Shown: one piece after another, positions 1 to 64,000 of the stretch
Layout of the letters: every line of letters begins with the position of its first letter
Position numbering within the stretch: the stretch's first letter is position 1
Assembly: GCF_030064065.1 (NCBI RefSeq)
Contig: NZ_CP125946.1
Coordinates: 868,001-932,000 of the forward strand
Reading direction: 5' to 3'
DNA length: 64,000 nt
From: Rothia sp. SD9660Na
Lineage (GTDB): Bacteria > Actinomycetota > Actinomycetes > Actinomycetales > Micrococcaceae
Notes under the pieces: generated by a model
What the model was told of the DNA's origin: nothing
Seen by the model: only the letters and a program-made list of their open reading frames with translations
Databases searched by the model: none
Translations under genes and position numbers: made by a program

Positions 1-1
1 A

Positions 2-250
2 GCCTCGATGGTCACCCCGGGCGGTCTTGAGGTTGTTGAAGAGGGGGAGCTTGCCGGAACCCTGCTGCGCGAGCCCCGCGGCGAGGGCGGTTTTGGTTAT
101 GACCCAATTCTTGTAGCTGACGGTTTTACCGGTGAATACGCTGGTCTTTCCTGTGCCCAGGTTCCGCCCGGGGTCAAGAACGCTATCAGCCACCGCAGCC
201 AGGCCCTGGCTCAGCTTCTTCCCCACCTACAGGCCGCCCTGGCCCAGTAA
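2..250 (+). CDS. rdgB: RdgB/HAM1 non-canonical purine NTP pyrophosphatase, C-terminal part
   Basis: The family hydrolyses dITP, XTP and ITP to monophosphates and so keeps deaminated purines out of DNA and RNA; it is cytoplasmic. The gene is cut by the left edge, and only about the last 82 codons are present. The visible part carries two family hallmarks: GFGYDPI, the conserved loop near the substrate pocket, and KNAISHRSQAL, the C-terminal KN-SHR motif that contacts the base. The frame is open to the window edge. It ends 21 bp before the next plus-strand gene. In actinobacteria rdgB usually follows rph (RNase PH), which would lie to the left. The identity is secure from the motifs; the N-terminus cannot be seen. 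Confidence 0.9.
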   Translation, partial: ASMVTPGGLEVVEEGELAGTLLREPRGEGGFGYDPILVADGFTGEYAGLSCAQVPPGVKNAISHRSQALAQLLPHLQAALAQ

Positions 251-271
251 CAATCCTGTACGAGGTACCCT

Positions 272-1153
272 ATGGCAGCGCACCTTACACTCCTTGAACA
301 GATGAAGGCTCTTCCCGTGGTCACGGCGGTGATGGAGCAAGCCGGTTTGAACATACCCCGCGACCGCTGGGACGTCCGAACCACCGGCTCTGCCCACATC
401 ATCGTCAACATGGGGGCGGAGCTGAGTGTACGCATTGCCAAAACCCAGCAAACCGGGCACCTGGTGGCTCGTCGCACCGAGATCCTGCGGCGGCTGCCCC
501 AGGATCTTCCCTTTGCGGTACCCCGGCCTATTACCCGGGTCATTACCCGAAACGGCTTCACCGCTGTAGGGCTGACCTGGATCAAGGGCGAGCCCCGCCT
601 GCAGGGCTCGGCCCCGCCCAAGCAGCTTGCCACCCTGGTCAAAGCTATCCACTCGGTAGATTTCAGCGGCTACGGGCCCTACCTCGATATGGTGCACGAG
701 CACTGGGGCGGGCGTGATAACTGGGAGGTACTCCTGCGCGAGCAGGTCGTACCCCAGCTGCTCACCGGCGCCCAGAAGGTAGCCCACGCAGCCATAGACC
801 GGGTACTGGCCCTGGAACCCGCCTCACCGGTTCTTGTCCACGGCGACCTAGCCGGTCACAATATGCTCTGGAACGGCGATAAACTGGTTGGCGTTATTGA
901 CTGGGATCACGCCTCGGTAGGAGACGCGGCCGTTGACCACGCCGCCCTGGGCAACTTCTACGGCTGGGATTCCCTCTCTAAAGCGCTCGATGAAACCCAG
1001 CTGGAACGCGCCAAAATAGCGGCCCGCCTGCTACCGCTCCAGTCCCTGGCCTACACCATGCGCAACGGCATGGGCGGAGCTATCCAACGCCTGGCTGTGG
1101 AGCGCGCCGACGAATGGTACCTGGACCACCGCACCGAGGTACTTGCAGCTTAG
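272..1153 (+). CDS. Aminoglycoside/macrolide phosphotransferase-family kinase
   Basis: This 293-residue protein has the protein-kinase-like APH fold. The catalytic Brenner motif HGDLAGHN lies near residues 190-197 and the metal-binding IDWD near 209-212, so both catalytic aspartates are present. A glycine-poor N-terminal lobe carries an ETD-like stretch typical of macrolide 2'-phosphotransferase relatives. The family transfers phosphate from ATP or GTP to a hydroxyl of a small molecule, including aminoglycosides, macrolides, homoserine and choline. The substrate cannot be read from the sequence, so resistance should not be assumed. GC content matches the neighbours and no mobile element is near, which argues for a resident housekeeping or intrinsic kinase. 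Its stop overlaps the stop of the convergent glycohydrolase gene by 4 bp. Confidence 0.75.
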   Translation: MAAHLTLLEQMKALPVVTAVMEQAGLNIPRDRWDVRTTGSAHIIVNMGAELSVRIAKTQQTGHLVARRTEILRRLPQDLPFAVPRPITRVITRNGFTAVGLTWIKGEPRLQGSAPPKQLATLVKAIHSVDFSGYGPYLDMVHEHWGGRDNWEVLLREQVVPQLLTGAQKVAHAAIDRVLALEPASPVLVHGDLAGHNMLWNGDKLVGVIDWDHASVGDAAVDHAALGNFYGWDSLSKALDETQLERAKIAARLLPLQSLAYTMRNGMGGAIQRLAVERADEWYLDHRTEVLAA

Positions 1154-2304
1154 GCAACTACCCTAAGCTGCTTAAACCAAGCTGCCTCAACCAGGGCCAG
1201 CGCTTCAGTTGCGTCGGTTGTGTATGCAGGTAGGGCACCCTCGCCCCAGAGCGCTCCGAGCAGGGAGCCAACCAGGGCTCCGAGCGAATCTGAATCACCG
1301 GTGACAGCTATAGTAGCACCCAGCGCCAGAGCAACCGCCTGCTGCTGGCTTAGTTTTCCCTCAGCGACATCCGCCTCTGCTCGCAGGGCTAAGAAGAGGG
1401 CGTAGCCGAGCACATCGGGGGCTACCAGGAGTTCGCCGAAGTGGGGGCGGACGTCCGCCACCTGCGCCCCTTGCTGAGCCAGGCGGACGGCAGCGCCCAG
1501 TGCCGCGCGAGTACGTTGAGCATCACCGGGCAGAGTCTGGCTTTGCTCGACCGTGGCCAGCCAGGCCAAAACCTGCCGGGTACAGGTTTCAAGTACACCG
1601 ACCTGCGGGTTCGTTTCCCGGCCCTTCTCAGAGCCCTGCTCATGACTCCCCAGCAGGTAGCGGATCAGCAGTGCATAGGCACTGGCTGAAATAATCGCCT
1701 CGGGGTGACCGTGGGTGAGGGCCGCGGCGTGGGCAGATAGCTTGATGACGGTAGCGTCATCGGCCACCGGCAGGTAACCGAAGGGGGCAGAGCGCATGAG
1801 CGCCCCGGTGCCCAGGGCCTGCGGGTTGATGTTTTTAGAGATAAACTGCATTTCCCCCTCAGCTAGGGCCGCTAGGGTCGCCTTACCTGGGCCCCGCTGC
1901 TGGCGCATCATCTGGAGCGCATCGAGGGGGCGGGGAAGGGAGTAGGGGGCATTCTCGGGTGTAGGGTGACCTGTGCCGGTGTACCAGCGAAGATAAGCTA
2001 GCCAGATACAGGCCAGCTCATCGGCTGCCTGGCCCTCGTTGTTCCACTCCAGTACCTCTGTCAGACCGTCCAGGGTTGCCAGGGTGAGCTGGGTGTCGTC
2101 TGAAACGAGCAGGGGTTTCTGGGCGATAGCCGCGATAAGGTCGGCTCCTGTACGCCCACCCCAGCGCTCAGCAATCTGCTCCTCTGTTAGGGTTTCAGCG
2201 GGGTAGCCCAGGGCGTCCCCTAGAGCAGTACCCAGCAGGGAGCCACGCAAGGCCGACTGGTAGGCGGGGGAGAGGGCATCGGGGGCAGGAAAAACAGACG
2301 TCAT
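1150..2304 (-). CDS. ADP-ribosylglycohydrolase (DraG/ARH) family protein
   Basis: A 384-residue protein of the ADP-ribosyl-glycohydrolase family, which removes ADP-ribose from proteins or small molecules using two magnesium ions. Visible hallmarks are an N-terminal GSLLGTALGDALG, the VSDDTQLTLATLDG block with paired metal-binding aspartates, THGHPEAI in the middle, and a C-terminal GDSDSLGALVGSLLGA that supplies the second metal site. The start codon is preceded by TAGAAT and a 7-nt gap, so the mRNA may be leaderless, although GGGAG in that gap could also act as a ribosome site. It is divergent from sbcD with only 48 bp between the starts. The substrate is unknown. Alternatives within the family include crystallin-like members that have lost activity, but here the acidic residues are intact. 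Confidence 0.8.
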   Translation of the reverse strand: MTSVFPAPDALSPAYQSALRGSLLGTALGDALGYPAETLTEEQIAERWGGRTGADLIAAIAQKPLLVSDDTQLTLATLDGLTEVLEWNNEGQAADELACIWLAYLRWYTGTGHPTPENAPYSLPRPLDALQMMRQQRGPGKATLAALAEGEMQFISKNINPQALGTGALMRSAPFGYLPVADDATVIKLSAHAAALTHGHPEAIISASAYALLIRYLLGSHEQGSEKGRETNPQVGVLETCTRQVLAWLATVEQSQTLPGDAQRTRAALGAAVRLAQQGAQVADVRPHFGELLVAPDVLGYALFLALRAEADVAEGKLSQQQAVALALGATIAVTGDSDSLGALVGSLLGALWGEGALPAYTTDATEALALVEAAWFKQLRVVA

Positions 2305-2352
2305 GCTCCCTATTCTAAAGCGGGGTTAGAACAAGGCCACTAAACTAGTGGT
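2305..2352. promoter_or_regulatory. Divergent promoters for the glycohydrolase gene and sbcD
   Basis: Only 48 bp separate the two start codons. On the plus strand TAAACT (2341-2346) stands 6 nt before the sbcD ATG. On the minus strand TAGAAT stands 7 nt before the glycohydrolase ATG. Both fit a -10 box whose transcription start falls on the A of ATG, so each mRNA would be leaderless or nearly so, and the upstream promoter elements must overlap. No convincing -35 boxes were seen. Confidence 0.55.
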
Positions 2353-3498
2353 ATGCGTATCTTGCACACCTCAGACTGGCACCTGGGTCGTACCTTTCAC
2401 GGTACCTCCCTGCACTCCTATGCCGAGCAGCTACTCGATGAGCTGGTGACTCTGGTTCAGGAACAGGGCATCGACGTGGTGTTGATCAGCGGGGACGTCT
2501 ATGATCAGGCCCAGCCCCGCACCGAGACCGTGCAACTTTTTGACCGTACCCTGACCCGCCTGGTGCAGGCCGGGGCACAGGTGGTAGCAACGAGCGGTAA
2601 CCACGACTCAGCCATTCGCCTGGGTTTTGGTTCTTCTTTGCTGAGTGCTGCGGGCGTGCACCTGGTGACCTCGCAAACCCAGGTGGGCCAGCCCGTCCTG
2701 CTGTCCGCCGGGGGTATTGAGGTGGCCTTTTACGGCATACCCTACCTAGAGCCGCGCCCGATTGCTGCCCGCTGGGGCACCGAGGCCAGCCACGCGAGCG
2801 TGCTGGCTGAAGCCATGAGGAGGGTAGAAGAGGACGCCGCCACTCGCCAGGTTGCCGCCACGGTGGTGCTTGCCCACTGCTTTGCCACGGGTTCAGAGCC
2901 CTCAGAGTCAGAACGCGATATCTCGGTAGGCGGGGTACAGCAGGTGCCCGCGAGTACCTTTGCCGCCGCCAGCTACACAGCCCTGGGGCACCTGCACGGG
3001 CGGCAGAAAGTCACCGATACCGTCAGGTATTCCGGCTCTCTTTTGGCCTATTCTTTCAGCGAGCAAAACCACCGTAAGGGGGGCTGGATTATTGACGTAG
3101 CCCCTGATGGAACTACCGAGGTGAGCGAACATACCTGGCAAACCCACCTGGTGCTCAAAACCCTCAAGGGCACCCTTGATGAGGTGCTTGCCGAAAGCAC
3201 TGTGCAGGCCTACGGGCAGGCTTTTGTCAGTATTACCCTGACCGATGCTGAGCGCCCAGCCGCTGCCCTCGATAGACTCAAAGCCCACTACGAGCACGTC
3301 CAGGAACTTTTCTTCGCCCCCGAAGGCGCTGAGAGACGCCAAGAGCACAGCTACCGCCGCACCCGCGAGAGCCAGAGCGTTCAGGCTATCTGCGAGTCCT
3401 TCTACGAGCACGTGCGCGGTCGTGCCCTCAACGAGGCTGAAACCACCTATCTCATCGACGTCCTAGACCAGGCCCGCACCAGGGGAGCGAGCGACTAA
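2353..3498 (+). CDS. sbcD: SbcD, nuclease subunit of the SbcCD (Mre11-Rad50 type) complex
   Basis: A 381-residue metallophosphoesterase that, with SbcC, cuts DNA hairpins, cruciforms and protein-blocked ends. Phosphodiesterase motifs appear in the expected order: DWHLGR near residue 8, SGDVYD near 49, SGNHD near 81, then LAHCF and GHLHG. Together they supply the two-manganese site. A C-terminal capping region follows, with the family's usual length. The stop codon abuts the sbcC start with no gap, so the pair is one transcription and translation unit. There is no ribosome site before the ATG; instead TAAACT lies 6 nt upstream, suggesting a leaderless message. The many long perfect palindromes in this window are potential substrates if extruded. 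That last link is inference. Confidence 0.95.
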   Translation: MRILHTSDWHLGRTFHGTSLHSYAEQLLDELVTLVQEQGIDVVLISGDVYDQAQPRTETVQLFDRTLTRLVQAGAQVVATSGNHDSAIRLGFGSSLLSAAGVHLVTSQTQVGQPVLLSAGGIEVAFYGIPYLEPRPIAARWGTEASHASVLAEAMRRVEEDAATRQVAATVVLAHCFATGSEPSESERDISVGGVQQVPASTFAAASYTALGHLHGRQKVTDTVRYSGSLLAYSFSEQNHRKGGWIIDVAPDGTTEVSEHTWQTHLVLKTLKGTLDEVLAESTVQAYGQAFVSITLTDAERPAAALDRLKAHYEHVQELFFAPEGAERRQEHSYRRTRESQSVQAICESFYEHVRGRALNEAETTYLIDVLDQARTRGASD

Positions 3499-6400
3499 AT
3501 GCGAATTCACCGACTAGAACTGACCGCCTACGGCCCCTTCCCGGGCACCGTCACCATCGATTTTGACGATCTCAACCGAGAGGGTATCTTCCTGCTCAAC
3601 GGCCCTACCGGTTCGGGCAAGTCATCTATCCTCGATGCCATCTGCTACGCCCTTTACGGTTCCACCTCGTCGGGGCGCACCGACCTGAAATCCCGTTTCG
3701 CTGAGCCTCACGTGCAGCCTCGGGTGCTGCTGGATTGCACCATCGGCACCGACCGCTACCGGATTGACCGTAGCCCGGCCTACGAGCGCCCCAAGAAACG
3801 CGGTGAGGGCACTACCACCGAGCAGGCCAAAACCCTGATCGAGAAGTTCGATGCCGCCACCGGCAGCTGGGAACCAGACCCTGCCATCACCCGCCACAAG
3901 GACGCCGGCGACTTCATGCTCTCCGTGCTGGGCCTCAACGCCCAACAGTTTAACCAGGTTATGCTGCTACCCCAGGGGCAGTTCCAGCGTTTCCTGGTCG
4001 CTACCTCCGGGGAGCGGGAACAACTGCTTAAGCAGCTCTTTGGCACCGAGGACTTCGAGAAGGTACAGGACCTGCTCCACAGATACGCCAAGGACGCCGC
4101 CGCTGCAGCCGAGGCTGCCCAGCAGGATGTGCGGGTGCTAGAGCAGCGGGCAGAACGTGCCGAGCAGGCAGCCCGGGCCGACCAGGCCCAACGGGCCCTG
4201 GGGCAAGAGGTAAACGAAGACAGCGAAAGTCCTTCCACTCCCGAAGACTCCGGGCCTAGCTCCGTAGCGGACCTGCCCGACCACCTGCGCCAGGTACTTA
4301 GCCAGCTGGCAGATCTCATTCAGAGTCTAGAAGAGCGGCGGGACAAAACCGCCCACGAGCTCGAAACACTGGCAAACGAGCACACCGAAACCGCCCAGCT
4401 GCAAAAAGACTGGGTCACCTATCTCAAGCTCACCCAGGAACAGGAAACCCTGGCAAACGAGGAGAGCCAGATAGCTGCCAGCCGCACCCGCCTCGAAGAG
4501 CACAGGGTAGCTGCTGAGATTCTGCCTCGGGTAACAGCGGCTGAACAGGCAGCAACCGCCTATCAGCAGGCAGCAGAGCGAGCAGAAACCCACCTGGACA
4601 GTACCCGCAGGCTCCTGGCGTCCGCCCGGGAAAACCTCACCGAAACCGCCCTCGAATACGACCTACTCACCCAAGCCCAGGCCGCACTCGAAACCACCCT
4701 TACCGACGACACCAGCCAGCAGCTGAGCGAACTCACGAGCACCCACATCGACCAGCTCACCCGCTACCAGCAGGCAGAAAAAGACATCGCAAACCTGGCC
4801 GCTCAGGCACAGACCAGCACCAACAACCTCAAGGGCCTGACCACCCGCCGCACCCAGCTCACCCAGGCCCTAGAAGAAGCCCAGCAGAGCCTCACCCAGC
4901 AGCGCCAGGACTACGAGAAAACCGAGCAGGCTACCGCCCGCGAAGAAGCTGCCCGCGCCCTGCTGGCCCAGGCCCGCGACCGGGTCACCGCTGCCGACCG
5001 ACTCACCCAGGCCCGCACCAACCTCGAAGCCGCCCAGCGGGCCTCCCAAGGTGCCGAAGAAAGCCGACGGAAGGCCTCCGCCCAGACCGAAACCCTGCAG
5101 CGCCAGCGCTTTGACGCCGCCGCCCAGATTCTGGCCGAAACCCTCACCGATGGCCAACCCTGTAGCGTCTGCGGCTCCACAGACCACCCCGCCCCCGCCA
5201 GCTACGACCAAAACACACCACCCGTCACCGAAGAAGCCCTCACCCGCGCCAAGCACCAGCGCGACGTGGCAGAAGCAAAAGCCCAACAGGCGCTCGCCGC
5301 CCTGAGCGCAGCCCAGAGCACCCTCGGCCAGCTGGTAGAGCAGGGCACACCCGAACCCGAAGAAGCCCGGACAGCCCTTACCGCTGCCCAGGAGAGCCTC
5401 AGCCAGGCCCAGGCCCAGGTCGCCCACCGCAAGACCCTCGCCCAGCGCATTGCCACCGCCGAAGAAACTCTTGAGACCAGCCGGGCAGAGCTGGCCGAAG
5501 CCGAACGCCAGCACACGAGCGAAGAAGCCAAACTGCACCAGCTCACCGGCCAGCAAGAAAGCCTTGAAGCCGAGCTAGCGCCCCACCGACAGGGCCCCGG
5601 CTTCGCCGACCGTATCGCCGCCCTCAACCGGTTGACCAGGCAGCTGCCCACCCTGCTCGCCGCCTACGCCGATCGGGAGCGGCAGGCCCAAGCCCAGGCG
5701 TCCGCCCAGGAAGAACTGAACAGCGCCCTGCGCGAGGCCCAGCTCAAGGACGCCCAGCAGGTAAAAGCCCAGCTACTCACCAAGGCCCAGGCCAGCCAGC
5801 TAGAGCAGCAGATCACCACCCACCGCGACCGCACCCTGGCGGTCACTGCCCAGCTCACTAGCCCCGCCCTGGCAGCTATCGCCCAGCTCCAGGCGGACGG
5901 CGGTCAGCCACCTGCCCCCGAACAACTAGCCCAGCTCAAGGCAGCTATCGCCCAGCTCAGCGCCCAGCGCGATAGCTTCATTAGCCATGCCACCCGCCTC
6001 ACCGGTGCCCGCGAGGAGCTGCACGAGGTGCTGAGCCTGCTCGAAGCGACCCTAGAAAAGAGCCACCTTCTACTGGAAGACGCCCACCTCAAACATGAAC
6101 TCGCAGCGACCGCCACAGCAGCCCCCGGCAGCGATAACCGCCTGAATATGACGCTGACGTCCTACGTGCTGGCCTACCAGCTCGCCGAGGTCGCCGAGGC
6201 AGCCAGCGAGCACCTCGAAAAAATGACACACGGCCGCTACCGCCTGGAACACACCGACCGGGCAGAAGGGCGCAACAAGAAATCCGGCCTGGCCATCGAT
6301 ATCTTCGATGCCTGGCATAACGCTAGCCGCCGCCCCGAAAGCCTCTCAGGCGGCGAAACCTTCATGGCCTCCTTGGCCCTGGCACTGGGTCTTGCAGACG

Positions 6401-6642
6401 TCGTACAGCAGGCCAACGGCGGTATCGACATCGACACCCTCTTCGTTGACGAAGGCTTTGGCTCTCTCGATGATGAAACCCTCGAAGAGGTCATGACCAC
6501 CATTGACTCCCTGCGCGAGCGCGGGCGGGTCATCGGCCTCATCTCGCATGTGGCCGAGATGAAGAACCGCATTAACAAGCACATCGTCCTTACAAGCTCG
6601 CCCCAGGGATCCTCCCTGGTCGCAGATGCAGGAGCAGCGTGA
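3499..6642 (+). CDS. sbcC: SbcC, SMC-like ATPase of the SbcCD complex
   Basis: A 1047-residue Rad50-like ATPase that powers and tethers the SbcD nuclease. The Walker A motif GPTGSGKS lies at residues 35-42. Two very long Gln/Ala/Glu-rich coiled-coil arms follow. The zinc hook CSVC sits at 555-558, in the middle of the chain as expected for dimerisation. Near the C-terminus are the ABC signature LSGGE at about 949 and the Walker B TLFVDEGFGSLD at about 980. The start directly follows the sbcD stop, and the last 4 bp overlap the next gene as GTGA. The low-complexity arms create large open frames on the other strand, which are shadows. Confidence 0.95.
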   Translation: MRIHRLELTAYGPFPGTVTIDFDDLNREGIFLLNGPTGSGKSSILDAICYALYGSTSSGRTDLKSRFAEPHVQPRVLLDCTIGTDRYRIDRSPAYERPKKRGEGTTTEQAKTLIEKFDAATGSWEPDPAITRHKDAGDFMLSVLGLNAQQFNQVMLLPQGQFQRFLVATSGEREQLLKQLFGTEDFEKVQDLLHRYAKDAAAAAEAAQQDVRVLEQRAERAEQAARADQAQRALGQEVNEDSESPSTPEDSGPSSVADLPDHLRQVLSQLADLIQSLEERRDKTAHELETLANEHTETAQLQKDWVTYLKLTQEQETLANEESQIAASRTRLEEHRVAAEILPRVTAAEQAATAYQQAAERAETHLDSTRRLLASARENLTETALEYDLLTQAQAALETTLTDDTSQQLSELTSTHIDQLTRYQQAEKDIANLAAQAQTSTNNLKGLTTRRTQLTQALEEAQQSLTQQRQDYEKTEQATAREEAARALLAQARDRVTAADRLTQARTNLEAAQRASQGAEESRRKASAQTETLQRQRFDAAAQILAETLTDGQPCSVCGSTDHPAPASYDQNTPPVTEEALTRAKHQRDVAEAKAQQALAALSAAQSTLGQLVEQGTPEPEEARTALTAAQESLSQAQAQVAHRKTLAQRIATAEETLETSRAELAEAERQHTSEEAKLHQLTGQQESLEAELAPHRQGPGFADRIAALNRLTRQLPTLLAAYADRERQAQAQASAQEELNSALREAQLKDAQQVKAQLLTKAQASQLEQQITTHRDRTLAVTAQLTSPALAAIAQLQADGGQPPAPEQLAQLKAAIAQLSAQRDSFISHATRLTGAREELHEVLSLLEATLEKSHLLLEDAHLKHELAATATAAPGSDNRLNMTLTSYVLAYQLAEVAEAASEHLEKMTHGRYRLEHTDRAEGRNKKSGLAIDIFDAWHNASRRPESLSGGETFMASLALALGLADVVQQANGGIDIDTLFVDEGFGSLDDETLEEVMTTIDSLRERGRVIGLISHVAEMKNRINKHIVLTSSPQGSSLVADAGAA

Positions 6643-8027
6643 GCCCCCACCGTAACCCCAAGAATCGCAGCTCTTCTCCCCGCACGGGGCTGGGCTACCG
6701 GCGTGACCGCCAGCGGTCCAGTAGCCCTGACCTGCGGAATAACCTGCGGGAGAGCGTCACTCGCCTGCGTATTTCAACCGAGTACGCCCGCACCCGTATC
6801 CGCGACCTGCTGCTGGCCCACGGCTGGCGCTTCCTCTTCTTCTCCCTGCTCATGCGCCTGCCCGCAGCTATGGTGATGCTGGCGGTGATGATGATGCTGG
6901 CCGTGCAGAATAACGAGGCAACCCTCGGCGGGTACGCTGCCGGTACGGTGGGATTGAGCGCGGCTCTCATGGTGCCGGTCTACCGGTCTATTTCTGAGCG
7001 CTGGGGCCAGCGAAGAATTTTCTTTGCCGTTACCGTGCTCAATATTCTGGCCCTGATGTGGCTGATGCTGGAGTCCCTGCGCTTTGCTGAGACCAGTAGC
7101 GGGTCTATCGTCCGGTTCCTCGCAGCCTGCGCGGTGACGGGCGTGACCACCGTGCCGCTGGGGGCGATGATGCGAAGCTACTGGAGCGCCGAGTACCTCA
7201 CCACCAAGGACCGCCGTAAGCTCAACGCGTCCATTTCGCTTGAAACCATGTTCGACGTCATCGCCCTGCCTGCCGGGGCCGTGATTGCCGGTATGACCAC
7301 GGTCTTTTTGACGGCCCAGTCAGCCCTCTTTGCGGTGATTGTGCTTGATGTGCTGGGCCTGCTCATGCTGCTGTGGCGCCCGGAAAATCTACCGGTTGAG
7401 ACCCGGGACGTCAGCGGGGGCAACCGCCGCAAGCCCCTGCGCGGTGTCAGCCGCTCCCTGCTCTGGATACCCCAGCTGGGCACCATCTGCTTGGGTCTGT
7501 CCCTGGGTGCTACCCAGGCAGCTATCGTGGCCTACGCCATTTCAACCGACCAGATAGGCGTCACCGGCTTCTTGATTGCCCTCCTGGGCTTCTGTGCGGT
7601 GATTTCTGCCCTATTTGTACTCTTTGAGCGCCTGCCCATGTTCGGGTGGGGGGCCTGGCTGGTGAGCGGGGTGTGCCTGACCCTCACCGCTATGACACTG
7701 TCTCTGCCCACCTCAGCTGTGGGTATGGTGATTCCTCTGATCAGCGTGGGTCTTGCCTACGGTATTTGCCTGGTCACCATGGACTCGGTGGCCACCAGCC
7801 TCTCGGTACGTAAGAACCTGGACTTGGCTCTTTCTACCCTGCAGGCCTGTTCTCTGGGCGGTATCGCGGTGGGGTTCGTGTGGGCAGCCGATTTGAGTGG
7901 CTCCTACAGCTACCAGGTTGCCCTGATTATTCCTCTCATCGCCGCTGCGATCTACTTTTGCCTGGGGCATCTCTACGGGTTCTTGTGGCGTCGCACCTAC
8001 GAGGAGCGCCTGGCCCTGCTGCCCTAG
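6639..8027 (+). CDS. MFS-type membrane transporter
   Basis: A 462-residue integral membrane protein with a basic, Ser/Arg-rich cytoplasmic tail of about 65 residues followed by roughly 12 hydrophobic segments. SERWGQRRIF, between helices 2 and 3, resembles the MFS motif A loop, and gene length and topology fit a drug/metabolite efflux MFS protein. It starts at GTG inside the sbcC stop (GTGA overlap), so it is probably co-translated with sbcDC, although a functional link is not obvious. The substrate is unknown. It ends before a strong bidirectional terminator. Confidence is high for a membrane transporter and moderate for MFS. Confidence 0.7.
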   Translation: MSPHRNPKNRSSSPRTGLGYRRDRQRSSSPDLRNNLRESVTRLRISTEYARTRIRDLLLAHGWRFLFFSLLMRLPAAMVMLAVMMMLAVQNNEATLGGYAAGTVGLSAALMVPVYRSISERWGQRRIFFAVTVLNILALMWLMLESLRFAETSSGSIVRFLAACAVTGVTTVPLGAMMRSYWSAEYLTTKDRRKLNASISLETMFDVIALPAGAVIAGMTTVFLTAQSALFAVIVLDVLGLLMLLWRPENLPVETRDVSGGNRRKPLRGVSRSLLWIPQLGTICLGLSLGATQAAIVAYAISTDQIGVTGFLIALLGFCAVISALFVLFERLPMFGWGAWLVSGVCLTLTAMTLSLPTSAVGMVIPLISVGLAYGICLVTMDSVATSLSVRKNLDLALSTLQACSLGGIAVGFVWAADLSGSYSYQVALIIPLIAAAIYFCLGHLYGFLWRRTYEERLALLP

Positions 8028-8052
8028 CGCGTCCTCTCACCATTCCGAGCAC

Positions 8053-8088
8053 AAGGGGCCCTACCGTCAGCTGACGGTAGGGCCCCTT
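8053..8088. terminator. Bidirectional terminator, perfect 18-bp-arm palindrome
   Basis: Arms 8053-8070 (beginning AAGGGGCCC) and 8071-8088 are exact reverse complements with no spacer. The element lies between the convergent MFS and MBL genes. A purine/pyrimidine bias at the ends gives A and T residues on both strands. It most likely stops transcription from both sides. Confidence 0.8.
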
Positions 8089-8120
8089 GGTATAGGTTGA
8101 GGGAGCGGACGCCCGCGCGG

Positions 8121-8768
8121 CTAGTGGCCGCGCTTGATCCAGTTTTCGAGTTCGGGGGCTTCTAGGCCGATGCCGGTGGAGTCCCCGTGGCCGGTGAGCA
8201 CAGCGGTGGATTCGGGCAGGGTTAAGAGCTTGGTTGAGATTGACTCGATGATGGTTTCGAAGCTGGAGAAGGAGCGGCCGGTGGCACCGGGCCCTCCGTT
8301 GAAGAGGGTGTCGCCCGAGAAGAGCACGCCCTCTGAGTTCTCCCAGGAGAGGGTGGGGGCGTAGAAGCAGACGGAGCCGGGGGAGTGGCCCGGGGTTGCC
8401 AGGACGTTTAGCTCGGTGGAGCCGATGGTAATGGTATCGCCCTCTGCCAGGTCTTGGTTGAAGTCCCAGGAGGGATAGACCATCTCCCAGAGCGGACGGT
8501 CTGCCGGGTTGAGGTAGACCGGGGCCTCGAAGCGGTCGGCGGCTTCCTTGGCTGAGCGGATGTGGTCGTCGTGGGCGTGGGTCAGCAGGATTTTCTCGAC
8601 GGTGCGCCCTGCAACCTTGGCTGAAATCTTATCGACGTCGTGGGCGGGGTCGATGATGACCACGGAAGTGTCGTTGCCGATAATCCAGACGTTGTTATCG
8701 ACGTCCCAGGTGCCCCCGTCCAGGGAGAAGGTGCCGGAGGTGACAAGTCGTTCAATGCGTTCTGTCAT
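8121..8768 (-). CDS. MBL-fold metallo-hydrolase (glyoxalase II-like), mscR partner
   Basis: A 215-residue metallo-beta-lactamase-fold hydrolase. The zinc motif THAHDDH, the TPGHSPGSV block, FSGDTLF and the late LTGHGDSTG histidine are all present in order, so a dinuclear metal site is expected. AGGAG precedes the ATG. Its start lies 11 bp after the mscR stop, so both are one operon. In actinobacteria an MBL protein is typically encoded next to the S-(hydroxymethyl)mycothiol dehydrogenase, where it is thought to hydrolyse the S-formylmycothiol or related thioester product, as glyoxalase II-like enzymes do with glutathione. The fold is certain; the thioester substrate is inferred from context. 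Confidence 0.88.
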   Translation of the reverse strand: MTERIERLVTSGTFSLDGGTWDVDNNVWIIGNDTSVVIIDPAHDVDKISAKVAGRTVEKILLTHAHDDHIRSAKEAADRFEAPVYLNPADRPLWEMVYPSWDFNQDLAEGDTITIGSTELNVLATPGHSPGSVCFYAPTLSWENSEGVLFSGDTLFNGGPGATGRSFSSFETIIESISTKLLTLPESTAVLTGHGDSTGIGLEAPELENWIKRGH

Positions 8769-8779
8769 GGTGATAACTC

Positions 8780-9871
8780 CTAGAGCTCAACGACCGAGCG
8801 GAGGACCTTGCCGGTCTTCATGGTTTCGAAAGCCTCGTTGACCTGGTCCAGGCTGATGCGTTCTGAGACGAAGCCGTCCAGGTCGAGGTTGCCCAGCTGG
8901 TAGTGCTGCACGAACATGGGGAAGTCGCGGGAGGGCAGGGTGTCGCCGTACCAGGCTGACTTGATGGAGCCGCCGCGCCCAAAGACCTCATCGAGGGGAG
9001 CCTGCCAGGTGGTGCCGGGGGCGGGCACGCCTACCAGGACGACGCGTCCGGCCAGGTCGCGGGCCTCGAAGGCCTGCTTGAAGGTGGCTTCAACGCCCAC
9101 AGCGTCAATGACAAGGTCGGCGCCAAAGCCATCGGTGAGCTCCTTGATAGCGGCTACCGGGTCTTGGTTTTTAGAGTTGATAACGTGGGTGGCGCCGTGC
9201 TCCTTGGCACGGGCCAGCTTCTCGTCGTCGATGTCTACGGCGATGATGGTGGTCGCCCCGCCCAGCTTGGCGCCGGCGATAGCGGCGGTACCTACGCCGC
9301 CACAGCCAATCACAGCGACGGACTCGCCGCGGGCTACCTCGCCGGTGTTGAGCACAGCGCCCAGACCGGCGGTGACGCCGCAGCCTAGCAGGCCGATAGC
9401 GGCGTACTGCTCATCGGTCAGCTCAGCATCAATCTTGGTGCACTGGCCAGCTGCCACCAGGGTCTTCTCGGCAAAGGAGCCGATACCCAGAGCGGGGGAG
9501 AGCTCGGTGCCGTCCTCAAGGGTCATCTTCTGGGTAGCGTTGTGGGTGGCGAAGCAGTACTGGGGCTTGCCCTTCTTACAGGCCCGGCACTCGCCGCAGA
9601 CAGCCCGCCAGTTGAGAATGACCAGGTCGCCGGGGGCAACGTTGGTGACGCCCTCGCCCACCGCCTCGACGATGCCGGCTGACTCGTGGCCCAACAGGTA
9701 GGGGTAGTCGTTGCCGACCCCGCCCTGAACATAGTGGTGGTCGGTCTGGCAGACACCGCAGGTGAGCACCTTCACCAGGGCCTCGCCCTTGATGGGGTTG
9801 GGCACATTGATGGTAACAACTTCAACGGGCTGATCCTTGGCCAGAGAGACGACGGCCTTGACCTTGTGCAT
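8780..9871 (-). CDS. mscR: S-(hydroxymethyl)mycothiol dehydrogenase / S-nitrosomycothiol reductase
   Basis: A 363-residue zinc alcohol dehydrogenase. CGVCQTDHH near residue 38 and the GHE motif give the catalytic zinc ligands, [15 protein letters not shown] gives the structural zinc, and [10 protein letters not shown] is the NAD-binding loop. The closeness to mycothiol-dependent formaldehyde dehydrogenase rests on [16 protein letters not shown] and the adjacent MBL gene. The enzyme oxidises the formaldehyde adduct of mycothiol and also reduces S-nitrosomycothiol, giving aldehyde and NO protection. I place the start at 9871, where AAGGAG precedes ATG at good spacing; an ATG 33 nt upstream in frame has no ribosome site and adds a non-conserved leader. 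Mycothiol use is itself an actinobacterial marker. Confidence 0.9.
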
Positions 9872-9906
9872 GGGGCTCCTTCGATAGCGGGAGGGTAAAA
9901 ACATCG

Positions 9907-9922
9907 GCAGGTAGCTACCTGC
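9907..9922. terminator. 16-bp perfect palindrome between hydrolase gene end and mscR start
   Basis: GCAGGTAG is followed directly by CTACCTGC. It lies downstream of the alpha/beta-hydrolase gene (minus strand) and 36 bp upstream of the mscR start. It could be a terminator hairpin or an operator for mscR; no T-tract follows on the minus strand, so the role is open. Confidence 0.35.
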
Positions 9923-9931
9923 TGCTACCCT

Positions 9932-10786
9932 CTACGCTACCGTGTGGTCCGGCTCGCTGCCAGCTCGTGAGACCGCATGACGGGCCATGAAGTCAGCGGA
10001 CGCCCGGCGGGCTTGCCCGCTGGTCAGGGCGCTAATATGGTCGCGGCCTGCTAGCTCCAGATAGGTGGACGCCGGGTGCGGCAGGGCTGCGGCAAGAGCA
10101 GGGAGCCCGGTGGCTAGGGTATCGTCGCTGCCGGCAAAGAGGAGGGCGGGACAGGCAGGTAGCTTGTTCGGTGTGAAAGGTTCAACCGGCTGGGCGGTAA
10201 AAGCGGCCAGCGCAGCGCGGGGCAAGGGACTGGTGTCGAGAACAGCCTGGAGCTCCTCTGGCAGGCAGGCGCCGGGAGTAGGGGAAGATGTCGATAGATA
10301 GGACTGCACCTCATCGAGGTGGGTGGCTAGGGGAAGGCCTCCGAGTGCCAGGCTCTGTACCAGGTGCGGGGAGCTGAGCGCTACCTGCCAGCAGATGCGG
10401 GCGCCCAGAGAATAGCCCAGAAGATGAACCGGTGCATCTACATCCGCCAGAGCCTGGGCAAGAGCTATGCCCAGGGAGACCACTAACCCTTCTTGCTGCC
10501 AAGTGACGGCTATCTGCCCACTAGACTTCCCTGCCCCCTTGAGCCCTATTTCTTCGGGCCCTATTTCTTCGAGCCGGTGGTAGGGCAGGGTGACCAGATG
10601 AATATCTGCCCCCGCCCGCTGCAACTGGCGCACCCAACCAGTCCGTTCCCAGGTCGCATCGGGCGTGGAGGCAAAACCGTGCACCGCCACCACCTGCTGG
10701 CCCTCAAGAAGCCGGGGCGGAGCGTCCGCCCCGGCAACGGGGGCACAGAAAGAGAAAGCCTCAATCGAAAGACAGGGCTCGCACAT
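9932..10786 (-). CDS. Alpha/beta-fold hydrolase
   Basis: A 284-residue alpha/beta hydrolase. VVAVHGFASTPDATW contains the oxyanion-hole HG motif, and LLGYSLGARICWQ contains the nucleophile elbow G-Y-S-L-G with its catalytic serine. LLFAGSDDTLA probably carries the acid and AGRDHISAL the histidine. The arrangement resembles the MenH/bioH-like esterase group, but MenH itself cannot be claimed. There is no signal peptide, so it is cytoplasmic. The gene starts 5 bp after the YihY gene stop and is probably co-transcribed with it. No clear ribosome site precedes the ATG, so translational coupling is likely. The substrate is unknown. Confidence 0.7.
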   Translation of the reverse strand: MCEPCLSIEAFSFCAPVAGADAPPRLLEGQQVVAVHGFASTPDATWERTGWVRQLQRAGADIHLVTLPYHRLEEIGPEEIGLKGAGKSSGQIAVTWQQEGLVVSLGIALAQALADVDAPVHLLGYSLGARICWQVALSSPHLVQSLALGGLPLATHLDEVQSYLSTSSPTPGACLPEELQAVLDTSPLPRAALAAFTAQPVEPFTPNKLPACPALLFAGSDDTLATGLPALAAALPHPASTYLELAGRDHISALTSGQARRASADFMARHAVSRAGSEPDHTVA

Positions 10787-10791
10787 AGCGT

Positions 10792-11898
10792 CTACTCGGA
10801 GTCCTTCTTCTCCTGCTTCTTGGCCATCTGCTGGAAATCAACACCGTTATGGGCCAGGCGAATCTTGCGGCCCTCTTCGATGAGGTTCTCCTTCTTCTCC
10901 TGCAGCTTGATCGCCATGGTGTCATCGCGAGGGGGTAGCTGAAGCTCGTCCTCAGCCTTGATGCCGGCCTGCAGCTCGCGGCCGCGCTGAATCTCAGCGT
11001 CAATCTGAGCACCGAGCAGCAGCACGTTGTTCATGATCCAAATGAAAAGCAGCATCACGATAACGCCACCAATCAGGCCGTAGGTGGCATTGTAGGAACC
11101 GAAGTTTGAAACGTAGAAGGTGAAACCAAGTGCTGCAATTGCCATCACAATGAGAGCGATACCGGCACCGGGAGTGAGGAAGTGGAACTTAGGCTGCTTG
11201 ACATTGGGGGTCGCGAAGTAGAGCAGGCTAATCAAGATAACAGCTAGAACCAGCATGATGGGGTAGCGAAGCCACATCCATACGCCAATAAAACCGCCTA
11301 GCTCAACAGCGGGAACAGCGTTCTGAATTGTGGTCAGTACGTCTTCTGATGAGAGGAGAACCAGCATCATTGCAACCACAATCAGCACCATAGCAGCGGT
11401 TACCAGCAGATTGAAGGGGCGAAGCTTCCAGATAGGACGCCCTTCGACCACACCGTAAATCTTGTTCATTGAGCGGCCAAAGGCACCGATGTAACCTGAT
11501 GCAGTCCAGAGGGCACCGACCACACCGGTAACCAGAGCCAGACCAGCAGCAGTTGAGCTGGTGAGCTGGGTAATGGGTTCCTCTAGGAGGGTCAGCATTT
11601 CAGCCGGGGCGTAGTCTTCAAGGAAGTTGAGAATCGCGTCGGTGGTCTGCTGCCCCTGCCCAAAGACACCGAGGAGAGACACTACAGCCAGAAGGCCGGG
11701 GAAGATGGAGAGCACCGTGAAGTAGGTGAGAGCGGCTGCAAGGTCGGTGCAGCCGTCATTGGTGAATTCGCTCAGGGCGCGCTTGAAGATGTACTTCCAG
11801 CTAGAGCCGCTCATATCTGAGAGCTTGGCGGGCTTGGGAGCCTCTTTGTGGGCGTCTTCTGTAACGGCCCGGCTAATGGTTTGTTCTTCGAGAGCCAT
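10792..11898 (-). CDS. YihY/BrkB family inner-membrane protein
   Basis: A 368-residue protein with an N-terminal cytoplasmic stretch, six strongly hydrophobic segments, and a charged Lys/Glu-rich C-terminal tail. The family signature is visible as DGCTDLAAALTYFTVLSIFPGLLAVVS, followed by TASGYIGAFGRSMNKIYGV and, later, NATYGLIGGVIVMLLFIWI. The family was once called ribonuclease BN by mistake and is now regarded as a membrane protein of uncertain function. AAAGGA precedes the ATG. It is followed after 5 bp by the alpha/beta hydrolase. Family assignment is firm; the biochemical role is unknown. Confidence 0.85.
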   Translation of the reverse strand: MALEEQTISRAVTEDAHKEAPKPAKLSDMSGSSWKYIFKRALSEFTNDGCTDLAAALTYFTVLSIFPGLLAVVSLLGVFGQGQQTTDAILNFLEDYAPAEMLTLLEEPITQLTSSTAAGLALVTGVVGALWTASGYIGAFGRSMNKIYGVVEGRPIWKLRPFNLLVTAAMVLIVVAMMLVLLSSEDVLTTIQNAVPAVELGGFIGVWMWLRYPIMLVLAVILISLLYFATPNVKQPKFHFLTPGAGIALIVMAIAALGFTFYVSNFGSYNATYGLIGGVIVMLLFIWIMNNVLLLGAQIDAEIQRGRELQAGIKAEDELQLPPRDDTMAIKLQEKKENLIEEGRKIRLAHNGVDFQQMAKKQEKKDSE

Positions 11899-11999
11899 AG
11901 CGTCGTCCTTTGGGAATGCGGTGATTTAATCGGTAAACATCTTATCAGTAGCATGATAAATCTTTGAGTTAGCTGAGCGTCTGCTTCTTCATCAACAAA

Positions 12000-12030
12000 A
12001 GCTGCCCCGTCACATGGTGCCAGGGCAGCT
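12000..12030 (-). terminator. Rho-independent terminator of mqo
   Basis: On the minus strand an 8-bp stem (AGCTGCCC at 12023-12030 against GGGCAGCT at 12000-12007, with a 15-nt loop) is followed by TTTTG. It sits 45 bp beyond the mqo stop. Confidence 0.7.
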
Positions 12031-12074
12031 ATTAGGCAGGGTAGCCCATGCGGTGCTGGGCGGATGCCGGTGGG

Positions 12075-13553
12075 CTAGTTATCGATACCCAGCACCTTGG
12101 CGGTGTGGGCAAAGAGCTCGTCAGCCAGGTCGTGATTGTCGTTGAGCTTGACGCCGTAGCCGGGCACCAGTTCCTTGATGCGGGGTTCCCACTCGGTCAT
12201 CTTGGAGGGGAAGCAACGGGCCAACAGAGTCAGCATGATGGGGGCTGCGGTTGAAGCGCCGGGGGAGGCACCGAGCAGGGCTGCGATGGAGCCGTCGCCC
12301 GAGGCGATGAGCTCGGTGCCGAACTGCAGCACGCCGCCCTTCTTAGCGTCCTTCTTGATCACCTGCACGCGCTGACCGGCGGTGATGAGCTCCCACTCAT
12401 CCGCTACCGCGGTAGGGTAGTACTCGCGCAGAGAGGCTACACGCTCGCCGCGGTTCTTGAGCAGTTCACCGATGAGGTACTTGGTGAGATCCACGTTATC
12501 CAGGCCCGCACGAATCATGGGGACCAGGTTGTCCGGACGCAGGGAGAGGGGCAAATCGAGCAGAGAGCCCTGCTTGAGGAAGTTGGTCTTAAAGCCAGCG
12601 TAGGGGCCAAAGAGTAGGGAGCGCTTGCCGTTCACGTAGCGGGTATCGAGGTGGGGCACAGACATGGGCGGGGCACCCACCGATGCCTGGCCGTAGACCT
12701 TGGCATTGTGCTTGAGGGCGGTTTCTTCATTTGTATTGCGGAAGAAGAGGCCCGAGACGGGGAAGCCACCGAAACCCTTGCCCTCCTTAATACCTGACTT
12801 CTGCAGCAGGTTCAGGGCACCGCCACCGGCGCCCAGGAAGACGAACTTGGCGCGGATGGTTTGGCTGTGCTCGGAGTTCAGGCGGTTCTTGACCTTAATC
12901 AGCCAGCTGCCGTCGCTCTGCTGTTCGAGGCTGGTGACTTGCTGGCCGTACTGGACGGTGACGCCCTGCTCGAGCAGGTAATCCACCATCTGCTGGGTGA
13001 GATTGCCAAAATCTACATCGGTACCCTCGGGGGACCAGGTAGCGGCGATTTTCTGGTTGGGGTCACGGCCCTCAACGGCCAGGGGAGCCCACTGGCGAAT
13101 CTGGTCAAAGTCGGTGGAGAACTTCATACGCTCAAAGAGCTTCTGGTTCTCAAAGGCTTCAAAGCGCTTACCTAGGTAGCGCACATGGTCTTTACCGAAG
13201 ACCAGGGACATGTGGGGTACAGGGTTGATGAAGCTGGCGTCCTTAATCTTACCCTCTTCAACCAGGGAAGCCCAGAGCTGGCGGGAGACCTGGAACTGTT
13301 CGTTAATACCCAGAGCCTTTGCCGGGTCGACAGTTCCGTCAGGGCCTGCCGGGGCGTAGTTGAGTTCGCAGAGCGCTGAGTGGCCGGTACCCGCGTTGTT
13401 CCAGGGGTTAGATGACTCTTGCCCTACCCGATCGAGGCGCTCCAGCAGGGTGATATTCCAGGTGGGTTCTACTTCTTTGAGTAGGACGCCCAGGGTTGCG
13501 CTCATGATACCGCCGCCCACTAGGACGACATCGGTCTGTACTTCGTTTGCCAC
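12075..13553 (-). CDS. mqo: Malate:quinone oxidoreductase
   Basis: A 492-residue peripheral membrane flavoprotein that oxidises L-malate to oxaloacetate and passes electrons to menaquinone, serving both the TCA cycle and respiration. The N-terminal [15 protein letters not shown] is the FAD-binding Rossmann loop. [17 protein letters not shown] and [15 protein letters not shown] are characteristic Mqo blocks, and [18 protein letters not shown] marks the C-terminal region. The length is typical. The start is GTG, preceded by GGAGTG at about 8 nt. It is a single-gene unit ending in its own terminator. No signal peptide or membrane helix is present, in line with peripheral attachment. Confidence 0.95.
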
Positions 13554-13714
13554 GTGATTGACACTCCGTCACTCTAAGACTGTGGTGCCCGACGCTGGAC
13601 ACCGGCTGGGGTGGGGCCCACCGGCCCCGTTCTCTTCTTTAGCGTAGTACAGATAGGGCGACGTACCTAACACGCACGGTTCTTTGACGCACTTTTGCGG
13701 GCGCCCGCGGTGGG

Positions 13715-15442
13715 CTAGTCGTCGATGTGCACGGTTGAGAGATCATCGATGCAGGTAGCACTTACCGTGTAGGTGCGCACCCGCTGCCCCTGGGTGACTC
13801 CCGAGACCGGGTAGGCCAGGGGGATTGCTGAGAGCAGATTGGCTACCTGGTCGTTAATCTCCTTGTAGGCATTGCGCCAGTCTGTGATATCGGTGTAGGT
13901 GTCAGCTTCGTTGATAGCTTGGAGGATACTGGCGTAGCTGGCAGTAGCCTTGGTCGGTTCGCTGACTGCTGCCGTGGAGGTGGAGGAAGGGATGGCACTG
14001 GAGCTTGCGCTCGGGCTGGGTTCGCTGATGGTGGTGGGGGCGGACGCCGCCGGGGTGAGCACATGCCCCAGAAAGGCGGTGGGGTCGCGGAAGGCCCCGA
14101 TAAGGCCGGTCAGTTCTAGCCCATAGTCGGGGTGAGCGGTGGGCACGTCCTCGGTACCGGCGTCCGACCAGCGGTAGGGCTTGGGCACGATGTTGAGGCC
14201 TGCCTCAACCAGGTTTGCCGAAATCAGCGAGTAGATACCTTCGGGAGAGGGGAGAGAGGGTAGAGAGAGGTTTACCGGGTAGTAGAAATCAATAGCCTGG
14301 TTGGCGTAGGTGCTGGCGCGCAGGAGTTCCTGGGCGCGGGTAAGGTTATAGGTGTAGACCTGCGCCATGTCCTCTTTCTTCATCTGGAAGAGGGCGGGGA
14401 TGAAGTCGGGGGCGGTATTGGTGCCCTGGGGGTAGTATGCCTCGACGATAGCGGCTCTGTCGATGGCGCGGGCTAGGGCCTGGCGCACCCGGGTGTCGTC
14501 GAAGGCCGGGTGGGAGAGATTGATACCTATATAAGCAATCGCGTAGGGGTCGCGGGACTGCACCGCGTACCCGTCCAGAGCCAGGGGGACGTAGTCTTTG
14601 AGTGCTACCTGGTCGTAGGCATCGATGCTGCCTTCGAGCAGGTTGTAGTAGCGCTTTTCGGCATCGGGGATGGTCAGGAATTCGATGGTGCCAAGGTCGG
14701 GGGCCTGCCCCCGGTAGGAGCTGTTGCGGGTGAGGACGGCAGTGCTGCTGTCCCAGGAGCTCAGCGTAAAGGCACCGGTGCCTATGGGGAATCCGGTGAG
14801 GTAGCCGTCCGTCCCGATGCTGCTGGGCAAGACCAGCCCGTAGGCCGGCTGGGTGAGGGCCATGAGGAAACTGCGGGAGGGGCGGGCAAGCACAATGGTA
14901 ATGCTTGTATCGCTGGGGGCTGACCAGCTGCTGACCAGGGAGTCTAGCTGGCTGCCATCGGCTGCCTGGGCAGTTCCAAAGAGCTGGTGGAAGGGCTGGG
15001 TCATTCGGGTCAGAGGAGCCTGCCCCAGACGAGACCAGCGCTCGATGTTGGCAAGGACGCTACTGGCTGTCAGCTGGCTGCCGTCGCTAAAGGTAGCGTT
15101 CTCAACCAGGGTGAAGGTGTAGGTGAGGCCGTCCTCGCTGATCTCCCAACTCTTGGCAAGAGAGGGGGCAGGCTCGCCGGTGTTGACGTCGGCCCGCACC
15201 AGGGGTTCTAGAATCTGGGTGCTGATGCGGTGGCTTTCTATCCGATAGGTCGCTGCCGGGTCAAGGGTGAGTACCTGGGCGCCCTGGGCAAAACGGAAGG
15301 TGGGGCCTGCGCTCTCGGTGGCGGAGGCGGACGCCGCGGGGTCGGCCCCGGTGGAGGTTGAACAGGCGGAAAGGGCTAGGCCGGCGGTCAGTAGGGAACC
15401 GTAGTGAAGCAGGGCGCGACGGGTAAAGGCTGGTGCTGCCAT
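13715..15442 (-). CDS. Peptide/nickel-type ABC transporter substrate-binding lipoprotein (orphan)
   Basis: A 575-residue family-5 solute-binding protein. The N-terminus combines twin arginines (TRRALL) with a lipobox LSAC, so Cys27 is probably lipidated, possibly after Tat export. SBP_bac_5 features include LDPAATYRIESHRISTQILEPLV and LAKSWEISEDGLTYTFTL, followed by the VRQALARAIDR block. An unusual Ser/Thr/Pro/Ala-rich stretch at about residues 460-505 interrupts the C-terminal lobe. AAGGGGA precedes the ATG. No permease or ATPase genes flank it, so it either serves a transporter encoded elsewhere or acts alone. The ligand is unknown; oligopeptides are the family default. Confidence 0.85.
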   Translation of the reverse strand: MAAPAFTRRALLHYGSLLTAGLALSACSTSTGADPAASASATESAGPTFRFAQGAQVLTLDPAATYRIESHRISTQILEPLVRADVNTGEPAPSLAKSWEISEDGLTYTFTLVENATFSDGSQLTASSVLANIERWSRLGQAPLTRMTQPFHQLFGTAQAADGSQLDSLVSSWSAPSDTSITIVLARPSRSFLMALTQPAYGLVLPSSIGTDGYLTGFPIGTGAFTLSSWDSSTAVLTRNSSYRGQAPDLGTIEFLTIPDAEKRYYNLLEGSIDAYDQVALKDYVPLALDGYAVQSRDPYAIAYIGINLSHPAFDDTRVRQALARAIDRAAIVEAYYPQGTNTAPDFIPALFQMKKEDMAQVYTYNLTRAQELLRASTYANQAIDFYYPVNLSLPSLPSPEGIYSLISANLVEAGLNIVPKPYRWSDAGTEDVPTAHPDYGLELTGLIGAFRDPTAFLGHVLTPAASAPTTISEPSPSASSSAIPSSTSTAAVSEPTKATASYASILQAINEADTYTDITDWRNAYKEINDQVANLLSAIPLAYPVSGVTQGQRVRTYTVSATCIDDLSTVHIDD

Positions 15443-15505
15443 GAGAGAATCCCCTTCGTTCTGAGGCTCGTTGGCCTAGGCTGTGGCCGCCAGGTTCTGG
15501 TTATC

Positions 15506-15546
15506 AAAAAACCCGTCCAACCGTGGATAAACCGGGCTGAACGGGT
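15506..15546 (-). terminator. Terminator of tRNA-Leu
   Basis: On the minus strand a 9-bp stem containing one G-U pair (arms 15538-15546 and 15511-15519) is followed by six T residues. It lies 13 bp past the 3' end of the tRNA. Confidence 0.75.
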
Positions 15547-15558
15547 GTTTCGTCAGTG

Positions 15559-15640
15559 TGCGCGAGGAGGGACTTGAACCCTCACGCCGTAAGGCACAGG
15601 AACCTAAATCCTGCGTGTCTGCCAATTTCACCACTCGCGC
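15559..15640 (-). tRNA. tRNA-Leu (anticodon TAG)
   Basis: An 82-nt class II tRNA. The acceptor GCGCGAG pairs with CTCGCGC. The anticodon stem CAGGA/TCCTG holds the loop TTTAGGT, giving anticodon TAG, which reads CUA. A variable arm and the T-loop GTTCAAGTC are present. The discriminator is A, and CCA is not encoded. A terminator follows. Confidence 0.93.
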
Positions 15641-15710
15641 ATGCGGTGCTGTCAGCACAACAGTATCTATGCTACAACACCTTGGGAGGTTTTGCTAAAT
15701 GCGGCCGCCC

Positions 15711-16181
15711 CTAGGAGTCGATACCTAGATCTCGGCGGAGCTTGGCAACATGGCCCTTAGCGCGGACGTTGTATTGGGCGACCTCTACGATGCCCTTTTC
15801 ATCGATGACGAGGGTGGAGCGGATCAGACCCACATAGGTCTTGCCGTAGTTTTTCTTTTCACCCCAGGCCCCGTATGCTTCCGCAACAGCGTGGTCTTCA
15901 TCGGAGAGCAGGGGGAAGGTGAGCTCCTGGTTTTCGGTGAAAGTATCGAGGGCCTTGACGCTGTCGGGTGAGATACCCAGGACGGCGTAGCCTTGCGAGA
16001 TGAGCGAGGCCAGGTTGTCTCTAAAGTCGCAGGCCTGGGCGGTGCAGCCGGGGGTAGATGCCTTGGGGTAGAAATAGACGATGACCTTCTGCCCTGCATA
16101 ATCGGCCAGGGAGACGGTGTCACCTCCTGCAGCGGGCAGGGTGAACTGGGGTGCGGGGGTTCCCGGAGTAAGTCGTTCCAC
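15711..16181 (-). CDS. bcp: Bcp-type peroxiredoxin (thioredoxin-dependent thiol peroxidase)
   Basis: A 156-residue peroxiredoxin that reduces hydrogen peroxide and organic peroxides using thioredoxin. YPKASTPGCTAQACDFRD carries the peroxidatic Cys46 and, five residues later, the resolving Cys51, the atypical two-cysteine layout of Bcp/PrxQ. The length is standard. The GTG start is preceded by GAAAGGA. It is monocistronic and divergent from the MarR-family gene, 199 bp apart. MarR regulators often sense oxidants, so regulation of bcp by that neighbour is possible but unproven. Confidence 0.92.
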   Translation of the reverse strand: MERLTPGTPAPQFTLPAAGGDTVSLADYAGQKVIVYFYPKASTPGCTAQACDFRDNLASLISQGYAVLGISPDSVKALDTFTENQELTFPLLSDEDHAVAEAYGAWGEKKNYGKTYVGLIRSTLVIDEKGIVEVAQYNVRAKGHVAKLRRDLGIDS

Positions 16182-16332
16182 GGGCGTCCTTTCACATGGT
16201 GAACAGAATAGGGGTGCAGCCTACCGGGCTGCGGCCTTGCTTCCAGCTTATCAGGGGCAAGGAGCCTTGATTTTTAGCGGAAAAACAGGGTTGCTCAACA
16301 ATTGCTCAGTGTACCGTTGGTTATGTCAAGCA

Positions 16333-16380
16333 CCTAGCATGTCTAGGCATATAAGTGGTGAGTATGCTTATAATGGTGCT
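16333..16380 (+). promoter_or_regulatory. MarR gene promoter with overlapping dyads (likely autoregulatory operator)
   Basis: TATAAT at 16369-16374 stands 6 nt before the ATG, predicting a leaderless mRNA. Two inverted repeats overlap the core promoter: CCTAG/CTAGG (16333-16347, 5-nt spacer) around the -35 position, and ATAAG/CTTAT (16351-16371) running into the -10. A MarR dimer bound there would block polymerase. The operator assignment is inference from position. Confidence 0.5.
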
Positions 16381-16995
16381 ATGCCAGAAATTCGTAATTG
16401 GTCGATTAATCGACTCCTCTCAACTGCAGCGCGCATGCTGGAATACAGCTGGAACGATCAGCTGAAGTCGCTTGGGCTTACTCATGCTGGCGTAACAGCT
16501 CTTGGCGTTATTGCCCGCGAAGGCATGATTTCACAGGTGAAAGTTGCCTCCCTTGTGGGTGTGCAGGCCCAGACCATGGGTAAGACCCTTGCTCGACTCG
16601 AAGCGCACGGGCACGTTTTCCGCACCCGTAACACTATTGACCGCCGCAGCTACCTACTAGGCATTACTGAAGAGGGGCGGCGCGTGCTGGCCGAAGCAGA
16701 GAACATTGACCGCAAGCTCGGGTCTGCCGGCGAGCTCTCAAACCCGGAATTCCGCGAGATGCTCATTCACATTATTGAAAGCCTCAATGAACACCACGGT
16801 GGTGGCGAGGTTCTCGACGATGTTGCAGGTGAGCACACTGCCCAGATTGGGGCAATTACTAAATCTTTAGCAGAGGCTCCGTCGGCAGAAGCCGAGGTAC
16901 CTGAGGCTAATGTCACGGAGCCTGTCGTTGACCGCGTCAATACCGCTGTTATGGATGTTATTACGCCAGAGATGATTGCTGAGTACCGTAAATAG
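16381..16995 (+). CDS. MarR-family transcriptional regulator
   Basis: A 204-residue protein with a winged helix-turn-helix in residues 20-110. The recognition region reads VASLVGVQAQTMGKTLARLEAHG, and the wing reads NTIDRRSYLLGITEEGRRVL. A long C-terminal tail (about residues 125-204), rich in Glu, Ala and Val, extends beyond the usual 140-150 residues and has no recognised domain. I start at 16381 because TATAAT lies 6 nt upstream; an upstream in-frame ATG at 16117 would run through the bcp promoter. Ligand and targets are unknown; dyads over its own promoter suggest autorepression. Confidence 0.85.
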   Translation: MPEIRNWSINRLLSTAARMLEYSWNDQLKSLGLTHAGVTALGVIAREGMISQVKVASLVGVQAQTMGKTLARLEAHGHVFRTRNTIDRRSYLLGITEEGRRVLAEAENIDRKLGSAGELSNPEFREMLIHIIESLNEHHGGGEVLDDVAGEHTAQIGAITKSLAEAPSAEAEVPEANVTEPVVDRVNTAVMDVITPEMIAEYRK

Positions 16996-17090
16996 TGCTT
17001 CTGGGCCTCCTGTCGATAGGGCGGGAGGCCTTCTGTATGTGCTGCATATCCGCCCTTTTTGTGAGGGTGCTCACAAATGCCCTTTTCGGT

Positions 17091-17119
17091 TTGCATGCCT
17101 CATAAAAGGTGCGTATAGT
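17091..17119 (+). promoter_or_regulatory. Promoter of tRNA-Lys copy 1
   Basis: A -35 box TTGCAT (17091-17096) and a -10 box TATAGT (17114-17119) are separated by 17 bp. Transcription would begin about 37-40 nt before the mature tRNA 5' end. Confidence 0.75.
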
Positions 17120-17163
17120 TGAATCCGTTGCTGAGACAGGTTCTCGGTCTGACAAGTAAATAT

Positions 17164-17236
17164 GCGCCTCTAGCTCAATTGGCAGAGCAATTGACTCTTA
17201 ATCAATGGGTTCTGGGTTCGAGTCCCAGGGGGCGCA
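17164..17236 (+). tRNA. tRNA-Lys (anticodon CTT), copy 1
   Basis: A 73-nt tRNA with acceptor GCGCCTC/GGGGCGC. The anticodon stem ATTGA/TCAAT encloses CTCTTAA, so the anticodon is CTT and reads AAG. T-arm CTGGG/CCCAG, discriminator A, no encoded CCA. Identical to copy 2. Confidence 0.95.
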
Positions 17237-17247
17237 CAGTGTGAGAG

Positions 17248-17276
17248 GCCCGACTGCCTAGCCGGTCGGGCTTTTT
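17248..17276 (+). terminator. Terminator of tRNA-Lys copy 1
   Basis: GCCCGAC (17248-17254) pairs with GTCGGGC (17265-17271), followed by five T residues. Confidence 0.8.
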
Positions 17277-17349
17277 CGTATCTAAAAGCGACTGCTTGGG
17301 GTGTATGTGTGGAGCTTGTGTGGAGGTGCTCACAAATGCCCTTTTCGGC

Positions 17350-17378
17350 TTGCATGCCTCAAAAAAGGTGCGTATAGT
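17350..17378 (+). promoter_or_regulatory. Promoter of tRNA-Lys copy 2
   Basis: TTGCAT (17350-17355), a 17-bp spacer, and TATAGT (17373-17378): the same promoter as copy 1, carried along in the duplication. Confidence 0.75.
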
Positions 17379-17422
17379 TGAACCCGTTGCTGAGACAGGT
17401 TCTCGGTCTGACAAGTAAATAT

Positions 17423-17495
17423 GCGCCTCTAGCTCAATTGGCAGAGCAATTGACTCTTAATCAATGGGTTCTGGGTTCGAGTCCCAGGGGGCGCA
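17423..17495 (+). tRNA. tRNA-Lys (anticodon CTT), copy 2
   Basis: Identical over all 73 nt to the copy at 17164, with the same anticodon CTT and its own promoter and terminator. Confidence 0.95.
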
Positions 17496-17501
17496 CAGTC
17501 T

Positions 17502-17540
17502 AAGAAGCCCGACCGGCTAACCGGTCGGGCTTCTTTTTTT
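17502..17540 (+). terminator. Terminator of tRNA-Lys copy 2
   Basis: A 13-bp stem (GAAGCCCGACCGG at 17504-17516 against 17521-17533, loop CTAA) precedes a run of seven T residues. It may also act on the minus-strand gene ending at 17618. Confidence 0.85.
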
Positions 17541-17617
17541 GTTCAGCTTGGTTTATCTGTGTCTAGTCTTTAGGCCATGCCCAGTCTTTTGTTTACGGGC
17601 TTCACCCTAGGGGAGGG

Positions 17618-18070
17618 CTAGAGCTCCCAGGCCTCAATGATGACGCGCTTAAAATCTTCAATATCAAGTGCCTGGTCGAGCACGCCACTACCTTCTGTTG
17701 TCTGGACGGTCATATGGGGCTCAAAGGTGAGAGAAAAGGAGGTGCCGTTCGTGGATTCTAGCCCAAAGGAAAACTCTGAAAGGCTAAAGGTGCGGGCAGC
17801 ATTTGTGTTGTCGATAGAAGTGGGGGTTCCGGTGCCGCGAACTTCGGGCAAGGAGAGTGGGGCGATGACTGCCTCTCGCGGGGTGTCCCTGTAGCCGATG
17901 AGGAAGTGGCTCTGATTTTCTTCCTGATGAGATGCCAAATCGGGATTGCGGTAGATAGATGAACCTGTAGCAAAAACCAGATTGTAGGCCCCATAGTTAA
18001 TAATCTGACTATCAAAGACAGTGTGCAGGGCCTTGGCAATTTCACTACTGGTGAGCTGGGGTTCAGTCAT
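17618..18070 (-). CDS. Hypothetical protein, 150 aa
   Basis: I do not recognise this family. The protein is soluble, acidic, and rich in Ser, Thr and Glu, with no signal peptide or membrane segment. The pattern of alternating hydrophobic strands (YNLVFATG, HFLIGYRDTP, SLTFEPHMTVQT) suggests a mainly beta domain of about 130 residues. A -10-like TAGACT stands exactly 6 nt before the ATG with no ribosome site, which supports both this start and a real leaderless gene. It sits alone between the tRNA-Lys repeat and the ilv leader region, divergent from the latter. Confidence 0.6.
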   Translation of the reverse strand: MTEPQLTSSEIAKALHTVFDSQIINYGAYNLVFATGSSIYRNPDLASHQEENQSHFLIGYRDTPREAVIAPLSLPEVRGTGTPTSIDNTNAARTFSLSEFSFGLESTNGTSFSLTFEPHMTVQTTEGSGVLDQALDIEDFKRVIIEAWEL

Positions 18071-18245
18071 ACCATCAGTCTACGTGCTATAACTGAAGTA
18101 TTAGCCAGAAAAGTGCTACTGATTGCCTAAAAGTCTTTAAATGACGATGTGCAGCTTTGTATCCTTTGACCAGGCTAGACCGCTTTAGCTCTTCCCCACC
18201 AGTGTCTTGAGGGGTGAACTAGCTGTGTCATATTCTAAGACCGGT

Positions 18246-18275
18246 TTGACCGATGTGCCCTTGAGCACCAAGAAT
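18246..18275 (+). promoter_or_regulatory. Promoter of the ilvBN attenuator leader
   Basis: TTGACC (18246-18251) and AAGAAT (18270-18275) are 18 bp apart. The expected transcription start coincides with the ATG of the leader peptide at 18283, so the leader itself would be translated from a leaderless RNA. Confidence 0.55.
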
Positions 18276-18282
18276 AAGGGGT

Positions 18283-18348
18283 ATGACAACACGCCAGCAG
18301 TCACAGATTATTCTTGTGGTGCGACTCGTGAACGAGTGCGCAGCATAA
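18283..18348 (+). CDS. ilv operon leader peptide (21 aa, attenuation)
   Basis: A 21-codon open frame too short for standard gene finding. It reads MTTRQQSQ, then IILVVRLV, then NECAA and a TAA stop. Seven of the eight codons in the middle block specify Ile, Leu or Val, exactly the end products of the downstream operon. Ribosome stalling there when charged branched-chain tRNAs are scarce would favour the alternative hairpin and read-through into ilvB. The stop lies 28 nt before the terminator stem. Leader peptides of this type are known upstream of ilv operons in enteric bacteria and corynebacteria. The peptide needs no function of its own. Confidence 0.85.
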   Translation: MTTRQQSQIILVVRLVNECAA

Positions 18349-18407
18349 GTCTTTGATATGTCTTACGGCGTGCGCACCCTTCGCTCAACCAGGCGGAGGG
18401 TTTTTTT
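18336..18407 (+). promoter_or_regulatory. Transcription attenuator of ilvBN
   Basis: The terminator is CCCTTCGC (18377-18384) against GCGGAGGG (18393-18400), followed by seven T residues. A competing or pausing hairpin, GTGCGC (18336-18341) with GCGCAC (18372-18377), begins inside the end of the leader-peptide frame and shares one base with the terminator stem. A small ACTCGT/ACGAGT hairpin lies within the peptide coding region. The arrangement matches classical ribosome-mediated attenuation. The exact antiterminator pairing needs folding analysis. Confidence 0.8.
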
Positions 18408-18501
18408 CTAGGTTTATCCGCAACCCGGCACTACCTACACCCAACGGGCGCATCCACCGCTCACACACAAGATCATCTTCAGACCATCGCGAGGATCACC
18501 A

Positions 18502-20340
18502 ATGACAGCGGGAACTCCCATCAACCCTGCAGATCTAGCTAAAAACCTGGGCAACCGTAGCAGTTTAGAAACCTCACAGGTAGAGCGCATGACCGGCTCT
18601 CAAGCCATCGTCCGCTCCCTCGAAGAACTGGGTGTTACCGATATCTTCGGCCTGCCCGGCGGCGCGATTCTGCCAACTTACGACCCCCTCTTTGACTCTG
18701 AAAAGCTCAACCATATTCTGGTGCGCCACGAGCAGGGGGCAGGGCACGCCGCAGAAGGCTATGCTATCGCCAGCGGTAAGGTCGGCGTAGCTATTGCCAC
18801 CTCGGGCCCCGGTGCCACCAACCTGCTCACCGCCATTGCGGACGCCAACATGGACTCTGTGCCCCTTGTCTGTATCACCGGCCAGGTCTCCTCAAAGGTC
18901 ATCGGCACCGATGCTTTCCAGGAAGCCGACATCGTAGGCATGACCATGCCCATCGCCAAGCACTCCTTTATGGTGCGCGATGCCCAGGAGATACCCCGCT
19001 GCATCGCCACCGCCTTCAAAATTGCCGCAACCGGCCGCCCCGGCCCTGTCCTTGTTGATATCACCAAGGACGCCCAGCAGGGAATGATGGACTTCTCCTG
19101 GCCGCCCGCTAACACCGACCCCCGCGGCTACAACCCTGTAACCCGCGGCCACTCCAAGCAGATTCGCGAAGCGGCTAAGCTCATTACCGAGTCCCAGCGC
19201 CCCGTGCTCTACGTGGGGGGCGGCATCGTGCGCGCAGAGGCCTCAGATGAACTGCTTAAGCTGGCGAAGACCATTGGCGCGCCTGTGGTCACCACCCTCA
19301 CCGCCCGCGGTGCCTACCCCGACTCTGATCCCCAGAACCTGGGTATGCCCGGTATGCACGGCACTGTCCCGGCAGTGACCGCCATGCAAAAATCCGACCT
19401 GCTCATTGCCCTGGGGGCTCGTTTTGACGACCGCGTCACCGGTGTTCTCTCAGAATTCGCTCCGCACGCCAAGGTTATTCACGTCGATGTAGACCCCGCA
19501 GAAATCTCAAAGATTCGTATTGCCGACGTACCCATCGTGGGTGATTTGCGCTATGTGCTGCCTGAACTCAACGAGATTCTCGAAGGCGAGTTTGCCTCTG
19601 ACCTACCCGATCTTTCGGACTGGTGGAAGCTGGTCAACCGGTTCAAGGAAACCTTCCCGCTGGGCTACACCAAGACTGACGACGGCTTAGGCTCTCCCCA
19701 GTACGTCATCGAAAAGCTGAGCGAGCTCACCGGCCCTGACGCCTACTACGTCACCGGTGTGGGTCAGCACCAGATGTGGGCAGCCCAGTTTATCCAGAGC
19801 GAAAACCCCCGCCACTTCATCAATTCCGCTGGCCTGGGTACCATGGGCTTCTCCGTCCCTGCCGCTATGGGCGTCAAGGTTGCCTTCCCCGACTCAGTCG
19901 TGTGGTCTATTGACGGTGATGGCTGCTTCCAGATGACCAACCAGGAACTGGCCACCTGCGTGCAGAACAACATCCCCATCAAGGTTGCCATTATCAACAA
20001 CTCGTCCTTGGGTATGGTGCGCCAGTGGCAGAACCTCTTCTATGATGGCCGCTACTCCAACACCCACCTCAAGACCGGCATAGGTACCGAGCGCGTGCCT
20101 GACTTCGTCAAGCTGGCTGAAGCCTATGGCTGTGCCGCCTTGCGCTGCGAGAGTGATGCAGATGTAGAAGAAACTATCAAGCAGGCCCTGGCGATCAACG
20201 ACCGCCCCGTGGTCGTAGACTTCAACGTCAGCCCCGACGCCCTAGTCTGGCCCATGGTTCCCGCCGGCGTATCGAACGACCAGATTCAGATTGCTAAAGA
20301 TATCTCACCCTCCTGGGGCGAAGATGAGGAGATGCTATGA
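18502..20340 (+). CDS. ilvB: Acetolactate synthase, large (catalytic) subunit
   Basis: A 612-residue thiamine-diphosphate enzyme that condenses two pyruvates to acetolactate, or pyruvate with 2-oxobutyrate to acetohydroxybutyrate, the first common step to valine, leucine and isoleucine. The N-terminal [14 protein letters not shown] with the following [14 protein letters not shown] contains the conserved glutamate that activates ThDP. The FAD-binding middle domain and a C-terminal [14 protein letters not shown] (ThDP/Mg binding) follow. GAGGA precedes the ATG. The last 4 bp overlap ilvN (ATGA), coupling the two subunits. Expression is expected to be set by the attenuator 95 bp upstream. Confidence 0.97.
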
Positions 20341-20846
20341 GCCGCCACACCCTCTCGGTTCTTGTAGAAGATAAGCCCGGCGTGCTGGCCAGAGTCTCAG
20401 GCCTCTTTGCCCGCCGCATGTTCAACATTGACTCCCTAGCCGTGGGCCCCACCGAGATTCCGGGTATCTCCCGCATCACCGTGGTGGTCGACGCCGAGGG
20501 CGTGCTGCTTGAACAGGTTACCAAACAGCTCAACAAACTGATTCACGTGCTCAAGATCGTGGAACTGCCCGATGAACAGTCGGCCCAACGCGACCACATT
20601 CTCATTAAGGTCAAGGCAGACACGGCAGCCCGCATCCAGGTCACCCAGGCCGCCGACCTTTTCCGTGCCAAGATTGTGGACGTCTCTACCGAGTCCGTCA
20701 TTATCGAGGCCACCGGTTCTGCCAACAAAATCAACGCCCTGCTCGAAGTGTTAGAACCCTTCGGCGTGCGTGAGATTGTTCGCGCCGGGACTATCGGGCT
20801 CTCCCGCGGCCCCCGGTCAATGAGCGAGAAGGCCCTGCGCGGCTAG
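20337..20846 (+). CDS. ilvN: Acetolactate synthase, small (regulatory) subunit
   Basis: A 169-residue regulatory subunit. The N-terminal ACT domain, [28 protein letters not shown], binds valine and confers feedback inhibition; the C-terminal half ends [20 protein letters not shown]. It is required for full activity of IlvB. ATG overlaps the ilvB stop. The length is standard. A gap of 148 bp follows before ilvC; it holds a possible separate promoter region and the motif discussed under findings. Confidence 0.96.
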
Positions 20847-20872
20847 GCGAAGAGCCGCCCAAAAATATCGTT

Positions 20873-20886
20873 CCAAAATATGAAAC
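20873..20886. promoter_or_regulatory. AT-rich motif upstream of ilvC, shared with leuB
   Basis: CCAAAATATGAAAC lies about 110 bp before the ilvC ATG. A near copy (AATATATGAAAC) and a second related copy occur in the leuB promoter. It is followed by TTGCGT, which could be a -35 box for ilvC. Suggested as a regulator binding site; inference only. Confidence 0.35.
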
Positions 20887-20952
20887 TTGCGTCTCAAAAC
20901 TGGCCGAACCTACTAGGCTAGAGACTAACGGTTCATCACAACCAAGGTTTAG

Positions 20953-22023
<1,071 letters not shown>

Positions 22024-22060
22024 GCCAAGCTACTCTCACCTGCACCAGCAGTGAACTCTC

Positions 22061-22105
22061 AAGAGCCGGCTACCTCACCCACCCAGGGCAAGGTAGCCGG
22101 CTCTT
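22061..22105 (+). terminator. Hairpin after ilvC
   Basis: AAGAGCCGGCTACCT (22061-22075) pairs perfectly with 22091-22105 across a 15-nt loop. There is no T-tract, so it may terminate weakly or protect the 3' end. Confidence 0.55.
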
Positions 22106-22110
22106 GCCAA

Positions 22111-22163
22111 CCCCCAGTAAACTGGGGGAGCGGTCTAGCTACAGCCGTACGGTGAACTGTAGC
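22111..22163 (+). promoter_or_regulatory. Structured 5' region of serA
   Basis: Two hairpins lie in the 257-bp ilvC-serA gap: CCCCCAG/CTGGGGG (22111-22128) and GCTACAG/CTGTAGC (22138-22163), the latter enclosing the self-complementary CCGTACGG. They are too far from ilvC to be its terminator. They may form a leader of serA; no known riboswitch was recognised. Confidence 0.35.
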
Positions 22164-22280
22164 CCACCCACCGCACTCCTGCTCTTTACAGAGCACCCCT
22201 ACCAGCGGCGTCCTTAGGGTCCGAAGCGCCAGCTACCCCACTTTCCCACAACCGTCACCCGCTATCTAAGGAAACCACCT

Positions 22281-23876
22281 GTGACTGCAAAACCCGTCGT
22301 TCTGCTCGCTGAAGAACTCTCACCCGCCACCGTTGAAGCCCTGGGCCCCGACTTTGAAATCCGCTCCTGCGACGGCGCCAACCGCGACGAACTCCTCCCT
22401 GCTATTGCCGATGTAGACGCCATTCTGGTGCGCTCAGCCACCCAGGTCGACGCGGAGGCCATTGCCGCCGCCAAGAAGCTCAAGGTCATTGCCCGCGCAG
22501 GCGTGGGCCTCGACAATGTCGATATCAAGGCAGCCACCAAGGCAGGCGTCATGGTGGTCAACGCTCCCACCTCCAACGTCATTTCTGCCGCCGAACTCAC
22601 CGTCGGCCACATCCTGGGCCTGGCCCGTAACATCGCCGCTGCCGACGCCTCCATGAAGGCTGGCCAGTGGAAGCGCTCCGCCTTCTCAGGCGTTGAGCTC
22701 TTTGAAAAGACCATCGGCATTATCGGCCTGGGCCGAATCGGTGGTCTGGTTGCAGAACGCCTCAAGGCCTTCGGCACCGAGATCATTGCCTACGACCCCT
22801 TCGTCACCTCAGCCCGCGCAGCAGCCCTGGGCGCAGAACTGGTTGATCTGGATGAGCTGGTAGAGCGCTCTGACGTCATCACCATCCACATGCCCCGCAC
22901 CCCCGAAACCCTGGGCATGATTAACGCCGAGAGCTTCAAGAAGATGAAGAAGACCGCCTATGTGGTCAACGTAGCCCGCGGTGGCCTGATCGACGAAACA
23001 GACCTTGACGCAGCCCTGCGCTCAGGTGAAATTGCCGGTGCCGCCATTGACGTCTATGTCAAGGAACCTGCCAAGAACGTGCCCTTCGTTGAGCTGCCCA
23101 ATGTCGTTGCCACCCCCCACCTCGGTGCCTCCACCTTCGAAGCCCAGGAAAAGGCCGGTATCTCGGTTGCTAAGTCTGTACGTCTGGCCCTTGAGGGTGA
23201 CCTGGTGCCCGACGCCGTCAACGTCGCAGGCGGCGCCATCGACAAGGACGTCCGCCCCGGCGTCCCCCTGGCAGAGAAGGTTGGCCGCATCCTTACCGCC
23301 ATCGGCGGCGACGAAGCCCTCACCCGCGTCGAGGTCAAGATTGCCGGTGAAATTGCCACCAAGGACGTCACCTCCCTCAAGCTCTCAGCCCTCAAGGGTG
23401 TCTTCACCGACGTCGTCTCAGACAAGGTTTCCTACGTCAACGCCCCCGTGCTAGCTGAACAGCGTGGCATTGAGGTCGAGCTGGTCACCACTACCGAAAC
23501 CGACTACTTCCGCAACGAAACCGTGCTCACCGGCGCCCTGGCCAACGGCGAGGTTGTCTCTGTAGCCGGTACCGTCACCGGCCCCAAGCTGATCGAGAAG
23601 CTGACCAACGTCAATGGTTTCGACGTAGAAATCCCCATCACCGACCACATGCTGCTCCTGGAGTACGTAGACCGCCCCGGCGTCATCGCGGCTATCGGTA
23701 CCCTGCTGGGCACCGCCTCCATCAACATTGCCGGTATGCAGGTCTCCCGCAACGACAAGAACGCTGAGGCCCTCTGCGTCCTGGCCCTGGACTCAGCCCT
23801 CTCAGCCGAGGTGCTTGAATCCATCAAGCGCGTGGTCAACGCATCCCGCGCTGCGGTTATTAACCTGGCTGACTAG
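22281..23876 (+). CDS. serA: D-3-phosphoglycerate dehydrogenase
   Basis: A 531-residue long-form enzyme that oxidises 3-phosphoglycerate to phosphohydroxypyruvate, the first step to serine. Domains in order are the substrate-binding lobe, the NAD-binding lobe with GIIGLGRIGGLVAERL and a catalytic R-E-H set (NVARGGLIDE, ATPHLGAST), the intervening domain found in mycobacterial-type SerA, and a C-terminal ACT domain (LLLEYVDRPGVIAAIGTLL) that binds serine. The GTG start follows AAGGAAA. Placement directly after ilvBNC is typical of Micrococcaceae and relatives. The structured leader suggests additional control. Confidence 0.96.
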   Translation: MTAKPVVLLAEELSPATVEALGPDFEIRSCDGANRDELLPAIADVDAILVRSATQVDAEAIAAAKKLKVIARAGVGLDNVDIKAATKAGVMVVNAPTSNVISAAELTVGHILGLARNIAAADASMKAGQWKRSAFSGVELFEKTIGIIGLGRIGGLVAERLKAFGTEIIAYDPFVTSARAAALGAELVDLDELVERSDVITIHMPRTPETLGMINAESFKKMKKTAYVVNVARGGLIDETDLDAALRSGEIAGAAIDVYVKEPAKNVPFVELPNVVATPHLGASTFEAQEKAGISVAKSVRLALEGDLVPDAVNVAGGAIDKDVRPGVPLAEKVGRILTAIGGDEALTRVEVKIAGEIATKDVTSLKLSALKGVFTDVVSDKVSYVNAPVLAEQRGIEVELVTTTETDYFRNETVLTGALANGEVVSVAGTVTGPKLIEKLTNVNGFDVEIPITDHMLLLEYVDRPGVIAAIGTLLGTASINIAGMQVSRNDKNAEALCVLALDSALSAEVLESIKRVVNASRAAVINLAD

Positions 23877-23934
23877 TACGCAGCGCGGGAAGTAGCGTTC
23901 GCAGTGGTTGGTGCAAACGGGTAAAGTGGTAGCT

Positions 23935-25476
23935 ATGACTTCTACCCCGTACTACATCACCACTGCGATTTCTTACCCCAACGGTGCCCCCCATATCGGG
24001 CACGCCTACGAGGTTATTGCCGCCGACACCATGGCCCGCTTCAAGAAGCTCGACGGCTTCGAGGTGCGCTTCATGACCGGTACCGATGAGCACGGGCAGA
24101 AGATGCAGACCACAGCCGAAAAACAGGGTAAGACCCCCAAGGAACTTGCGGACGAAAACTCCGCCCGCTTCCGCGCTATGGCCGAGCTGGTCGGTGCTGA
24201 TTTCGACCGCTTCATCCGCACCACTGATGCCGACCACTACACCGCCTCTCAGACCATCTGGACAAAGATGGAAGAGAATGGCGATATTTACCTGGATAAG
24301 TACGCAGGCTGGTACTCCGTGCGCGACGAGGCCTACTATACCGAGGACGAAACCGAGGTGCGCGACGGCGTCCGCTATGCCATCGCAACCGGCACCGAGG
24401 TTGAGTGGACCGAAGAGGAATCCTACTTCTTCCGTCTCTCCAAGTATGGCGACCGCCTGCTGGAACTCTACTCCACCGGGGGCTTCGTCTACCCTGAATC
24501 CCGCCGTAACGAGCTGGCGGCCTTCATCAAGAACGGCCTGACTGATCTCTCTATCTCCCGTACCACCTTCGACTGGGGCGTGCCCGTACCCGGCAATGAA
24601 AAGCACGTCATGTACGTGTGGGTGGACGCCCTGACCAACTACCTCACCGGCCTGGGCTACCCCGATACCGAGGGGGAACTTTTCACCAAGTTCTGGCCTG
24701 CCGACCTGCACATGATTGGCAAGGACATCACCCGCTTCCACGCCATCTACTGGCCCGCCTTCCTCTGGTCAGCCGGTCTGGACCTGCCCAAGCGGGTCTT
24801 TGGCCACGGCTTCCTGCTGGTGGACGGCGAGAAGATGAGCAAGTCTATCGGCAACGTGGTTGACCCCGCCGACCTGGTCGCCAGCTTCGGCCTGGATCAG
24901 CTACGCTTCTTCCTGCTGCGCGATGTCTCCTTCGGCCAGGACGGCTCTTACTCAGCCGAAGGTATCAAGAACCGCATTAACTCCGACCTAGCCAACGACC
25001 TGGGTAACCTGGCCCAGCGCTCCCTCTCCATGGTGGCGAAGAACTGCGAGGGTAGGGTTCCGGCTCATGGCGCCTTCACCACAGAAGATACCGCCATGCT
25101 TGAGATGGCAGCTGCCCTCTATGAGCCCGTCCGCGCTGACTTCGACGAGCAGGCCTTCCATCGCGCCCTGGAGCGTATCTGGCAGGTTGTGGGTGAAGCT
25201 AACCGCTACTTCACCGCCCAGGAGCCCTGGAAGCTGCGCAAGACCGACCTGGAGCGCATGAACACCGTGCTGTATGTAACCGCTGAGGTGCTGCGCATCG
25301 TCGCCACCTTGACCCAGCCGGTCATGCCTACCTCCATGGGCAAGCTCCTTGACCTGCTGGCGGTTGCTCCTGAGAACCGCGTCTTTGCAGCGCTTGATCG
25401 GGCTCTGGAAACCGGAACCGAGCTACCCGCTCCGGCCCCCATCTTCCCCCGCTACGAGGAACCCAAGAACGCCTAG
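23935..25476 (+). CDS. metG: Methionyl-tRNA synthetase
   Basis: A 513-residue class I synthetase charging initiator and elongator tRNA-Met. The HIGH-type motif [10 protein letters not shown] is near residue 20, and the KMSKS loop EKMSKSIGN is near 300. The short connective peptide lacks an obvious four-cysteine zinc knuckle, and there is no C-terminal tRNA-binding appendix. I place the start at 23935, because TAAAGT stands 7 nt before this ATG (leaderless), while an in-frame start at 23908 would lie upstream of the promoter. The gene ends at a very long perfect palindrome. Confidence 0.96.
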
Positions 25477-25507
25477 GCTACGAGCAGCGTATCCAGCAGT
25501 AAAAACA

Positions 25508-25559
25508 TAAGGACGCGGCCCCCACCTTTCGCGCGAAAGGTGGGGGCCGCGTCCTTATA
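25508..25559. terminator. Bidirectional terminator, 52-bp perfect palindrome
   Basis: Two exact 26-bp arms meet at 25533/25534 with no spacer. It lies between metG and the convergent SGNH hydrolase gene. The arm contains AAGGACGCGG, carrying the GGACGC core that also recurs in other terminators here. Confidence 0.85.
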
Positions 25560-25574
25560 CTTACACCCGAGAGG

Positions 25575-26717
25575 CTAGAACCAGCCAAGCTCAGTGACCT
25601 TGTAATAGACCATCTGCGATAGGGCAACGTAGCCCCAGCCGTTCAGATGGAAACCATCGGCGGCATAAAGGGTTGCAGGGATCTTTCCTTCGTCGTAGGC
25701 CTTTCGGTCATCGTCAGAAGACCAGACACCCGAGCCCGCCAGGGCACCGTAGCGCAGCCAGGACTCCTGGGTCGTCTCGCGCAGGTAGGTTTCCGGATTC
25801 ATAAAACGTACACCGTAGGTCTGAGCAGCCCAAGCATTATAGTCGTTCACCTGCTTGGCCATGGTGGAGTCGTTACCGTCATGCTGGCCCCTGAAATGAC
25901 CTAATACGATGGTACGTTCTGGAGCCATGTCATAGGCTCGCTGGGTATCATCCTTAATCTGCTGGGGTTGATTGAGATTATTACGACCAATTTGAATGAC
26001 ATGATATGAGGTGCGACTAATCATCTCTTGGTAGGACTGAACTACAGTGGCTCCATTGATAGGTGGAGCATAGATTTCATCGCCCGCGACAGCCCGAGTA
26101 AACACGTACTGCCCTTCAGAAGCGCCAGCAGACAAAACACCCGGTACCGCTCCGACGTAGCAGGGCAACTGAAGGGAAGAGCCCCAGCTCATGAGCGATT
26201 CGCCCGCAAGGGTTACATCAACTTGCCCAGACGCAGGAATCTTATCGTTGGGGAAGATGAGATGGCACCGATAGTGGCTAGTGCCCCTTCGTGCAGCGAT
26301 GAGGGACGAGGTATCTCCACCACGCCCGAACTCTAGAACCGGGGCAGAGAGATAACTAGAAAGCAGCGCTCGTGGACTTGCATCAAAGCCTGCAGGCACT
26401 CCCTGGTCTGCGTGGGCTCCGTCGAAGGAGGAGCTACCCCACAGGGCCAGGGAGGGGCCGGTGACGGTGGGGTAGGTGAAATTTGAGGGGAAGACGCTGG
26501 CGGTTGCGTCTGCTGCGTGGGCGGTAGCGTTGATGGCTACGGTTCCTGCTGTGGTGGCAACACCGGCCACACCTGTGAGTGCGGCAAAGCGCATGAGGCC
26601 ACGGCGGCTGGTCTGAAGTCCTTGATGATCAAGGGAGGTCATGGCGTTTGTAGTCTGCTTTCTGTGACGAGGTCGTCGTGGATTCATTCGATGATTGTGG
26701 TGATACTGCTTCTTCAT
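25575..26717 (-). CDS. Secreted SGNH-type hydrolase-like protein (Tat signal)
   Basis: A 380-residue exported protein. The Tat signal QTSRRGLMRFAALTGVAGVA is followed by a hydrophobic segment ending ATAHA-ADA. The mature part has an SGNH layout: WGSSSF (candidate nucleophile serine), IGRNN (block III asparagine) and DGFHLNGWGY (block V D-x-x-H). Members include esterases and O-acetyl hydrolases acting on polysaccharides; the spacing also recalls DltD-like proteins. The substrate is unknown. The start is uncertain: the ATG at 26642 begins 9 residues before the Tat motif, while the ATG at 26717 adds a basic His/Arg-rich leader. The divergent lipoprotein gene begins 39 bp away. Confidence 0.65.
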   Translation of the reverse strand: MKKQYHHNHRMNPRRPRHRKQTTNAMTSLDHQGLQTSRRGLMRFAALTGVAGVATTAGTVAINATAHAADATASVFPSNFTYPTVTGPSLALWGSSSFDGAHADQGVPAGFDASPRALLSSYLSAPVLEFGRGGDTSSLIAARRGTSHYRCHLIFPNDKIPASGQVDVTLAGESLMSWGSSLQLPCYVGAVPGVLSAGASEGQYVFTRAVAGDEIYAPPINGATVVQSYQEMISRTSYHVIQIGRNNLNQPQQIKDDTQRAYDMAPERTIVLGHFRGQHDGNDSTMAKQVNDYNAWAAQTYGVRFMNPETYLRETTQESWLRYGALAGSGVWSSDDDRKAYDEGKIPATLYAADGFHLNGWGYVALSQMVYYKVTELGWF

Positions 26718-26756
26718 AGTAGTTAGAATTGAGGCTGATTATCTAGGGAGGACGCC

Positions 26757-27677
26757 GTGTCATTACTTACGAACCGCTGTGTAAAAGGGCTCGCTGTGCT
26801 TGGTTGTTTCACAGCTTTAGGGTTGGCCGGGTGTTCTTCGCAGCCTCAGAACTTTGATGAGCTGACTGCTGAGACCGCTAAGACCGAGCATCTTGATGCT
26901 CTGCAGTCCTGGATTTTCCCGCCTGCTGAGGCTGAGTCTGCCCGTCGGGCTTTTGTGGAGCGCTGCGTGGCTGAAGCCGGTGGTAGCTACCAGGAGCCTG
27001 AGGTTGGGTTGACCTTGGACTCTGCGGTCTACACAGGCCGAACCACCGAGGAATTGAAAGCCTCGGGTTACGGTCAGTTACCTGCCGCAGAAGGCCGGGC
27101 TACCGCTAGCTTTGACCAGGCGGGGCTGGACGCCTATCTGGGGGAGGGCGGTGAGCCCTTTACCGTGACTTTCATGGAGTACTCCAGCGGTGAGCTCAAC
27201 TCAGCTGGTTGCATGGCCCAGAGCTATGAGTACATCTATGGATCTGTGGAGAACGGCGTGAAAGCTGCCCTGCTGGCTCCCGAGTTCGCCCAGGCTATTG
27301 AGACCAGCCTGCGGGCCGATGAAAATTATCTGGCTCTGCAGGAGTCGTGGGCTACCTGCATGAAGGACGCGGGGTTTGGTCAGGCTTTGAGCACCGATCA
27401 GGCTGCCTATAGCTCTAGTTTGCTGGGGACCGATAGCGCGGAGAAGATGCTGCAGGCCGATATTTCCTGCCGTGAGAGCATTTCCTTTGACTCGTCGATG
27501 ACCGACCTGAAGAACTCTTACTATGAGGCGGTCTACCAGCGTCTTGAGCAGTTCTCTGAAGAGCTCGAAGCGATTCACGCCACAGCTGGGGAGCGGGTCG
27601 CCACTGATAAGACCGACCCCAAGAACACCTCACCGGTGACGGTACCCACCCCCACTGCTAGCCCCACTGACAGCTAG
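26757..27677 (+). CDS. Predicted lipoprotein of unknown function
   Basis: A 306-residue protein with a signal peptide ending in the lipobox LAGC, so Cys26 is the probable lipid anchor. The mature domain (about residues 30-280) has several cysteines (RCVAEAGG, GCMAQSYEY, ATCMKDAGFG, ISCRESI) that could form two disulfides, and a helical look. The tail is a Pro/Thr/Ser-rich stretch ending PTASPTDS. GGGAGG precedes the GTG start. I do not recognise the family; similar cysteine-patterned actinobacterial lipoproteins are common and uncharacterised. It is convergent with the ABC permease gene. Confidence 0.7.
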   Translation: MSLLTNRCVKGLAVLGCFTALGLAGCSSQPQNFDELTAETAKTEHLDALQSWIFPPAEAESARRAFVERCVAEAGGSYQEPEVGLTLDSAVYTGRTTEELKASGYGQLPAAEGRATASFDQAGLDAYLGEGGEPFTVTFMEYSSGELNSAGCMAQSYEYIYGSVENGVKAALLAPEFAQAIETSLRADENYLALQESWATCMKDAGFGQALSTDQAAYSSSLLGTDSAEKMLQADISCRESISFDSSMTDLKNSYYEAVYQRLEQFSEELEAIHATAGERVATDKTDPKNTSPVTVPTPTASPTDS

Positions 27678-27679
27678 AG

Positions 27680-27699
27680 AGGGGCGGACGCCCGCCCCT
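27680..27699. terminator. Short terminator-like hairpin between convergent genes
   Basis: AGGGGCGG (27680-27687) pairs with CCGCCCCT (27692-27699), loop ACGC. It contains the octamer GCGGACGC and lies in the 28-bp gap between the lipoprotein and permease genes. Confidence 0.5.
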
Positions 27700-27705
27700 G
27701 CCCTG

Positions 27706-30297
27706 CTAGTTCACCTCCTGTAGGGCGGCAACCGGCGGTATGCGGGAGGCTGACCTAGCCGGGAAAAAGACCGTGGCCCAGGCCAGAGCAAGGCCACCTG
27801 CGATAACCGCTAGGTAGTGCCAGGCCTGCACGCTGTAGACCAGGGCGAAATTGTTGACAGCAAAAACCTGGAGCAGGAGCAGGGCGGTGATAAGGCCGGC
27901 TCCTGCGCCCCAGATGAGGGCGAAGACAGCCAGTAGCAGGGTTTCGTAGCTGACGGCAGCCTGCAATCGACGGCTGGAGAGGCCGTTGATGCGCAGTAGG
28001 GCGTAGGACCTGCGCCGCTGCTGGGTGCTCAGTAACTGGGTGTTGGCAAGTCCTACGAGCGAGACCAGCAGTGAGGCCGATAGAAGCCCCAGAACAGCCC
28101 AGAGAACTGAGCGCATATTATCCTGCACGCTGGCTTTTTCGGTGACTACGCCCGAAAACTCACCAGCGTCGAGGCCGGTGATTTCGGCGATGGGGTTGAG
28201 CACCGAGAAGCGGTCGCCCCAGCTGATACCGGGGTCAAAATCGGCTAGGAGCAGGCCTGCCTCGGTGTTCTCTCCGGTGGGGTCTACCAGGTCTGTGCCG
28301 CTGATGAGGTTGCCGTTCTGCGTGGTGATGAGGAAGCCGCGCAGCGTATCGGGGGTGATGCTGACGATGAGTTCTACAGCGTCACGGGTTCCCTCAATGT
28401 AGAGCTGCTGGCCCTCCTGAAACCCGAAGGAATCTGCATAGGCCTGGCTCAGCAGTACCGTCTGCTCTGTCAGCTTCTGGCCGGTCTGCTCACCATGCAG
28501 CTGGGTGAAGGTTTCGGGGTCTACGGAATAGACCGTTGTGCTGAACCAGCTATCAGACGAGGTCACCACACTACCCTGGGGCAGGGCCACAAGGGCAGCG
28601 TCCACACCGTCGAGCTGGGAAACCTGGCGTTGTATCTCCTGCAGGCGGGCAACGTCTGGTTCCTCAAGTACCGCTTCAACATCGTAGGGGTAGTTGCGGT
28701 CTAGTTCTGCCATGAAGCTCTGCTGCATGGTGGAATAACCGGTGAGGGCTGCGCTGACGAAGGCCGCACAGATAAAGACCATACGCACGGTCACCGAGGC
28801 GGACGCCCGTGATTGGGCGATATTGCTGTGGGCCAGGGCCGCGGTGGAGTAGGGGCGGGCAAAGACCCGGAGCAGGGCGATGCCCGGTGCGACGAGCAGG
28901 GGAGCTGCCACCACGAAGGTAAGGGCGGCCAGAACCGTAGCCAGCATGATGAGACCCGCATGGCTCTCCTGAAGCCCGGCTAGGGCGCAGACTACTGTAG
29001 CCAGGGTGAGAACTAGGCAGAGGACGATATAAGCCCAGGTGTGCCTGGCGCGGGGAGCATTCGGAAGCTCCTGGTAGCCATTGAGTGCCGCCACCGGCGG
29101 TATAGCTCGGGTTGCCCAGACCGGCTTGAGTACGGCGGCGAGGGTAACGAGCGTGCAGACCAGCATGGCGAGGGCACCCGCTAGCGGGTTAAAGGTGATG
29201 CGGCCACTTTCGTTGAAAACTAGAGCGGCAAGGTAGGCGGTGATGATACCTGCGAGGGATGAGAGTGCGCCGAGGGCTGCTGCCTCAACCAGGAGCATGC
29301 GCACCACCGCTAGGCGAGTAGCGCCGAGGGTTCTCAGCAGGGCCAGCTCACGGGAGCGGGCTGCCGCATGCAACTTGTAGGTGCTGGCGATGATGAAGGA
29401 GCTCATGAGGAGCGAGAGAGCCCCAAAGCCGAAGAGAATAGAAAGCAGGGCGGTGTATCTGCCCACTCCCTTGCCGACGTCATTTCTAATCTGTTCCTCA
29501 ACTGACGAGACGGTAAGAGATGGGGAGTTGGCAAGAGCCTGCTTGAGCTCCGCTAAGGATGTAGAGGCGGGGTCTTTGAGTTTCAGAAGAACCTGTTCGT
29601 AGATGCCGTCGCTACTGTCCCAATAGGTCCGACTGCGTTCAATGTAGGTTTTTACTCCGGTACCCGGTGTAAAGACCATATCTGGTCCCGCTCTGTAGCC
29701 TGCGGGGCGTTCGTAGATACCGGTGACGGTGTAGGCCGCCTGGGGAAGAGACTCCATCAGGTCGGTCTGCTCGGTTATGGTAGAAAGATCATCGAGGACG
29801 ACCGCTCCGCCCACCCCTACAGAGAGAGCTTCGGCTGCCCGGTCGGTAATCACTATCTGATAGGCAGACGTCGGTAGGCTGCCCTCTGTCAGGGAGTAGG
29901 GGAAGAAGGCCTCGGTTGGTATATCGGCTTGGGCGATGCTGTAGGTGCCACCTTCACTTTCACCTTGAGCTGGTAGGTAAATGACGGAGTAGGTAGCGAC
30001 CAGCGTCCAGGTCGACTCGACCATGGGTAGGCTTGCTATCCGGTCGGCTTGCTCTTGGCTGAGATGGTAGTTAGTGATGTCCCCTTCGGAGAACCTATCG
30101 GTAGTTTCGACAACGGCATCGGCGGTGGAGTACTTCTGGCCTGATGCCTGCCTCACCTTGTCATAGAAGGAGGTATTGATGAGCAGAACGGATGTGAGAA
30201 AGAAGGCTGAAATCGCGATGCCGATGGAGGTCAGAGCAAAGCGCAGGCGGTGCTTGCCCAGGTTAGAAAAGGCAACGGTGCCCAGGGTCGTGGCCAT
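27706..30297 (-). CDS. FtsX/MacB-like ABC transporter permease
   Basis: An 863-residue permease with a duplicated FtsX architecture. The order is an N-terminal helix (LTSIGIAISAFFLTSVLLIN), a large extracytoplasmic domain to about residue 270, several helices around 285-500, a second extracytoplasmic domain, and three C-terminal helices ending PARSASRIPPVAALQEVN. This PPVAAL box also closes the first half, marking an internal repeat. It pairs with the ATPase whose stop lies 1 nt before this ATG (30297). Such transporters export or extract lipids and peptides or work in envelope stress. The adjoining two-component system and shared palindrome suggest induction by a membrane signal. The substrate is unknown. 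Confidence 0.85.
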   Translation of the reverse strand: MATTLGTVAFSNLGKHRLRFALTSIGIAISAFFLTSVLLINTSFYDKVRQASGQKYSTADAVVETTDRFSEGDITNYHLSQEQADRIASLPMVESTWTLVATYSVIYLPAQGESEGGTYSIAQADIPTEAFFPYSLTEGSLPTSAYQIVITDRAAEALSVGVGGAVVLDDLSTITEQTDLMESLPQAAYTVTGIYERPAGYRAGPDMVFTPGTGVKTYIERSRTYWDSSDGIYEQVLLKLKDPASTSLAELKQALANSPSLTVSSVEEQIRNDVGKGVGRYTALLSILFGFGALSLLMSSFIIASTYKLHAAARSRELALLRTLGATRLAVVRMLLVEAAALGALSSLAGIITAYLAALVFNESGRITFNPLAGALAMLVCTLVTLAAVLKPVWATRAIPPVAALNGYQELPNAPRARHTWAYIVLCLVLTLATVVCALAGLQESHAGLIMLATVLAALTFVVAAPLLVAPGIALLRVFARPYSTAALAHSNIAQSRASASVTVRMVFICAAFVSAALTGYSTMQQSFMAELDRNYPYDVEAVLEEPDVARLQEIQRQVSQLDGVDAALVALPQGSVVTSSDSWFSTTVYSVDPETFTQLHGEQTGQKLTEQTVLLSQAYADSFGFQEGQQLYIEGTRDAVELIVSITPDTLRGFLITTQNGNLISGTDLVDPTGENTEAGLLLADFDPGISWGDRFSVLNPIAEITGLDAGEFSGVVTEKASVQDNMRSVLWAVLGLLSASLLVSLVGLANTQLLSTQQRRRSYALLRINGLSSRRLQAAVSYETLLLAVFALIWGAGAGLITALLLLQVFAVNNFALVYSVQAWHYLAVIAGGLALAWATVFFPARSASRIPPVAALQEVN

Positions 30298-30298
30298 G

Positions 30299-31048
30299 TT
30301 AGTCACCCAGCCTTGCGAGAGCTGAGAGCACACTAGTCTGGGTGGGGGCTTCGAGTCCGCCGGCTAACTGACCGTCCTTGAGCAAGAGCACCCGGTCAGC
30401 GTAGGAGGCCGCAAGCGGATCGTGGGTCACCATCAGAATGGTCTGCCCCTGCTCCCGGCTGGCTTGCTGTAGGAGCCCCAGCACCTCGGTACTGGTCGCC
30501 GAGTCGAGGGCGCCGGTGGGTTCGTCCGCAAAAATGACGGCCGGGCGCGGGAGCAGGGCTCGGGCGATAGCCACCCGCTGCTGCTGCCCACCGGAGAGCT
30601 GGGAGGGCAGGTGCTTGAGGCGGGCCTCAAGGCCCAGGGCGCGTACCAGCTCATCGCGCCAGATGGTATCAACCGCCATCTTGGCCAGCCCCAGGGGTAG
30701 CTCCATATTCTGGACCGCTGTGAGCGTAGGAATCAGGTTGAAGGCCTGAAAAATAAAGCCGATATTACGGGCCCGGAACTCAGCTAAGGCGGCGTCCTTA
30801 AGCCCCGTCAGCTCCACGCCCTTGACCTGTACGGACGTCTGCTCCCCGGGGTCGGGAGCATCGAGAGTTGCCAGGGTGTGCAGCAGGGTTGACTTGCCGG
30901 AGCCAGAGGGGCCCATGATGGCCGTGAACTTGCCCCGCTCAAAATCAATAGAAATGTTGCGCAGGGCGTGCACGGGGGATTCACCCGCGTAGGTTTTAGA
31001 AAGATTCCGGGCAGAAACAGCGATGGGAATAGTGTGTGAGGTGCTCAT
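30299..31048 (-). CDS. MacB/LolD-type ABC transporter ATPase
   Basis: A 249-residue ABC ATPase. Walker A is GPSGSGKSTLL, the Q-loop is IGFIFQAFNLIPTLTAVQNMELPL, the signature is LSGGQQQRVAIARAL, Walker B is PAVIFADEPTGALD, and the switch histidine is in MVTHD. I place the start at 31048 rather than at upstream in-frame codons because CATACT stands 6 nt before that ATG (leaderless promoter), and the longer version would run through the palindromic operator. It is the first gene of a two-gene operon with the FtsX-like permease. Confidence 0.9.
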   Translation of the reverse strand: MSTSHTIPIAVSARNLSKTYAGESPVHALRNISIDFERGKFTAIMGPSGSGKSTLLHTLATLDAPDPGEQTSVQVKGVELTGLKDAALAEFRARNIGFIFQAFNLIPTLTAVQNMELPLGLAKMAVDTIWRDELVRALGLEARLKHLPSQLSGGQQQRVAIARALLPRPAVIFADEPTGALDSATSTEVLGLLQQASREQGQTILMVTHDPLAASYADRVLLLKDGQLAGGLEAPTQTSVLSALARLGD

Positions 31049-31116
31049 ATACCCAGTATGGCAAGGCAGTGGGGCGGGGCACATCGCACTAGGGAGTGAA
31101 GCGAAAGGGGTGGGCC

Positions 31117-31132
31117 TCATACCCCGGTATGA
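31117..31132. promoter_or_regulatory. Candidate response-regulator operator upstream of the ABC operon
   Basis: The 16-bp dyad TCATACCCCGGTATGA has 7-bp arms and lies 69-84 bp before the ATPase start. A matching dyad precedes the histidine-kinase gene. The position upstream of the -35 suits an activator. The regulator encoded next door is the obvious candidate. Confidence 0.6.
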
Positions 31133-31136
31133 GAAT

Positions 31137-31177
31137 AGGTTCCGAAGACTCACAGTGAGCGTGAGCCTGCGGAACCT
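31137..31177 (-). terminator. Terminator-like hairpin after the response regulator gene
   Basis: AGGTTCCG (31137-31144) pairs with CGGAACCT (31170-31177), and inner GTGAG/CTCAC pairings extend it. It separates the regulator gene from the ABC promoter. No T-tract was seen. Confidence 0.5.
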
Positions 31178-31198
31178 AATAATTTTCAGTATTGAAGG

Positions 31199-31876
31199 TT
31201 AAACCAGCCCTGCCTCGTAGGCAATAATTACTGCCTGCACGCGGTCGCGGGCCTCAAGCTTAGCCAGAATATGCGAGACATGGGTTTTGACGGTCGCCTC
31301 AGAAACAAAGAGCTGCTGGGCCATCTCACCGTTCGATAGGCCCTGGGCAATGAGCAAGAAGAGCTCTCGCTCGCGGTTGGTCAGGCTGGCGATTTTGTCG
31401 GCGTGCTTTTGGGGCGGCTGCTGGGGCGCGCCACCTGCCAGATGGGGAATCATCTGTTCGAGCAGCCGTTTGGTGGCGCTGGGGGCGATGACGGCATCCC
31501 CGCGCTGCACCGTCCGAATCGCCCCGAGAAGCTGCTCGGGCGGGGCGTCCTTGAGCAGGAAGCCGCTGGCCCCGCGTTGCACCGCGGCGTACACGTAGTC
31601 GTCGATATCGAAGGTGGTCAGCATAACCACCTTGACCTCAGAGTGGGCTGCGATGATAGCGCCGGTGGCTTCGATGCCATCGAGCACCGGCATGCGCACG
31701 TCCATGAGCACTACATCAGGCCCCAGCCCCGCAGCCTGCAGCTCGGCGACCAGCTCGATAGCCTGCTGGCCGTCCCCGGCCTGGGCCACCACCTGCATAT
31801 CGGCCTGCGACCCAATCAGCATAGCCAGGCCAGAACGTACAAGCTGCTGGTCATCTACAAGAAGAACTCTAATCAC
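31199..31876 (-). CDS. NarL/LuxR-family response regulator
   Basis: A 225-residue two-component response regulator. The receiver domain has the acidic pair DD at residues 8-9, phospho-acceptor Asp59 (VVLMDVRMP), and a later Lys in FLLKDAPPE. The C-terminal LuxR helix-turn-helix reads LTNRERELFLLIAQGLSNGEMAQQL followed by FVSEATVKTHVSHIL. The GTG start is preceded at 6 nt by TAGAGT, so it probably has its own leaderless promoter in addition to any read-through from the kinase gene 57 bp upstream. The likely targets are the two 16-bp dyads at 31117 and 33245. Confidence 0.92.
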   Translation of the reverse strand: MIRVLLVDDQQLVRSGLAMLIGSQADMQVVAQAGDGQQAIELVAELQAAGLGPDVVLMDVRMPVLDGIEATGAIIAAHSEVKVVMLTTFDIDDYVYAAVQRGASGFLLKDAPPEQLLGAIRTVQRGDAVIAPSATKRLLEQMIPHLAGGAPQQPPQKHADKIASLTNRERELFLLIAQGLSNGEMAQQLFVSEATVKTHVSHILAKLEARDRVQAVIIAYEAGLV

Positions 31877-31933
31877 GGTTTTACTCTATCGCTCCTGGCT
31901 ATCATCGGTTGGCTGGTTCTTGTTCAAGTGGGT

Positions 31934-33181
31934 CTAGGGCACGAAAGGAATCTGGGCAAAAACCCTAAAAGACCCGTCGGCTAGGCGGCCGTAGTGCAGG
32001 GTGCCGTGGTACATATCGACACGTTCGCGCATACCCAACAGCCCCCGGCGGGCACCGGGCAGGGGCTCGGTGGGCTCGGCCTGGGGCAAGTTGGTGATGT
32101 CGATATCCAGGGTCTGCTTACCCTCGCTAATGGTGACGGTCACCAGGGAAGTGCCCGGGCAGTGCTTGGCCACGTTGGTCAGGGCCTCTTGCACAATACG
32201 GTAGATGGTCAGGTCGGCACCCTGCGGTAGTTTCTCCTCAACCCCCGATACCGTGCTAAAGCGCACCGGTATGCCCAGCTTCTGGGTTTGCTCAATGAGC
32301 TGGGGGACGTTGTGCAGGGCCGGGAGGGGCTCAACGGTGGTGCCCTCGTCGGTGCGTAGCACCCCCAACAGAGTACGCATCTGTTGCAGAGACGACCGCG
32401 CCGCCTCGGAAATCGTACCCAGGGCGGCGAGTTCCACGGGTTCATTTTGCGCGGACGCCCCCGCCCCGCTCCCAGCCTGCTGGGCAGCGGCAGCGTAGCG
32501 GGCGCCGTCCGCCTGGGCAATGATGACAGACAGCGAATGAGCCACGATGTCGTGCATTTCGCGGGCAATGCGGGCCCGCTCATCGAGGGCGGCAAGGGCC
32601 CGCTCCTGCTCGCGCTCGTGTTCTAGCTGGCGGTTGCGCTCAATCAGGGCCCGGTGGCGGTTCTCGCGAAGCCGCCGAGTATCGCCAAAGAACCAGGCGA
32701 TAGTCACGATGGCCGCGCAGATAAAAGCAGCGGTCAGAGCGGTAACGTAGAACTCAAAAGCTGTGAAGTTGTAGACCAAAAAAGCGCGGGCAAAAACAAA
32801 GCCACCAACGAGCGAAGCAAGGAGAGCCGCCAGAAAAGTGCCAATACGGACTGGGCGCGAAAAATAGCGCACCAGATGGTAGACCATCACCGGGGCCGCC
32901 CACCAGGAGCCCACCGCAGGGTACTGAGCAGGAATAGTAACCAGCAGCGATACCACCACCAGAACCAAGACCAGGACCGGACGGGAATACCTGAAGTAGA
33001 GACTGGACGTAGCAACTAGCCAAGCAAGTAGGTAGATCAGTACCCAGGTACCCTCCACCATGGAAAGACCAAAGGCAAGCGTTATCACCAGGGTCAGTAT
33101 CTGCCCCAGGGCAACAGCGATCGCATTGACCAGCTTCTTCCGGCGCTGGGTAGCGGCCAGTTCTATCTGTAGGGTATCCAC
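31934..33181 (-). CDS. DesK/NarX-type sensor histidine kinase
   Basis: A 415-residue sensor kinase. About five hydrophobic segments fill residues 15-165 with no large extracellular loop, so the signal is probably sensed in or at the membrane. HisKA_3 dimerisation follows, with REMHDIVAHSLS placing the phospho-accepting histidine at residue 210. The ATPase domain has LTIYRIVQEALTNVAKH (N box) and RRGLLGMRERV (G box). The start is GTG; TAGACT lies exactly 7 nt upstream, so the AGGAGG that abuts the codon may not be used. It is divergent from thrC. Confidence 0.9.
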   Translation of the reverse strand: MDTLQIELAATQRRKKLVNAIAVALGQILTLVITLAFGLSMVEGTWVLIYLLAWLVATSSLYFRYSRPVLVLVLVVVSLLVTIPAQYPAVGSWWAAPVMVYHLVRYFSRPVRIGTFLAALLASLVGGFVFARAFLVYNFTAFEFYVTALTAAFICAAIVTIAWFFGDTRRLRENRHRALIERNRQLEHEREQERALAALDERARIAREMHDIVAHSLSVIIAQADGARYAAAAQQAGSGAGASAQNEPVELAALGTISEAARSSLQQMRTLLGVLRTDEGTTVEPLPALHNVPQLIEQTQKLGIPVRFSTVSGVEEKLPQGADLTIYRIVQEALTNVAKHCPGTSLVTVTISEGKQTLDIDITNLPQAEPTEPLPGARRGLLGMRERVDMYHGTLHYGRLADGSFRVFAQIPFVP

Positions 33182-33304
33182 CCTCCTAAGTCTAAAAGCC
33201 GCCCCGTCCCCGGGAAGGCGGCGGCGGGCATCCGCACCCCAAATTCATACCGCAGTATGAGCGCCTAGCACCACCGGCTGGGCAGTTTCGGTAGGCTTAT
33301 ACCC
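33182..33304. promoter_or_regulatory. Divergent promoter region kinase/thrC with 16-bp dyad
   Basis: The kinase side has TAGACT 7 nt before its GTG, and the thrC side has TAGGCT (33292-33297) 7 nt before its ATG. Between them, 33245-33260 reads TCATACCGCAGTATGA, a dyad with 6-bp arms that matches the one before the ABC operon at 14 of 16 positions. Its distance to the kinase start (64 bp) is like that at the ABC operon (69 bp). Confidence 0.6.
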
Positions 33305-34732
33305 ATGCAGTACATCTCAACCCGCGACACCACCCGCACCTCAGCTAAGTTCACCGATATTCTGCTCGGTGGTCTTGCCCCCGATGGCGGCCTCTACCTG
33401 CCCGAAACCTACCCCACCCTCGACGACGCCACTCTGACCCGCTGGCGTGCTGTACTTGCTGAGGAAGGCTACGCAGCCCTGGCCGCAGAAGTACTGCAGC
33501 TCTTCATCGACGATATTCCGGCTGAAGACATCAAGGCTATGACCACCCGGGCCTACTCCTACCCCAAGTTTGCCTCAGAAGAGATCGTTCCGGTGACCGA
33601 ACTGGAACCCGGTATTCTGATCGGCCACCTGTCTGAGGGCCCCACCGCCGCCTTCAAGGATATGGCCATGCAGCTGCTGGGTGAGCTCTTTGAATACGAG
33701 CTGGGCCGCCGCGGCGAAACTCTCAACATTGTGGGTGCCACCTCGGGTGATACAGGTTCATCTGCCGAATACGCTATGCGCGGCCGCCCCGGCATTAAGG
33801 TCTTTATGCTCACCCCCGCCGGGCGTATGACCCCCTTCCAGCAGGCCCAGATGTTCGGCCTGGACGATGAAAACATCTTCAACGTCGCCCTCGACGGCGT
33901 CTTCGACGATTGCCAGGACGTCGTCAAAGCTATCTCAGCTGACGCCGCCTTTAAGGCTGACAATCGCATTGGTGCGGTGAACTCCATCAACTGGGCCCGC
34001 CTGATGGCTCAGATTGTCTACTATGTTTCATCCTGGATTCGCGCTACCGAAAGCAACGACCAGAAGGTTTCCTTCTGCGTGCCTACCGGTAACTTCGGTG
34101 ATATCTGCGCCGGCCATATCGCCCGCCAGATGGGCCTGCCCATCGACCGCCTGATTGTTGCCACCAACGAGAACGACGTGCTCGACGAGTTCTTCCGTAC
34201 CGGCGACTACCGGGTGCGTTCTTCGGCTGATACCTACGAGACGTCCAGCCCCTCCATGGATATCTCCCGTGCGTCTAACTTTGAGCGCTTTATCTATGAC
34301 CTGCTGGGCCGTGACGCTGAGCGCACCGCTGATCTCTTTGGCCTCAAGGTACGTCAGGGCGGCTTCTCCCTGACCGATGACCCTGCCTTTGCAGAGGCGG
34401 CTGAGCGCTACGGCTTTGCCTCGGGCCGCTCAACCCATGCCGACCGCGTCGCTACCATCCGCGATGCCAACGAGCGCCTGGGAGTGCTGCTTGACCCCCA
34501 CACCGCGGACGGCGTCAAGGTCGCCCGCGACTGGGCAGAGAAGGTGGATACCCCCATCATCTGCCTGGAAACCGCCCTGCCTGTCAAGTTCGCTGAAACC
34601 ATCCTTGAAGCTACCGGCGCCGAGCCAGCTATCCCTGAGCGTTTTGCCGGCATTATGGACGCCGACCGCCACGTGATTGACCTGCCCAACGATGTTGAGG
34701 CGGTCAAGGAGCTGATTGAGAAGAACGTCTAA
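33305..34732 (+). CDS. thrC: Threonine synthase
   Basis: A 475-residue PLP enzyme converting O-phosphohomoserine to threonine and phosphate. It is the long form with N-terminal YISTRDTTR...FTDILLGGLAPDGGLYLPE. The PLP lysine is Lys118 in TAAFKDMAMQ, and the cofactor phosphate-binding region reads GATSGDTGSSAEYA. Threonine is the precursor of isoleucine, so it fits the amino acid theme, but hom and thrB are not here. The mRNA looks leaderless (TAGGCT plus 7 nt). It ends in a long hairpin. Confidence 0.94.
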   Translation: MQYISTRDTTRTSAKFTDILLGGLAPDGGLYLPETYPTLDDATLTRWRAVLAEEGYAALAAEVLQLFIDDIPAEDIKAMTTRAYSYPKFASEEIVPVTELEPGILIGHLSEGPTAAFKDMAMQLLGELFEYELGRRGETLNIVGATSGDTGSSAEYAMRGRPGIKVFMLTPAGRMTPFQQAQMFGLDDENIFNVALDGVFDDCQDVVKAISADAAFKADNRIGAVNSINWARLMAQIVYYVSSWIRATESNDQKVSFCVPTGNFGDICAGHIARQMGLPIDRLIVATNENDVLDEFFRTGDYRVRSSADTYETSSPSMDISRASNFERFIYDLLGRDAERTADLFGLKVRQGGFSLTDDPAFAEAAERYGFASGRSTHADRVATIRDANERLGVLLDPHTADGVKVARDWAEKVDTPIICLETALPVKFAETILEATGAEPAIPERFAGIMDADRHVIDLPNDVEAVKELIEKNV

Positions 34733-34752
34733 CCGTTCGCTTATCTTTTGCA

Positions 34753-34813
34753 GAACCACATGCCTTGTTGAGCCCCGATTAAATTCTGGGGCTGGTGACA
34801 AGGCATGTGGTTC
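34753..34813 (+). terminator. Long hairpin after thrC, abutting the next promoter
   Basis: A perfect 16-bp stem (GAACCACATGCCTTGT at 34753-34768 with 34798-34813) encloses a second 6-bp stem AGCCCC/GGGGCT. It ends 5 bp before the -10 box of the next gene, and its right arm covers that promoter's -35 position. TTTTAT follows, giving modest terminator strength. Confidence 0.7.
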
Positions 34814-34830
34814 AGTTTTATAGTGTGGCT

Positions 34831-35181
34831 ATGGAACAAGAAAAAGAGTTCTTTGCGGCGGTATTGCGCCTGGCCAAGCCCCTCACCCCAAGCGACCGTG
34901 AGTTGAGCGCCACTGAACGAGAGGCCGCAATTGCAGCCCTCACCGAAGCACAAGCACAACCGACCTGCGACTGCGGCACCTGCCTCACCTACAACCTGCT
35001 TTACTCGGGCGAGCCCATCAATGAGGACCTGCCCCGCACCTACCTGGCTGCACACACCAAGGACGGGGACGCGCTCGTCCTTGCCCATCTGGCTGGTGGC
35101 AGGCTTACCACTCTAGAAGTAGCCCCCACAGGCAATAAGCCGGTAGTGGCCCTACCAGCTACCGACCACCTCACACCCTAG
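34831..35181 (+). CDS. Hypothetical protein, 116 aa, with CxCxxC motif
   Basis: The family is not recognised. The small soluble protein has a helical, acidic N-terminal half, then TCDCGTCLTYNLLY, whose three closely spaced cysteines could bind a metal or form a redox pair, and a C-terminal half predicted as beta strands (DALVLAHLAGGRLTTLEVA). TATAGT (34819-34824) stands 6 nt before the ATG, which fixes the start and suggests a strong leaderless promoter. The stop lies 65 bp before leuB, which has its own promoter elements. Confidence 0.6.
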   Translation: MEQEKEFFAAVLRLAKPLTPSDRELSATEREAAIAALTEAQAQPTCDCGTCLTYNLLYSGEPINEDLPRTYLAAHTKDGDALVLAHLAGGRLTTLEVAPTGNKPVVALPATDHLTP

Positions 35182-35183
35182 AT

Positions 35184-35240
35184 CAATATATGAAACCACC
35201 AGTCAAAATATGGGCAAAGCTGCGCTCGCAGGACTAGCCT
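35184..35240 (+). promoter_or_regulatory. leuB promoter with two AT-rich repeats
   Basis: The -10 box TAGCCT (35235-35240) lies 6 nt before the ATG. Upstream, CAATATATGAAAC (35184-35196) and CAAAATATGGGC (35204-35215) are related to each other and to the motif before ilvC. The second overlaps the -35 position, which would suit a repressor. Confidence 0.4.
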
Positions 35241-35246
35241 TAAACC

Positions 35247-36305
35247 ATGACTGAAAACAGCTCCATCAACCTGGCAGTAATCCCCGGCGACGGCATCGGC
35301 CCCGAAGTAGTAGCCCAAGCCCACCGCGTCCTCACCCGCGCCGCCGAACTCGACAACATCACAGTCACCTCCACCGAATACCCCCTCGGTGCAGAACACT
35401 GGCTCGCCACCGGTCAGACCCTCACCGAAGAGACCAAGACCGCGCTCGCCCAGCACGACGCCATCCTCTTCGGCGCAGTGGGAGCCGACCCACGCTCGTC
35501 CGCCGTGCCCAGCGGCCTGATCGAACGAGAAATCCTGCTCAACCTGCGTTTCTCCTTCGACCACTACATCAACCTGCGCCCCTCCCGCCTCTTCCCCGGC
35601 GCTGTTTCACCCCTGAGCAACCCCGGCGACATCGACTTCGTGGTCGTACGCGAAGGTACCGAAGGCCCCTACGCCGGTAACGGCGGTGTACTGCGCGCAG
35701 GTACCGACGCTGAAATCGCCACCGAAGTGTCGGTCAACACCGCCTACGGTATCGAACGCCTGGTGCGCTACGCCTTCGAGCTGGCCGCCAGCCGCGAGAA
35801 GAAAAAGCTGACCCTCATCCACAAGACCAACGTGCTGGTCAACGCTGGTGCCCTCTACAACCGCATCTTCAACAAGGTCGCCGAAGAATACCCCCAGGTC
35901 ACCACCGACTACCTGCACATTGACGCAGCCACCATCTTCTTCACCACCAACCCCGCCCGCTTCGATGTGATCGTCACCGATAACCTCTTTGGCGACATCC
36001 TCACCGACCAGGCAGGTGCTATTACCGGCGGCATCGGCTACGCAGCCTGCGGCAACATCAACGCCGACGGTACCTACCCCTCCATGTTCGAACCCGTCCA
36101 CGGCTCTGCCCCCGACATCGCCGGGCAGAACAAGGCCAACCCGACCGCGACCGTCCTGGCAGCTGCCATGCTCCTGCGCCACTTGGGCCATGAGGCTTCA
36201 GCTGCCCGGATTGAGCAGGCCGTTGAAGCTGACCTGGCCGCCAACCCCGGCGCGACCCGCGCCACCGACGAAATCGGCGACGCAATCCTTGCCCAGCTGG
36301 GCTAA
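35247..36305 (+). CDS. leuB: 3-Isopropylmalate dehydrogenase
   Basis: A 352-residue NAD-dependent beta-decarboxylating dehydrogenase, third step of leucine synthesis. It has the N-terminal [11 protein letters not shown], the substrate arginines in the [20 protein letters not shown] region, [11 protein letters not shown], the catalytic-lysine block [10 protein letters not shown], and the metal-binding [19 protein letters not shown]. The C-terminal [18 protein letters not shown] contacts NAD. The gene is separate from leuCD (14 kb away) and has its own leaderless promoter. A hairpin follows. Confidence 0.96.
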
Positions 36306-36311
36306 GCCCCT

Positions 36312-36336
36312 GACCCCACCGAAACCCGGTGGGGTC
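36312..36336 (+). terminator. Hairpin between leuB and ilvE
   Basis: GACCCCACC (36312-36320) pairs with GGTGGGGTC (36328-36336), followed by TTG. Probably a weak terminator of leuB. Confidence 0.55.
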
Positions 36337-36416
36337 TTGCGTAAGCTAGCTAACAGAGCGAAAGACCCTGGGGTACCCTAGATAAGAGACCCCACGACAC
36401 AGTTTGAAGGATGAGC

Positions 36417-37514
36417 ATGTCACTCGAATTCACCATCAACCGCAACCCCAACCCCGCCAGCGCCGAACGACGCGCCGAGATCCTCGCCGACCCCGGCTTC
36501 GGCAACTACTTCACCGACCACATGGTGCGCATTGACTGGCGTGGCACCCACACCGACGGCGGTGAATGGACCAACGCCCAGGTTTTGCCCTACGGCCCCC
36601 TGAGCCTGGACCCGGCGGCTTCCGTTTTCCACTACGGCCAGGAAATCTTTGAGGGCATCAAGGCTTACCGCCAGGCAGATGGGTCCATCACCACCTTCCG
36701 TCCCGAAGAGAATGCCTCCCGTCTAAATAAGTCAGCAGACCGCCTGGTGCTGCCCAACCTGCCCGAAGAACTCTTTGTTGAAGCCATCCGCCAGCTGGTC
36801 ACTATCGACGTCGACTGGGTGCCCAGCGGTGACGGTGAATCCCTCTATCTGCGCCCCTTCATGATCGCCACCGAGGCTTTCTTGGGCATCCGCCCGTCGC
36901 ACGAGGTCTCCTTCTTCATCATTGCGTCCCCCGCCGGTAACTACTTCGGCACCCCCAAGCCCGTCGATATCTGGCTTTCGACCACCTACGCCCGCGCTGG
37001 CGTGGGCGGCACCGGCGAGGCCAAGTGCGGCGGCAACTACGCGGCCTCTCTGGCCGCCCAGCTGGAGGGCGAGGCCAACGGTTGCAAGCAGGTCATCTTC
37101 AAGGACCCCAACCGCGATGACGCCATTGAAGAGCTGGGCGGCATGAACGTTTTCTTCGTTTACAAGGACGGACGCATCGTCACCCCCGAGCTGACCGGCA
37201 CGATTCTGCGCGGTGTGACCCGTAAGTCCATCATCAAGCTGGCTGAGGATCGCGGCCACACCGTGGAGGAACGCAAGATTACCCTGAGCGAGTGGCGTGA
37301 GGGCGTAGCAAGCGGTGAGATTACCGAGATTTTCGCCTGTGGCACTGCTGCTGTGATTACCCCCGTGGGTAAGCTCAAGGCCGCTGACTTTGAGATTCCT
37401 TCGGCATCAGGTGCGGACGGCGGCGAGGTCACTATGGCCCTGCGTCAAGAGCTGGTTGGTATTCAGACCGGTAAGGTTGAGGACCGCCTGGGCTGGAACG
37501 TGAAGCTGGTCTAG
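36417..37514 (+). CDS. ilvE: Branched-chain amino acid aminotransferase
   Basis: A 365-residue fold-type IV PLP aminotransferase that makes valine, leucine and isoleucine from their keto acids. VFHYGQEIFEGIKAYRQADG and the later YLRPFMIATEAFLG are family blocks; the catalytic lysine lies in GTGEAKCGGNYAASL, and EIFACGTAAVITPVG is near the C-terminus. Two ATGs compete, 36411 and 36417; GAAGG sits 1 nt before the first but 7 nt before the second, so I choose 36417. It is a single-gene unit ending in a strong terminator. Confidence 0.95.
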   Translation: MSLEFTINRNPNPASAERRAEILADPGFGNYFTDHMVRIDWRGTHTDGGEWTNAQVLPYGPLSLDPAASVFHYGQEIFEGIKAYRQADGSITTFRPEENASRLNKSADRLVLPNLPEELFVEAIRQLVTIDVDWVPSGDGESLYLRPFMIATEAFLGIRPSHEVSFFIIASPAGNYFGTPKPVDIWLSTTYARAGVGGTGEAKCGGNYAASLAAQLEGEANGCKQVIFKDPNRDDAIEELGGMNVFFVYKDGRIVTPELTGTILRGVTRKSIIKLAEDRGHTVEERKITLSEWREGVASGEITEIFACGTAAVITPVGKLKAADFEIPSASGADGGEVTMALRQELVGIQTGKVEDRLGWNVKLV

Positions 37515-37555
37515 TCTTCCTTTTTCCGGCTGCCCCTCAAGGGGACCAGATTTTC

Positions 37556-37588
37556 AAAAAAGGACCGCATATTTTGCGGTCCTTTTTT
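37556..37588. terminator. Bidirectional terminator between ilvE and the ABC-F gene
   Basis: AAAAAAGGACCGCA (37556-37569) and TGCGGTCCTTTTTT (37575-37588) pair perfectly around TATTT. An outer CAAGGGGACC/GGTCCCCTTG pairing nests around it. A- and T-runs serve both convergent genes. Confidence 0.9.
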
Positions 37589-37610
37589 GGTTTTGCGGTC
37601 CCCTTGCTGG

Positions 37611-39302
37611 TTAGGTCAGGGCGGGCAGTGTCAGGACGCCCGTCAGGCCTAGTTGCGCGCAAAAGGCTTCGTCGTGACTGACGACCAGGAGGGCCCCCTC
37701 ATAGGAGGCTAGCGCCTGCACTAGCCAGTCCACCGAGGCCATATCGAGGTTGTTGGTGGGTTCATCGAGAATCAGCAGCTGGGGTGCCGGGCTGGCCAAG
37801 AGGACGGTTGCTAGGGCCACGCGGAATCGCTCACCGCCGGAGAGTACTCCCACGGGCAGGTGCACCCGTTCTCGGCGGAAGAGCAGTCGGGCTAGGTCGT
37901 CGCGCACCTGCTGTTCGGTCAGCGTCGGGTTGGCTTCCATGACCAGTTGCAGCATGCTTTGGTCCTGGGGGAGGGCCAGCCGTTGGGGCAGGTAGCCGGT
38001 GTTCGCTACCCGGTAGTCGCAGGTGTAGCGAGCGGTGTCGGTTGCCTGGGCATCTCCCATAATTGCCCTCAGAAGGGTGCTCTTACCTGACCCGTTAGCT
38101 CCGGCCAGCCGCAGGCGCTCTGGGCCCTGGACAATCAGCCGCTCAGGCAGGGGAGTAGCCGCTGTCGCTCCGTCATCCGCCTGCTCCTGCTCACCCTGGT
38201 AGGGGCTGGCGTCCGCACTGGTACCCTGCCGTAGAGTTAGCTCCAGCACCCGCTTACCTGCTGGCACCTGGGTGCCGGGCAGGTCAAGATAGATGGCCTG
38301 GTCCTCGCGGATATCCCGTTCCCGGGCCTTCCGGGTTGCAGTAGCAGCGTCAAGTCTGCCCTGGTGGGTCTGCCGAACCTTAGCGGCTGACCGCTGGGCT
38401 GAGGAAGCAGCCAGCCCCATCGACATACGCGAGCCCCGCCGGTTAGCCTGGGCGGTCGCCCCAGCCCGGGCTGCGCGCGCCAACTTGGTTTCTGCCTCGA
38501 TACGCTCCCGGTTTTCCTGCCGCTCAACCTGCTTGGCCTCGCGCAGGTGGCGGGCGGCAGCGTCCTGCTCGCTGTCGATGGCCTGCCGGTAGGCGCTGTA
38601 GTTACCGGTGAAAGAGCGCAGGGCCCCCTGCCTGAGTTCCAGCACTTCATCGACCCGCTCGAGTAGGTCGCGGTCGTGACTGACCACGAGCACGGGGCAG
38701 GGCAGACTGTCTAAGAACCGGTAGAGGGTGGCGCGGGCGTTGGCGTCAAGGTTGTTGGTGGGCTCATCCAATAGTAGGACGTCGGGGCGGGTGGCAACTA
38801 GGGCTGTGAGGGCTGCGGTGACGGCCTCGCCACCTGAGAGCATGCCGATGGTACGCCGCATGAGGGCGTGGGCGTCGGTAGTGGTTAGGGCGGGAGAGAA
38901 GCCGGACGCGGCCAGGGTAGCCTGGGCTTGCTCGGCGGCGTCCCAGTTATCACCGATCCGGTCGTAGAGCTCTTCTGAGTAGTCGCCGGCTTCTAGCACG
39001 GTGAGGGCGTCGAGGACCTCGGTGATAGCGAAGAGGTCGGCGATGGTGGTCTGCGGGGTGAGTCCTAAATCCTGGGGCAGGTAGGCGACGGTACCGGGCC
39101 GGCTGATGCTGCCACTCGTTGGTTCTAGGGTGCCAGCTAAAAGCTTGAGCAGGGTTGATTTGCCGGAGCCGTTATCGCCAATGAGAGCTGTAACCGGGGC
39201 ACTGACAGCGCCGGTGAGGTTTTCAAAGCAGGGGGTGCCGTCGGGCCAGGTCAGGCTGAGGCTGTTAAAAGAAAGGTGGGGCTCAGATACGGAAATAGGC
39301 AT
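37611..39302 (-). CDS. ABC-F family ATPase (ribosome-associated type)
   Basis: A 563-residue protein with two ABC domains and no membrane segment. Domain 1 has GDNGSGKST, MLSGGEAVTAAL and LLLDEPTNNLD. A charged linker of about 80 residues (EQDAAARHLREAKQVERQEN) follows. Domain 2 has GANGSGKST, LSGGERFRVALATVLL and LLILDEPTNNLD. ABC-F proteins act at the ribosomal E site; some are translation factors (EttA-like) and others protect against macrolides, lincosamides or pleuromutilins. Which applies cannot be told from the sequence. I use the ATG at 39302; an in-frame ATG 15 nt upstream is possible. An upstream hairpin may be an attenuator. Confidence 0.82.
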   Translation of the reverse strand: MPISVSEPHLSFNSLSLTWPDGTPCFENLTGAVSAPVTALIGDNGSGKSTLLKLLAGTLEPTSGSISRPGTVAYLPQDLGLTPQTTIADLFAITEVLDALTVLEAGDYSEELYDRIGDNWDAAEQAQATLAASGFSPALTTTDAHALMRRTIGMLSGGEAVTAALTALVATRPDVLLLDEPTNNLDANARATLYRFLDSLPCPVLVVSHDRDLLERVDEVLELRQGALRSFTGNYSAYRQAIDSEQDAAARHLREAKQVERQENRERIEAETKLARAARAGATAQANRRGSRMSMGLAASSAQRSAAKVRQTHQGRLDAATATRKARERDIREDQAIYLDLPGTQVPAGKRVLELTLRQGTSADASPYQGEQEQADDGATAATPLPERLIVQGPERLRLAGANGSGKSTLLRAIMGDAQATDTARYTCDYRVANTGYLPQRLALPQDQSMLQLVMEANPTLTEQQVRDDLARLLFRRERVHLPVGVLSGGERFRVALATVLLASPAPQLLILDEPTNNLDMASVDWLVQALASYEGALLVVSHDEAFCAQLGLTGVLTLPALT

Positions 39303-39338
39303 GAGGGTGCGATCCATTCAGCGTCAAAGAGGTGAAGT

Positions 39339-39366
39339 GCTGAAAACCGCGGTGAGGGGTTTCAGC
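39339..39366 (-). promoter_or_regulatory. Leader hairpin upstream of the ABC-F gene
   Basis: GCTGAAA and TTTCAGC (7-bp arms, GC-rich loop that extends the pairing) lie about 40-65 nt before the ABC-F start. Antibiotic-responsive ABC-F genes are often controlled by leader attenuation, so this position is suggestive. No leader peptide was confirmed. Confidence 0.3.
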
Positions 39367-39575
39367 GTGGTCTAGAGAGCCGCTGAAAAATCCACTGGAA
39401 TGCCTTCCCTAGGGGGGGGATATGCCGGTGTCAGTCTAGAAAAATATGATGGGTGCTGTCAATCCCTTACCCCTTCTAAATTTAAGGACTATGGGGGGGC
39501 AGGCTGGGCGACGATATGTGTGAGATAGTCTAGGCAACGTCATACAAGGGTAATACACTGGCGGTAGGAGGAAGC

Positions 39576-39848
39576 ATGTCTACATCAACTATTAGTGTTC
39601 GTACTGATTCGGCCGTTAATGGCGAGGCTGAGGAGCTTTTCGCTGAGCTTGGCTTGAACCTTTCAACGGCTGTCAACATGTTTTTACGGCAGAGTATCCT
39701 GGAGCGCCGTATCCCCTTTGAAGTGACGACTAACGTGCCGACAGCGGAGACCGTTGCCTCGATCGAAGAGGGGCGCAGGCTCTTGGTCGACGATAGGGCG
39801 GAGACTTTCGAGAGCGTCGAGGCGCTGAGAAAAGCTCTAGACGTATGA
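39576..39848 (+). CDS. RelB/DinJ-family antitoxin
   Basis: A 90-residue antitoxin. The N-terminal STSTISVRTDSAVNGEAEELFAELGLNLSTAVNMFLRQSI is the ribbon-helix-helix DNA-binding domain typical of DinJ/RelB. The acidic C-terminal part (EEGRRLLVDDRAETFESVEAL) would wrap the toxin. AGGAGG 4 nt before the ATG is among the best ribosome sites in the window. Its stop overlaps the toxin ATG (ATGA). The toxin gene is frameshifted, so this antitoxin may now be unpartnered. It stands at the left border of a region of divergent composition, in line with transfer. Confidence 0.88.
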   Translation: MSTSTISVRTDSAVNGEAEELFAELGLNLSTAVNMFLRQSILERRIPFEVTTNVPTAETVASIEEGRRLLVDDRAETFESVEALRKALDV

Positions 39849-40130
39849 CGACTTACCACATCAGTGTAACGTCTGCCTTTAAGTAAAGAACTGAAGCGTG
39901 CGAAGAAGCGTGGCAAGAACCTGGACAAATTTTTCCACATCGTTAATCTTCTGGCTACAGAGCAAGAGTTACCTCCCCGAGACAGAGACCATGCGCCTAC
40001 TGGGAATTTTTCAGGCATGAGAGGGTGCCACATTGCGCCGGACTGGTTGCTCATCTATGAAAAAGACGATGGTGTTTTGGCCCTGTTGCTGATCCGAACC
40101 GGCTCTCACTCAGACTTATTCAAGGAGTAG
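39845..40130 (+). pseudogene. YafQ/RelE-type toxin, disrupted by a one-base frameshift
   Basis: The frame opens MTTYHISVTSAFK and meets TAA at 39884-39886. Dropping a single T at 39884 restores an uninterrupted frame to TAG at 40130, encoding a toxin of about 94 residues: FKKELKRAKKRGKN, RDHAPTGNFSGMRGC, HIAPDWLLIY, LIRTGSHSDLF. These hold counterparts of the YafQ mRNA-interferase residues: His in RDHAP, CHIAPDW, and the terminal GSHSDLF. All catalytic elements lie after the break, so no active toxin is made from the standard frame. Programmed frameshifting or a sequencing error are the alternatives. The start overlaps the antitoxin stop. Confidence 0.85.
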
Positions 40131-40139
40131 CTAATCACC

Positions 40140-41807
40140 GTGTTCCACGTGAAGCCCCAAGGCCGGGTGGGTTCCTCTACGCTTTCTGGTCCCTTCTGGT
40201 ATTTAATTGGGCTTATGCCAGACACATTAGACGCACACATGATAGCAACATACAAGACCGAGAATACAGCCCGACGCGGAAGGGGTGGAAACAAGTTCCT
40301 AGCCTGGACATGGGGTATAGGAGCCGCCATCTTTGGGTGGCTTGCAGTCCCGAGAGACTACCGGAACTTTACGTGGGATGATCTGTTCGGTCTAGGCCCG
40401 GTATCTGCGCTTGGGACGGGTGTGCTTGCCTATTGTTTGGCTTGGAAATTCTCAGGAAGGAAACCTAAAGAGCAAGCAGAACAAAATGGCAACCAGCTCT
40501 ACCGGATTGTGAAGGTAGTACTCCCAGTTATCTTCCTGCTATTAGCAATCTCCACCCTGTTTCTGACACTTGCTACCTTCAATGGCGATTGGGTAGAAGC
40601 CCGCCAGGGGCTGTTTACTGTATTTGCGGCTCTGATTGCAGCTGCGGGCGCTTTCGTCTCTGTAGTGGTCAGCTACCAAATAAGTGAAGAAAACCGTAAA
40701 CTCCAACGTGAGCTAGAAACAAAGAAGCAGGACGCTGAGCTGATTAAGACCCTCAATGATCGTCTTCATGATATTCTAGAGCGTCGCTATAGCGAGGATG
40801 TTGATCAAAAGTGTGCTAGTTACTTTCAGTTGGCGACTCTATATAAAGATTGGGAGGCTCTGTCGGAATCTTCTGCTTTGGTTGAGAATCAAAAAAATAA
40901 TCAGCAGAATGGTATCTTGAGGGCTCTTTTTGGTGTCTATCTTGAGAGGAGTGATCTGCGAAGTGAACAAGAACAAAGAGTTCTTAACTTAGTCATTAAG
41001 GATATTTTTCCCATTTATGATAACTCTGAATTAGAAGAATGGGATCCTGATAATATACCTGAATGTCTGGGCTGTAGTATTGATGTTTCGCGTGATTTGA
41101 GCTATCTTGATTTGAGGGAGCTCAATCTCTCCAATGTGTGTCTGAATGGTTCCAACTTGGATTTTGCAAACTTGGAAGGGGCGGTGTTGAGCGGTTCTCA
41201 TATGAAGGGTGCGGATTTGAGGGGCGTGCGTTTCGGTTTCGAAGGTGATTTACAGGGATTGGAGCACGTTTGGCTTTATGGTATCCATCTGCAGGAAGCT
41301 AAACTTAATAATGCATATTTAAAAAAGGCCATCTTGAAGTACTCTAATCTTAAAGGTGCCATTCTTGATAATGCGAATATGCAGGGTGCTGATTTATATA
41401 AATCTTGTTTAAATAATGCTAGCTTGAGTTATTCCAGGCTTGAAAAATCTAGTGCTCAAAAGGTGCGATTTAAGAATACTAACTTGGATAACACTTATTT
41501 TAATGAGGCTAGTTTGCAAAATTCCTATTTCAATGACGCTGTTATGTATGGAACGCGTCTTAATTATGCACATATTGACGGATGTGATTTGACTGGTGCT
41601 GATATGGAATACGCACATATTGAACATGTTCCCCTCATTAGAGATTCTTCAAGCAGTTCTCAAAAAAGATATAATTTTATTAATCAGTTTAAGGTTGCCA
41701 AAACTCTTCCTAATGATCTTCATATTTGGGTGGGTAGGTCTAAATTTCTTGAACATATTAAAGGTGCCCACAAGAAATATTGGGAAGAAAAGAAAAAGAG
41801 TCAGTAA
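40140..41807 (+). CDS. Membrane-anchored pentapeptide-repeat protein
   Basis: A protein of up to 555 residues. The N-terminal third has four hydrophobic segments in two pairs (WGIGAAIFGWLAV, LGTGVLAYCLAW; VVLPVIFLLLAISTLFL, FAALIAAAGAFVSVVVSYQ). A coiled-coil-like linker (ENRKLQRELETKKQDAELIK) leads to about 170 residues of A(D/N)LxX repeats such as SNLDFANLEGAVL, ILDNANMQGADLYK and CDLTGADMEY, forming a right-handed beta-helix. From about 40740 the DNA turns strikingly AT-rich with AAT, TTT and GAT codons, unlike all neighbours: a sign of acquisition. The start is uncertain: GTG at 40140 (AAGGAG 12 nt upstream, coupled to the toxin) or ATG at 40215. Function unknown. Confidence 0.8.
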   Translation: MFHVKPQGRVGSSTLSGPFWYLIGLMPDTLDAHMIATYKTENTARRGRGGNKFLAWTWGIGAAIFGWLAVPRDYRNFTWDDLFGLGPVSALGTGVLAYCLAWKFSGRKPKEQAEQNGNQLYRIVKVVLPVIFLLLAISTLFLTLATFNGDWVEARQGLFTVFAALIAAAGAFVSVVVSYQISEENRKLQRELETKKQDAELIKTLNDRLHDILERRYSEDVDQKCASYFQLATLYKDWEALSESSALVENQKNNQQNGILRALFGVYLERSDLRSEQEQRVLNLVIKDIFPIYDNSELEEWDPDNIPECLGCSIDVSRDLSYLDLRELNLSNVCLNGSNLDFANLEGAVLSGSHMKGADLRGVRFGFEGDLQGLEHVWLYGIHLQEAKLNNAYLKKAILKYSNLKGAILDNANMQGADLYKSCLNNASLSYSRLEKSSAQKVRFKNTNLDNTYFNEASLQNSYFNDAVMYGTRLNYAHIDGCDLTGADMEYAHIEHVPLIRDSSSSSQKRYNFINQFKVAKTLPNDLHIWVGRSKFLEHIKGAHKKYWEEKKKSQ

Positions 41808-41932
41808 GCAAACCCGAGCCTTTCCCGGCTCTTGCCGTCCTGTTACCTTATCCCTGGGCTAGTCCGCCCCAACCCTGCCCGTCGTCCCCTTCTTCCTAGA
41901 AGCTGGCTGGGGGAGTCCGGTAGTCTAGAACC

Positions 41933-42709
41933 ATGCGCATTGCCCGATTTACCGTAGACGATACCCTGCACTTTGGGCTGGTTGAAGGTGAGCCCGGCGA
42001 AGAGACCATCACCGTTCTCTCCGGCGACCCCTTCTACACCGGCATTAACCCCACCGACAAGCGATACCCCCTAGCGGACGTCCGCCTGCTTGCCCCCATC
42101 ATCCCCCGCTCCAAGGTCATTGGTGTGGCCCGCAACTGGCGCGAACACGCCAGCGAACTGGGCAACGAAACCCCCACCACCCCCCAATTCTTCTTCAAGC
42201 CCAACACCTCCGTCATCGGCCCCGGCGACCCCATCGCCCTGCCCGAATGGTCAGACAACGTCTCCTTCGAAGGTGAGCTCGCCGTCGTCATCGGCCGCAT
42301 CGCCAAGTCCGTGCCCCTGGACCGCGTACCCGAAGTTATCTACGGCTTCACCGTTGCCAACGACCTGACCGCCCGCGACGCCCAAAAAACCGACATCCAG
42401 TGGGCCCGCGCCAAGGGCTTCGACGGTGCCTGCCCCCTGGGCCCCTGGATCGAAACCGAGCTGGACGCCGACGACCTCACCATCCAAACCTGGGTTGACG
42501 GCGACCTCAAACAGGACGGCACCACCGCCGACATGGTTTTCTCCGTCGCCGAACTCGTCGCCGCCGCCAGCGAATACTTCACCCTGCTACCCGGCGACGT
42601 GATTCTCACCGGTACCCCCGCAGGGGTAGGACGCCTGAGCGCAGGTAACGAGGTTGAGATTGAGGTTGAGGGTATCGGCTCCCTCATCAACACCGTCCGC
42701 GCCGAGTAA
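41933..42709 (+). CDS. Fumarylacetoacetate hydrolase (FAH) family protein
   Basis: A 258-residue FAH-fold enzyme. The middle part has [34 protein letters not shown] and the metal-binding [26 protein letters not shown] and [11 protein letters not shown] complete the family set. Members hydrolyse or decarboxylate C-C bonds in acylpyruvates or 2-hydroxyhepta-dienedioate. Many actinobacteria carry this gene just before gltX, where the role may be oxaloacetate decarboxylation or acylpyruvate clean-up; that is inference. TAGTCT (41921-41926) lies 6 nt before the ATG, giving a leaderless start. It is followed by gltX after 49 bp. Confidence 0.88.
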
Positions 42710-42758
42710 ACTAGAACCTACGAATAGCTTTCAACTAGAAAGGGATGTGCCCGCATCC

Positions 42759-44273
42759 ATGAGTGATTACGCTCTGAAACTCAACGACCCCAGCGAGACC
42801 CGCGTCCGCTTCTGCCCCTCACCCACCGGCACCCCGCACGTGGGCATGGTGCGCACCGCCCTCTTCAACTGGGCCTACGCCAAGCACACCGGCGGCACCA
42901 TGGTCTTCCGCATCGAAGACACCGACGCCGCCCGCGACTCCGAAGAATCCTTCAACCAGGTGCTCGAATCCCTGCAGTGGCTGGGCATCAACTGGGATGA
43001 AGGCGTTGGCATTGGCGGCCCCCACGAGCCCTACCGCCAGTCAGAGCGCATGGATATCTACGCTGAGGTGGTCGAAAAGCTCAAGGCCGGTGGCTTCATC
43101 TACGAGGACTTCTCAACCCCCGAAGAGGTTGAAGAGCGCCACAAGGCTAAGGGCGAAGACCCCAAGCTGGGCTACGACAACTTTGACCGCGACCTGACCG
43201 AAGAGCAGAAGGCCGCCTACCGGGCTGAGGGCCGCACCCCCGTGCTGCGCCTGCGCATGCCCGATGAAGACATCACCTTCCATGACTTAGTGCGTGGCGA
43301 CATCACCTTCAAGGCCGGCTCTGTACCCGACTTCGTGGTCGTCCGCGCCAACGGCAAGCCCCTCTACACCCTGGTCAATCCCGTGGACGACGCGCTCATG
43401 GGCATTACCCACGTACTGCGCGGCGAGGACCTGCTGTCATCGACCCCCCGCCAGATTGCCCTCTACCGGGCCCTGGTCGAGGTTGGCGTCACCAGCTTTA
43501 TCCCCGAATTTGGCCACCTGCCCTACGTCATGGGCCAGGGTAACAAGAAGCTCTCCAAGCGCGACCCCGAGTCAAGCCTCTACAACCTGCTGGATGCCGG
43601 TTTCATCAAGGAAGGCCTGCTCAACTACCTCTCCCTGCTGGGCTGGTCCCTCTCCCACGACGAAGACATCTTCACCATGGACCAGATGGTGGCTGCCTTC
43701 GACATCAAGGACGTTCTGGCCAACCCCGCCCGCTTCGACCTAAAGAAGGCAGAAGCTATTAACGGCACCCACATCCGCCTGCTGGAGGCAGAGGACTTTC
43801 GCAACCGCCTGGTTCCCTTCCTGCATAAGGCGCAGCTGGTTTCCGCTGAGAGCTTCGAGAATCTGACCGAGCGCGAGCAGGCCATTCTGACCGAGGCAGC
43901 CCCTCTGGTTCAGGAGCGCATGCAGCTTCTGGGTGAGGCCCCCGGCCTGCTGGGCTTCCTCTTTACTGCCGATGAGAACATCGAGGTAGCCGAGGATGCC
44001 GCCAAGCAGCTCAAGGAGTCAGCACCGGCAGTTCTCGATGCGGCGATCACCGCAGTCGAGGGCCTGACAGACTTCTCTGCCGCCACCATCGAAGCTGCCC
44101 TGCGCGAAGCTATCGTTGATGGCCTTGAGATCAAGCCCCGCCTTGCCTTCGGCCCGGTGCGCACCGCCATGAGCGGCCAGCGCATCTCACCGCCTCTCTT
44201 TGAATCCATGGAGATTCTGGGTAAGGAATCTTCCCTGGCCCGCCTGAAGAAGCTCCGCGCTTCCCTGGCCTAA
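42759..44273 (+). CDS. gltX: Glutamyl-tRNA synthetase
   Basis: A 504-residue class Ic synthetase. The HIGH-type motif [24 protein letters not shown] lies near the N-terminus, and the KMSKS-type loop is [12 protein letters not shown] near residue 265; the helical anticodon-binding domain follows. In most actinobacteria, which lack GlnRS, this enzyme charges both tRNA-Glu and tRNA-Gln, the latter being corrected by GatCAB. The tRNA-Gln and two tRNA-Glu genes immediately downstream fit that dual role. I start at 42759, which follows AAAGGGA at a long spacing; upstream in-frame codons overlap the FAH gene. Confidence 0.95.
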
Positions 44274-44295
44274 AAAATTTCGAGGTTTAGCTCAC

Positions 44296-44343
44296 GCACC
44301 GCCCCGTTTCCCTGTCTTCAGCAGGGAAGCGGGGCGGTGCTTT
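44296..44343 (+). terminator. Terminator of gltX
   Basis: GCACCGCCCC (44296-44305) pairs with GGGGCGGTGC (44331-44340), and an inner TTTCCCTG/CAGGGAA stem extends it to about 18 bp. TTTC follows. Confidence 0.85.
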
Positions 44344-44497
44344 CTTCCTGCCAGATGCGGGTAAAAGGGGTGTGCGAGGACGCCAGGAGCGGCTTTTTCA
44401 GGAATTTTTACAAAAATTTTGGGGCCAAAAACCGCTAGAAATAAGGCTAAACACGAGGTGAACTACTTGAATGTGAGCCAGCTCTACAGATTTCAAG

Positions 44498-44526
44498 TTG
44501 CATACCCTCAAAAGCTCGTATAGAGT
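44498..44526 (+). promoter_or_regulatory. Promoter of the tRNA-Gln/tRNA-Glu unit
   Basis: TTGCAT (44498-44503), 17 bp, TAGAGT (44521-44526). The -35 box is the same as in both tRNA-Lys promoters. The rest of the 238-bp gap from the gltX terminator is AT-rich and shows nothing else clear. Confidence 0.65.
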
Positions 44527-44581
44527 TATTACTCGTTGCGGCGATGACTTCCGAAAGGAAACAAGCCGGAGCAAATAATAA

Positions 44582-44653
44582 TGGGATATGGTGTAATTGG
44601 CAACACTACGGTTTCTGGTACCGTCATTCTAGGTTCGAGTCCTGGTATCCCAG
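44582..44653 (+). tRNA. tRNA-Gln (anticodon CTG)
   Basis: A 72-nt tRNA. Acceptor TGGGATA/TATCCCA. Anticodon stem ACGGT/ACCGT around TTCTGGT gives CTG, reading CAG. T-arm CTAGG/CCTGG includes one G-U pair. Discriminator G; no CCA encoded. Confidence 0.93.
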
Positions 44654-44678
44654 CGAACATCTTGATTCAAGATGTTAC

Positions 44679-44751
44679 GGCCCCATCGTATAGCGGCCTA
44701 GTACTCCGCCCTCTCACGGCGGCAACACCGGTTCAAATCCGGTTGGGGTCA
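44679..44751 (+). tRNA. tRNA-Glu (anticodon CTC), copy 1
   Basis: A 73-nt tRNA. Acceptor GGCCCCA/TGGGGTC with a terminal G-C pair. Anticodon stem CCGCC/GGCGG around CTCTCAC gives CTC, reading GAG. T-loop GTTCAAATC. It is 25 bp after tRNA-Gln and is probably processed from the same transcript. Confidence 0.95.
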
Positions 44752-44757
44752 CAGACT

Positions 44758-44794
44758 AAAATCTCTCGCTTCATTCGAAGCGGGGGATTTTTTT
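44758..44794 (+). terminator. Terminator after tRNA-Glu copy 1
   Basis: AAATCTCTCGCTTC pairs with GAAGCGGGGGATTT (14 bp including G-U pairs, loop ATTC), then a T-run. Confidence 0.88.
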
Positions 44795-44892
44795 ATGCCT
44801 GAATCTAGCCAGCCTGGGCCTGGCCTCTCCCTGGGGGTGTTCCTGGCTGGGCTTGGCAGAGTCTAGGGTAGTGCAGATTACATCTGCTCAAT

Positions 44893-44922
44893 TTGCCTGT
44901 AGGTTGATCCCTTGTGTATAGT
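44893..44922 (+). promoter_or_regulatory. Promoter of tRNA-Glu copy 2
   Basis: TTGCCT (44893-44898), 18 bp, TATAGT (44917-44922), about 40 nt before the tRNA. Confidence 0.6.
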
Positions 44923-44963
44923 TTTATCTGTTGCCGGAAACGGTAGCAGCTCGAAAGAGTTTT

Positions 44964-45036
44964 GGCCCCATCGTATAGCGGCCTAGTACTCCGCCCTCTC
45001 ACGGCGGCAACACCGGTTCAAATCCGGTTGGGGTCA
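44964..45036 (+). tRNA. tRNA-Glu (anticodon CTC), copy 2
   Basis: Identical over all 73 nt to copy 1, 285 bp downstream of it, with its own promoter and terminator. Flanks are not related beyond a few bases, so this is an older or more rearranged duplication than the tRNA-Lys pair. Confidence 0.95.
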
Positions 45037-45042
45037 CAGGCT

Positions 45043-45080
45043 AAAAGCTCCACATCTACCAAGATGTGGAGCTTTTCTTC
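45043..45080 (+). terminator. Terminator of tRNA-Glu copy 2
   Basis: A perfect 15-bp stem: AAAAGCTCCACATCT (45043-45057) with 45062-45076, loop ACCA, then CTTCT. An ATG inside this hairpin opens a longer frame into the next gene but cannot be the real start. Confidence 0.9.
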
Positions 45081-45143
45081 TGCCCTCAGCATCATTGGCC
45101 ACCAAGCCCCGCGCTCTTCGCTAAACATGCGAGAATAGGGTAC

Positions 45144-46940
45144 GTGCACAAGGAAACAATCACCCCCGCTCTCACCGCAGTTCGCGATGCCCGCAATACC
45201 CTGGCGGCAGCGTCCTTCCCCCTCGTCACAGCTTCCGCTGACGACGCGCGCAAAGAAGCCCGTACCGCCGTCACCCAGCTCGATGACTACATCCTGCCAA
45301 AGCTAGCAACCCTAGACGCCCCGCTCACCGTGGTCGTGGGCGGCTCTACCGGTGCGGGTAAGTCAACTCTGGTCAACACCCTCATGGGGGAGCCCGTCAC
45401 CCGCTCCGGGGCAATCCGCCCCACCACCCGTCAGCCCGTCCTGCTCCACCGCCCCGAGGATGCCGACGCCTTCACCCCCGAGCGAATCCTGCCCCACCTG
45501 GTGCGGGTACCGGTAGCGCCCGACGAAGCCCTACCCGGCGCTAACCCCCACAATGGCCAGGACGAGCTGGTCACCGTACCTGTCGAATCCCTGCCTGCCG
45601 GCATCGCCCTGATTGACGCCCCCGACTTTGACTCGGTCTCAGACGAGAACCGCCGCCTGGCCCAGCAGCTTTTGCGCGCTGCCGACCTCTGGCTCTTTGT
45701 CACCACCGCTAACCGCTACGCCGACGCCGTGCCCTGGGAGATTCTGCGCCAGGCCGCTGCCCGCGATATCACCATCGCCGTGGTGCTCAACCGCGTGCCC
45801 GAGGGCGCCGAGGACGAAATCGAAGCCGACCTCACCCGCATGCTCACCGAAGCCGGTATCACCCCCGCCCTCATTCACTCTGTAACCGAACAGGAACGCG
45901 ACGAACGTGGCCTGCTGCCCTCTGTCGCCTTGACCCCGCTGATCTTCTGGTTGCGTTCCCTGGGCGCTGACGTGGATGCCCGCTCCGATATCGCCCGCCG
46001 AACCCTAGAAGGAGCCGTGCGTGGGGTAGCCCAGCAGACTATTACCCTGGCCCAGGCCGCCGGGGAACAGCAGGATGCCGAGACCCGACTGCGTGCGGAC
46101 GTCACCTCAGCCTTTGAACGCGCCCTGGCTAATCTCAACGAGGCTACCCAGGACGGGCAGATGCTCCGCGGCGAGGTGCTGACCCGCTGGCAGGACTTTG
46201 TGGGCACCGGCGAATTCTTCCGCCAGGTCGAAACCACCATTGGCAAGGTGCGCGACCGCGTAGCCGGCTTCTTTAGGGGTACTCCGCCTACCCGCGCTGT
46301 TGAAGTGGAGCAGGCCCTTGAAGTGGGTCTGCACTCGGTCATTATGGAAGAGGCTGCTGCCGCTGCCGAAACCGCCCAGCGCCGCTGGCTCGAAGACCGG
46401 GCCGGCCGTGCCCTGCTGGCCGGGGACGACCTAGCCTCCCTCGGCGAGAACTTCTCCGAAGAAGTTGCTGAATCTATTCGCGCCTGGCAGCAAGACGTCA
46501 TGGACATCATCGCCGCTGAAGGTGCCGGTAAGCGCCAAAAGGCCCGGTTCATGTCGCTGGGGGTCAACGTCACTGCGATGATTCTCATGGTCGCGGTTTT
46601 CTCCATGACCGGCGGTCTGACCGGCCTAGAGGTTGGCATCGCTGGCGGCTCAGGCGTCGTTGGCCAGAAGCTGCTGGAAGCAATTTTCGGTGAGGACGCC
46701 GTACGCCGCATGGCTGCCGGAGCCCGCACCCGCCTCGAAGAGCGTATGCGAGAGCTCCTTCTCAGCCAGCAGGAACGCTTTACCCAACGCCTGGACGAGG
46801 CAAGCGGCAGCAGCAATCCCGAAACCCCCTCAGCTGCCGACCTCACCGAAGCGGCCCAGATCCTGGCCCGCGCGGGGGAACAGCTGGCGTCCGCCTCCAC
46901 CACCAGTGATTCAGCATTCACCGGCACTGACACCGAGTAA
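45144..46940 (+). CDS. Dynamin-like GTPase, first of a pair (DynA/DynB type)
   Basis: A 598-residue membrane-associated GTPase. The P-loop GGSTGAGKS lies near residues 66-74, switch I threonines in AIRPTTRQPV, the G3 motif DAPDFDSVSDEN, and a likely G4 in VVLNRVP. Two hydrophobic stretches near residues 470-515 (VNVTAMILMVAVFSMTGGL, GIAGGSGVVG) look like a membrane hairpin. A helical stalk follows. Paired dynamins of this size in Streptomyces (DynA, DynB) stabilise division septa; a similar envelope role is inferred here. I choose GTG at 45144, preceded by GAGAAT and 7 nt, since earlier codons fall within the tRNA terminator. The next gene begins 15 bp on. Confidence 0.82.
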   Translation: MHKETITPALTAVRDARNTLAAASFPLVTASADDARKEARTAVTQLDDYILPKLATLDAPLTVVVGGSTGAGKSTLVNTLMGEPVTRSGAIRPTTRQPVLLHRPEDADAFTPERILPHLVRVPVAPDEALPGANPHNGQDELVTVPVESLPAGIALIDAPDFDSVSDENRRLAQQLLRAADLWLFVTTANRYADAVPWEILRQAAARDITIAVVLNRVPEGAEDEIEADLTRMLTEAGITPALIHSVTEQERDERGLLPSVALTPLIFWLRSLGADVDARSDIARRTLEGAVRGVAQQTITLAQAAGEQQDAETRLRADVTSAFERALANLNEATQDGQMLRGEVLTRWQDFVGTGEFFRQVETTIGKVRDRVAGFFRGTPPTRAVEVEQALEVGLHSVIMEEAAAAAETAQRRWLEDRAGRALLAGDDLASLGENFSEEVAESIRAWQQDVMDIIAAEGAGKRQKARFMSLGVNVTAMILMVAVFSMTGGLTGLEVGIAGGSGVVGQKLLEAIFGEDAVRRMAAGARTRLEERMRELLLSQQERFTQRLDEASGSSNPETPSAADLTEAAQILARAGEQLASASTTSDSAFTGTDTE

Positions 46941-46955
46941 GCGAGAGTAACCACC

Positions 46956-48671
46956 GTGACCACCACCGATACAGCTGTCGCGACTACAGCCCTAGCAAGT
47001 CGCGTCGATGCCCTCACCACCGCCCTGGAACTGGGCGAGGGGCGAGTAGACCCCGAAACCATCGAGACCGCCAGGGGTGTGCTCACCCGCGCAGCAGCCC
47101 GCCGGGAGCTCTCCGCCGAGCACACCGTCATCGGCTTCTTCGGCGCAACCGGTTCGGGCAAGTCAACCCTCTTCAACGCGGTCGTAGGTAAAGAAATCGC
47201 CAAGAGTGCTGCCCGCCGCCCCACCACCTCTACCGCCCAGGCCGCTATCTGGGGCAGGGAAGGGGCAGAACCCCTACTGGACTGGCTGGGGGTAGATAGC
47301 CGCACCTACATGGACGAAGACCCTGCCCAGGCAGCAGAGGCTCTCAATCGTGCCGATGTGCCGGTGACCGTGGGCATGTGGAACAAGATTCGCCGCTCGG
47401 TGGGAGCTGGGAAGACCGAACAGGCCACCGGCGGGCTCGTGCTCCTTGACCTGCCTGACTTCGATTCGGTAGAGGCGTCCAACCGGGCAATCGTAGAGAA
47501 AATGGCCCAGTGCGTGGACGTGCTGGTCTGGGTCATGGACCCGCAAAAATACGCCGATGCGGTGATTCACCAGGACTTCATCCGGCCCTTAGCCGCCCAC
47601 GGGGCAGTGACCCTGGCCGTGCTCAACCAGGTGGACCGCCTGGACGAGACCGAAGTGCCGGCAGTTCTGGACTCCCTCAAGCTCCTACTGGCTCAGGACG
47701 GGCTCACCTCCACTCTGCTTGCTGATCCGTTGGGGGTTTCTGCCCGCACCGGCTACCAGATACCCCGCCTGCGCGAGATTCTCGGCCAGGTGGCCGTCGC
47801 CAAGAACGCTGCGGTGGCCCGCATCGAAGCTGACCTGGCAGGCGTCCGCACAGATTTGGCTGGGCAGGACGGCGGGGGAGAGCCCGTCGGCATCACCGCT
47901 GCCGCAACTAGCCAGCTTGAGGACGACTTCTACGCTGCCTCAGGTGCAGAAGCCCTGGTCAAGGCCGCGGCCGACTCCTATAGGCTGCACGCTGCCTCGT
48001 CCACCGGCTGGATTGCAACCCGCTGGCTGCTCAAAATCAAACGCGACCCCCTCAAACGCCTAGGCCTGCACAAAGAACACGACGGGGCACCCATTTCTAA
48101 GTCCTCCCTGCCACCGCTGGGAGCACCCCAGAAAGCGGCCCTCTCAACGTCCTTACGCACCTTTGCCACCAGCGTTTCGCAGAGCGTCGAGGAACCCTGG
48201 AGCCACTCCATCAGGAATGCTGCCCGCACCTATGAGAGCCACCTGCCCGGTGAGATTGAGCGCGCCGCCGCTACCGTACATTACGATGCTCAGAAAAAAC
48301 GCTGGTGGTGGCACCTGCTCAACGTCCTGCAATGGGTGGGGCTGGCAACGGCACTAGTGGGCCTGCTCTGGCTCACCGGCTTGGCAGTGGCAGGCTACTT
48401 CCAGATTGTGCTGCCCGACCCGCCCACCATCGAGGGCTTCCCCCTGCCCATCCCCACCCTGCTGGTGGTTACCGGCGTCCTGCTGGGCATACTGACAGCG
48501 GCCCTGGGACGGGGGCTAGCGGCGGTGGGGCACCGCATCTACGCCAAGAACATCCGCCGCCAACTCGAAACTAACCTGGCCGATGTGGCAGCCCGCTGCG
48601 TCACCGCCCCCGTGCAGGACGAACTAGCCCGCCTAGAGGGCTACCGCCAGGCCCTGCACGAGGCCCGATAA
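46956..48671 (+). CDS. Dynamin-like GTPase, second of a pair (DynA/DynB type)
   Basis: A 571-residue partner of the preceding GTPase. The P-loop is GATGSGKSTLFN near residue 63, switch I RRPTTSTAQA, G3 LLDLPDFDSVEASN and G4 AVLNQVDRLDE; an extended helical region follows. Two clear membrane segments near residues 455-480 and 500-525 (LATALVGLLWLTGLAVAGYF, TLLVVTGVLLGILTAALG) flank a short outside loop. A GTG start is used, with AGAG as a weak ribosome site; coupling to the upstream gene 15 bp away is likely. The two proteins probably form a heteromeric membrane-remodelling complex. A terminator follows. Confidence 0.82.
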   Translation: MTTTDTAVATTALASRVDALTTALELGEGRVDPETIETARGVLTRAAARRELSAEHTVIGFFGATGSGKSTLFNAVVGKEIAKSAARRPTTSTAQAAIWGREGAEPLLDWLGVDSRTYMDEDPAQAAEALNRADVPVTVGMWNKIRRSVGAGKTEQATGGLVLLDLPDFDSVEASNRAIVEKMAQCVDVLVWVMDPQKYADAVIHQDFIRPLAAHGAVTLAVLNQVDRLDETEVPAVLDSLKLLLAQDGLTSTLLADPLGVSARTGYQIPRLREILGQVAVAKNAAVARIEADLAGVRTDLAGQDGGGEPVGITAAATSQLEDDFYAASGAEALVKAAADSYRLHAASSTGWIATRWLLKIKRDPLKRLGLHKEHDGAPISKSSLPPLGAPQKAALSTSLRTFATSVSQSVEEPWSHSIRNAARTYESHLPGEIERAAATVHYDAQKKRWWWHLLNVLQWVGLATALVGLLWLTGLAVAGYFQIVLPDPPTIEGFPLPIPTLLVVTGVLLGILTAALGRGLAAVGHRIYAKNIRRQLETNLADVAARCVTAPVQDELARLEGYRQALHEAR

Positions 48672-48677
48672 AACAAA

Positions 48678-48714
48678 AACTCCCCGCCCACCGAAACCGG
48701 TGAGCGGGGAGTTT
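48678..48714 (+). terminator. Terminator of the dynamin-pair operon
   Basis: AAACTCCCCGC and GCGGGGAGTTT pair, with an inner CCACCG/CGGTG extension around AAAC, followed by a short T-rich tail. Confidence 0.85.
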
Positions 48715-48735
48715 CTGTATTTCAGCATCATAGTA

Positions 48736-48883
48736 AGAGGCTTATTGAACGGGTTTCACAGGCTCGCGCTCGCTGCAGACCCTCTCACCTGGTTCGCTGG
48801 CGCTCACTAGGTGATTCACGCCAGCCGCCGAGCCAGCAGCTTCGCTGCGAGCCTGCTTCACCCCAGACTTTGAATAAGCCTCT
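48736..48883. repeat. 148-bp structured intergenic element with interleaved helices
   Basis: Outer arms AGAGGCTTATT (48736-48746) and AATAAGCCTCT (48873-48883) are exact complements. Inside, CAGGCTCGC (48759-48767) pairs with GCGAGCCTG (48847-48855). In the core, TCACCT (48785-48790) pairs with AGGTGA (48809-48814), and GCTGGCG (48796-48802) pairs with CGCCAGC (48819-48825); these two helices interleave like a pseudoknot. GCAGC/GCTGC makes a small side hairpin. It lies after the dynamin terminator and before the convergent IclR gene end. It may be a terminator complex, a repeat element or a small RNA; the function is unknown. Confidence 0.6.
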
Positions 48884-48891
48884 CAGCAGTT

Positions 48892-49608
48892 CTAGCTGCG
48901 CAGAGCCTCAGTCAGTGCAGCTGCAGCCTCGCACACCACTTCGGCATGCAAACGGCCGGGCTGGCGGGTCAGACGCTCGATAGGGCCCGAGATGGAAACC
49001 GCCGCAATGACCTTGCCGGAAGGGGAGCGCACCGGGGCTGAAACGGAGGCGGTGCCGCGCTCGCGCTCACCGACAGACTGGGCCCAGCCGCGGCGGCGGA
49101 CGGCTGCCAGCATGGTGGCTGAGAATCGGGCGTTGTGTAGGCCCTCCACCAGGCGGGCGTGGTCTTCCCAGGCGGTGAGGATCTGGGCCGCAGAGCCGGC
49201 TTTCATGGAGAGCTGGGTGCCCACGGGGATGGTGTCGCGCAGGCCGATAGGACGCTCGGCAGATGCCACGCAGACGCGCCAGTCGCCCTGGCGGCGGAAG
49301 ACCTGGGAGGACTCACCGGTGACGTTGCGCAGGTTGTTGAGCACGGGGCCAGCAGCGGCAATCAAACGGTCTTCACCGGCGGCGCTGGAGAGCTCACCTA
49401 GGCGGGGGCCGAGCATGAACCGGCCCTGGACGTCGCGGGCGACCAGGCGGTGGTGGGTTAGGGCGACGGCGAGACGGTGGGCAGTGGGGCGGGCTAGGCC
49501 GGTGGCTTCAACGAGCTGGGAGAGGGTGGCGGGGCCTGCTTCGAGACAGTCAAGAATGTGTGCGGCTTTATCGAGGACGCCGACGCCTGAGCTGCGGTTA
49601 TCGTGCAT
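48892..49608 (-). CDS. IclR-family regulator (LtbR/NdgR type) divergent from leuC
   Basis: A 238-residue IclR protein. The N-terminal winged helix has GVLDKAAHILDCLEAGPATLSQLVEATGLARPTAHRLAVAL; the C-terminal effector domain has GSAAQILTAWED and VSAPVRSPSGKVIAAVSISGP. In actinobacteria the IclR protein divergent from leuCD is LtbR (Corynebacterium) or NdgR (Streptomyces), which regulates leucine and related biosynthesis. The same orientation and partner here support that assignment. The 221-bp shared intergenic region contains the CATAT/ATATG dyad. leuB and ilvC may also be targets. Confidence 0.88.
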   Translation of the reverse strand: MHDNRSSGVGVLDKAAHILDCLEAGPATLSQLVEATGLARPTAHRLAVALTHHRLVARDVQGRFMLGPRLGELSSAAGEDRLIAAAGPVLNNLRNVTGESSQVFRRQGDWRVCVASAERPIGLRDTIPVGTQLSMKAGSAAQILTAWEDHARLVEGLHNARFSATMLAAVRRRGWAQSVGERERGTASVSAPVRSPSGKVIAAVSISGPIERLTRQPGRLHAEVVCEAAAALTEALRS

Positions 49609-49736
49609 GGTGACTTTTCTTTCGCCTGTGGTCGTGGGCCGGGCTTCGGCCCAGGTGAGTGGTTGCGGTGGGAGCCTTTCGAGTGTGAAAGATCGAGAGC
49701 TAAAGTATTGTGTCCGTATAACCTATCATGACTTCT

Positions 49737-49750
49737 CATATGGTGATATG
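49737..49750. promoter_or_regulatory. Dyad upstream of leuC, candidate LtbR/NdgR operator
   Basis: CATAT-GGTG-ATATG lies in the divergent region 80 bp before the leuC start. Its half site resembles the ATATG core of the motifs at ilvC and leuB. Operator function is inference. Confidence 0.4.
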
Positions 49751-49829
49751 CAAGTTCATTTATTGGAAAGATTTTCTTCGGCGGGTCACACTTGTTAAAG
49801 CATCACGAGAAAACTTTATGGAGGACTCC

Positions 49830-51251
49830 ATGGCTGGTATTACCGACCATACCCCACGAACTTTGGCTGAAAAGGTTTGGGACGCGCACACCGTAGTGCC
49901 CGGCGAAAACGGCAAGCCCGACCTGCTTTACATCGACCTGCACCTGGTCCACGAAGTGACCTCACCCCAGGCATTTGAGGGTCTGCGCCTGGAGGGACGC
50001 CCTCTGCGTCGGCTTGACCTGACCATCGCAACTGAGGACCACAACACTCCCACCGAGAACATCTTCTCCACCATCGCTGACCTGACCTCCCGCACCCAGA
50101 TTGAGACCCTGCGTAAAAATGCTGAAGAATTCGGTGTGCGTATCCACTCCCTGGGCGATAAAGAGCAGGGCATTGTGCACGTGGTGGGCCCCCAGCTGGG
50201 TCTGACCATGCCCGGCATGACCGTGGTCTGCGGTGACTCCCACACCTCAACCCACGGCGCCTTCGGCGCCCTGGCCTTTGGCATTGGTACTTCTGAGGTG
50301 GAGCATGTGATGGCTACTCAGACCCTGCCCCTGGCCCCCTTCAAGACCATGGCCATCAATGTTGAGGGCACCCTCAAGCCCGGTGTCACTGCCAAGGACA
50401 TCATCCTGGCTGTTATCGCCGAAATCGGTACCGGTGGTGGCCAGGGCTATGTGCTTGAATACCGTGGCTCAGCCATCCGTAGCCTCTCCATGGAGGGCCG
50501 AATGACTATCTGCAACATGTCCATTGAAGCAGGTGCCCGCGCCGGTATGGTGGCCCCCGATGAGACCACTTTTGACTATGTCAAGGGTCGCCCCCACGCG
50601 CCCACCGGCGAAAACTGGGACGCCGCCGTTGAATACTGGAAGACCCTGCCCACCGACGAGGGGGCAACCTTTGACCGGGAGGTCTTCATCAATGCTGACG
50701 AACTAGAACCTTTTGTTACCTGGGGTACCAACCCGGGGCAGGGCGTCCCCCTCTCCCAGGCAGTGCCCTTCCCCGAGGACTTTGAGGACGAGAACGAGCA
50801 GAAGGCCGCCTCCCGCGCGCTGGAATACATGGATCTGACCGCAGGTACCCCTATGAAGGACATTCCTGTCGATGTGGTCTTCCTGGGCTCCTGTACCAAC
50901 TCCCGCATCGAAGACCTGCGAGCTGCCGCTGAAATCGTCAAGGGCCAGAAGCTGGCCGAAGGCGTCCGTATGATGGTGGTCCCCGGCTCCCAGAAGGTAC
51001 GTGCCCAGGCCGAAGAAGAGGGTCTGGACCAGATTTTCAAGGACTTCGGGGCTGACTGGCGTTTTGCCGGTTGCTCCATGTGCCTGGGAATGAACCCCGA
51101 CCAGCTGGCTCCCGGCGAACGCTGCGCCTCAACCTCCAACCGCAACTTCGAAGGACGCCAGGGCAAGGGCGGACGCACCCACCTGGTCTCACCCCTGGTT
51201 GCCGCCGCTACCGCCATCCGCGGTACCCTGTCCTCACCGGCAGACCTCTAA
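49830..51251 (+). CDS. leuC: 3-Isopropylmalate dehydratase, large subunit
   Basis: A 473-residue aconitase-family subunit carrying the [4Fe-4S] cluster, which isomerises 2- to 3-isopropylmalate. [49 protein letters not shown] and [10 protein letters not shown] hold the three cluster cysteines. GGAGG, 7 nt before the ATG at 49830, sets the start; a longer frame from 49728 crosses the operator. leuD follows after 49 bp. Iron-sulfur dependence links leucine synthesis to iron supply and oxidative stress. Confidence 0.96.
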
Positions 51252-51300
51252 GCACCCCACTCGCACTAGCCCGGCTTGATCGGGCGGAAACGGATTTTTG

Positions 51301-51894
51301 ATGGAACCTATTAAGAAGCACACCGGCATCGGGGTGCCCCTGCGCGCCTCCAACGTCGATACCGACCAGATTATCCCCGCTGTCTACCTCAAGCGCGTCA
51401 CTAAGACCGGCTTTGACGATGCCCTGTTCGCAGGATGGCGCAAGGACGACAACTTCATCCTCAACCAGGAGCCCTACAAGCAGGGGTCTGTGCTGGTCGC
51501 AGGCCCAGACTTTGGTACCGGCTCCTCTCGCGAACACGCGGTCTGGGCTCTGAAGGACTACGGTTTCCGCGTGGTGATCTCAGCTCGTTTTGCCGACATC
51601 TTCCGCGGTAACTCCGGCAAGCAGGGCCTGGTCGCCGCTCAGGTTGATCAGGACAACATCGAACTCATCTGGAAGCAGCTGGAAACCGAACCCGGTACCG
51701 AGGTCACCGTTGACCTGGAAGAAAAGACCGTCACCGTTGGTGCGCTGACCGTGCCCTTCCAGATTGACGACTACGTGCGCTGGCGCCTGATGGAAGGCCT
51801 GGACGATATCGGTTTGACCCTACAACACGAGGACGCGATTACCGCCTACGAGGCCAAGCGCCCCGCCTGGCTGCCCCGCACCCAGCAGCTGTAA
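51301..51894 (+). CDS. leuD: 3-Isopropylmalate dehydratase, small subunit
   Basis: A 197-residue swivel-domain subunit that completes the LeuCD isomerase. Hallmarks are [23 protein letters not shown] near the N-terminus and [34 protein letters not shown]. The ATG at 51301 follows GGAAACGGA; the preceding TTG is an unlikely alternative. It forms an operon with leuC and ends at a hairpin 24 bp downstream. Confidence 0.96.
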
Positions 51895-51917
51895 AACCCA
51901 GCCCACAGCTTAACCAT

Positions 51918-51949
51918 AAGGACGCCGTGCCCTGTGCACCGGCGTCCTT
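51918..51949 (+). terminator. Terminator of leuCD
   Basis: AAGGACGCCG (51918-51927) pairs with CGGCGTCCTT (51940-51949), with a self-pairing loop. The arm again carries GGACGC. Confidence 0.75.
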
Positions 51950-52116
51950 GTGGCTTTCTGCCTAGCCCGTCTAGATAAGTAAAGTCTGTGGCATGGCTAA
52001 GAACACCGCCTGTACAACAACCAGTGCACCTAAGTGGGGTAAAGTTGGTAAACGAGAATTGACGCGGAAAGTAACGCGCGTCAACACCCCCTAACAGTTT
52101 TGACGATTGGACATAC

Positions 52117-53439
52117 ATGGTCAGCGCACTGCGTATCGAAGGTGGCACCCCTCTGAAGGGCGAAGTAAACGTCCGCGGTGCTAAAAACCTGGTCCCCAAA
52201 GCCATGGTCGCCGCCCTGTTGGGCTCCACCCCCTCGGTGCTTCGCAACGTTCCCGAAATTAAGGACGTGCAGGTTGTTACCGACCTAGTAGAGCTGCACG
52301 GTGTGTCGGTGGACTACAACATGCAGGCTGGCGAACTGCGCATGGACCCCTCTAAGGTCTCCGTAGCTAACCACACCGACATCGAGGTGCACGCAGGCGA
52401 CTCCCGTATTCCGATTCTGCTCTGCGGCCCCCTGCTGCACACTATCGGGGAAGCCTTCATCCCCGACCTGGGTGGTTGCAAGATTGGTGATCGCCCCATC
52501 AACTGGCACCTGCGCGTGCTGGAAAAGTTTGGCGCCAAGATTGAGAAGCTACCTACCGGTATCTCCATGAAGGCTCCCGTCGATGGTCTCAAGGGCGCCC
52601 AAATTAACCTGGAATACCCCTCCGTCGGCGCCACCGAGCAGGTTCTGCTGGCTGCCTCCCGTGCCAAGGGCAAGACCGAGCTGACCGGCGCTGCCATTGA
52701 GCCTGAAATCATGGACCTCATCGCCATCTTGCAGAAGATGGGTGCCATCATCACCGTCGAAACAGACCGCCAAATCATCATCGAAGGCGTCGACGAGCTG
52801 ACCGGCTTTAATCACGTGGCGATGCCCGACCGTAATGAATCAGCGTCCTGGGCTTCCGCAGCTCTGGCTACTGGCGGTGACATCTTCGTGCGCAACGCCA
52901 ACCAGAAGGATCTTTCCACCTTCATCAACGTCTACCGTAAGCTGGGCGGTGGCCTGGACATTACCGACGAGGGCATCCGCTTCTTCCACCAGGGCGGCGA
53001 CCTGAACCCCCTCTTCGTTGAAACCAACGTCCACCCCGGCTTTATGACCGACTGGCAGCAGCCCCTGGTTGTTGCCATGACCCAGGCTAAGGGCGTCTCT
53101 GTTGTTCACGAGACCGTGTACGAGAACCGCTTTGGGTTCACCGATGCCTTGGTGCGCATGGGTGCTACCGTGCAGCTTCACAAGGACTGCCTGGGCCCCA
53201 CCCCCTGCCGCTTCGGCCACCAGAACTTCAACCACTCAGCCATCATCACCGGTAAGACCCCCCTGCGCGGCGCCGACATCAACGTGCCCGACCTGCGCGG
53301 TGGCTTCTCCCACGTGATTGCTGCCCTGACTGCTGAAGGCACCTCAAACGTCACCGGCGTTTCGGTCATCTCCCGCGGCTACGAGCACTTCGTTGATAAG
53401 CTCACCGCCCTGGGTGCTAACTTCGAGGTCACTGCCTAA
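52117..53439 (+). CDS. murA: UDP-N-acetylglucosamine 1-carboxyvinyltransferase
   Basis: A 440-residue enol-ether transferase that adds enolpyruvate from PEP to UDP-GlcNAc, committing it to peptidoglycan. The N-terminal GAKNLVPKAMVAALL holds the conserved Lys-Asn pair. The flexible active-site loop reads LGGCKIGDRPINWHL with Cys121 as the PEP-reactive, fosfomycin-sensitive residue. RGGFSHVIAALTAEG is in the C-terminal part. No clear ribosome site precedes the ATG. It heads a run with plsC, gpsA and ddl; the plsC start lies 1 nt after the stop codon. Confidence 0.95.
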   Translation: MVSALRIEGGTPLKGEVNVRGAKNLVPKAMVAALLGSTPSVLRNVPEIKDVQVVTDLVELHGVSVDYNMQAGELRMDPSKVSVANHTDIEVHAGDSRIPILLCGPLLHTIGEAFIPDLGGCKIGDRPINWHLRVLEKFGAKIEKLPTGISMKAPVDGLKGAQINLEYPSVGATEQVLLAASRAKGKTELTGAAIEPEIMDLIAILQKMGAIITVETDRQIIIEGVDELTGFNHVAMPDRNESASWASAALATGGDIFVRNANQKDLSTFINVYRKLGGGLDITDEGIRFFHQGGDLNPLFVETNVHPGFMTDWQQPLVVAMTQAKGVSVVHETVYENRFGFTDALVRMGATVQLHKDCLGPTPCRFGHQNFNHSAIITGKTPLRGADINVPDLRGGFSHVIAALTAEGTSNVTGVSVISRGYEHFVDKLTALGANFEVTA

Positions 53440-53440
53440 G

Positions 53441-54214
53441 ATGAGCAAGAACAGCGCTTCTTTGAGTGATATCAAGCCCACCAAGCTGGGGGACGCGGTC
53501 TACACCATAGCCGGTACGCTCTTGCGCCCCCTCTACAACCTGCCCATGAAGGCGCAGATTGAGGGACGGGAGAAGCTACCCAAGACCGGCGGGTTTATCG
53601 TGGTCTCAAACCACCTGACCGTGGTAGACCCGATTACAGCAGCCTACCCCCTCTTCCTTGAGGGTGTGCTGCCCCGGTTCTTGGCCAAAGAAGCGCTGTT
53701 TAGGGTGCCATTGCTGGGCTGGCTCATGCGCCAGTGCGCCCACATCCCGGTTGCCCGAGGCTCAGCGCGGGCAGGGCAGTCCCTTGAGATTGCCCAGAAT
53801 GTTCTGGACGCCGGGGGAGCGGTCATTATCTTCCCCGAGGGTACCCTGACCAAGGACCCCGATATGTGGCCTATGACCGGTAAATCGGGGGCAGCCCGCC
53901 TGGCCTTGGCCACCGGTGCCCCGGTCTACCCGGTAGCCCACTGGGGCGACCAGGACTTCTGGCCCCGCCGTGGTAAGCCCCGCTTCAGCTGGCCCCGCAA
54001 GAAGGTCAAGATTGTGGTGGGCGACCCGGTCGATTTCAGCGACCTGGTTCAGCACCGCGAAGACGGTGCCCACTACACACACGACGAGCTGGCCGCCGTC
54101 ACCAACCGTATGCTCGACGACGTCACCGCCCTGCTTGAGGGCCTGCGCGGGGAGAAAGCCCCTGCCGGGCGCTGGAATGCCGTGTTGGACGTCCGCCAGT
54201 CACCTGACCAGTAA
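53441..54214 (+). CDS. plsC: 1-Acyl-sn-glycerol-3-phosphate acyltransferase family protein
   Basis: A 257-residue membrane-bound acyltransferase that makes phosphatidic acid from lysophosphatidic acid. Motif I is NHLTVVDPI (the NHxxxxD catalytic pair), motif II is PRFLAKEALF, and motif III is FPEGTLTKDPDMW. The ATG follows the murA stop by 1 nt, so translation is coupled. Followed after 22 bp by gpsA, which makes the glycerol-3-phosphate backbone. Paralogues of this family can use other acyl acceptors, so the exact substrate is an inference from context. Confidence 0.9.
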   Translation: MSKNSASLSDIKPTKLGDAVYTIAGTLLRPLYNLPMKAQIEGREKLPKTGGFIVVSNHLTVVDPITAAYPLFLEGVLPRFLAKEALFRVPLLGWLMRQCAHIPVARGSARAGQSLEIAQNVLDAGGAVIIFPEGTLTKDPDMWPMTGKSGAARLALATGAPVYPVAHWGDQDFWPRRGKPRFSWPRKKVKIVVGDPVDFSDLVQHREDGAHYTHDELAAVTNRMLDDVTALLEGLRGEKAPAGRWNAVLDVRQSPDQ

Positions 54215-54236
54215 TCACTAGGGGAGGCCTGCACCC

Positions 54237-55328
54237 ATGACCGATCTGAAGCACCAGAAAATCGCTGTTCTTGGAGCAGGTAGCTGGGGCACCGCTTTTG
54301 CCAAGGTTCTTGCGGATGCCGCTGCCAGCTCAGGTACCGACCGGCAGGTCATGTTGTGGGGGCGTAATCCCACTACGATGGCAGCCATGCAAGAGAGCCG
54401 CACCAATGAGGGCTACTTCCCCGGGATCAAGCTCCCAGACAGCATGGTCATGACGGCCGATGCCGCTGAGGCTCTGACCGGGGCCAGCATTGTGGTTCTG
54501 GCCATTCCGGCCCAGGTGCTGCGTTCCCAGCTCGAGGTTCTTGCACCCCTGATGGAAGAGGACGCCCTGCTGGTCTCCCTGGCCAAGGGGCTGGAAATGG
54601 GTACAGGCTTGCGCATGAGCGAGGTCATGATTGAGGTGCTCCAGGGTCACCTGATTGCCAGCGGCGCTGCCCCCGAAGCGGTTGAGGCTGTTCCGGGGAG
54701 GGTCACTGTGCTCTCCGGCCCCAACCTGGCTAAAGAAATTATTGCTGAACAGCCCACCACCAGTGTGGTGGCGGCCCTGAGTCAGGATACCGCCCGGGAG
54801 ATTGCCGCTGTCTGCGCTGCCGACTACTTCCGCCCCTACACCAACACCGATATCATTGGCGTTGAAATCGGTGGTCTGGTCAAGAACGTGATTGCCCTGT
54901 GCGTGGGTATGTGCGAGGGCAAGCAGTACGGTGATAACTCCAAGGCCTCGGTCATGACCCGTGGCTTGGCTGAGACGACCCGCCTCGCTGTGGCCCTCGG
55001 AGGTAAGAGCGAGACCATGAGCGGCCTGGCCGGTATGGGCGACCTTATCGCTACCTGTGCCTCACCGCTTTCCCGCAACCACACCGCCGGGCGCCTACTG
55101 GCTGAGGGAATCGCCCCTGACCAGCTGCACACCGTCATGACTCAGACTGCTGAGTCCATCAAGTCTGCCCCCGTTGTGGCAGAACTCGCGCGAAAAGTAG
55201 GGGTAGAAATGCCCATCACCGAAGCGGTCACCGCTGTGCTCGACCGTAGAATATCAGTTGAAGAATTAGCCCCCGCCCTGCTGGGCCGCTCCCTCAAATC
55301 TGAGGAAAGCACCCCGGCAGTCAGCTAG
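54237..55328 (+). CDS. gpsA: Glycerol-3-phosphate dehydrogenase [NAD(P)+]
   Basis: A 363-residue enzyme reducing dihydroxyacetone phosphate to sn-glycerol-3-phosphate for phospholipid synthesis. The Rossmann loop is VLGAGSWGTAFAKVL at residues 11-25. VVLAIPAQVLRSQL, VLSGPNLAKEI, the catalytic-lysine helix VEIGGLVKNVIALCVGM, and SGLAGMGDLIATC follow in order. GGGGAGG precedes the ATG. It sits in the murA-plsC-gpsA-ddl operon, joining phospholipid and peptidoglycan precursor supply. Confidence 0.95.
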   Translation: MTDLKHQKIAVLGAGSWGTAFAKVLADAAASSGTDRQVMLWGRNPTTMAAMQESRTNEGYFPGIKLPDSMVMTADAAEALTGASIVVLAIPAQVLRSQLEVLAPLMEEDALLVSLAKGLEMGTGLRMSEVMIEVLQGHLIASGAAPEAVEAVPGRVTVLSGPNLAKEIIAEQPTTSVVAALSQDTAREIAAVCAADYFRPYTNTDIIGVEIGGLVKNVIALCVGMCEGKQYGDNSKASVMTRGLAETTRLAVALGGKSETMSGLAGMGDLIATCASPLSRNHTAGRLLAEGIAPDQLHTVMTQTAESIKSAPVVAELARKVGVEMPITEAVTAVLDRRISVEELAPALLGRSLKSEESTPAVS

Positions 55329-55368
55329 GGCAGACGGGGTTGAGCCCCGCACGAAACCAAAGGACGTT

Positions 55369-56496
55369 ATGACCGAAACCAGCACCAAACCTACCGTCGC
55401 CCTGCTGTGCGGTGGGCGCTCGTCCGAGCACTCCATCTCACTGATTACCGCCCGAGGCGTACTCGGGGCTATTGACCATAACAAGTACGATGTGGTCACC
55501 ATCGGTATTACCAAGGACGGCCGCTGGTACCTGACCGATGAAGCTGCCCTGATTGAGCTAACCGAGGCTACCGCCCTGGCAGAGTTCCCAGCTGCGGGCA
55601 AGCAGGTCTTTTTGCCCCTAGGCGGCGGTGATAATCGTCTACGCCTGATTGATTCTGCTGATTCCACCAGTGTTGAGCTGGGCCCGGCTATCGACGTGGT
55701 CTTCCCCCTGCTCCACGGCCCCTTCGGTGAGGACGGCACGGTGCAGGGTCTGCTGGAAATGGCAGATTTGAAGTACGTGGGCTGCGGCGTAGCCTCATCT
55801 GCTATTGGCATGGATAAGCACTTCATGAAGGTTGCCTTTGAAGCTGCTGGTCTAGAGGTTGGGCCCTACGAGGTTGTGACCCACCGCCAGTGGGTGCTTG
55901 ACCAGGCTGGTGCCCGCGAGCGCATTGAGAAACTGGGCTACCCGGTCTTCGTTAAGCCTGCCCGGGCGGGTTCGTCCTTCGGTATTACCAAGGTTGATTC
56001 AGCGGACCAGCTCGATGCGGCAATTGCTGAGGCCCAGGCCCACGACCCCAAGCTGGTGATTGAGGCCGGTATTGTGGGCCGTGAGATTGAGTGTGCTGTG
56101 CTCGATGGGCACCGCTCTGAGCTGCCTCGGGCTTCTTACCCCGGTGAGATTGTGGTGGTTGATGAGCAGCACGGTTTCTATGATTTTGAGGCGAAGTACG
56201 TCTCTAAGACCTCTGCTGAGACCCGCTGCCCGGCTGATCTTCCCGCTGAGGTCTCTGATCGCATGCGCCAGCTAGCTGTGGAGGCCTTCCTGGCCGTTGA
56301 TGGTGAGGGCCTGTGCCGCGCTGACTTCTTCTACACCGAGGACGGCCGCCTGGTGATTAACGAGGTGAACACCATGCCCGGCTTTACCCCGATTTCCATG
56401 TATAAGACTATGTGGGAGAACACCGGCCTAGCCTATGGCGAGCTGATTGACGAGCTGATTTCCCTGGCTCTGGAGCGCCCCCTGGGCCTGCGCTAG
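55369..56496 (+). CDS. ddl: D-alanine--D-alanine ligase
   Basis: A 375-residue ATP-grasp ligase that makes the D-Ala-D-Ala dipeptide of peptidoglycan. The N-terminal LLCGGRSSEHSISLITA, the central PLLHGPFGEDGTVQGLLEM, VFVKPARAGSSFGITKV and the C-terminal metal-binding RADFFYTEDGRLVINEVNTMPGFTPISMY are all present. The length matches the actinobacterial form. It ends the plus-strand run and is convergent with the DUF3515 gene across a terminator. Nothing suggests D-lactate or D-serine specificity. Confidence 0.95.
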   Translation: MTETSTKPTVALLCGGRSSEHSISLITARGVLGAIDHNKYDVVTIGITKDGRWYLTDEAALIELTEATALAEFPAAGKQVFLPLGGGDNRLRLIDSADSTSVELGPAIDVVFPLLHGPFGEDGTVQGLLEMADLKYVGCGVASSAIGMDKHFMKVAFEAAGLEVGPYEVVTHRQWVLDQAGARERIEKLGYPVFVKPARAGSSFGITKVDSADQLDAAIAEAQAHDPKLVIEAGIVGREIECAVLDGHRSELPRASYPGEIVVVDEQHGFYDFEAKYVSKTSAETRCPADLPAEVSDRMRQLAVEAFLAVDGEGLCRADFFYTEDGRLVINEVNTMPGFTPISMYKTMWENTGLAYGELIDELISLALERPLGLR

Positions 56497-56539
56497 GAGC
56501 ACTCGCACTGCGGTAAGCCCCTGCTTCTAGATGTCAACG

Positions 56540-56573
56540 AAACCCCCGATACCTGAGATGGTATTGGGGGTTT
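56540..56573. terminator. Bidirectional terminator between ddl and the DUF3515 gene
   Basis: AAACCCCCGATACC (56540-56553) pairs over 14 bp with GGTATTGGGGGTTT (56560-56573), with one G-U pair and loop TGAGAT. Confidence 0.85.
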
Positions 56574-56592
56574 GCTCACGGAGGTTTTTCGT

Positions 56593-57120
56593 TTAGCTGC
56601 CGGTGCCGCTGTCGACACCGGTAAGGGTGTCATCGACATTGGTGCACTGCATCTGCTGGGGTATCTGGGCAACGGCCGACGATACTTCTGCAAGGACGGT
56701 GGAGGACGAGACCCGGTCAGCGTCGAAGGTTACCTGCACGGCGGGGTCACGGCCGAAAGTTTCAGCAACCCAGGTGCCGGTGGCAGTTTGCTCGGCTGCC
56801 GCGGCGAGTTCTTCGTCGGCGGGCTTGACGATCCAGTCAACGCCGTTGACCGAGACACAGGTGTCTGAGACGGGGGCTGTGCCGAGCTCGACCCCGCACT
56901 TGAGGATGACGGCGCTGGGATCGCCCCAGGCGGTGGTGGCCTGGGCGGTGGTTTCGCGCTGGGCCAGGCCGCTCACGGTATCGGGCATAGCAACCAGGGC
57001 ATAGGCGCAGGTGGGGTTAGCGGCGTCTGGGGCCGGTTCAAGGTTGACGGCACCTGCCCCGCAGCCGGTCAGGCCTAGAGCGGTCAGGACGAGGACGAGG
57101 GGTTTGCGCGGTGTTCTCAC
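56593..57120 (-). CDS. DUF3515 family lipoprotein
   Basis: A 175-residue exported protein with a short signal peptide and lipobox LTGC (Cys20). The mature domain has paired cysteines (NPTCAYALVAMP, ILKCGVE, SDTCVSVNGVDW, QQMQCTNVDD), which suggest disulfides, and the DUF3515 pattern around WGDPSAVILKCGVE. The gene is regularly found between ddl and thiL in actinobacteria, here in reverse orientation; the function is unknown. The GTG start is preceded by TACAAT and 6 nt, another leaderless arrangement. Confidence 0.85.
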   Translation of the reverse strand: MRTPRKPLVLVLTALGLTGCGAGAVNLEPAPDAANPTCAYALVAMPDTVSGLAQRETTAQATTAWGDPSAVILKCGVELGTAPVSDTCVSVNGVDWIVKPADEELAAAAEQTATGTWVAETFGRDPAVQVTFDADRVSSSTVLAEVSSAVAQIPQQMQCTNVDDTLTGVDSGTGS

Positions 57121-57269
57121 CTGGCTATTGTATAACTTTCGTTGTGGCAGGACGCCGGTGGTGAAGGGCGCTAGCCGGGGGAGAGCAGATTCGGTAGGGT
57201 AGGGGTAGAGTTAGCCGGGGCAGGTAGCTGAACAAGACTGCCTGGATATGAGTGATGGAAGGAGGGGCT

Positions 57270-58184
57270 ATGAAGCAGAAGACCTATTATGCTGCGGGGA
57301 CGGCTCTTGCCGTGACGGTAGCCCCCCTTGCCTTGCTCGCTGGGCAGGTTCTGACCGGCCCCCAGAGCGCTTTTGCCGCTGACCCGACAGAAAGCCCCGC
57401 CCCTACAAGCTCCACACCCACCAGCACACCGTCGGTGGGTGAGAGTCCGAGCGAGAGCCCCAGCCTAGAGGTCACAGTCGCCCCTAGCGCTACTGAATCG
57501 CCCAGCCCCGAAACACCAACACCTGAGACTCCCACACCAGAACCCACTAGCGACCCGGTGCCTTCTGCTGACCCTGAGCCGGTTCCTGCCCCCAGCGAGT
57601 CGGTCATCGTGGTTCCGGTACCGCCGAGGGAGACGTCCGCCCCGGATGTGACCGGAGGAGCTGCCGGGCTGCCCAGCCTGCCCGCTGCCGACCCCTCGGC
57701 CCAGCCGTCCGCCGGTACGGGCCAAAGCGAGGGCAGCGGAGCTACGGTACCGGGTCAGGGTACCTTCGTGCCCTCAACCCTGGGCAACAGCGTCGCTGGG
57801 GCCCAGGACCCGACCCGGATGGACGCCGACACCAGCCAGCTGGAAACCTCACCGGTAGATGGAACCGTGCTGGGTATTTTCTCAAGTAGCCAGCAGAGCC
57901 CCGGGTACGCGGGGGCACCTGAATGGGTGGAGGGCTTCTTGAACGTATCGGGAGCCCAGGGGAACAGATCCTCATCTGCCGACCCCAATCAGGCTGCCGG
58001 TGTTGCCGGGGCAGAGGCCCAGGGGCACCAGGCCGGGGCGGTGACCGGGGGGAGTATCTTCCAGCGCGGTAACACCATTATGAACGGTGCCCGCCCCCTG
58101 CTGATTTTTACGGGTATTGCCACAGCAGGCCTGGCCCTGGTGGTCTTTAACTTTGTCTGGCGTAACCGCGCGCCCAGGAACTAG
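57270..58184 (+). CDS. Secreted Ser/Pro/Thr-rich protein with C-terminal membrane anchor
   Basis: A 304-residue surface protein of unknown function. A signal peptide ends SAFA-ADP near residue 36. Residues 38-170 are low complexity: Pro, Ser, Thr and Glu in repeats such as SPSPETPTPETPTPE, probably an extended wall-spanning stalk that may be glycosylated. A Gly/Ala/Ser/Gln-rich part follows. A single membrane helix (PLLIFTGIATAGLALVVFNFVW) and a basic tail RNRAPRN close the chain; no LPxTG motif was seen, so it is membrane- rather than sortase-anchored. AAGGAGGGG before the ATG at 57270 sets the start. thiL begins 7 bp after the stop. Confidence 0.65.
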   Translation: MKQKTYYAAGTALAVTVAPLALLAGQVLTGPQSAFAADPTESPAPTSSTPTSTPSVGESPSESPSLEVTVAPSATESPSPETPTPETPTPEPTSDPVPSADPEPVPAPSESVIVVPVPPRETSAPDVTGGAAGLPSLPAADPSAQPSAGTGQSEGSGATVPGQGTFVPSTLGNSVAGAQDPTRMDADTSQLETSPVDGTVLGIFSSSQQSPGYAGAPEWVEGFLNVSGAQGNRSSSADPNQAAGVAGAEAQGHQAGAVTGGSIFQRGNTIMNGARPLLIFTGIATAGLALVVFNFVWRNRAPRN

Positions 58185-58191
58185 GAGCCCT

Positions 58192-59232
58192 ATGCAGACC
58201 GTCGCCCAGGTGAGTGAGGGGCAGCTTCTAGCTCTGTTTATGCCTGTTCTGGCTGAGCACAATGAGCGGGCGGCGGACGTCCGCGCCGAGCTGGGTGCCC
58301 CCGGTGCCCTGGTCCTGGGGCCGGGGGACGATTCTGCTGCCCTCGATCTGCGGGGCGGGCTGACCGTCATGAGCACCGACACCCAAACCGAAAACCAGGA
58401 CTTCCGCCGCAGCTGGCCCTCGGGCTACACAACCGGCGGGTATGAGGTGGGTTGGAAGGCCGCTACCCAGAACCTGGCCGATATCGCAGCTATGGGGGCT
58501 ACCCCGGTCACCCTGCTGGTGTCCCTTACCCTGACTCCCGAAACCCCCGTGAGCTGGGTGCAGGACTTTGCCCGGGGGATTACCGAATCCTGTACTGACC
58601 AGGGGGCTACCACCTGCACCATCGCCGGGGGCGATATGGGCTCCGGCAGCGAAATCTCGGTAACGGTTACCGCTGTGGGCCTGACCGACCGGCCCATTAC
58701 TCGAAGCGGGGCCCGCCCCGGGGACGCCGTGGTCTTCGCCGGTGCCCTGGGCACCGCAGCGGCCGGCCTAGCCCTGCTCGACTCAGCCCCCTTCACCGCC
58801 ACCGAAGAGCTGACCGCCTGCGTCCACGCTCAGCAGCGCCCCCGCTCGCCCCTTCACCTGGGGCCTGCCGCCGCACCCTACCTAACCTCACTTATGGATG
58901 TCTCAGACGGGCTGGTGCGCGACGGCGGCCGTATCGCAGCGGCCTCCGGTGTGGCCCTCGACCTCGACTCGACCGCTCTAACCCCCTGGGTAGACAGGGC
59001 GCGCCCTGCAGCCCTGCTCACCGCAGGTACCCCGAAACAGGCGGACGCCCAAGCCCTGCGCTGGGTGCTGACCGGCGGGGAAGACCACGGCCTACTAGGC
59101 ACCTGCCCACCTGCACAGATACCGCCCGGATTTACTAGAATTGGTACAGTACAGGCAGGCGACGGGATCACCGTCGACGGCCGCACCTACACCGCGAAAG
59201 GATGGGATCACTTTGAAGCAGGTTCCCGCTGA
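58192..59232 (+). CDS. thiL: Thiamine-monophosphate kinase
   Basis: A 346-residue kinase converting thiamine monophosphate to the active diphosphate. VLGPGDDSAALDL (ATP/Mg-binding aspartates), VGWKAATQNLADIAAMGA, TIAGGDMGSG and SLMDVSDGLVRDGGRIA are the PurM/ThiL-fold blocks. AGGAG precedes the ATG at 58192. ThiDP made by this enzyme is the cofactor of IlvB in the same window. The gene overlaps the next coding region by 20 bp. Confidence 0.93.
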   Translation: MQTVAQVSEGQLLALFMPVLAEHNERAADVRAELGAPGALVLGPGDDSAALDLRGGLTVMSTDTQTENQDFRRSWPSGYTTGGYEVGWKAATQNLADIAAMGATPVTLLVSLTLTPETPVSWVQDFARGITESCTDQGATTCTIAGGDMGSGSEISVTVTAVGLTDRPITRSGARPGDAVVFAGALGTAAAGLALLDSAPFTATEELTACVHAQQRPRSPLHLGPAAAPYLTSLMDVSDGLVRDGGRIAAASGVALDLDSTALTPWVDRARPAALLTAGTPKQADAQALRWVLTGGEDHGLLGTCPPAQIPPGFTRIGTVQAGDGITVDGRTYTAKGWDHFEAGSR

Positions 59233-60184
59233 CTGGTGGCTGAACTGGCTACTGCGCGCTCGCACCCAGCTGGTGGAGCACCGATCCCTTCTCAACCGCA
59301 TTAACGTCTTCCCCGTGGCTGATGCCGACACCGGGGCCAACATGGTCGCCACCCTCGGGCGGGCCGCCGACACCGCCGGCATGGCGGACGACCCCACCCT
59401 GGCTCTGGCTGCCCGGGCGGCCCTACGAGGGGCCAGGGGAAACTCTGGAACCCTGCTAGCTGTCTGGCTCCTGGGCCTGGCTGAGGAACTGGGGGAGGCC
59501 GGGCAGCTGCCGCCCTCCACCGTCCGCCCCCTGACCCCGCAGGCGCTCGCCGCCGCCTGGGAACGAGGGGCCCAGCAGGCGTCCGCTGCCCTCAGCCAGC
59601 CATCAGATGGCACCATGCTGACTCTCATGCAGGCTCTTGCCACCTGCCCGCTGCCAGATCCTACCGATGAAGAGGACCCCTGGCAGGTCTACCTCACGAC
59701 CCTACTGGCCGCCTCAGAGGCTGCCCTGCGAGCTACCACCGAAGCAGACCACGCCCGTAACGGCTGGGTTGATTCCGGAGCCCTGGGCCTGCACCTGGTC
59801 TTAGTAGCCCTAGTGACAGAGCTGCTGGGAGCCGCCCCGCAGGCCACCTACCGCGACCTGCTCCAGGTGGGGGCGGCGTCCTTACCGCCCCGAAGCACTC
59901 GGCAGCGCTCGGCGGCAGAAGCCCGCGTTGAGGTTATGTGCGAGATGTATCTGCCCGTGCTCGAAGTAACCCAGCTGCGCAGCGCCTTAGAGACGGTCGG
60001 GGACTCGGTCTCCATAGCCCAGGTCGAAGCCGGGAACGAGGCCCTGTGGGCTATTCACGTGCACGTCCCCGAGGCCGAGGACGCCCTGACCCTCCTCCGC
60101 GCCGCAGGTACCCCGCAGAACGTGCGCGTAACCTCCCTATCTGACCCCGCCCACCAGGAAGCCCACCGGGAGCCCACCCCCTAA
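59213..60184 (+). CDS. DAK2 (DhaL-like) domain protein
   Basis: A 323-residue protein. The N-terminal 180 residues are a DhaL/DAK2 domain with NRINVFPVADADTGANM (nucleotide/Mg-binding aspartates) and ALRGARGNSGTLLAVWL, then DSGALGLHLVL. The C-terminal part (VEVMCEMYLPVLEVTQLRSALE) resembles the middle of FakA fatty-acid kinases, but the protein is much shorter than FakA (about 550). I infer a TTG start at 59213, with AAAGGA upstream; ATG or GTG codons further up lie deep in thiL. It directly precedes recG, as is usual. A fatty-acid kinase role is possible but not shown. Confidence 0.8.
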   Translation: MKQVPADWWLNWLLRARTQLVEHRSLLNRINVFPVADADTGANMVATLGRAADTAGMADDPTLALAARAALRGARGNSGTLLAVWLLGLAEELGEAGQLPPSTVRPLTPQALAAAWERGAQQASAALSQPSDGTMLTLMQALATCPLPDPTDEEDPWQVYLTTLLAASEAALRATTEADHARNGWVDSGALGLHLVLVALVTELLGAAPQATYRDLLQVGAASLPPRSTRQRSAAEARVEVMCEMYLPVLEVTQLRSALETVGDSVSIAQVEAGNEALWAIHVHVPEAEDALTLLRAAGTPQNVRVTSLSDPAHQEAHREPTP

Positions 60185-62748
60185 TGGCTGCCCGCAAACG
60201 TAAGACCCCGGAACTGAGCGAGCAGGCAAAGGACGCCCTGGCCCGCTACGCCGCAGAAGACCGCCTCGACAATGCCCCTCTGGCAGACTACCTGGGGGCG
60301 ACCCTGGCCAAGTCCTTCAAGACCCACCTGGGGCTAGAAACTGTGGGCCAGGCCCTGGACTACTACCCCCGCAAGTACCTACCCCGCGGGGAACTCACCC
60401 CCTTCTCCTCCCTGGTTGAAGGTACCGAAGCTACCATCGTCGCCAGGGTGGTGCGGGTGACAACCCGCCAGATGGCATCGCGCCGCGGGTCCATCACAGA
60501 AATCACCATCACCGACCAGCTGGATCAGGTTGGCCAGCCCGAGCCCACCTGGCAGCCTCCCAACCCCAACGCCTACCGGGGAGCGGCCCCACCAGCGTCC
60601 TACACCCCGGGGTACACCAACCCCCGCCTGCACAGTAGCGCAGGGGGCTACACCGACACCCAGCTACCGGGCACCCCGTCCAGCTACCAGCTAGGAGATG
60701 TCTTTGGCGGCTACGCCCCCGAACCCTACTCGCTGACAGCCAGCGGCACCATGACCCTCAGCTTCTTCAACGCCTGGACAGCAGCCCGAGACATCCACGA
60801 GGGCGACCAGGTTATGTTCTCGGGCAAGGTGGGCTCCTACCGGGGCGAAATCACCCTGACCAACCCCCACTACGCCGTCATCGCCGGTAAAGAACTGGCC
60901 GCCGCCCCCGGTGCTAGCGCCGAAGCGATTGAGCGGGCCGCCGCGCGGGCGTCCACACCCATCCCGGTCTACAAGGCCAGCCCCAAGTTCCCCACCGATA
61001 AGGTGGCCGCAGCCATCGAGACCCTGATCGAGCGCATCAACCTCAAAGAGCTTGAAGACCCCGTCCCCTTCACCGTGCGCAAAAGCCGCAAGATCCCCTC
61101 CCTGGAGTGGACCTACCGGGCCGTGCACACCCCCGATACAGAAGAGACCTGGCGGGCAGCCCACCACTCCCTGCGCTACCGCGAGGCCTTCGTGCTGCAG
61201 GCCGCCCTTGCCCGTATTCGTGCAGCCCGAGCCGCCCACCAGACCGTTGCCCGCCCCTATGTAGAGGGGGGTTTCGCGGACGCCCTGCTGGAAGCCCTGC
61301 CCTATCGGCTGACCGAGGGACAGCAGGCGGTGGGAGCAGAAATACGCTCCGACTTAGCCAGCTCTTCCCCTATGAACCGCCTGCTCCAGGGAGATGTGGG
61401 CTCAGGCAAAACCGTGGTAGCCCTGCGAGCCATGTTGCAGGTGGCTGATAACGGTGCCCAGTCAGCTATGCTGGCCCCCACCGAGGTGCTGGCTGAACAG
61501 CACTACCGGTCGGTCTGCGAGATTCTAGGCGATATGCTGGCCCCGCAGGACAGTTCCGGGAGCGCCGGGGCGGGCGTCCGCGTCGTTCTGCTGACCGCCT
61601 CCCTCAAAACCAAGGCCAAACGGGAAGCCCTGCTGGCTATCGCCTCGGGCGAGGCAGACATCGTTATTGGCACTCACGCCCTACTCGGGGATTCGGTGAC
61701 CTTCGCCGACCTCGGGCTGGTCGTCGTCGATGAGCAGCACCGCTTCGGCGTTGAACAGCGCGATGCCCTGCGCGGGCCCGGCGGGGAGCTGCCCCACCGG
61801 CTGGTCATGACCGCCACCCCCATACCCCGTACCGTCGCCATGACCGTCTTTGGTGATCTCGATACCTCGGTACTTGACCAGCTACCGGCCGGCCGCCAAA
61901 AAATTACCACCCATGTGGTGCCGCTGGCAGAGCACCCCCGCTGGGCCGACCGCATTTGGGCCCGCGCCCGCGAGGAAATCGACGCCGGGCACCAGGTCTA
62001 TGTGGTGGTTCCTAAAATCGGTGGGTCTGATGGAAAGTCCGACGCTGAGGCTGGCCAGACCCTCTTCGGGGCAGGCAGGCTGACAGGCCAGAACCTGGGC
62101 TCCCAGGCAGCGGCGGGGGAGAGCGCCCGCGGTTCGCTGGCTTCGGTCGAGAGCACCCTGGAGGAACTGGAGGACGTCCCCGCCCTGGCCGGGGTGCGCA
62201 TCGAGGGGCTCCACGGGCGCATGGATACCGCCGAAAAGAACCGGGTCATGACCGAGTTTTCAGCCGGCCGCATTGACCTACTGGTGTCTACCACCGTGAT
62301 TGAGGTGGGCGTGAACGTGCCCAACGCAACCCTCATGATTATCATGGACGCCGACCGCTTCGGAATCTCCGGCCTCCACCAGCTGCGCGGACGCATCGGC
62401 CGCGGCTCCCTGCCCGGCACCTGCTTGCTGGTCACCAAGCAGCCGGCGGACGGCGTCAGTCGGGAGCGGCTGGCAGCGGTAGCGGCCACCACCGACGGCT
62501 TCGAGCTTTCGAGGGTTGACCTGGAACAGCGGCGCGAAGGCGATATTCTCGGAGCTGCCCAGTCTGGTAAGAAGTCTACCCTCAAGCTGCTGCGTGCCCT
62601 GACCGATGCCAAGCTTATTGAGCGGGCCCGGCAGGATGCCTTCGGAATTATTGAGGCTGACCCCACTCTGGCCAAACATCCCGACCTGGCCCGCACCATC
62701 GACCGGGCCCTTGACGCCGACCGCGAGGCCTTCCTGGGGCGCGGGTAG
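60184..62748 (+). CDS. recG: ATP-dependent DNA helicase RecG
   Basis: An 854-residue helicase that remodels stalled replication forks and Holliday junctions. After an N-terminal region, the wedge (OB-fold) domain spans roughly residues 60-245 but is interrupted at about 116-184 by a Pro/Tyr/Gly/Ser-rich insert (PPASYTPGYTNPRLHSSAGGY). Helicase motifs follow: LLQGDVGSGKT (I), VDEQHRFG (DEQH, II), MTATPIPRT (III), then STTVIEVGVNVPNA and QLRGRIGRG (V, VI). The ATG overlaps the upstream stop (TAATG). The SbcCD genes 54 kb away serve related fork and palindrome repair. Confidence 0.95.
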   Translation: MAARKRKTPELSEQAKDALARYAAEDRLDNAPLADYLGATLAKSFKTHLGLETVGQALDYYPRKYLPRGELTPFSSLVEGTEATIVARVVRVTTRQMASRRGSITEITITDQLDQVGQPEPTWQPPNPNAYRGAAPPASYTPGYTNPRLHSSAGGYTDTQLPGTPSSYQLGDVFGGYAPEPYSLTASGTMTLSFFNAWTAARDIHEGDQVMFSGKVGSYRGEITLTNPHYAVIAGKELAAAPGASAEAIERAAARASTPIPVYKASPKFPTDKVAAAIETLIERINLKELEDPVPFTVRKSRKIPSLEWTYRAVHTPDTEETWRAAHHSLRYREAFVLQAALARIRAARAAHQTVARPYVEGGFADALLEALPYRLTEGQQAVGAEIRSDLASSSPMNRLLQGDVGSGKTVVALRAMLQVADNGAQSAMLAPTEVLAEQHYRSVCEILGDMLAPQDSSGSAGAGVRVVLLTASLKTKAKREALLAIASGEADIVIGTHALLGDSVTFADLGLVVVDEQHRFGVEQRDALRGPGGELPHRLVMTATPIPRTVAMTVFGDLDTSVLDQLPAGRQKITTHVVPLAEHPRWADRIWARAREEIDAGHQVYVVVPKIGGSDGKSDAEAGQTLFGAGRLTGQNLGSQAAAGESARGSLASVESTLEELEDVPALAGVRIEGLHGRMDTAEKNRVMTEFSAGRIDLLVSTTVIEVGVNVPNATLMIIMDADRFGISGLHQLRGRIGRGSLPGTCLLVTKQPADGVSRERLAAVAATTDGFELSRVDLEQRREGDILGAAQSGKKSTLKLLRALTDAKLIERARQDAFGIIEADPTLAKHPDLARTIDRALDADREAFLGRG

Positions 62749-62774
62749 ACTCGGCCAAGGACGTAGGCCCCGCA

Positions 62775-62820
62775 TTTATTCTGGTTTACCCGTAACTAGT
62801 TGCGGCCAGAACAGAATAAA
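62775..62820. terminator. Hairpin after recG
   Basis: TTTATTCTG (62775-62783) and CAGAATAAA (62812-62820) pair perfectly, with an inner GG/CC extension. It sits 26 bp past recG. The remaining gap to rsmD has no other clear element. Confidence 0.5.
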
Positions 62821-62957
62821 AGCGGTCAACCAAGGCCTACCGTTCAGCACTACGTCACCATATACCCTGACATCACATCCACCTTTGTTCCCGCCCCGGC
62901 CAGCCGGTACCCTTATAACAGTCCCCACCCCTACCACTACGAGCGGAGCGCAGCCGA

Positions 62958-63524
62958 ATGAGCCGCATCATTGCAGGAGCCGCAGGCGGCCTGCGCCTAG
63001 CCAACGTCCCCGGTGATAACACCCGACCCACCACCGACCGGGTCAAAGAAGCCCTCTTTTCCCGCCTGGATACCTACAACATGCTGGACGGCATGCGCGC
63101 CCTCGATCTCTTCGGCGGCTCGGGCGCCCTGGGCTGCGAAGCTCTTTCGCGCGGGGCCGCCCACGTAGACTTCGTAGACCACTACCCTAAGGCTGTTGTT
63201 GTCATCGAGAAAAACATCGCCGCCGTAGGCAAGACCGCTAGAGGTACTGCCCGCGTGCACAAGATGACGGCCCGCACCTACCTTTCGGCGGGGGCGTCCG
63301 CCTGGGATCTGGTCTTTATCGATCCGCCCTACGCCGTGACCAACAGCGAACTCGAAGAACTTCTGGCCCTGCTGGCACCTCGCCTGACCGAGGGAGCAGT
63401 GGTGGTCGTTGAACGGGCCTCGCGCACCGACGAACCCGTCTGGCCCGAAGGCCTTGAAAAGTTTGCCGAGAAAAAATACGGGGAAACCGTGCTCTACTAC
63501 CTGGAACCTGCACTAACCCAGTAG
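62958..63524 (+). CDS. rsmD: 16S rRNA (guanine(966)-N2)-methyltransferase
   Basis: A 188-residue SAM-dependent enzyme that methylates G966 of 16S rRNA in the assembling small subunit. The SAM loop is ALDLFGGSGALGCEALSRGA and the N-methyltransferase catalytic motif is FIDPPYA. The N-terminal MSRIIAGAAGGLRLANVPG is typical. GCGGAG precedes the ATG. The usual downstream partner coaD is absent here; a LURP-one-like gene follows instead. Confidence 0.93.
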   Translation: MSRIIAGAAGGLRLANVPGDNTRPTTDRVKEALFSRLDTYNMLDGMRALDLFGGSGALGCEALSRGAAHVDFVDHYPKAVVVIEKNIAAVGKTARGTARVHKMTARTYLSAGASAWDLVFIDPPYAVTNSELEELLALLAPRLTEGAVVVVERASRTDEPVWPEGLEKFAEKKYGETVLYYLEPALTQ

Positions 63525-63577
63525 TACATGCAGCGTATGACATAATGTTTCGCTTCTAGCCTCTACCATTGGCCTCA

Positions 63578-63615
63578 GCCCGCTAGCGGGCAGCGACGGG
63601 TGCTAGGGTAGGGCT
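63578..63615 (+). promoter_or_regulatory. Promoter of the LURP-one-like gene with 14-bp palindrome
   Basis: TAGGGT (63604-63609) lies 6 nt before the ATG (leaderless). GCCCGCTAGCGGGC (63578-63591) is a perfect palindrome centred near -31 and could be an operator, or the end of the rsmD terminator. Confidence 0.4.
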
Positions 63616-64000
63616 ATGAGCGAGAACACGAACAAACCCGGTTACCAGCCCCAACCCGTCCCTGAAAACAGCCAGCAGGGCTCCTCATCTCTGCTCACCA
63701 GTAATACCCTGGTGGTACAGCAAACCCGCAGCTTCATGAGCAATGATTTTGAGATGCAGAGCCAGGACGGGCGCGTGCTTGGCCGGGTGCTGACCACCGG
63801 CTCAACCGCAGGTAGACTGCTCAAGGGCAACCGCACTTTTGACCTTGTTGATGACCGGGGTAACCTGCTCATCAAGATTGTTGACCCCTTTGATTTTGGT
63901 CTGGACCGTTATGAGCTACAGAACCCTGACGGTTCCGTCTTTGCTCATGTACAAAAGCAGTTCTCTTTCATGCGCAAGCGCCTGACCATCGAACTGCCCG
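63616..64000 (+). CDS. LURP-one-related / scramblase-like protein, N-terminal part
   Basis: The gene runs off the right edge; 128 codons are visible. After about 25 Gln/Pro/Ser-rich residues, SNTLVVQQTRSFMSNDFEMQSQDGRVLGRVLTTG begins a tubby-like/LURP-one barrel; RTFDLVDDRGNLLIKIVDPFDFGLDRYELQNPDGSVFAHVQKQ continues it with repeated strand-turn units. Bacterial members are soluble or membrane-associated and of unknown function, distantly related to phospholipid scramblases. The start is supported by the leaderless promoter. The C-terminus cannot be seen. Confidence 0.7.
   Translation, partial: MSENTNKPGYQPQPVPENSQQGSSSLLTSNTLVVQQTRSFMSNDFEMQSQDGRVLGRVLTTGSTAGRLLKGNRTFDLVDDRGNLLIKIVDPFDFGLDRYELQNPDGSVFAHVQKQFSFMRKRLTIELP

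Follow-up and report, generated by a model that had tools for sequence, protein, structure and literature searches.

Leader peptides rich in branched-chain amino acids (BCAA) and followed by terminators have been described in front of ilvB in Corynebacterium, Mycobacterium and Streptomyces (Seliverstov 2005, PMC1262725). In C. glutamicum, transcription of ilvBNC starts one nucleotide from the start codon of the leader (PMC11857589, describing Morbach 2000); the replacement of three Val by Ala abolished the valine response, and the change of ATG to AGG reduced expression by 80% (PMC11857589). Leader peptides of this organism also appear in RNA-seq studies (PMC4046766, PMC3890552), and an ilvB-II motif has been described for Corynebacterium (PMC10272879). 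By RNA-seq, the transcripts of the C. diphtheriae ilvB leader (PMC5784534) and of S. lividans ilvL and several other leaders (PMC8079986) are leaderless. The ilvB1 attenuator of M. tuberculosis comprises a BCAA uORF (LVVI), an antiterminator and an intrinsic terminator, and a reporter in which LVVI was replaced by AAAA is unresponsive (PMC13236596); cysteine uORFs are described for mycobacteria as well (PMC4633059). On the other hand, codon changes in the S. coelicolor ilvB leader left regulation unaffected, as reported in PMC1262725. The class may therefore not be uniform. In 2020, Canestrari reportedly described leaderless cysteine attenuators of mycobacteria.

The locus studied here is very probably a further, well-conserved example of the leaderless ilv leader peptides that are already known. 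The original prediction presented stalling on a leaderless message as a twist on the textbook system; the novelty implied by this wording fails, since such leaders had already been published for C. glutamicum, C. diphtheriae and S. lividans. The E. coli ilvGMEDA and trp attenuators likewise combine a control-codon leader peptide with competing hairpins; their leader peptides have a 5' UTR and a Shine-Dalgarno sequence, unlike what is predicted for the leader examined here.

The window, i.e., the whole 64,000-nucleotide stretch of Rothia sp. SD9660Na DNA that was analysed, belongs to a genome of 2.39 Mb in 4 contigs. On its forward strand lie ilvB (acetolactate synthase large subunit, 18502-20340), ilvN (small subunit, 20337-20846) and ilvC (ketol-acid reductoisomerase, 20995-22023), each an NCBIfam equivalog match above the cut-off; the start of ilvC was set at ATG 20995, within an ORF listed from TTG 20959, and a phosphoglycerate dehydrogenase gene comes after it. 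ilvB starts at ATG 18502 and has its own Shine-Dalgarno sequence, AGGA. Among the named loci in the matches listed, those of Arthrobacter and Paenarthrobacter are closest to the window IlvB (71% identity). The unannotated leader peptide ORF (ilvL, 18283-18348, forward strand) sits 5' of ilvB in this ilvBNC operon and is rich in codons for the products of the regulated pathway. Its 21 sense codons encode MTTRQQSQIILVVRLVNECAA and are followed by a TAA stop; codons 9-16 (18307-18330) read Ile-Ile-Leu-Val-Val-Arg-Leu-Val (IILVVRLV), so that Ile, Leu or Val occupies seven of eight positions, and both the sequence and its conservation mark them as the control codons. Such a run of seven in eight is reached by only 3 of the 1,119 short ORFs in the window (8-40 aa, both strands), and when the 250 nt preceding ilvB are shuffled by mononucleotide, 4 of 5,000 shuffles contain an ORF of this kind. 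The sequence thus confirms the predicted 21-codon frame with its Ile/Leu/Val block and shows that its chance occurrence would be rare. An in-frame upstream extension is ruled out, as ATG 18253 meets a TGA at 18262.

Compared with C. glutamicum ilvL/ilvBNC (leader MTIIRLVVVTARRLP; ilvB-II motif), the window locus shares the operon, a BCAA-rich leader ORF without a ribosome binding site, and three hairpins with a terminator; transcription starts one nucleotide from the start codon there and is predicted to start at the ATG here (PMC11857589, PMC10272879). The peptide has 21 residues here and 15 there, the leader ATG is 219 nt from ilvB here and 292 bp there, and the hairpin sequences differ. The leaderless transcripts of C. 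diphtheriae and S. lividans ilvL were observed by RNA-seq, whereas that of the window is predicted, and the peptides differ (PMC5784534, PMC8079986). The BCAA uORF, antiterminator and intrinsic terminator are shared with M. tuberculosis ilvB1 (PMC13236596).

The leader RNA (18283-18407) folds at -51.9 kcal/mol (z = -5.1), and none of 200 shuffles is equally stable. By folding, the anti-antiterminator or pause hairpin 1:2 (18313-18349, forward strand, as are all features of the leader) pairs 18313-18328 with 18333-18349 through 15 pairs at -20.6 kcal/mol. The antiterminator 2:3 (18336-18377), identified by folding, the swap test and the alignment given below, pairs 18336-18349 with 18362-18377 and can be extended by 18328-18332 with 18380-18384. 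The terminator hairpin 3:4 (18376-18401) pairs 18376-18385 with 18392-18401 through 10 pairs at -15.9 kcal/mol and runs into seven T residues (18401-18407), the first of which is the last base of the stem. This intrinsic terminator, lying between the leader ORF and the first gene, is the only terminator-like site found in 18100-18520 (stem 18376-18401), compared to 0.4 expected in shuffles. Hairpins and then a terminator behind the leader ORF had been predicted, and all three were found; the GC-rich terminator with seven T residues is indeed there, but its placement "just before ilvB" was loose, because it ends 94 nt before ATG 18502. Across the genus, an automatic search located a terminator hairpin downstream of the leader ORF in 33 of 35 genomes; in the other two, L111 (wrong hairpin picked) and L119 (none found, only three T residues), the terminator was set by hand. 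The frame of L106, as read, continues past the terminator hairpin.

Most probably, the leader is a ribosome-mediated transcription attenuator of ilvBNC acting on a leaderless leader-peptide message. The ORF, the promoter match, the hairpins and their conservation and covariation were computed; the transcription start, translation, stalling and readthrough are what we infer from them. RNA polymerase would start at A18283, so that the AUG forms the 5' end, and a 70S ribosome would load there without a Shine-Dalgarno sequence. When charged Ile, Leu and Val tRNAs are available, the ribosome would reach the UAA (18346-18348) and cover segment 2 (18336-18349); the terminator (18376-18401) would then form, and the RNA would end in the U run. 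With uncharged tRNA, the ribosome would stall at about codons 11-15, covering hairpin 1:2 in its 5' half and leaving segment 2 free to pair with 18362-18377 and on into the 5' arm of the terminator before its 3' arm exists, resulting in polymerase readthrough. If no translation occurs, hairpin 1:2 would form and the terminator would win. In this way, the ribosome very probably turns on the Ile/Leu/Val synthesis genes when these amino acids run short. As far as the sequence tells, the BCAA ORF, the hairpins, the terminator and their conservation in the genus support the original prediction of a classical attenuator of ilvBN.

ilvB is present in each of the 35 genus genomes, among them that of the window, and a BCAA-rich ORF found by BCAA content alone precedes it in 33 of them. 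The same is true of all 23 further family loci, which were taken from the best-scoring 30 of 119 genomes with a match (the other 7 are genus members already counted), and of 35 of 57 named actinomycete loci. The latter set (L008-L062, L065, L067) was drawn from 80 loci, 23 more distant ones, including L063 (an actinobacterial MAG), being omitted; within it, L040 and L062 have no ilvB motif of the kind used for placing, and L047 has only 128 nt of upstream sequence. Within the genus the leader peptides have strongly diverged (e.g., MKQHRIEAVEILLVIVP, MAQHNFVVLSDVRVSLIIAGRAGRRA and MTQTQQFTSILVVILS). All 32 listed loci nevertheless have a T run at a distance of 90-104 nt from the BCAA core, the cores being hand-picked clade by clade. 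The conservation of the Ile/Leu/Val codons and hairpins, on the absence of which the original prediction was to be abandoned, holds in the genus.

Ahead of the leader ORF lie a -35 element TTGACC (18246-18251), which reads TTGACN in most of the genus, and a -10 element AAGAAT (18270-18275) after a spacer of 18; both match the consensus, and the -10 element ends 7 nt before the leader ATG, a conserved spacing. TTGACC-18-AAGAAT belongs to the two promoter-like sites that occur in 18100-18520, a stretch for which shuffles predict 0.3. The promoter and terminator consensus matches are modest by themselves and owe their weight to conservation. When the promoter was allowed any position in the 140 nt around the leader start, 29 of 35 genomes and 45 of 1,750 shuffles had their best one ending 6-8 nt ahead of the start codon; here, the start codons had been chosen by us with the sequence in view, and that of L105 was shifted to its second ATG because of the promoter. 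We therefore also report a search in which any ATG or GTG start was allowed, with equal freedom for the shuffles, and a locus was counted if its promoter at 6-8 nt was matched by at most 10 of 200 shuffles. By this measure, 30 of 33 genus loci (pooled shuffles, 78 of 6,600), 20 of the 23 loci from other genera of the family (from the best 30 of 119; shuffles, 252 of 4,600) and 33 of the 35 named actinomycete loci with a leader ORF (shuffles, 147 of 7,000) carry the promoter; the three family loci that fail have TTGCTC. The table of gaps from 0 to 30 is not an independent test, because the promoter score itself determined which start was taken, and the counts describe conservation and not separate events, since the genomes are related. 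ATG and GTG are swapped between start codons while the promoter spacing is kept.

The antiterminator was assessed by exchanging arms between leaders, for which, as for the uninterrupted-helix test, 28 distinct leaders of the 35 were used. The leaders' own arms sum to -477.7 kcal/mol, compared to a permuted mean of -389.6 (sd 14.2), and none of 5,000 swaps was as good; across the genus, the arms vary between species while their complementarity is retained. Judged singly against shuffles at the 5% level, 14 of 28 leaders stand out by duplex energy and 9 of 28 by the length of their longest uninterrupted helix; the window leader passes both tests (0 of 200 and 13 of 500 shuffles, respectively), and L100, L105, L108 and L112 clearly fail both. 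Segment 2 starts within the stop codon in 10 of 28 leaders, e.g., UAGGGCGC with GCGCCCU. Leaders beyond the window clade often show a plainer antiterminator: in L101, L104 and L107 it joins AGGGCGC, located at the UAG stop, to the terminator-arm sequence GCGCCCU; the partners are AGGGUG and CACCCU in L102, UCGCGCGG and CCGCGCGA in L115 and L120, and GGGGUCCGUG and CACGGACCCC in L119.

In the window clade (alignment of 11 distinct sequences), 90.7% of the cells of 2:3 are paired, a value reached by 10 of 500 shuffles and by none of the slid controls (at most 65.9%); three pairs are changed on both sides (53 of 500 shuffles), and the covariation score is reached by 27 of 500. For 1:2, 93.3% of the cells are paired (30 of 500 shuffles; slid controls at most 55.2%), and one pair is changed on both sides. 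For 3:4, 98.2% are paired, no pair is changed on both sides and each of the 500 shuffles equals this result; the clade varies too little for covariation of the terminator to appear. The antiterminator and terminator of this clade share only 2 nt of uninterrupted helix. With the bases to 18327 covered and the 3' arm of the terminator not yet made, the extended 2:3 of the window reaches -23.6 kcal/mol and occupies 8 of the 12 terminator-arm positions (26 of the 35 genomes are listed under this condition). Folding was also computed at equilibrium with the ribosome footprint removed for each stalled codon; the terminator of the window stays at 0.91 or above in every stalled state, and in only 8 of 35 genomes (L097, L098, L099, L104, L106, L109, L119 and L121) does any stalled codon bring the terminator below 0.6. 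The competition between antiterminator and terminator is the weakest link of the proposed switch, as equilibrium favours the terminator and, in the window clade, 2:3 and 3:4 overlap little without interruption.

This weak link would be expected if the terminator were constitutive or Rho-assisted and the BCAA codons acted without a true antiterminator, e.g., through coupling of polymerase and ribosome, and the ineffective codon changes in S. coelicolor (PMC1262725) point in the same direction. However, the E. coli ilvGMEDA and trp leaders keep their terminators at 0.83-0.95 in the same calculation; equilibrium folding is therefore non-discriminating, and attenuation must be judged by the order of folding. 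Hairpin 2:3 is moreover supported across the genus by the swap test and the pair changes, and the last control codon and the terminator stem are separated by 45 nt, a distance that, given the size of a ribosome footprint, a stalled ribosome would not cover. We regard an attenuator without an antiterminator as unlikely. A riboswitch, a T-box or the terminator of an upstream gene, with the ORF arising by chance, would agree with a structured RNA and with the two tRNA-Lys genes upstream on the same strand, but it is scarcely credible: none of the 4227 families of Rfam release 15 matches the leader at the gathering threshold, by which a T-box, riboswitch or other Rfam leader was rejected, and the ORF and its BCAA content persist where the leader sequence has diverged. 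The terminator of an upstream gene was rejected as well, since the nearest long frame upstream (17618-18070) lies on the other strand and points away, and conservation of a BCAA ORF would then be unexpected.

A different doubt concerns the 5' end only: the attenuator could be unchanged and its ORF translated from a longer mRNA that carries a 5' UTR and begins at a promoter lying farther upstream. An AAGGGG precedes the ATG at a distance of 1 nt, and the free search preferred another site in six of the 35 genomes (L093, L097, L098, L099, L104 and L119); yet five of these six also carry TTGACC or TTGACT with NANNNT at 6-7 nt, L119 being the one without a good site. The Shine-Dalgarno energy at the leader is weak, -2.3 kcal/mol in the window with a mean of -1.97 over 35 genomes, compared to a mean of -5.93 at ilvB; energies of -5 or lower occur at 3 of 35 leader starts and at 35 of 35 ilvB starts, where the best among several in-frame starts was taken for ilvB. 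The spacing remains at 6-8 nt although leaders differ in how long they are, in sequence and in whether they begin with ATG or GTG, and the mapped transcripts of related leaders in C. diphtheriae (PMC5784534) and S. lividans (PMC8079986) are leaderless. A leadered transcript is accordingly quite improbable, more so than the lack of an antiterminator. The conserved spacing from promoter to start argues for a leader message that is very probably leaderless, with its transcription start predicted at the leader ATG, and together with the weak Shine-Dalgarno sequence it supports the original placement of the start on this codon.

What is new is the window locus itself, the wide spread of the promoter-to-start spacing (kept in 33 of the 35 loci from named actinomycetes that have a leader ORF), and the weak point formed by the small antiterminator/terminator overlap in the window clade and the equilibrium that favours the terminator. 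The genus and family of the window are hereby added to a switch for which most work has been done on Corynebacterium, Streptomyces and Mycobacterium. A literature search, with most subscription journals outside its reach and hence weak as evidence of absence, found no Rothia paper on such leaders and no Arthrobacter paper combining ilvB with a leader peptide. In total, 91 leader loci were gathered (some nearly identical, two doubtful), most of which keep the promoter-to-start spacing while the peptide and hairpins change, and it is how widely this placement of the start codon is kept that is of more interest. We are inclined, with reservation, to regard a transcription start at the start codon as a design of the ilvB attenuator that much of Actinomycetota has conserved and that is probably ancestral: selection would hold the 6-8 nt and let the peptide, the start codon and the hairpins drift, since a 70S ribosome that loads at the 5' end would time translation relative to the polymerase, and the design would have been lost with the attenuator in the sampled Microbacteriaceae. 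Whether a 70S ribosome on a bare 5' start codon couples to polymerase fast enough for attenuation becomes a testable question.

In 14 loci that we take to be Microbacteriaceae (L012, L014-L018, L022, L027, L036, L037, L048, L052, L058 and L065), no convincing leaderless BCAA leader was seen before ilvB; the BCAA leader is absent in 13 of them, and L018 has an ORF with no good promoter. Two of the three Bifidobacterium loci (L057, L059, L061) have no BCAA leader, and the ORF of L061 has no good promoter. The attenuator may have been lost in these Microbacteriaceae and Bifidobacterium loci. Within the genus, L111 and L119 have collinear leaders that keep the position and a terminator-like hairpin and have few BCAA codons; L111 keeps the promoter spacing, and L119, with no good promoter there, has a 10-bp antiterminator match. 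Both are possibly decaying or retuned attenuators.

Upstream of the operon and on its strand lie two tRNA-Lys(CTT) genes (17164-17237 and 17423-17496) with equal scores, 185 nt apart. A divergent reading frame of 150 residues (17618-18070, reverse strand) adjoins the operon and has no NCBIfam match. Inside the leader ORF, a second sigma-70-like site, ATGACA-17-GATTAT, spans 18283-18311; owing to such a second site, the internal GTG ties with the ATG in L001 and L088-L093 (both 9.8), and judging from its sequence, the site could give rise to a transcript that begins close to the GTG codons 12-13.
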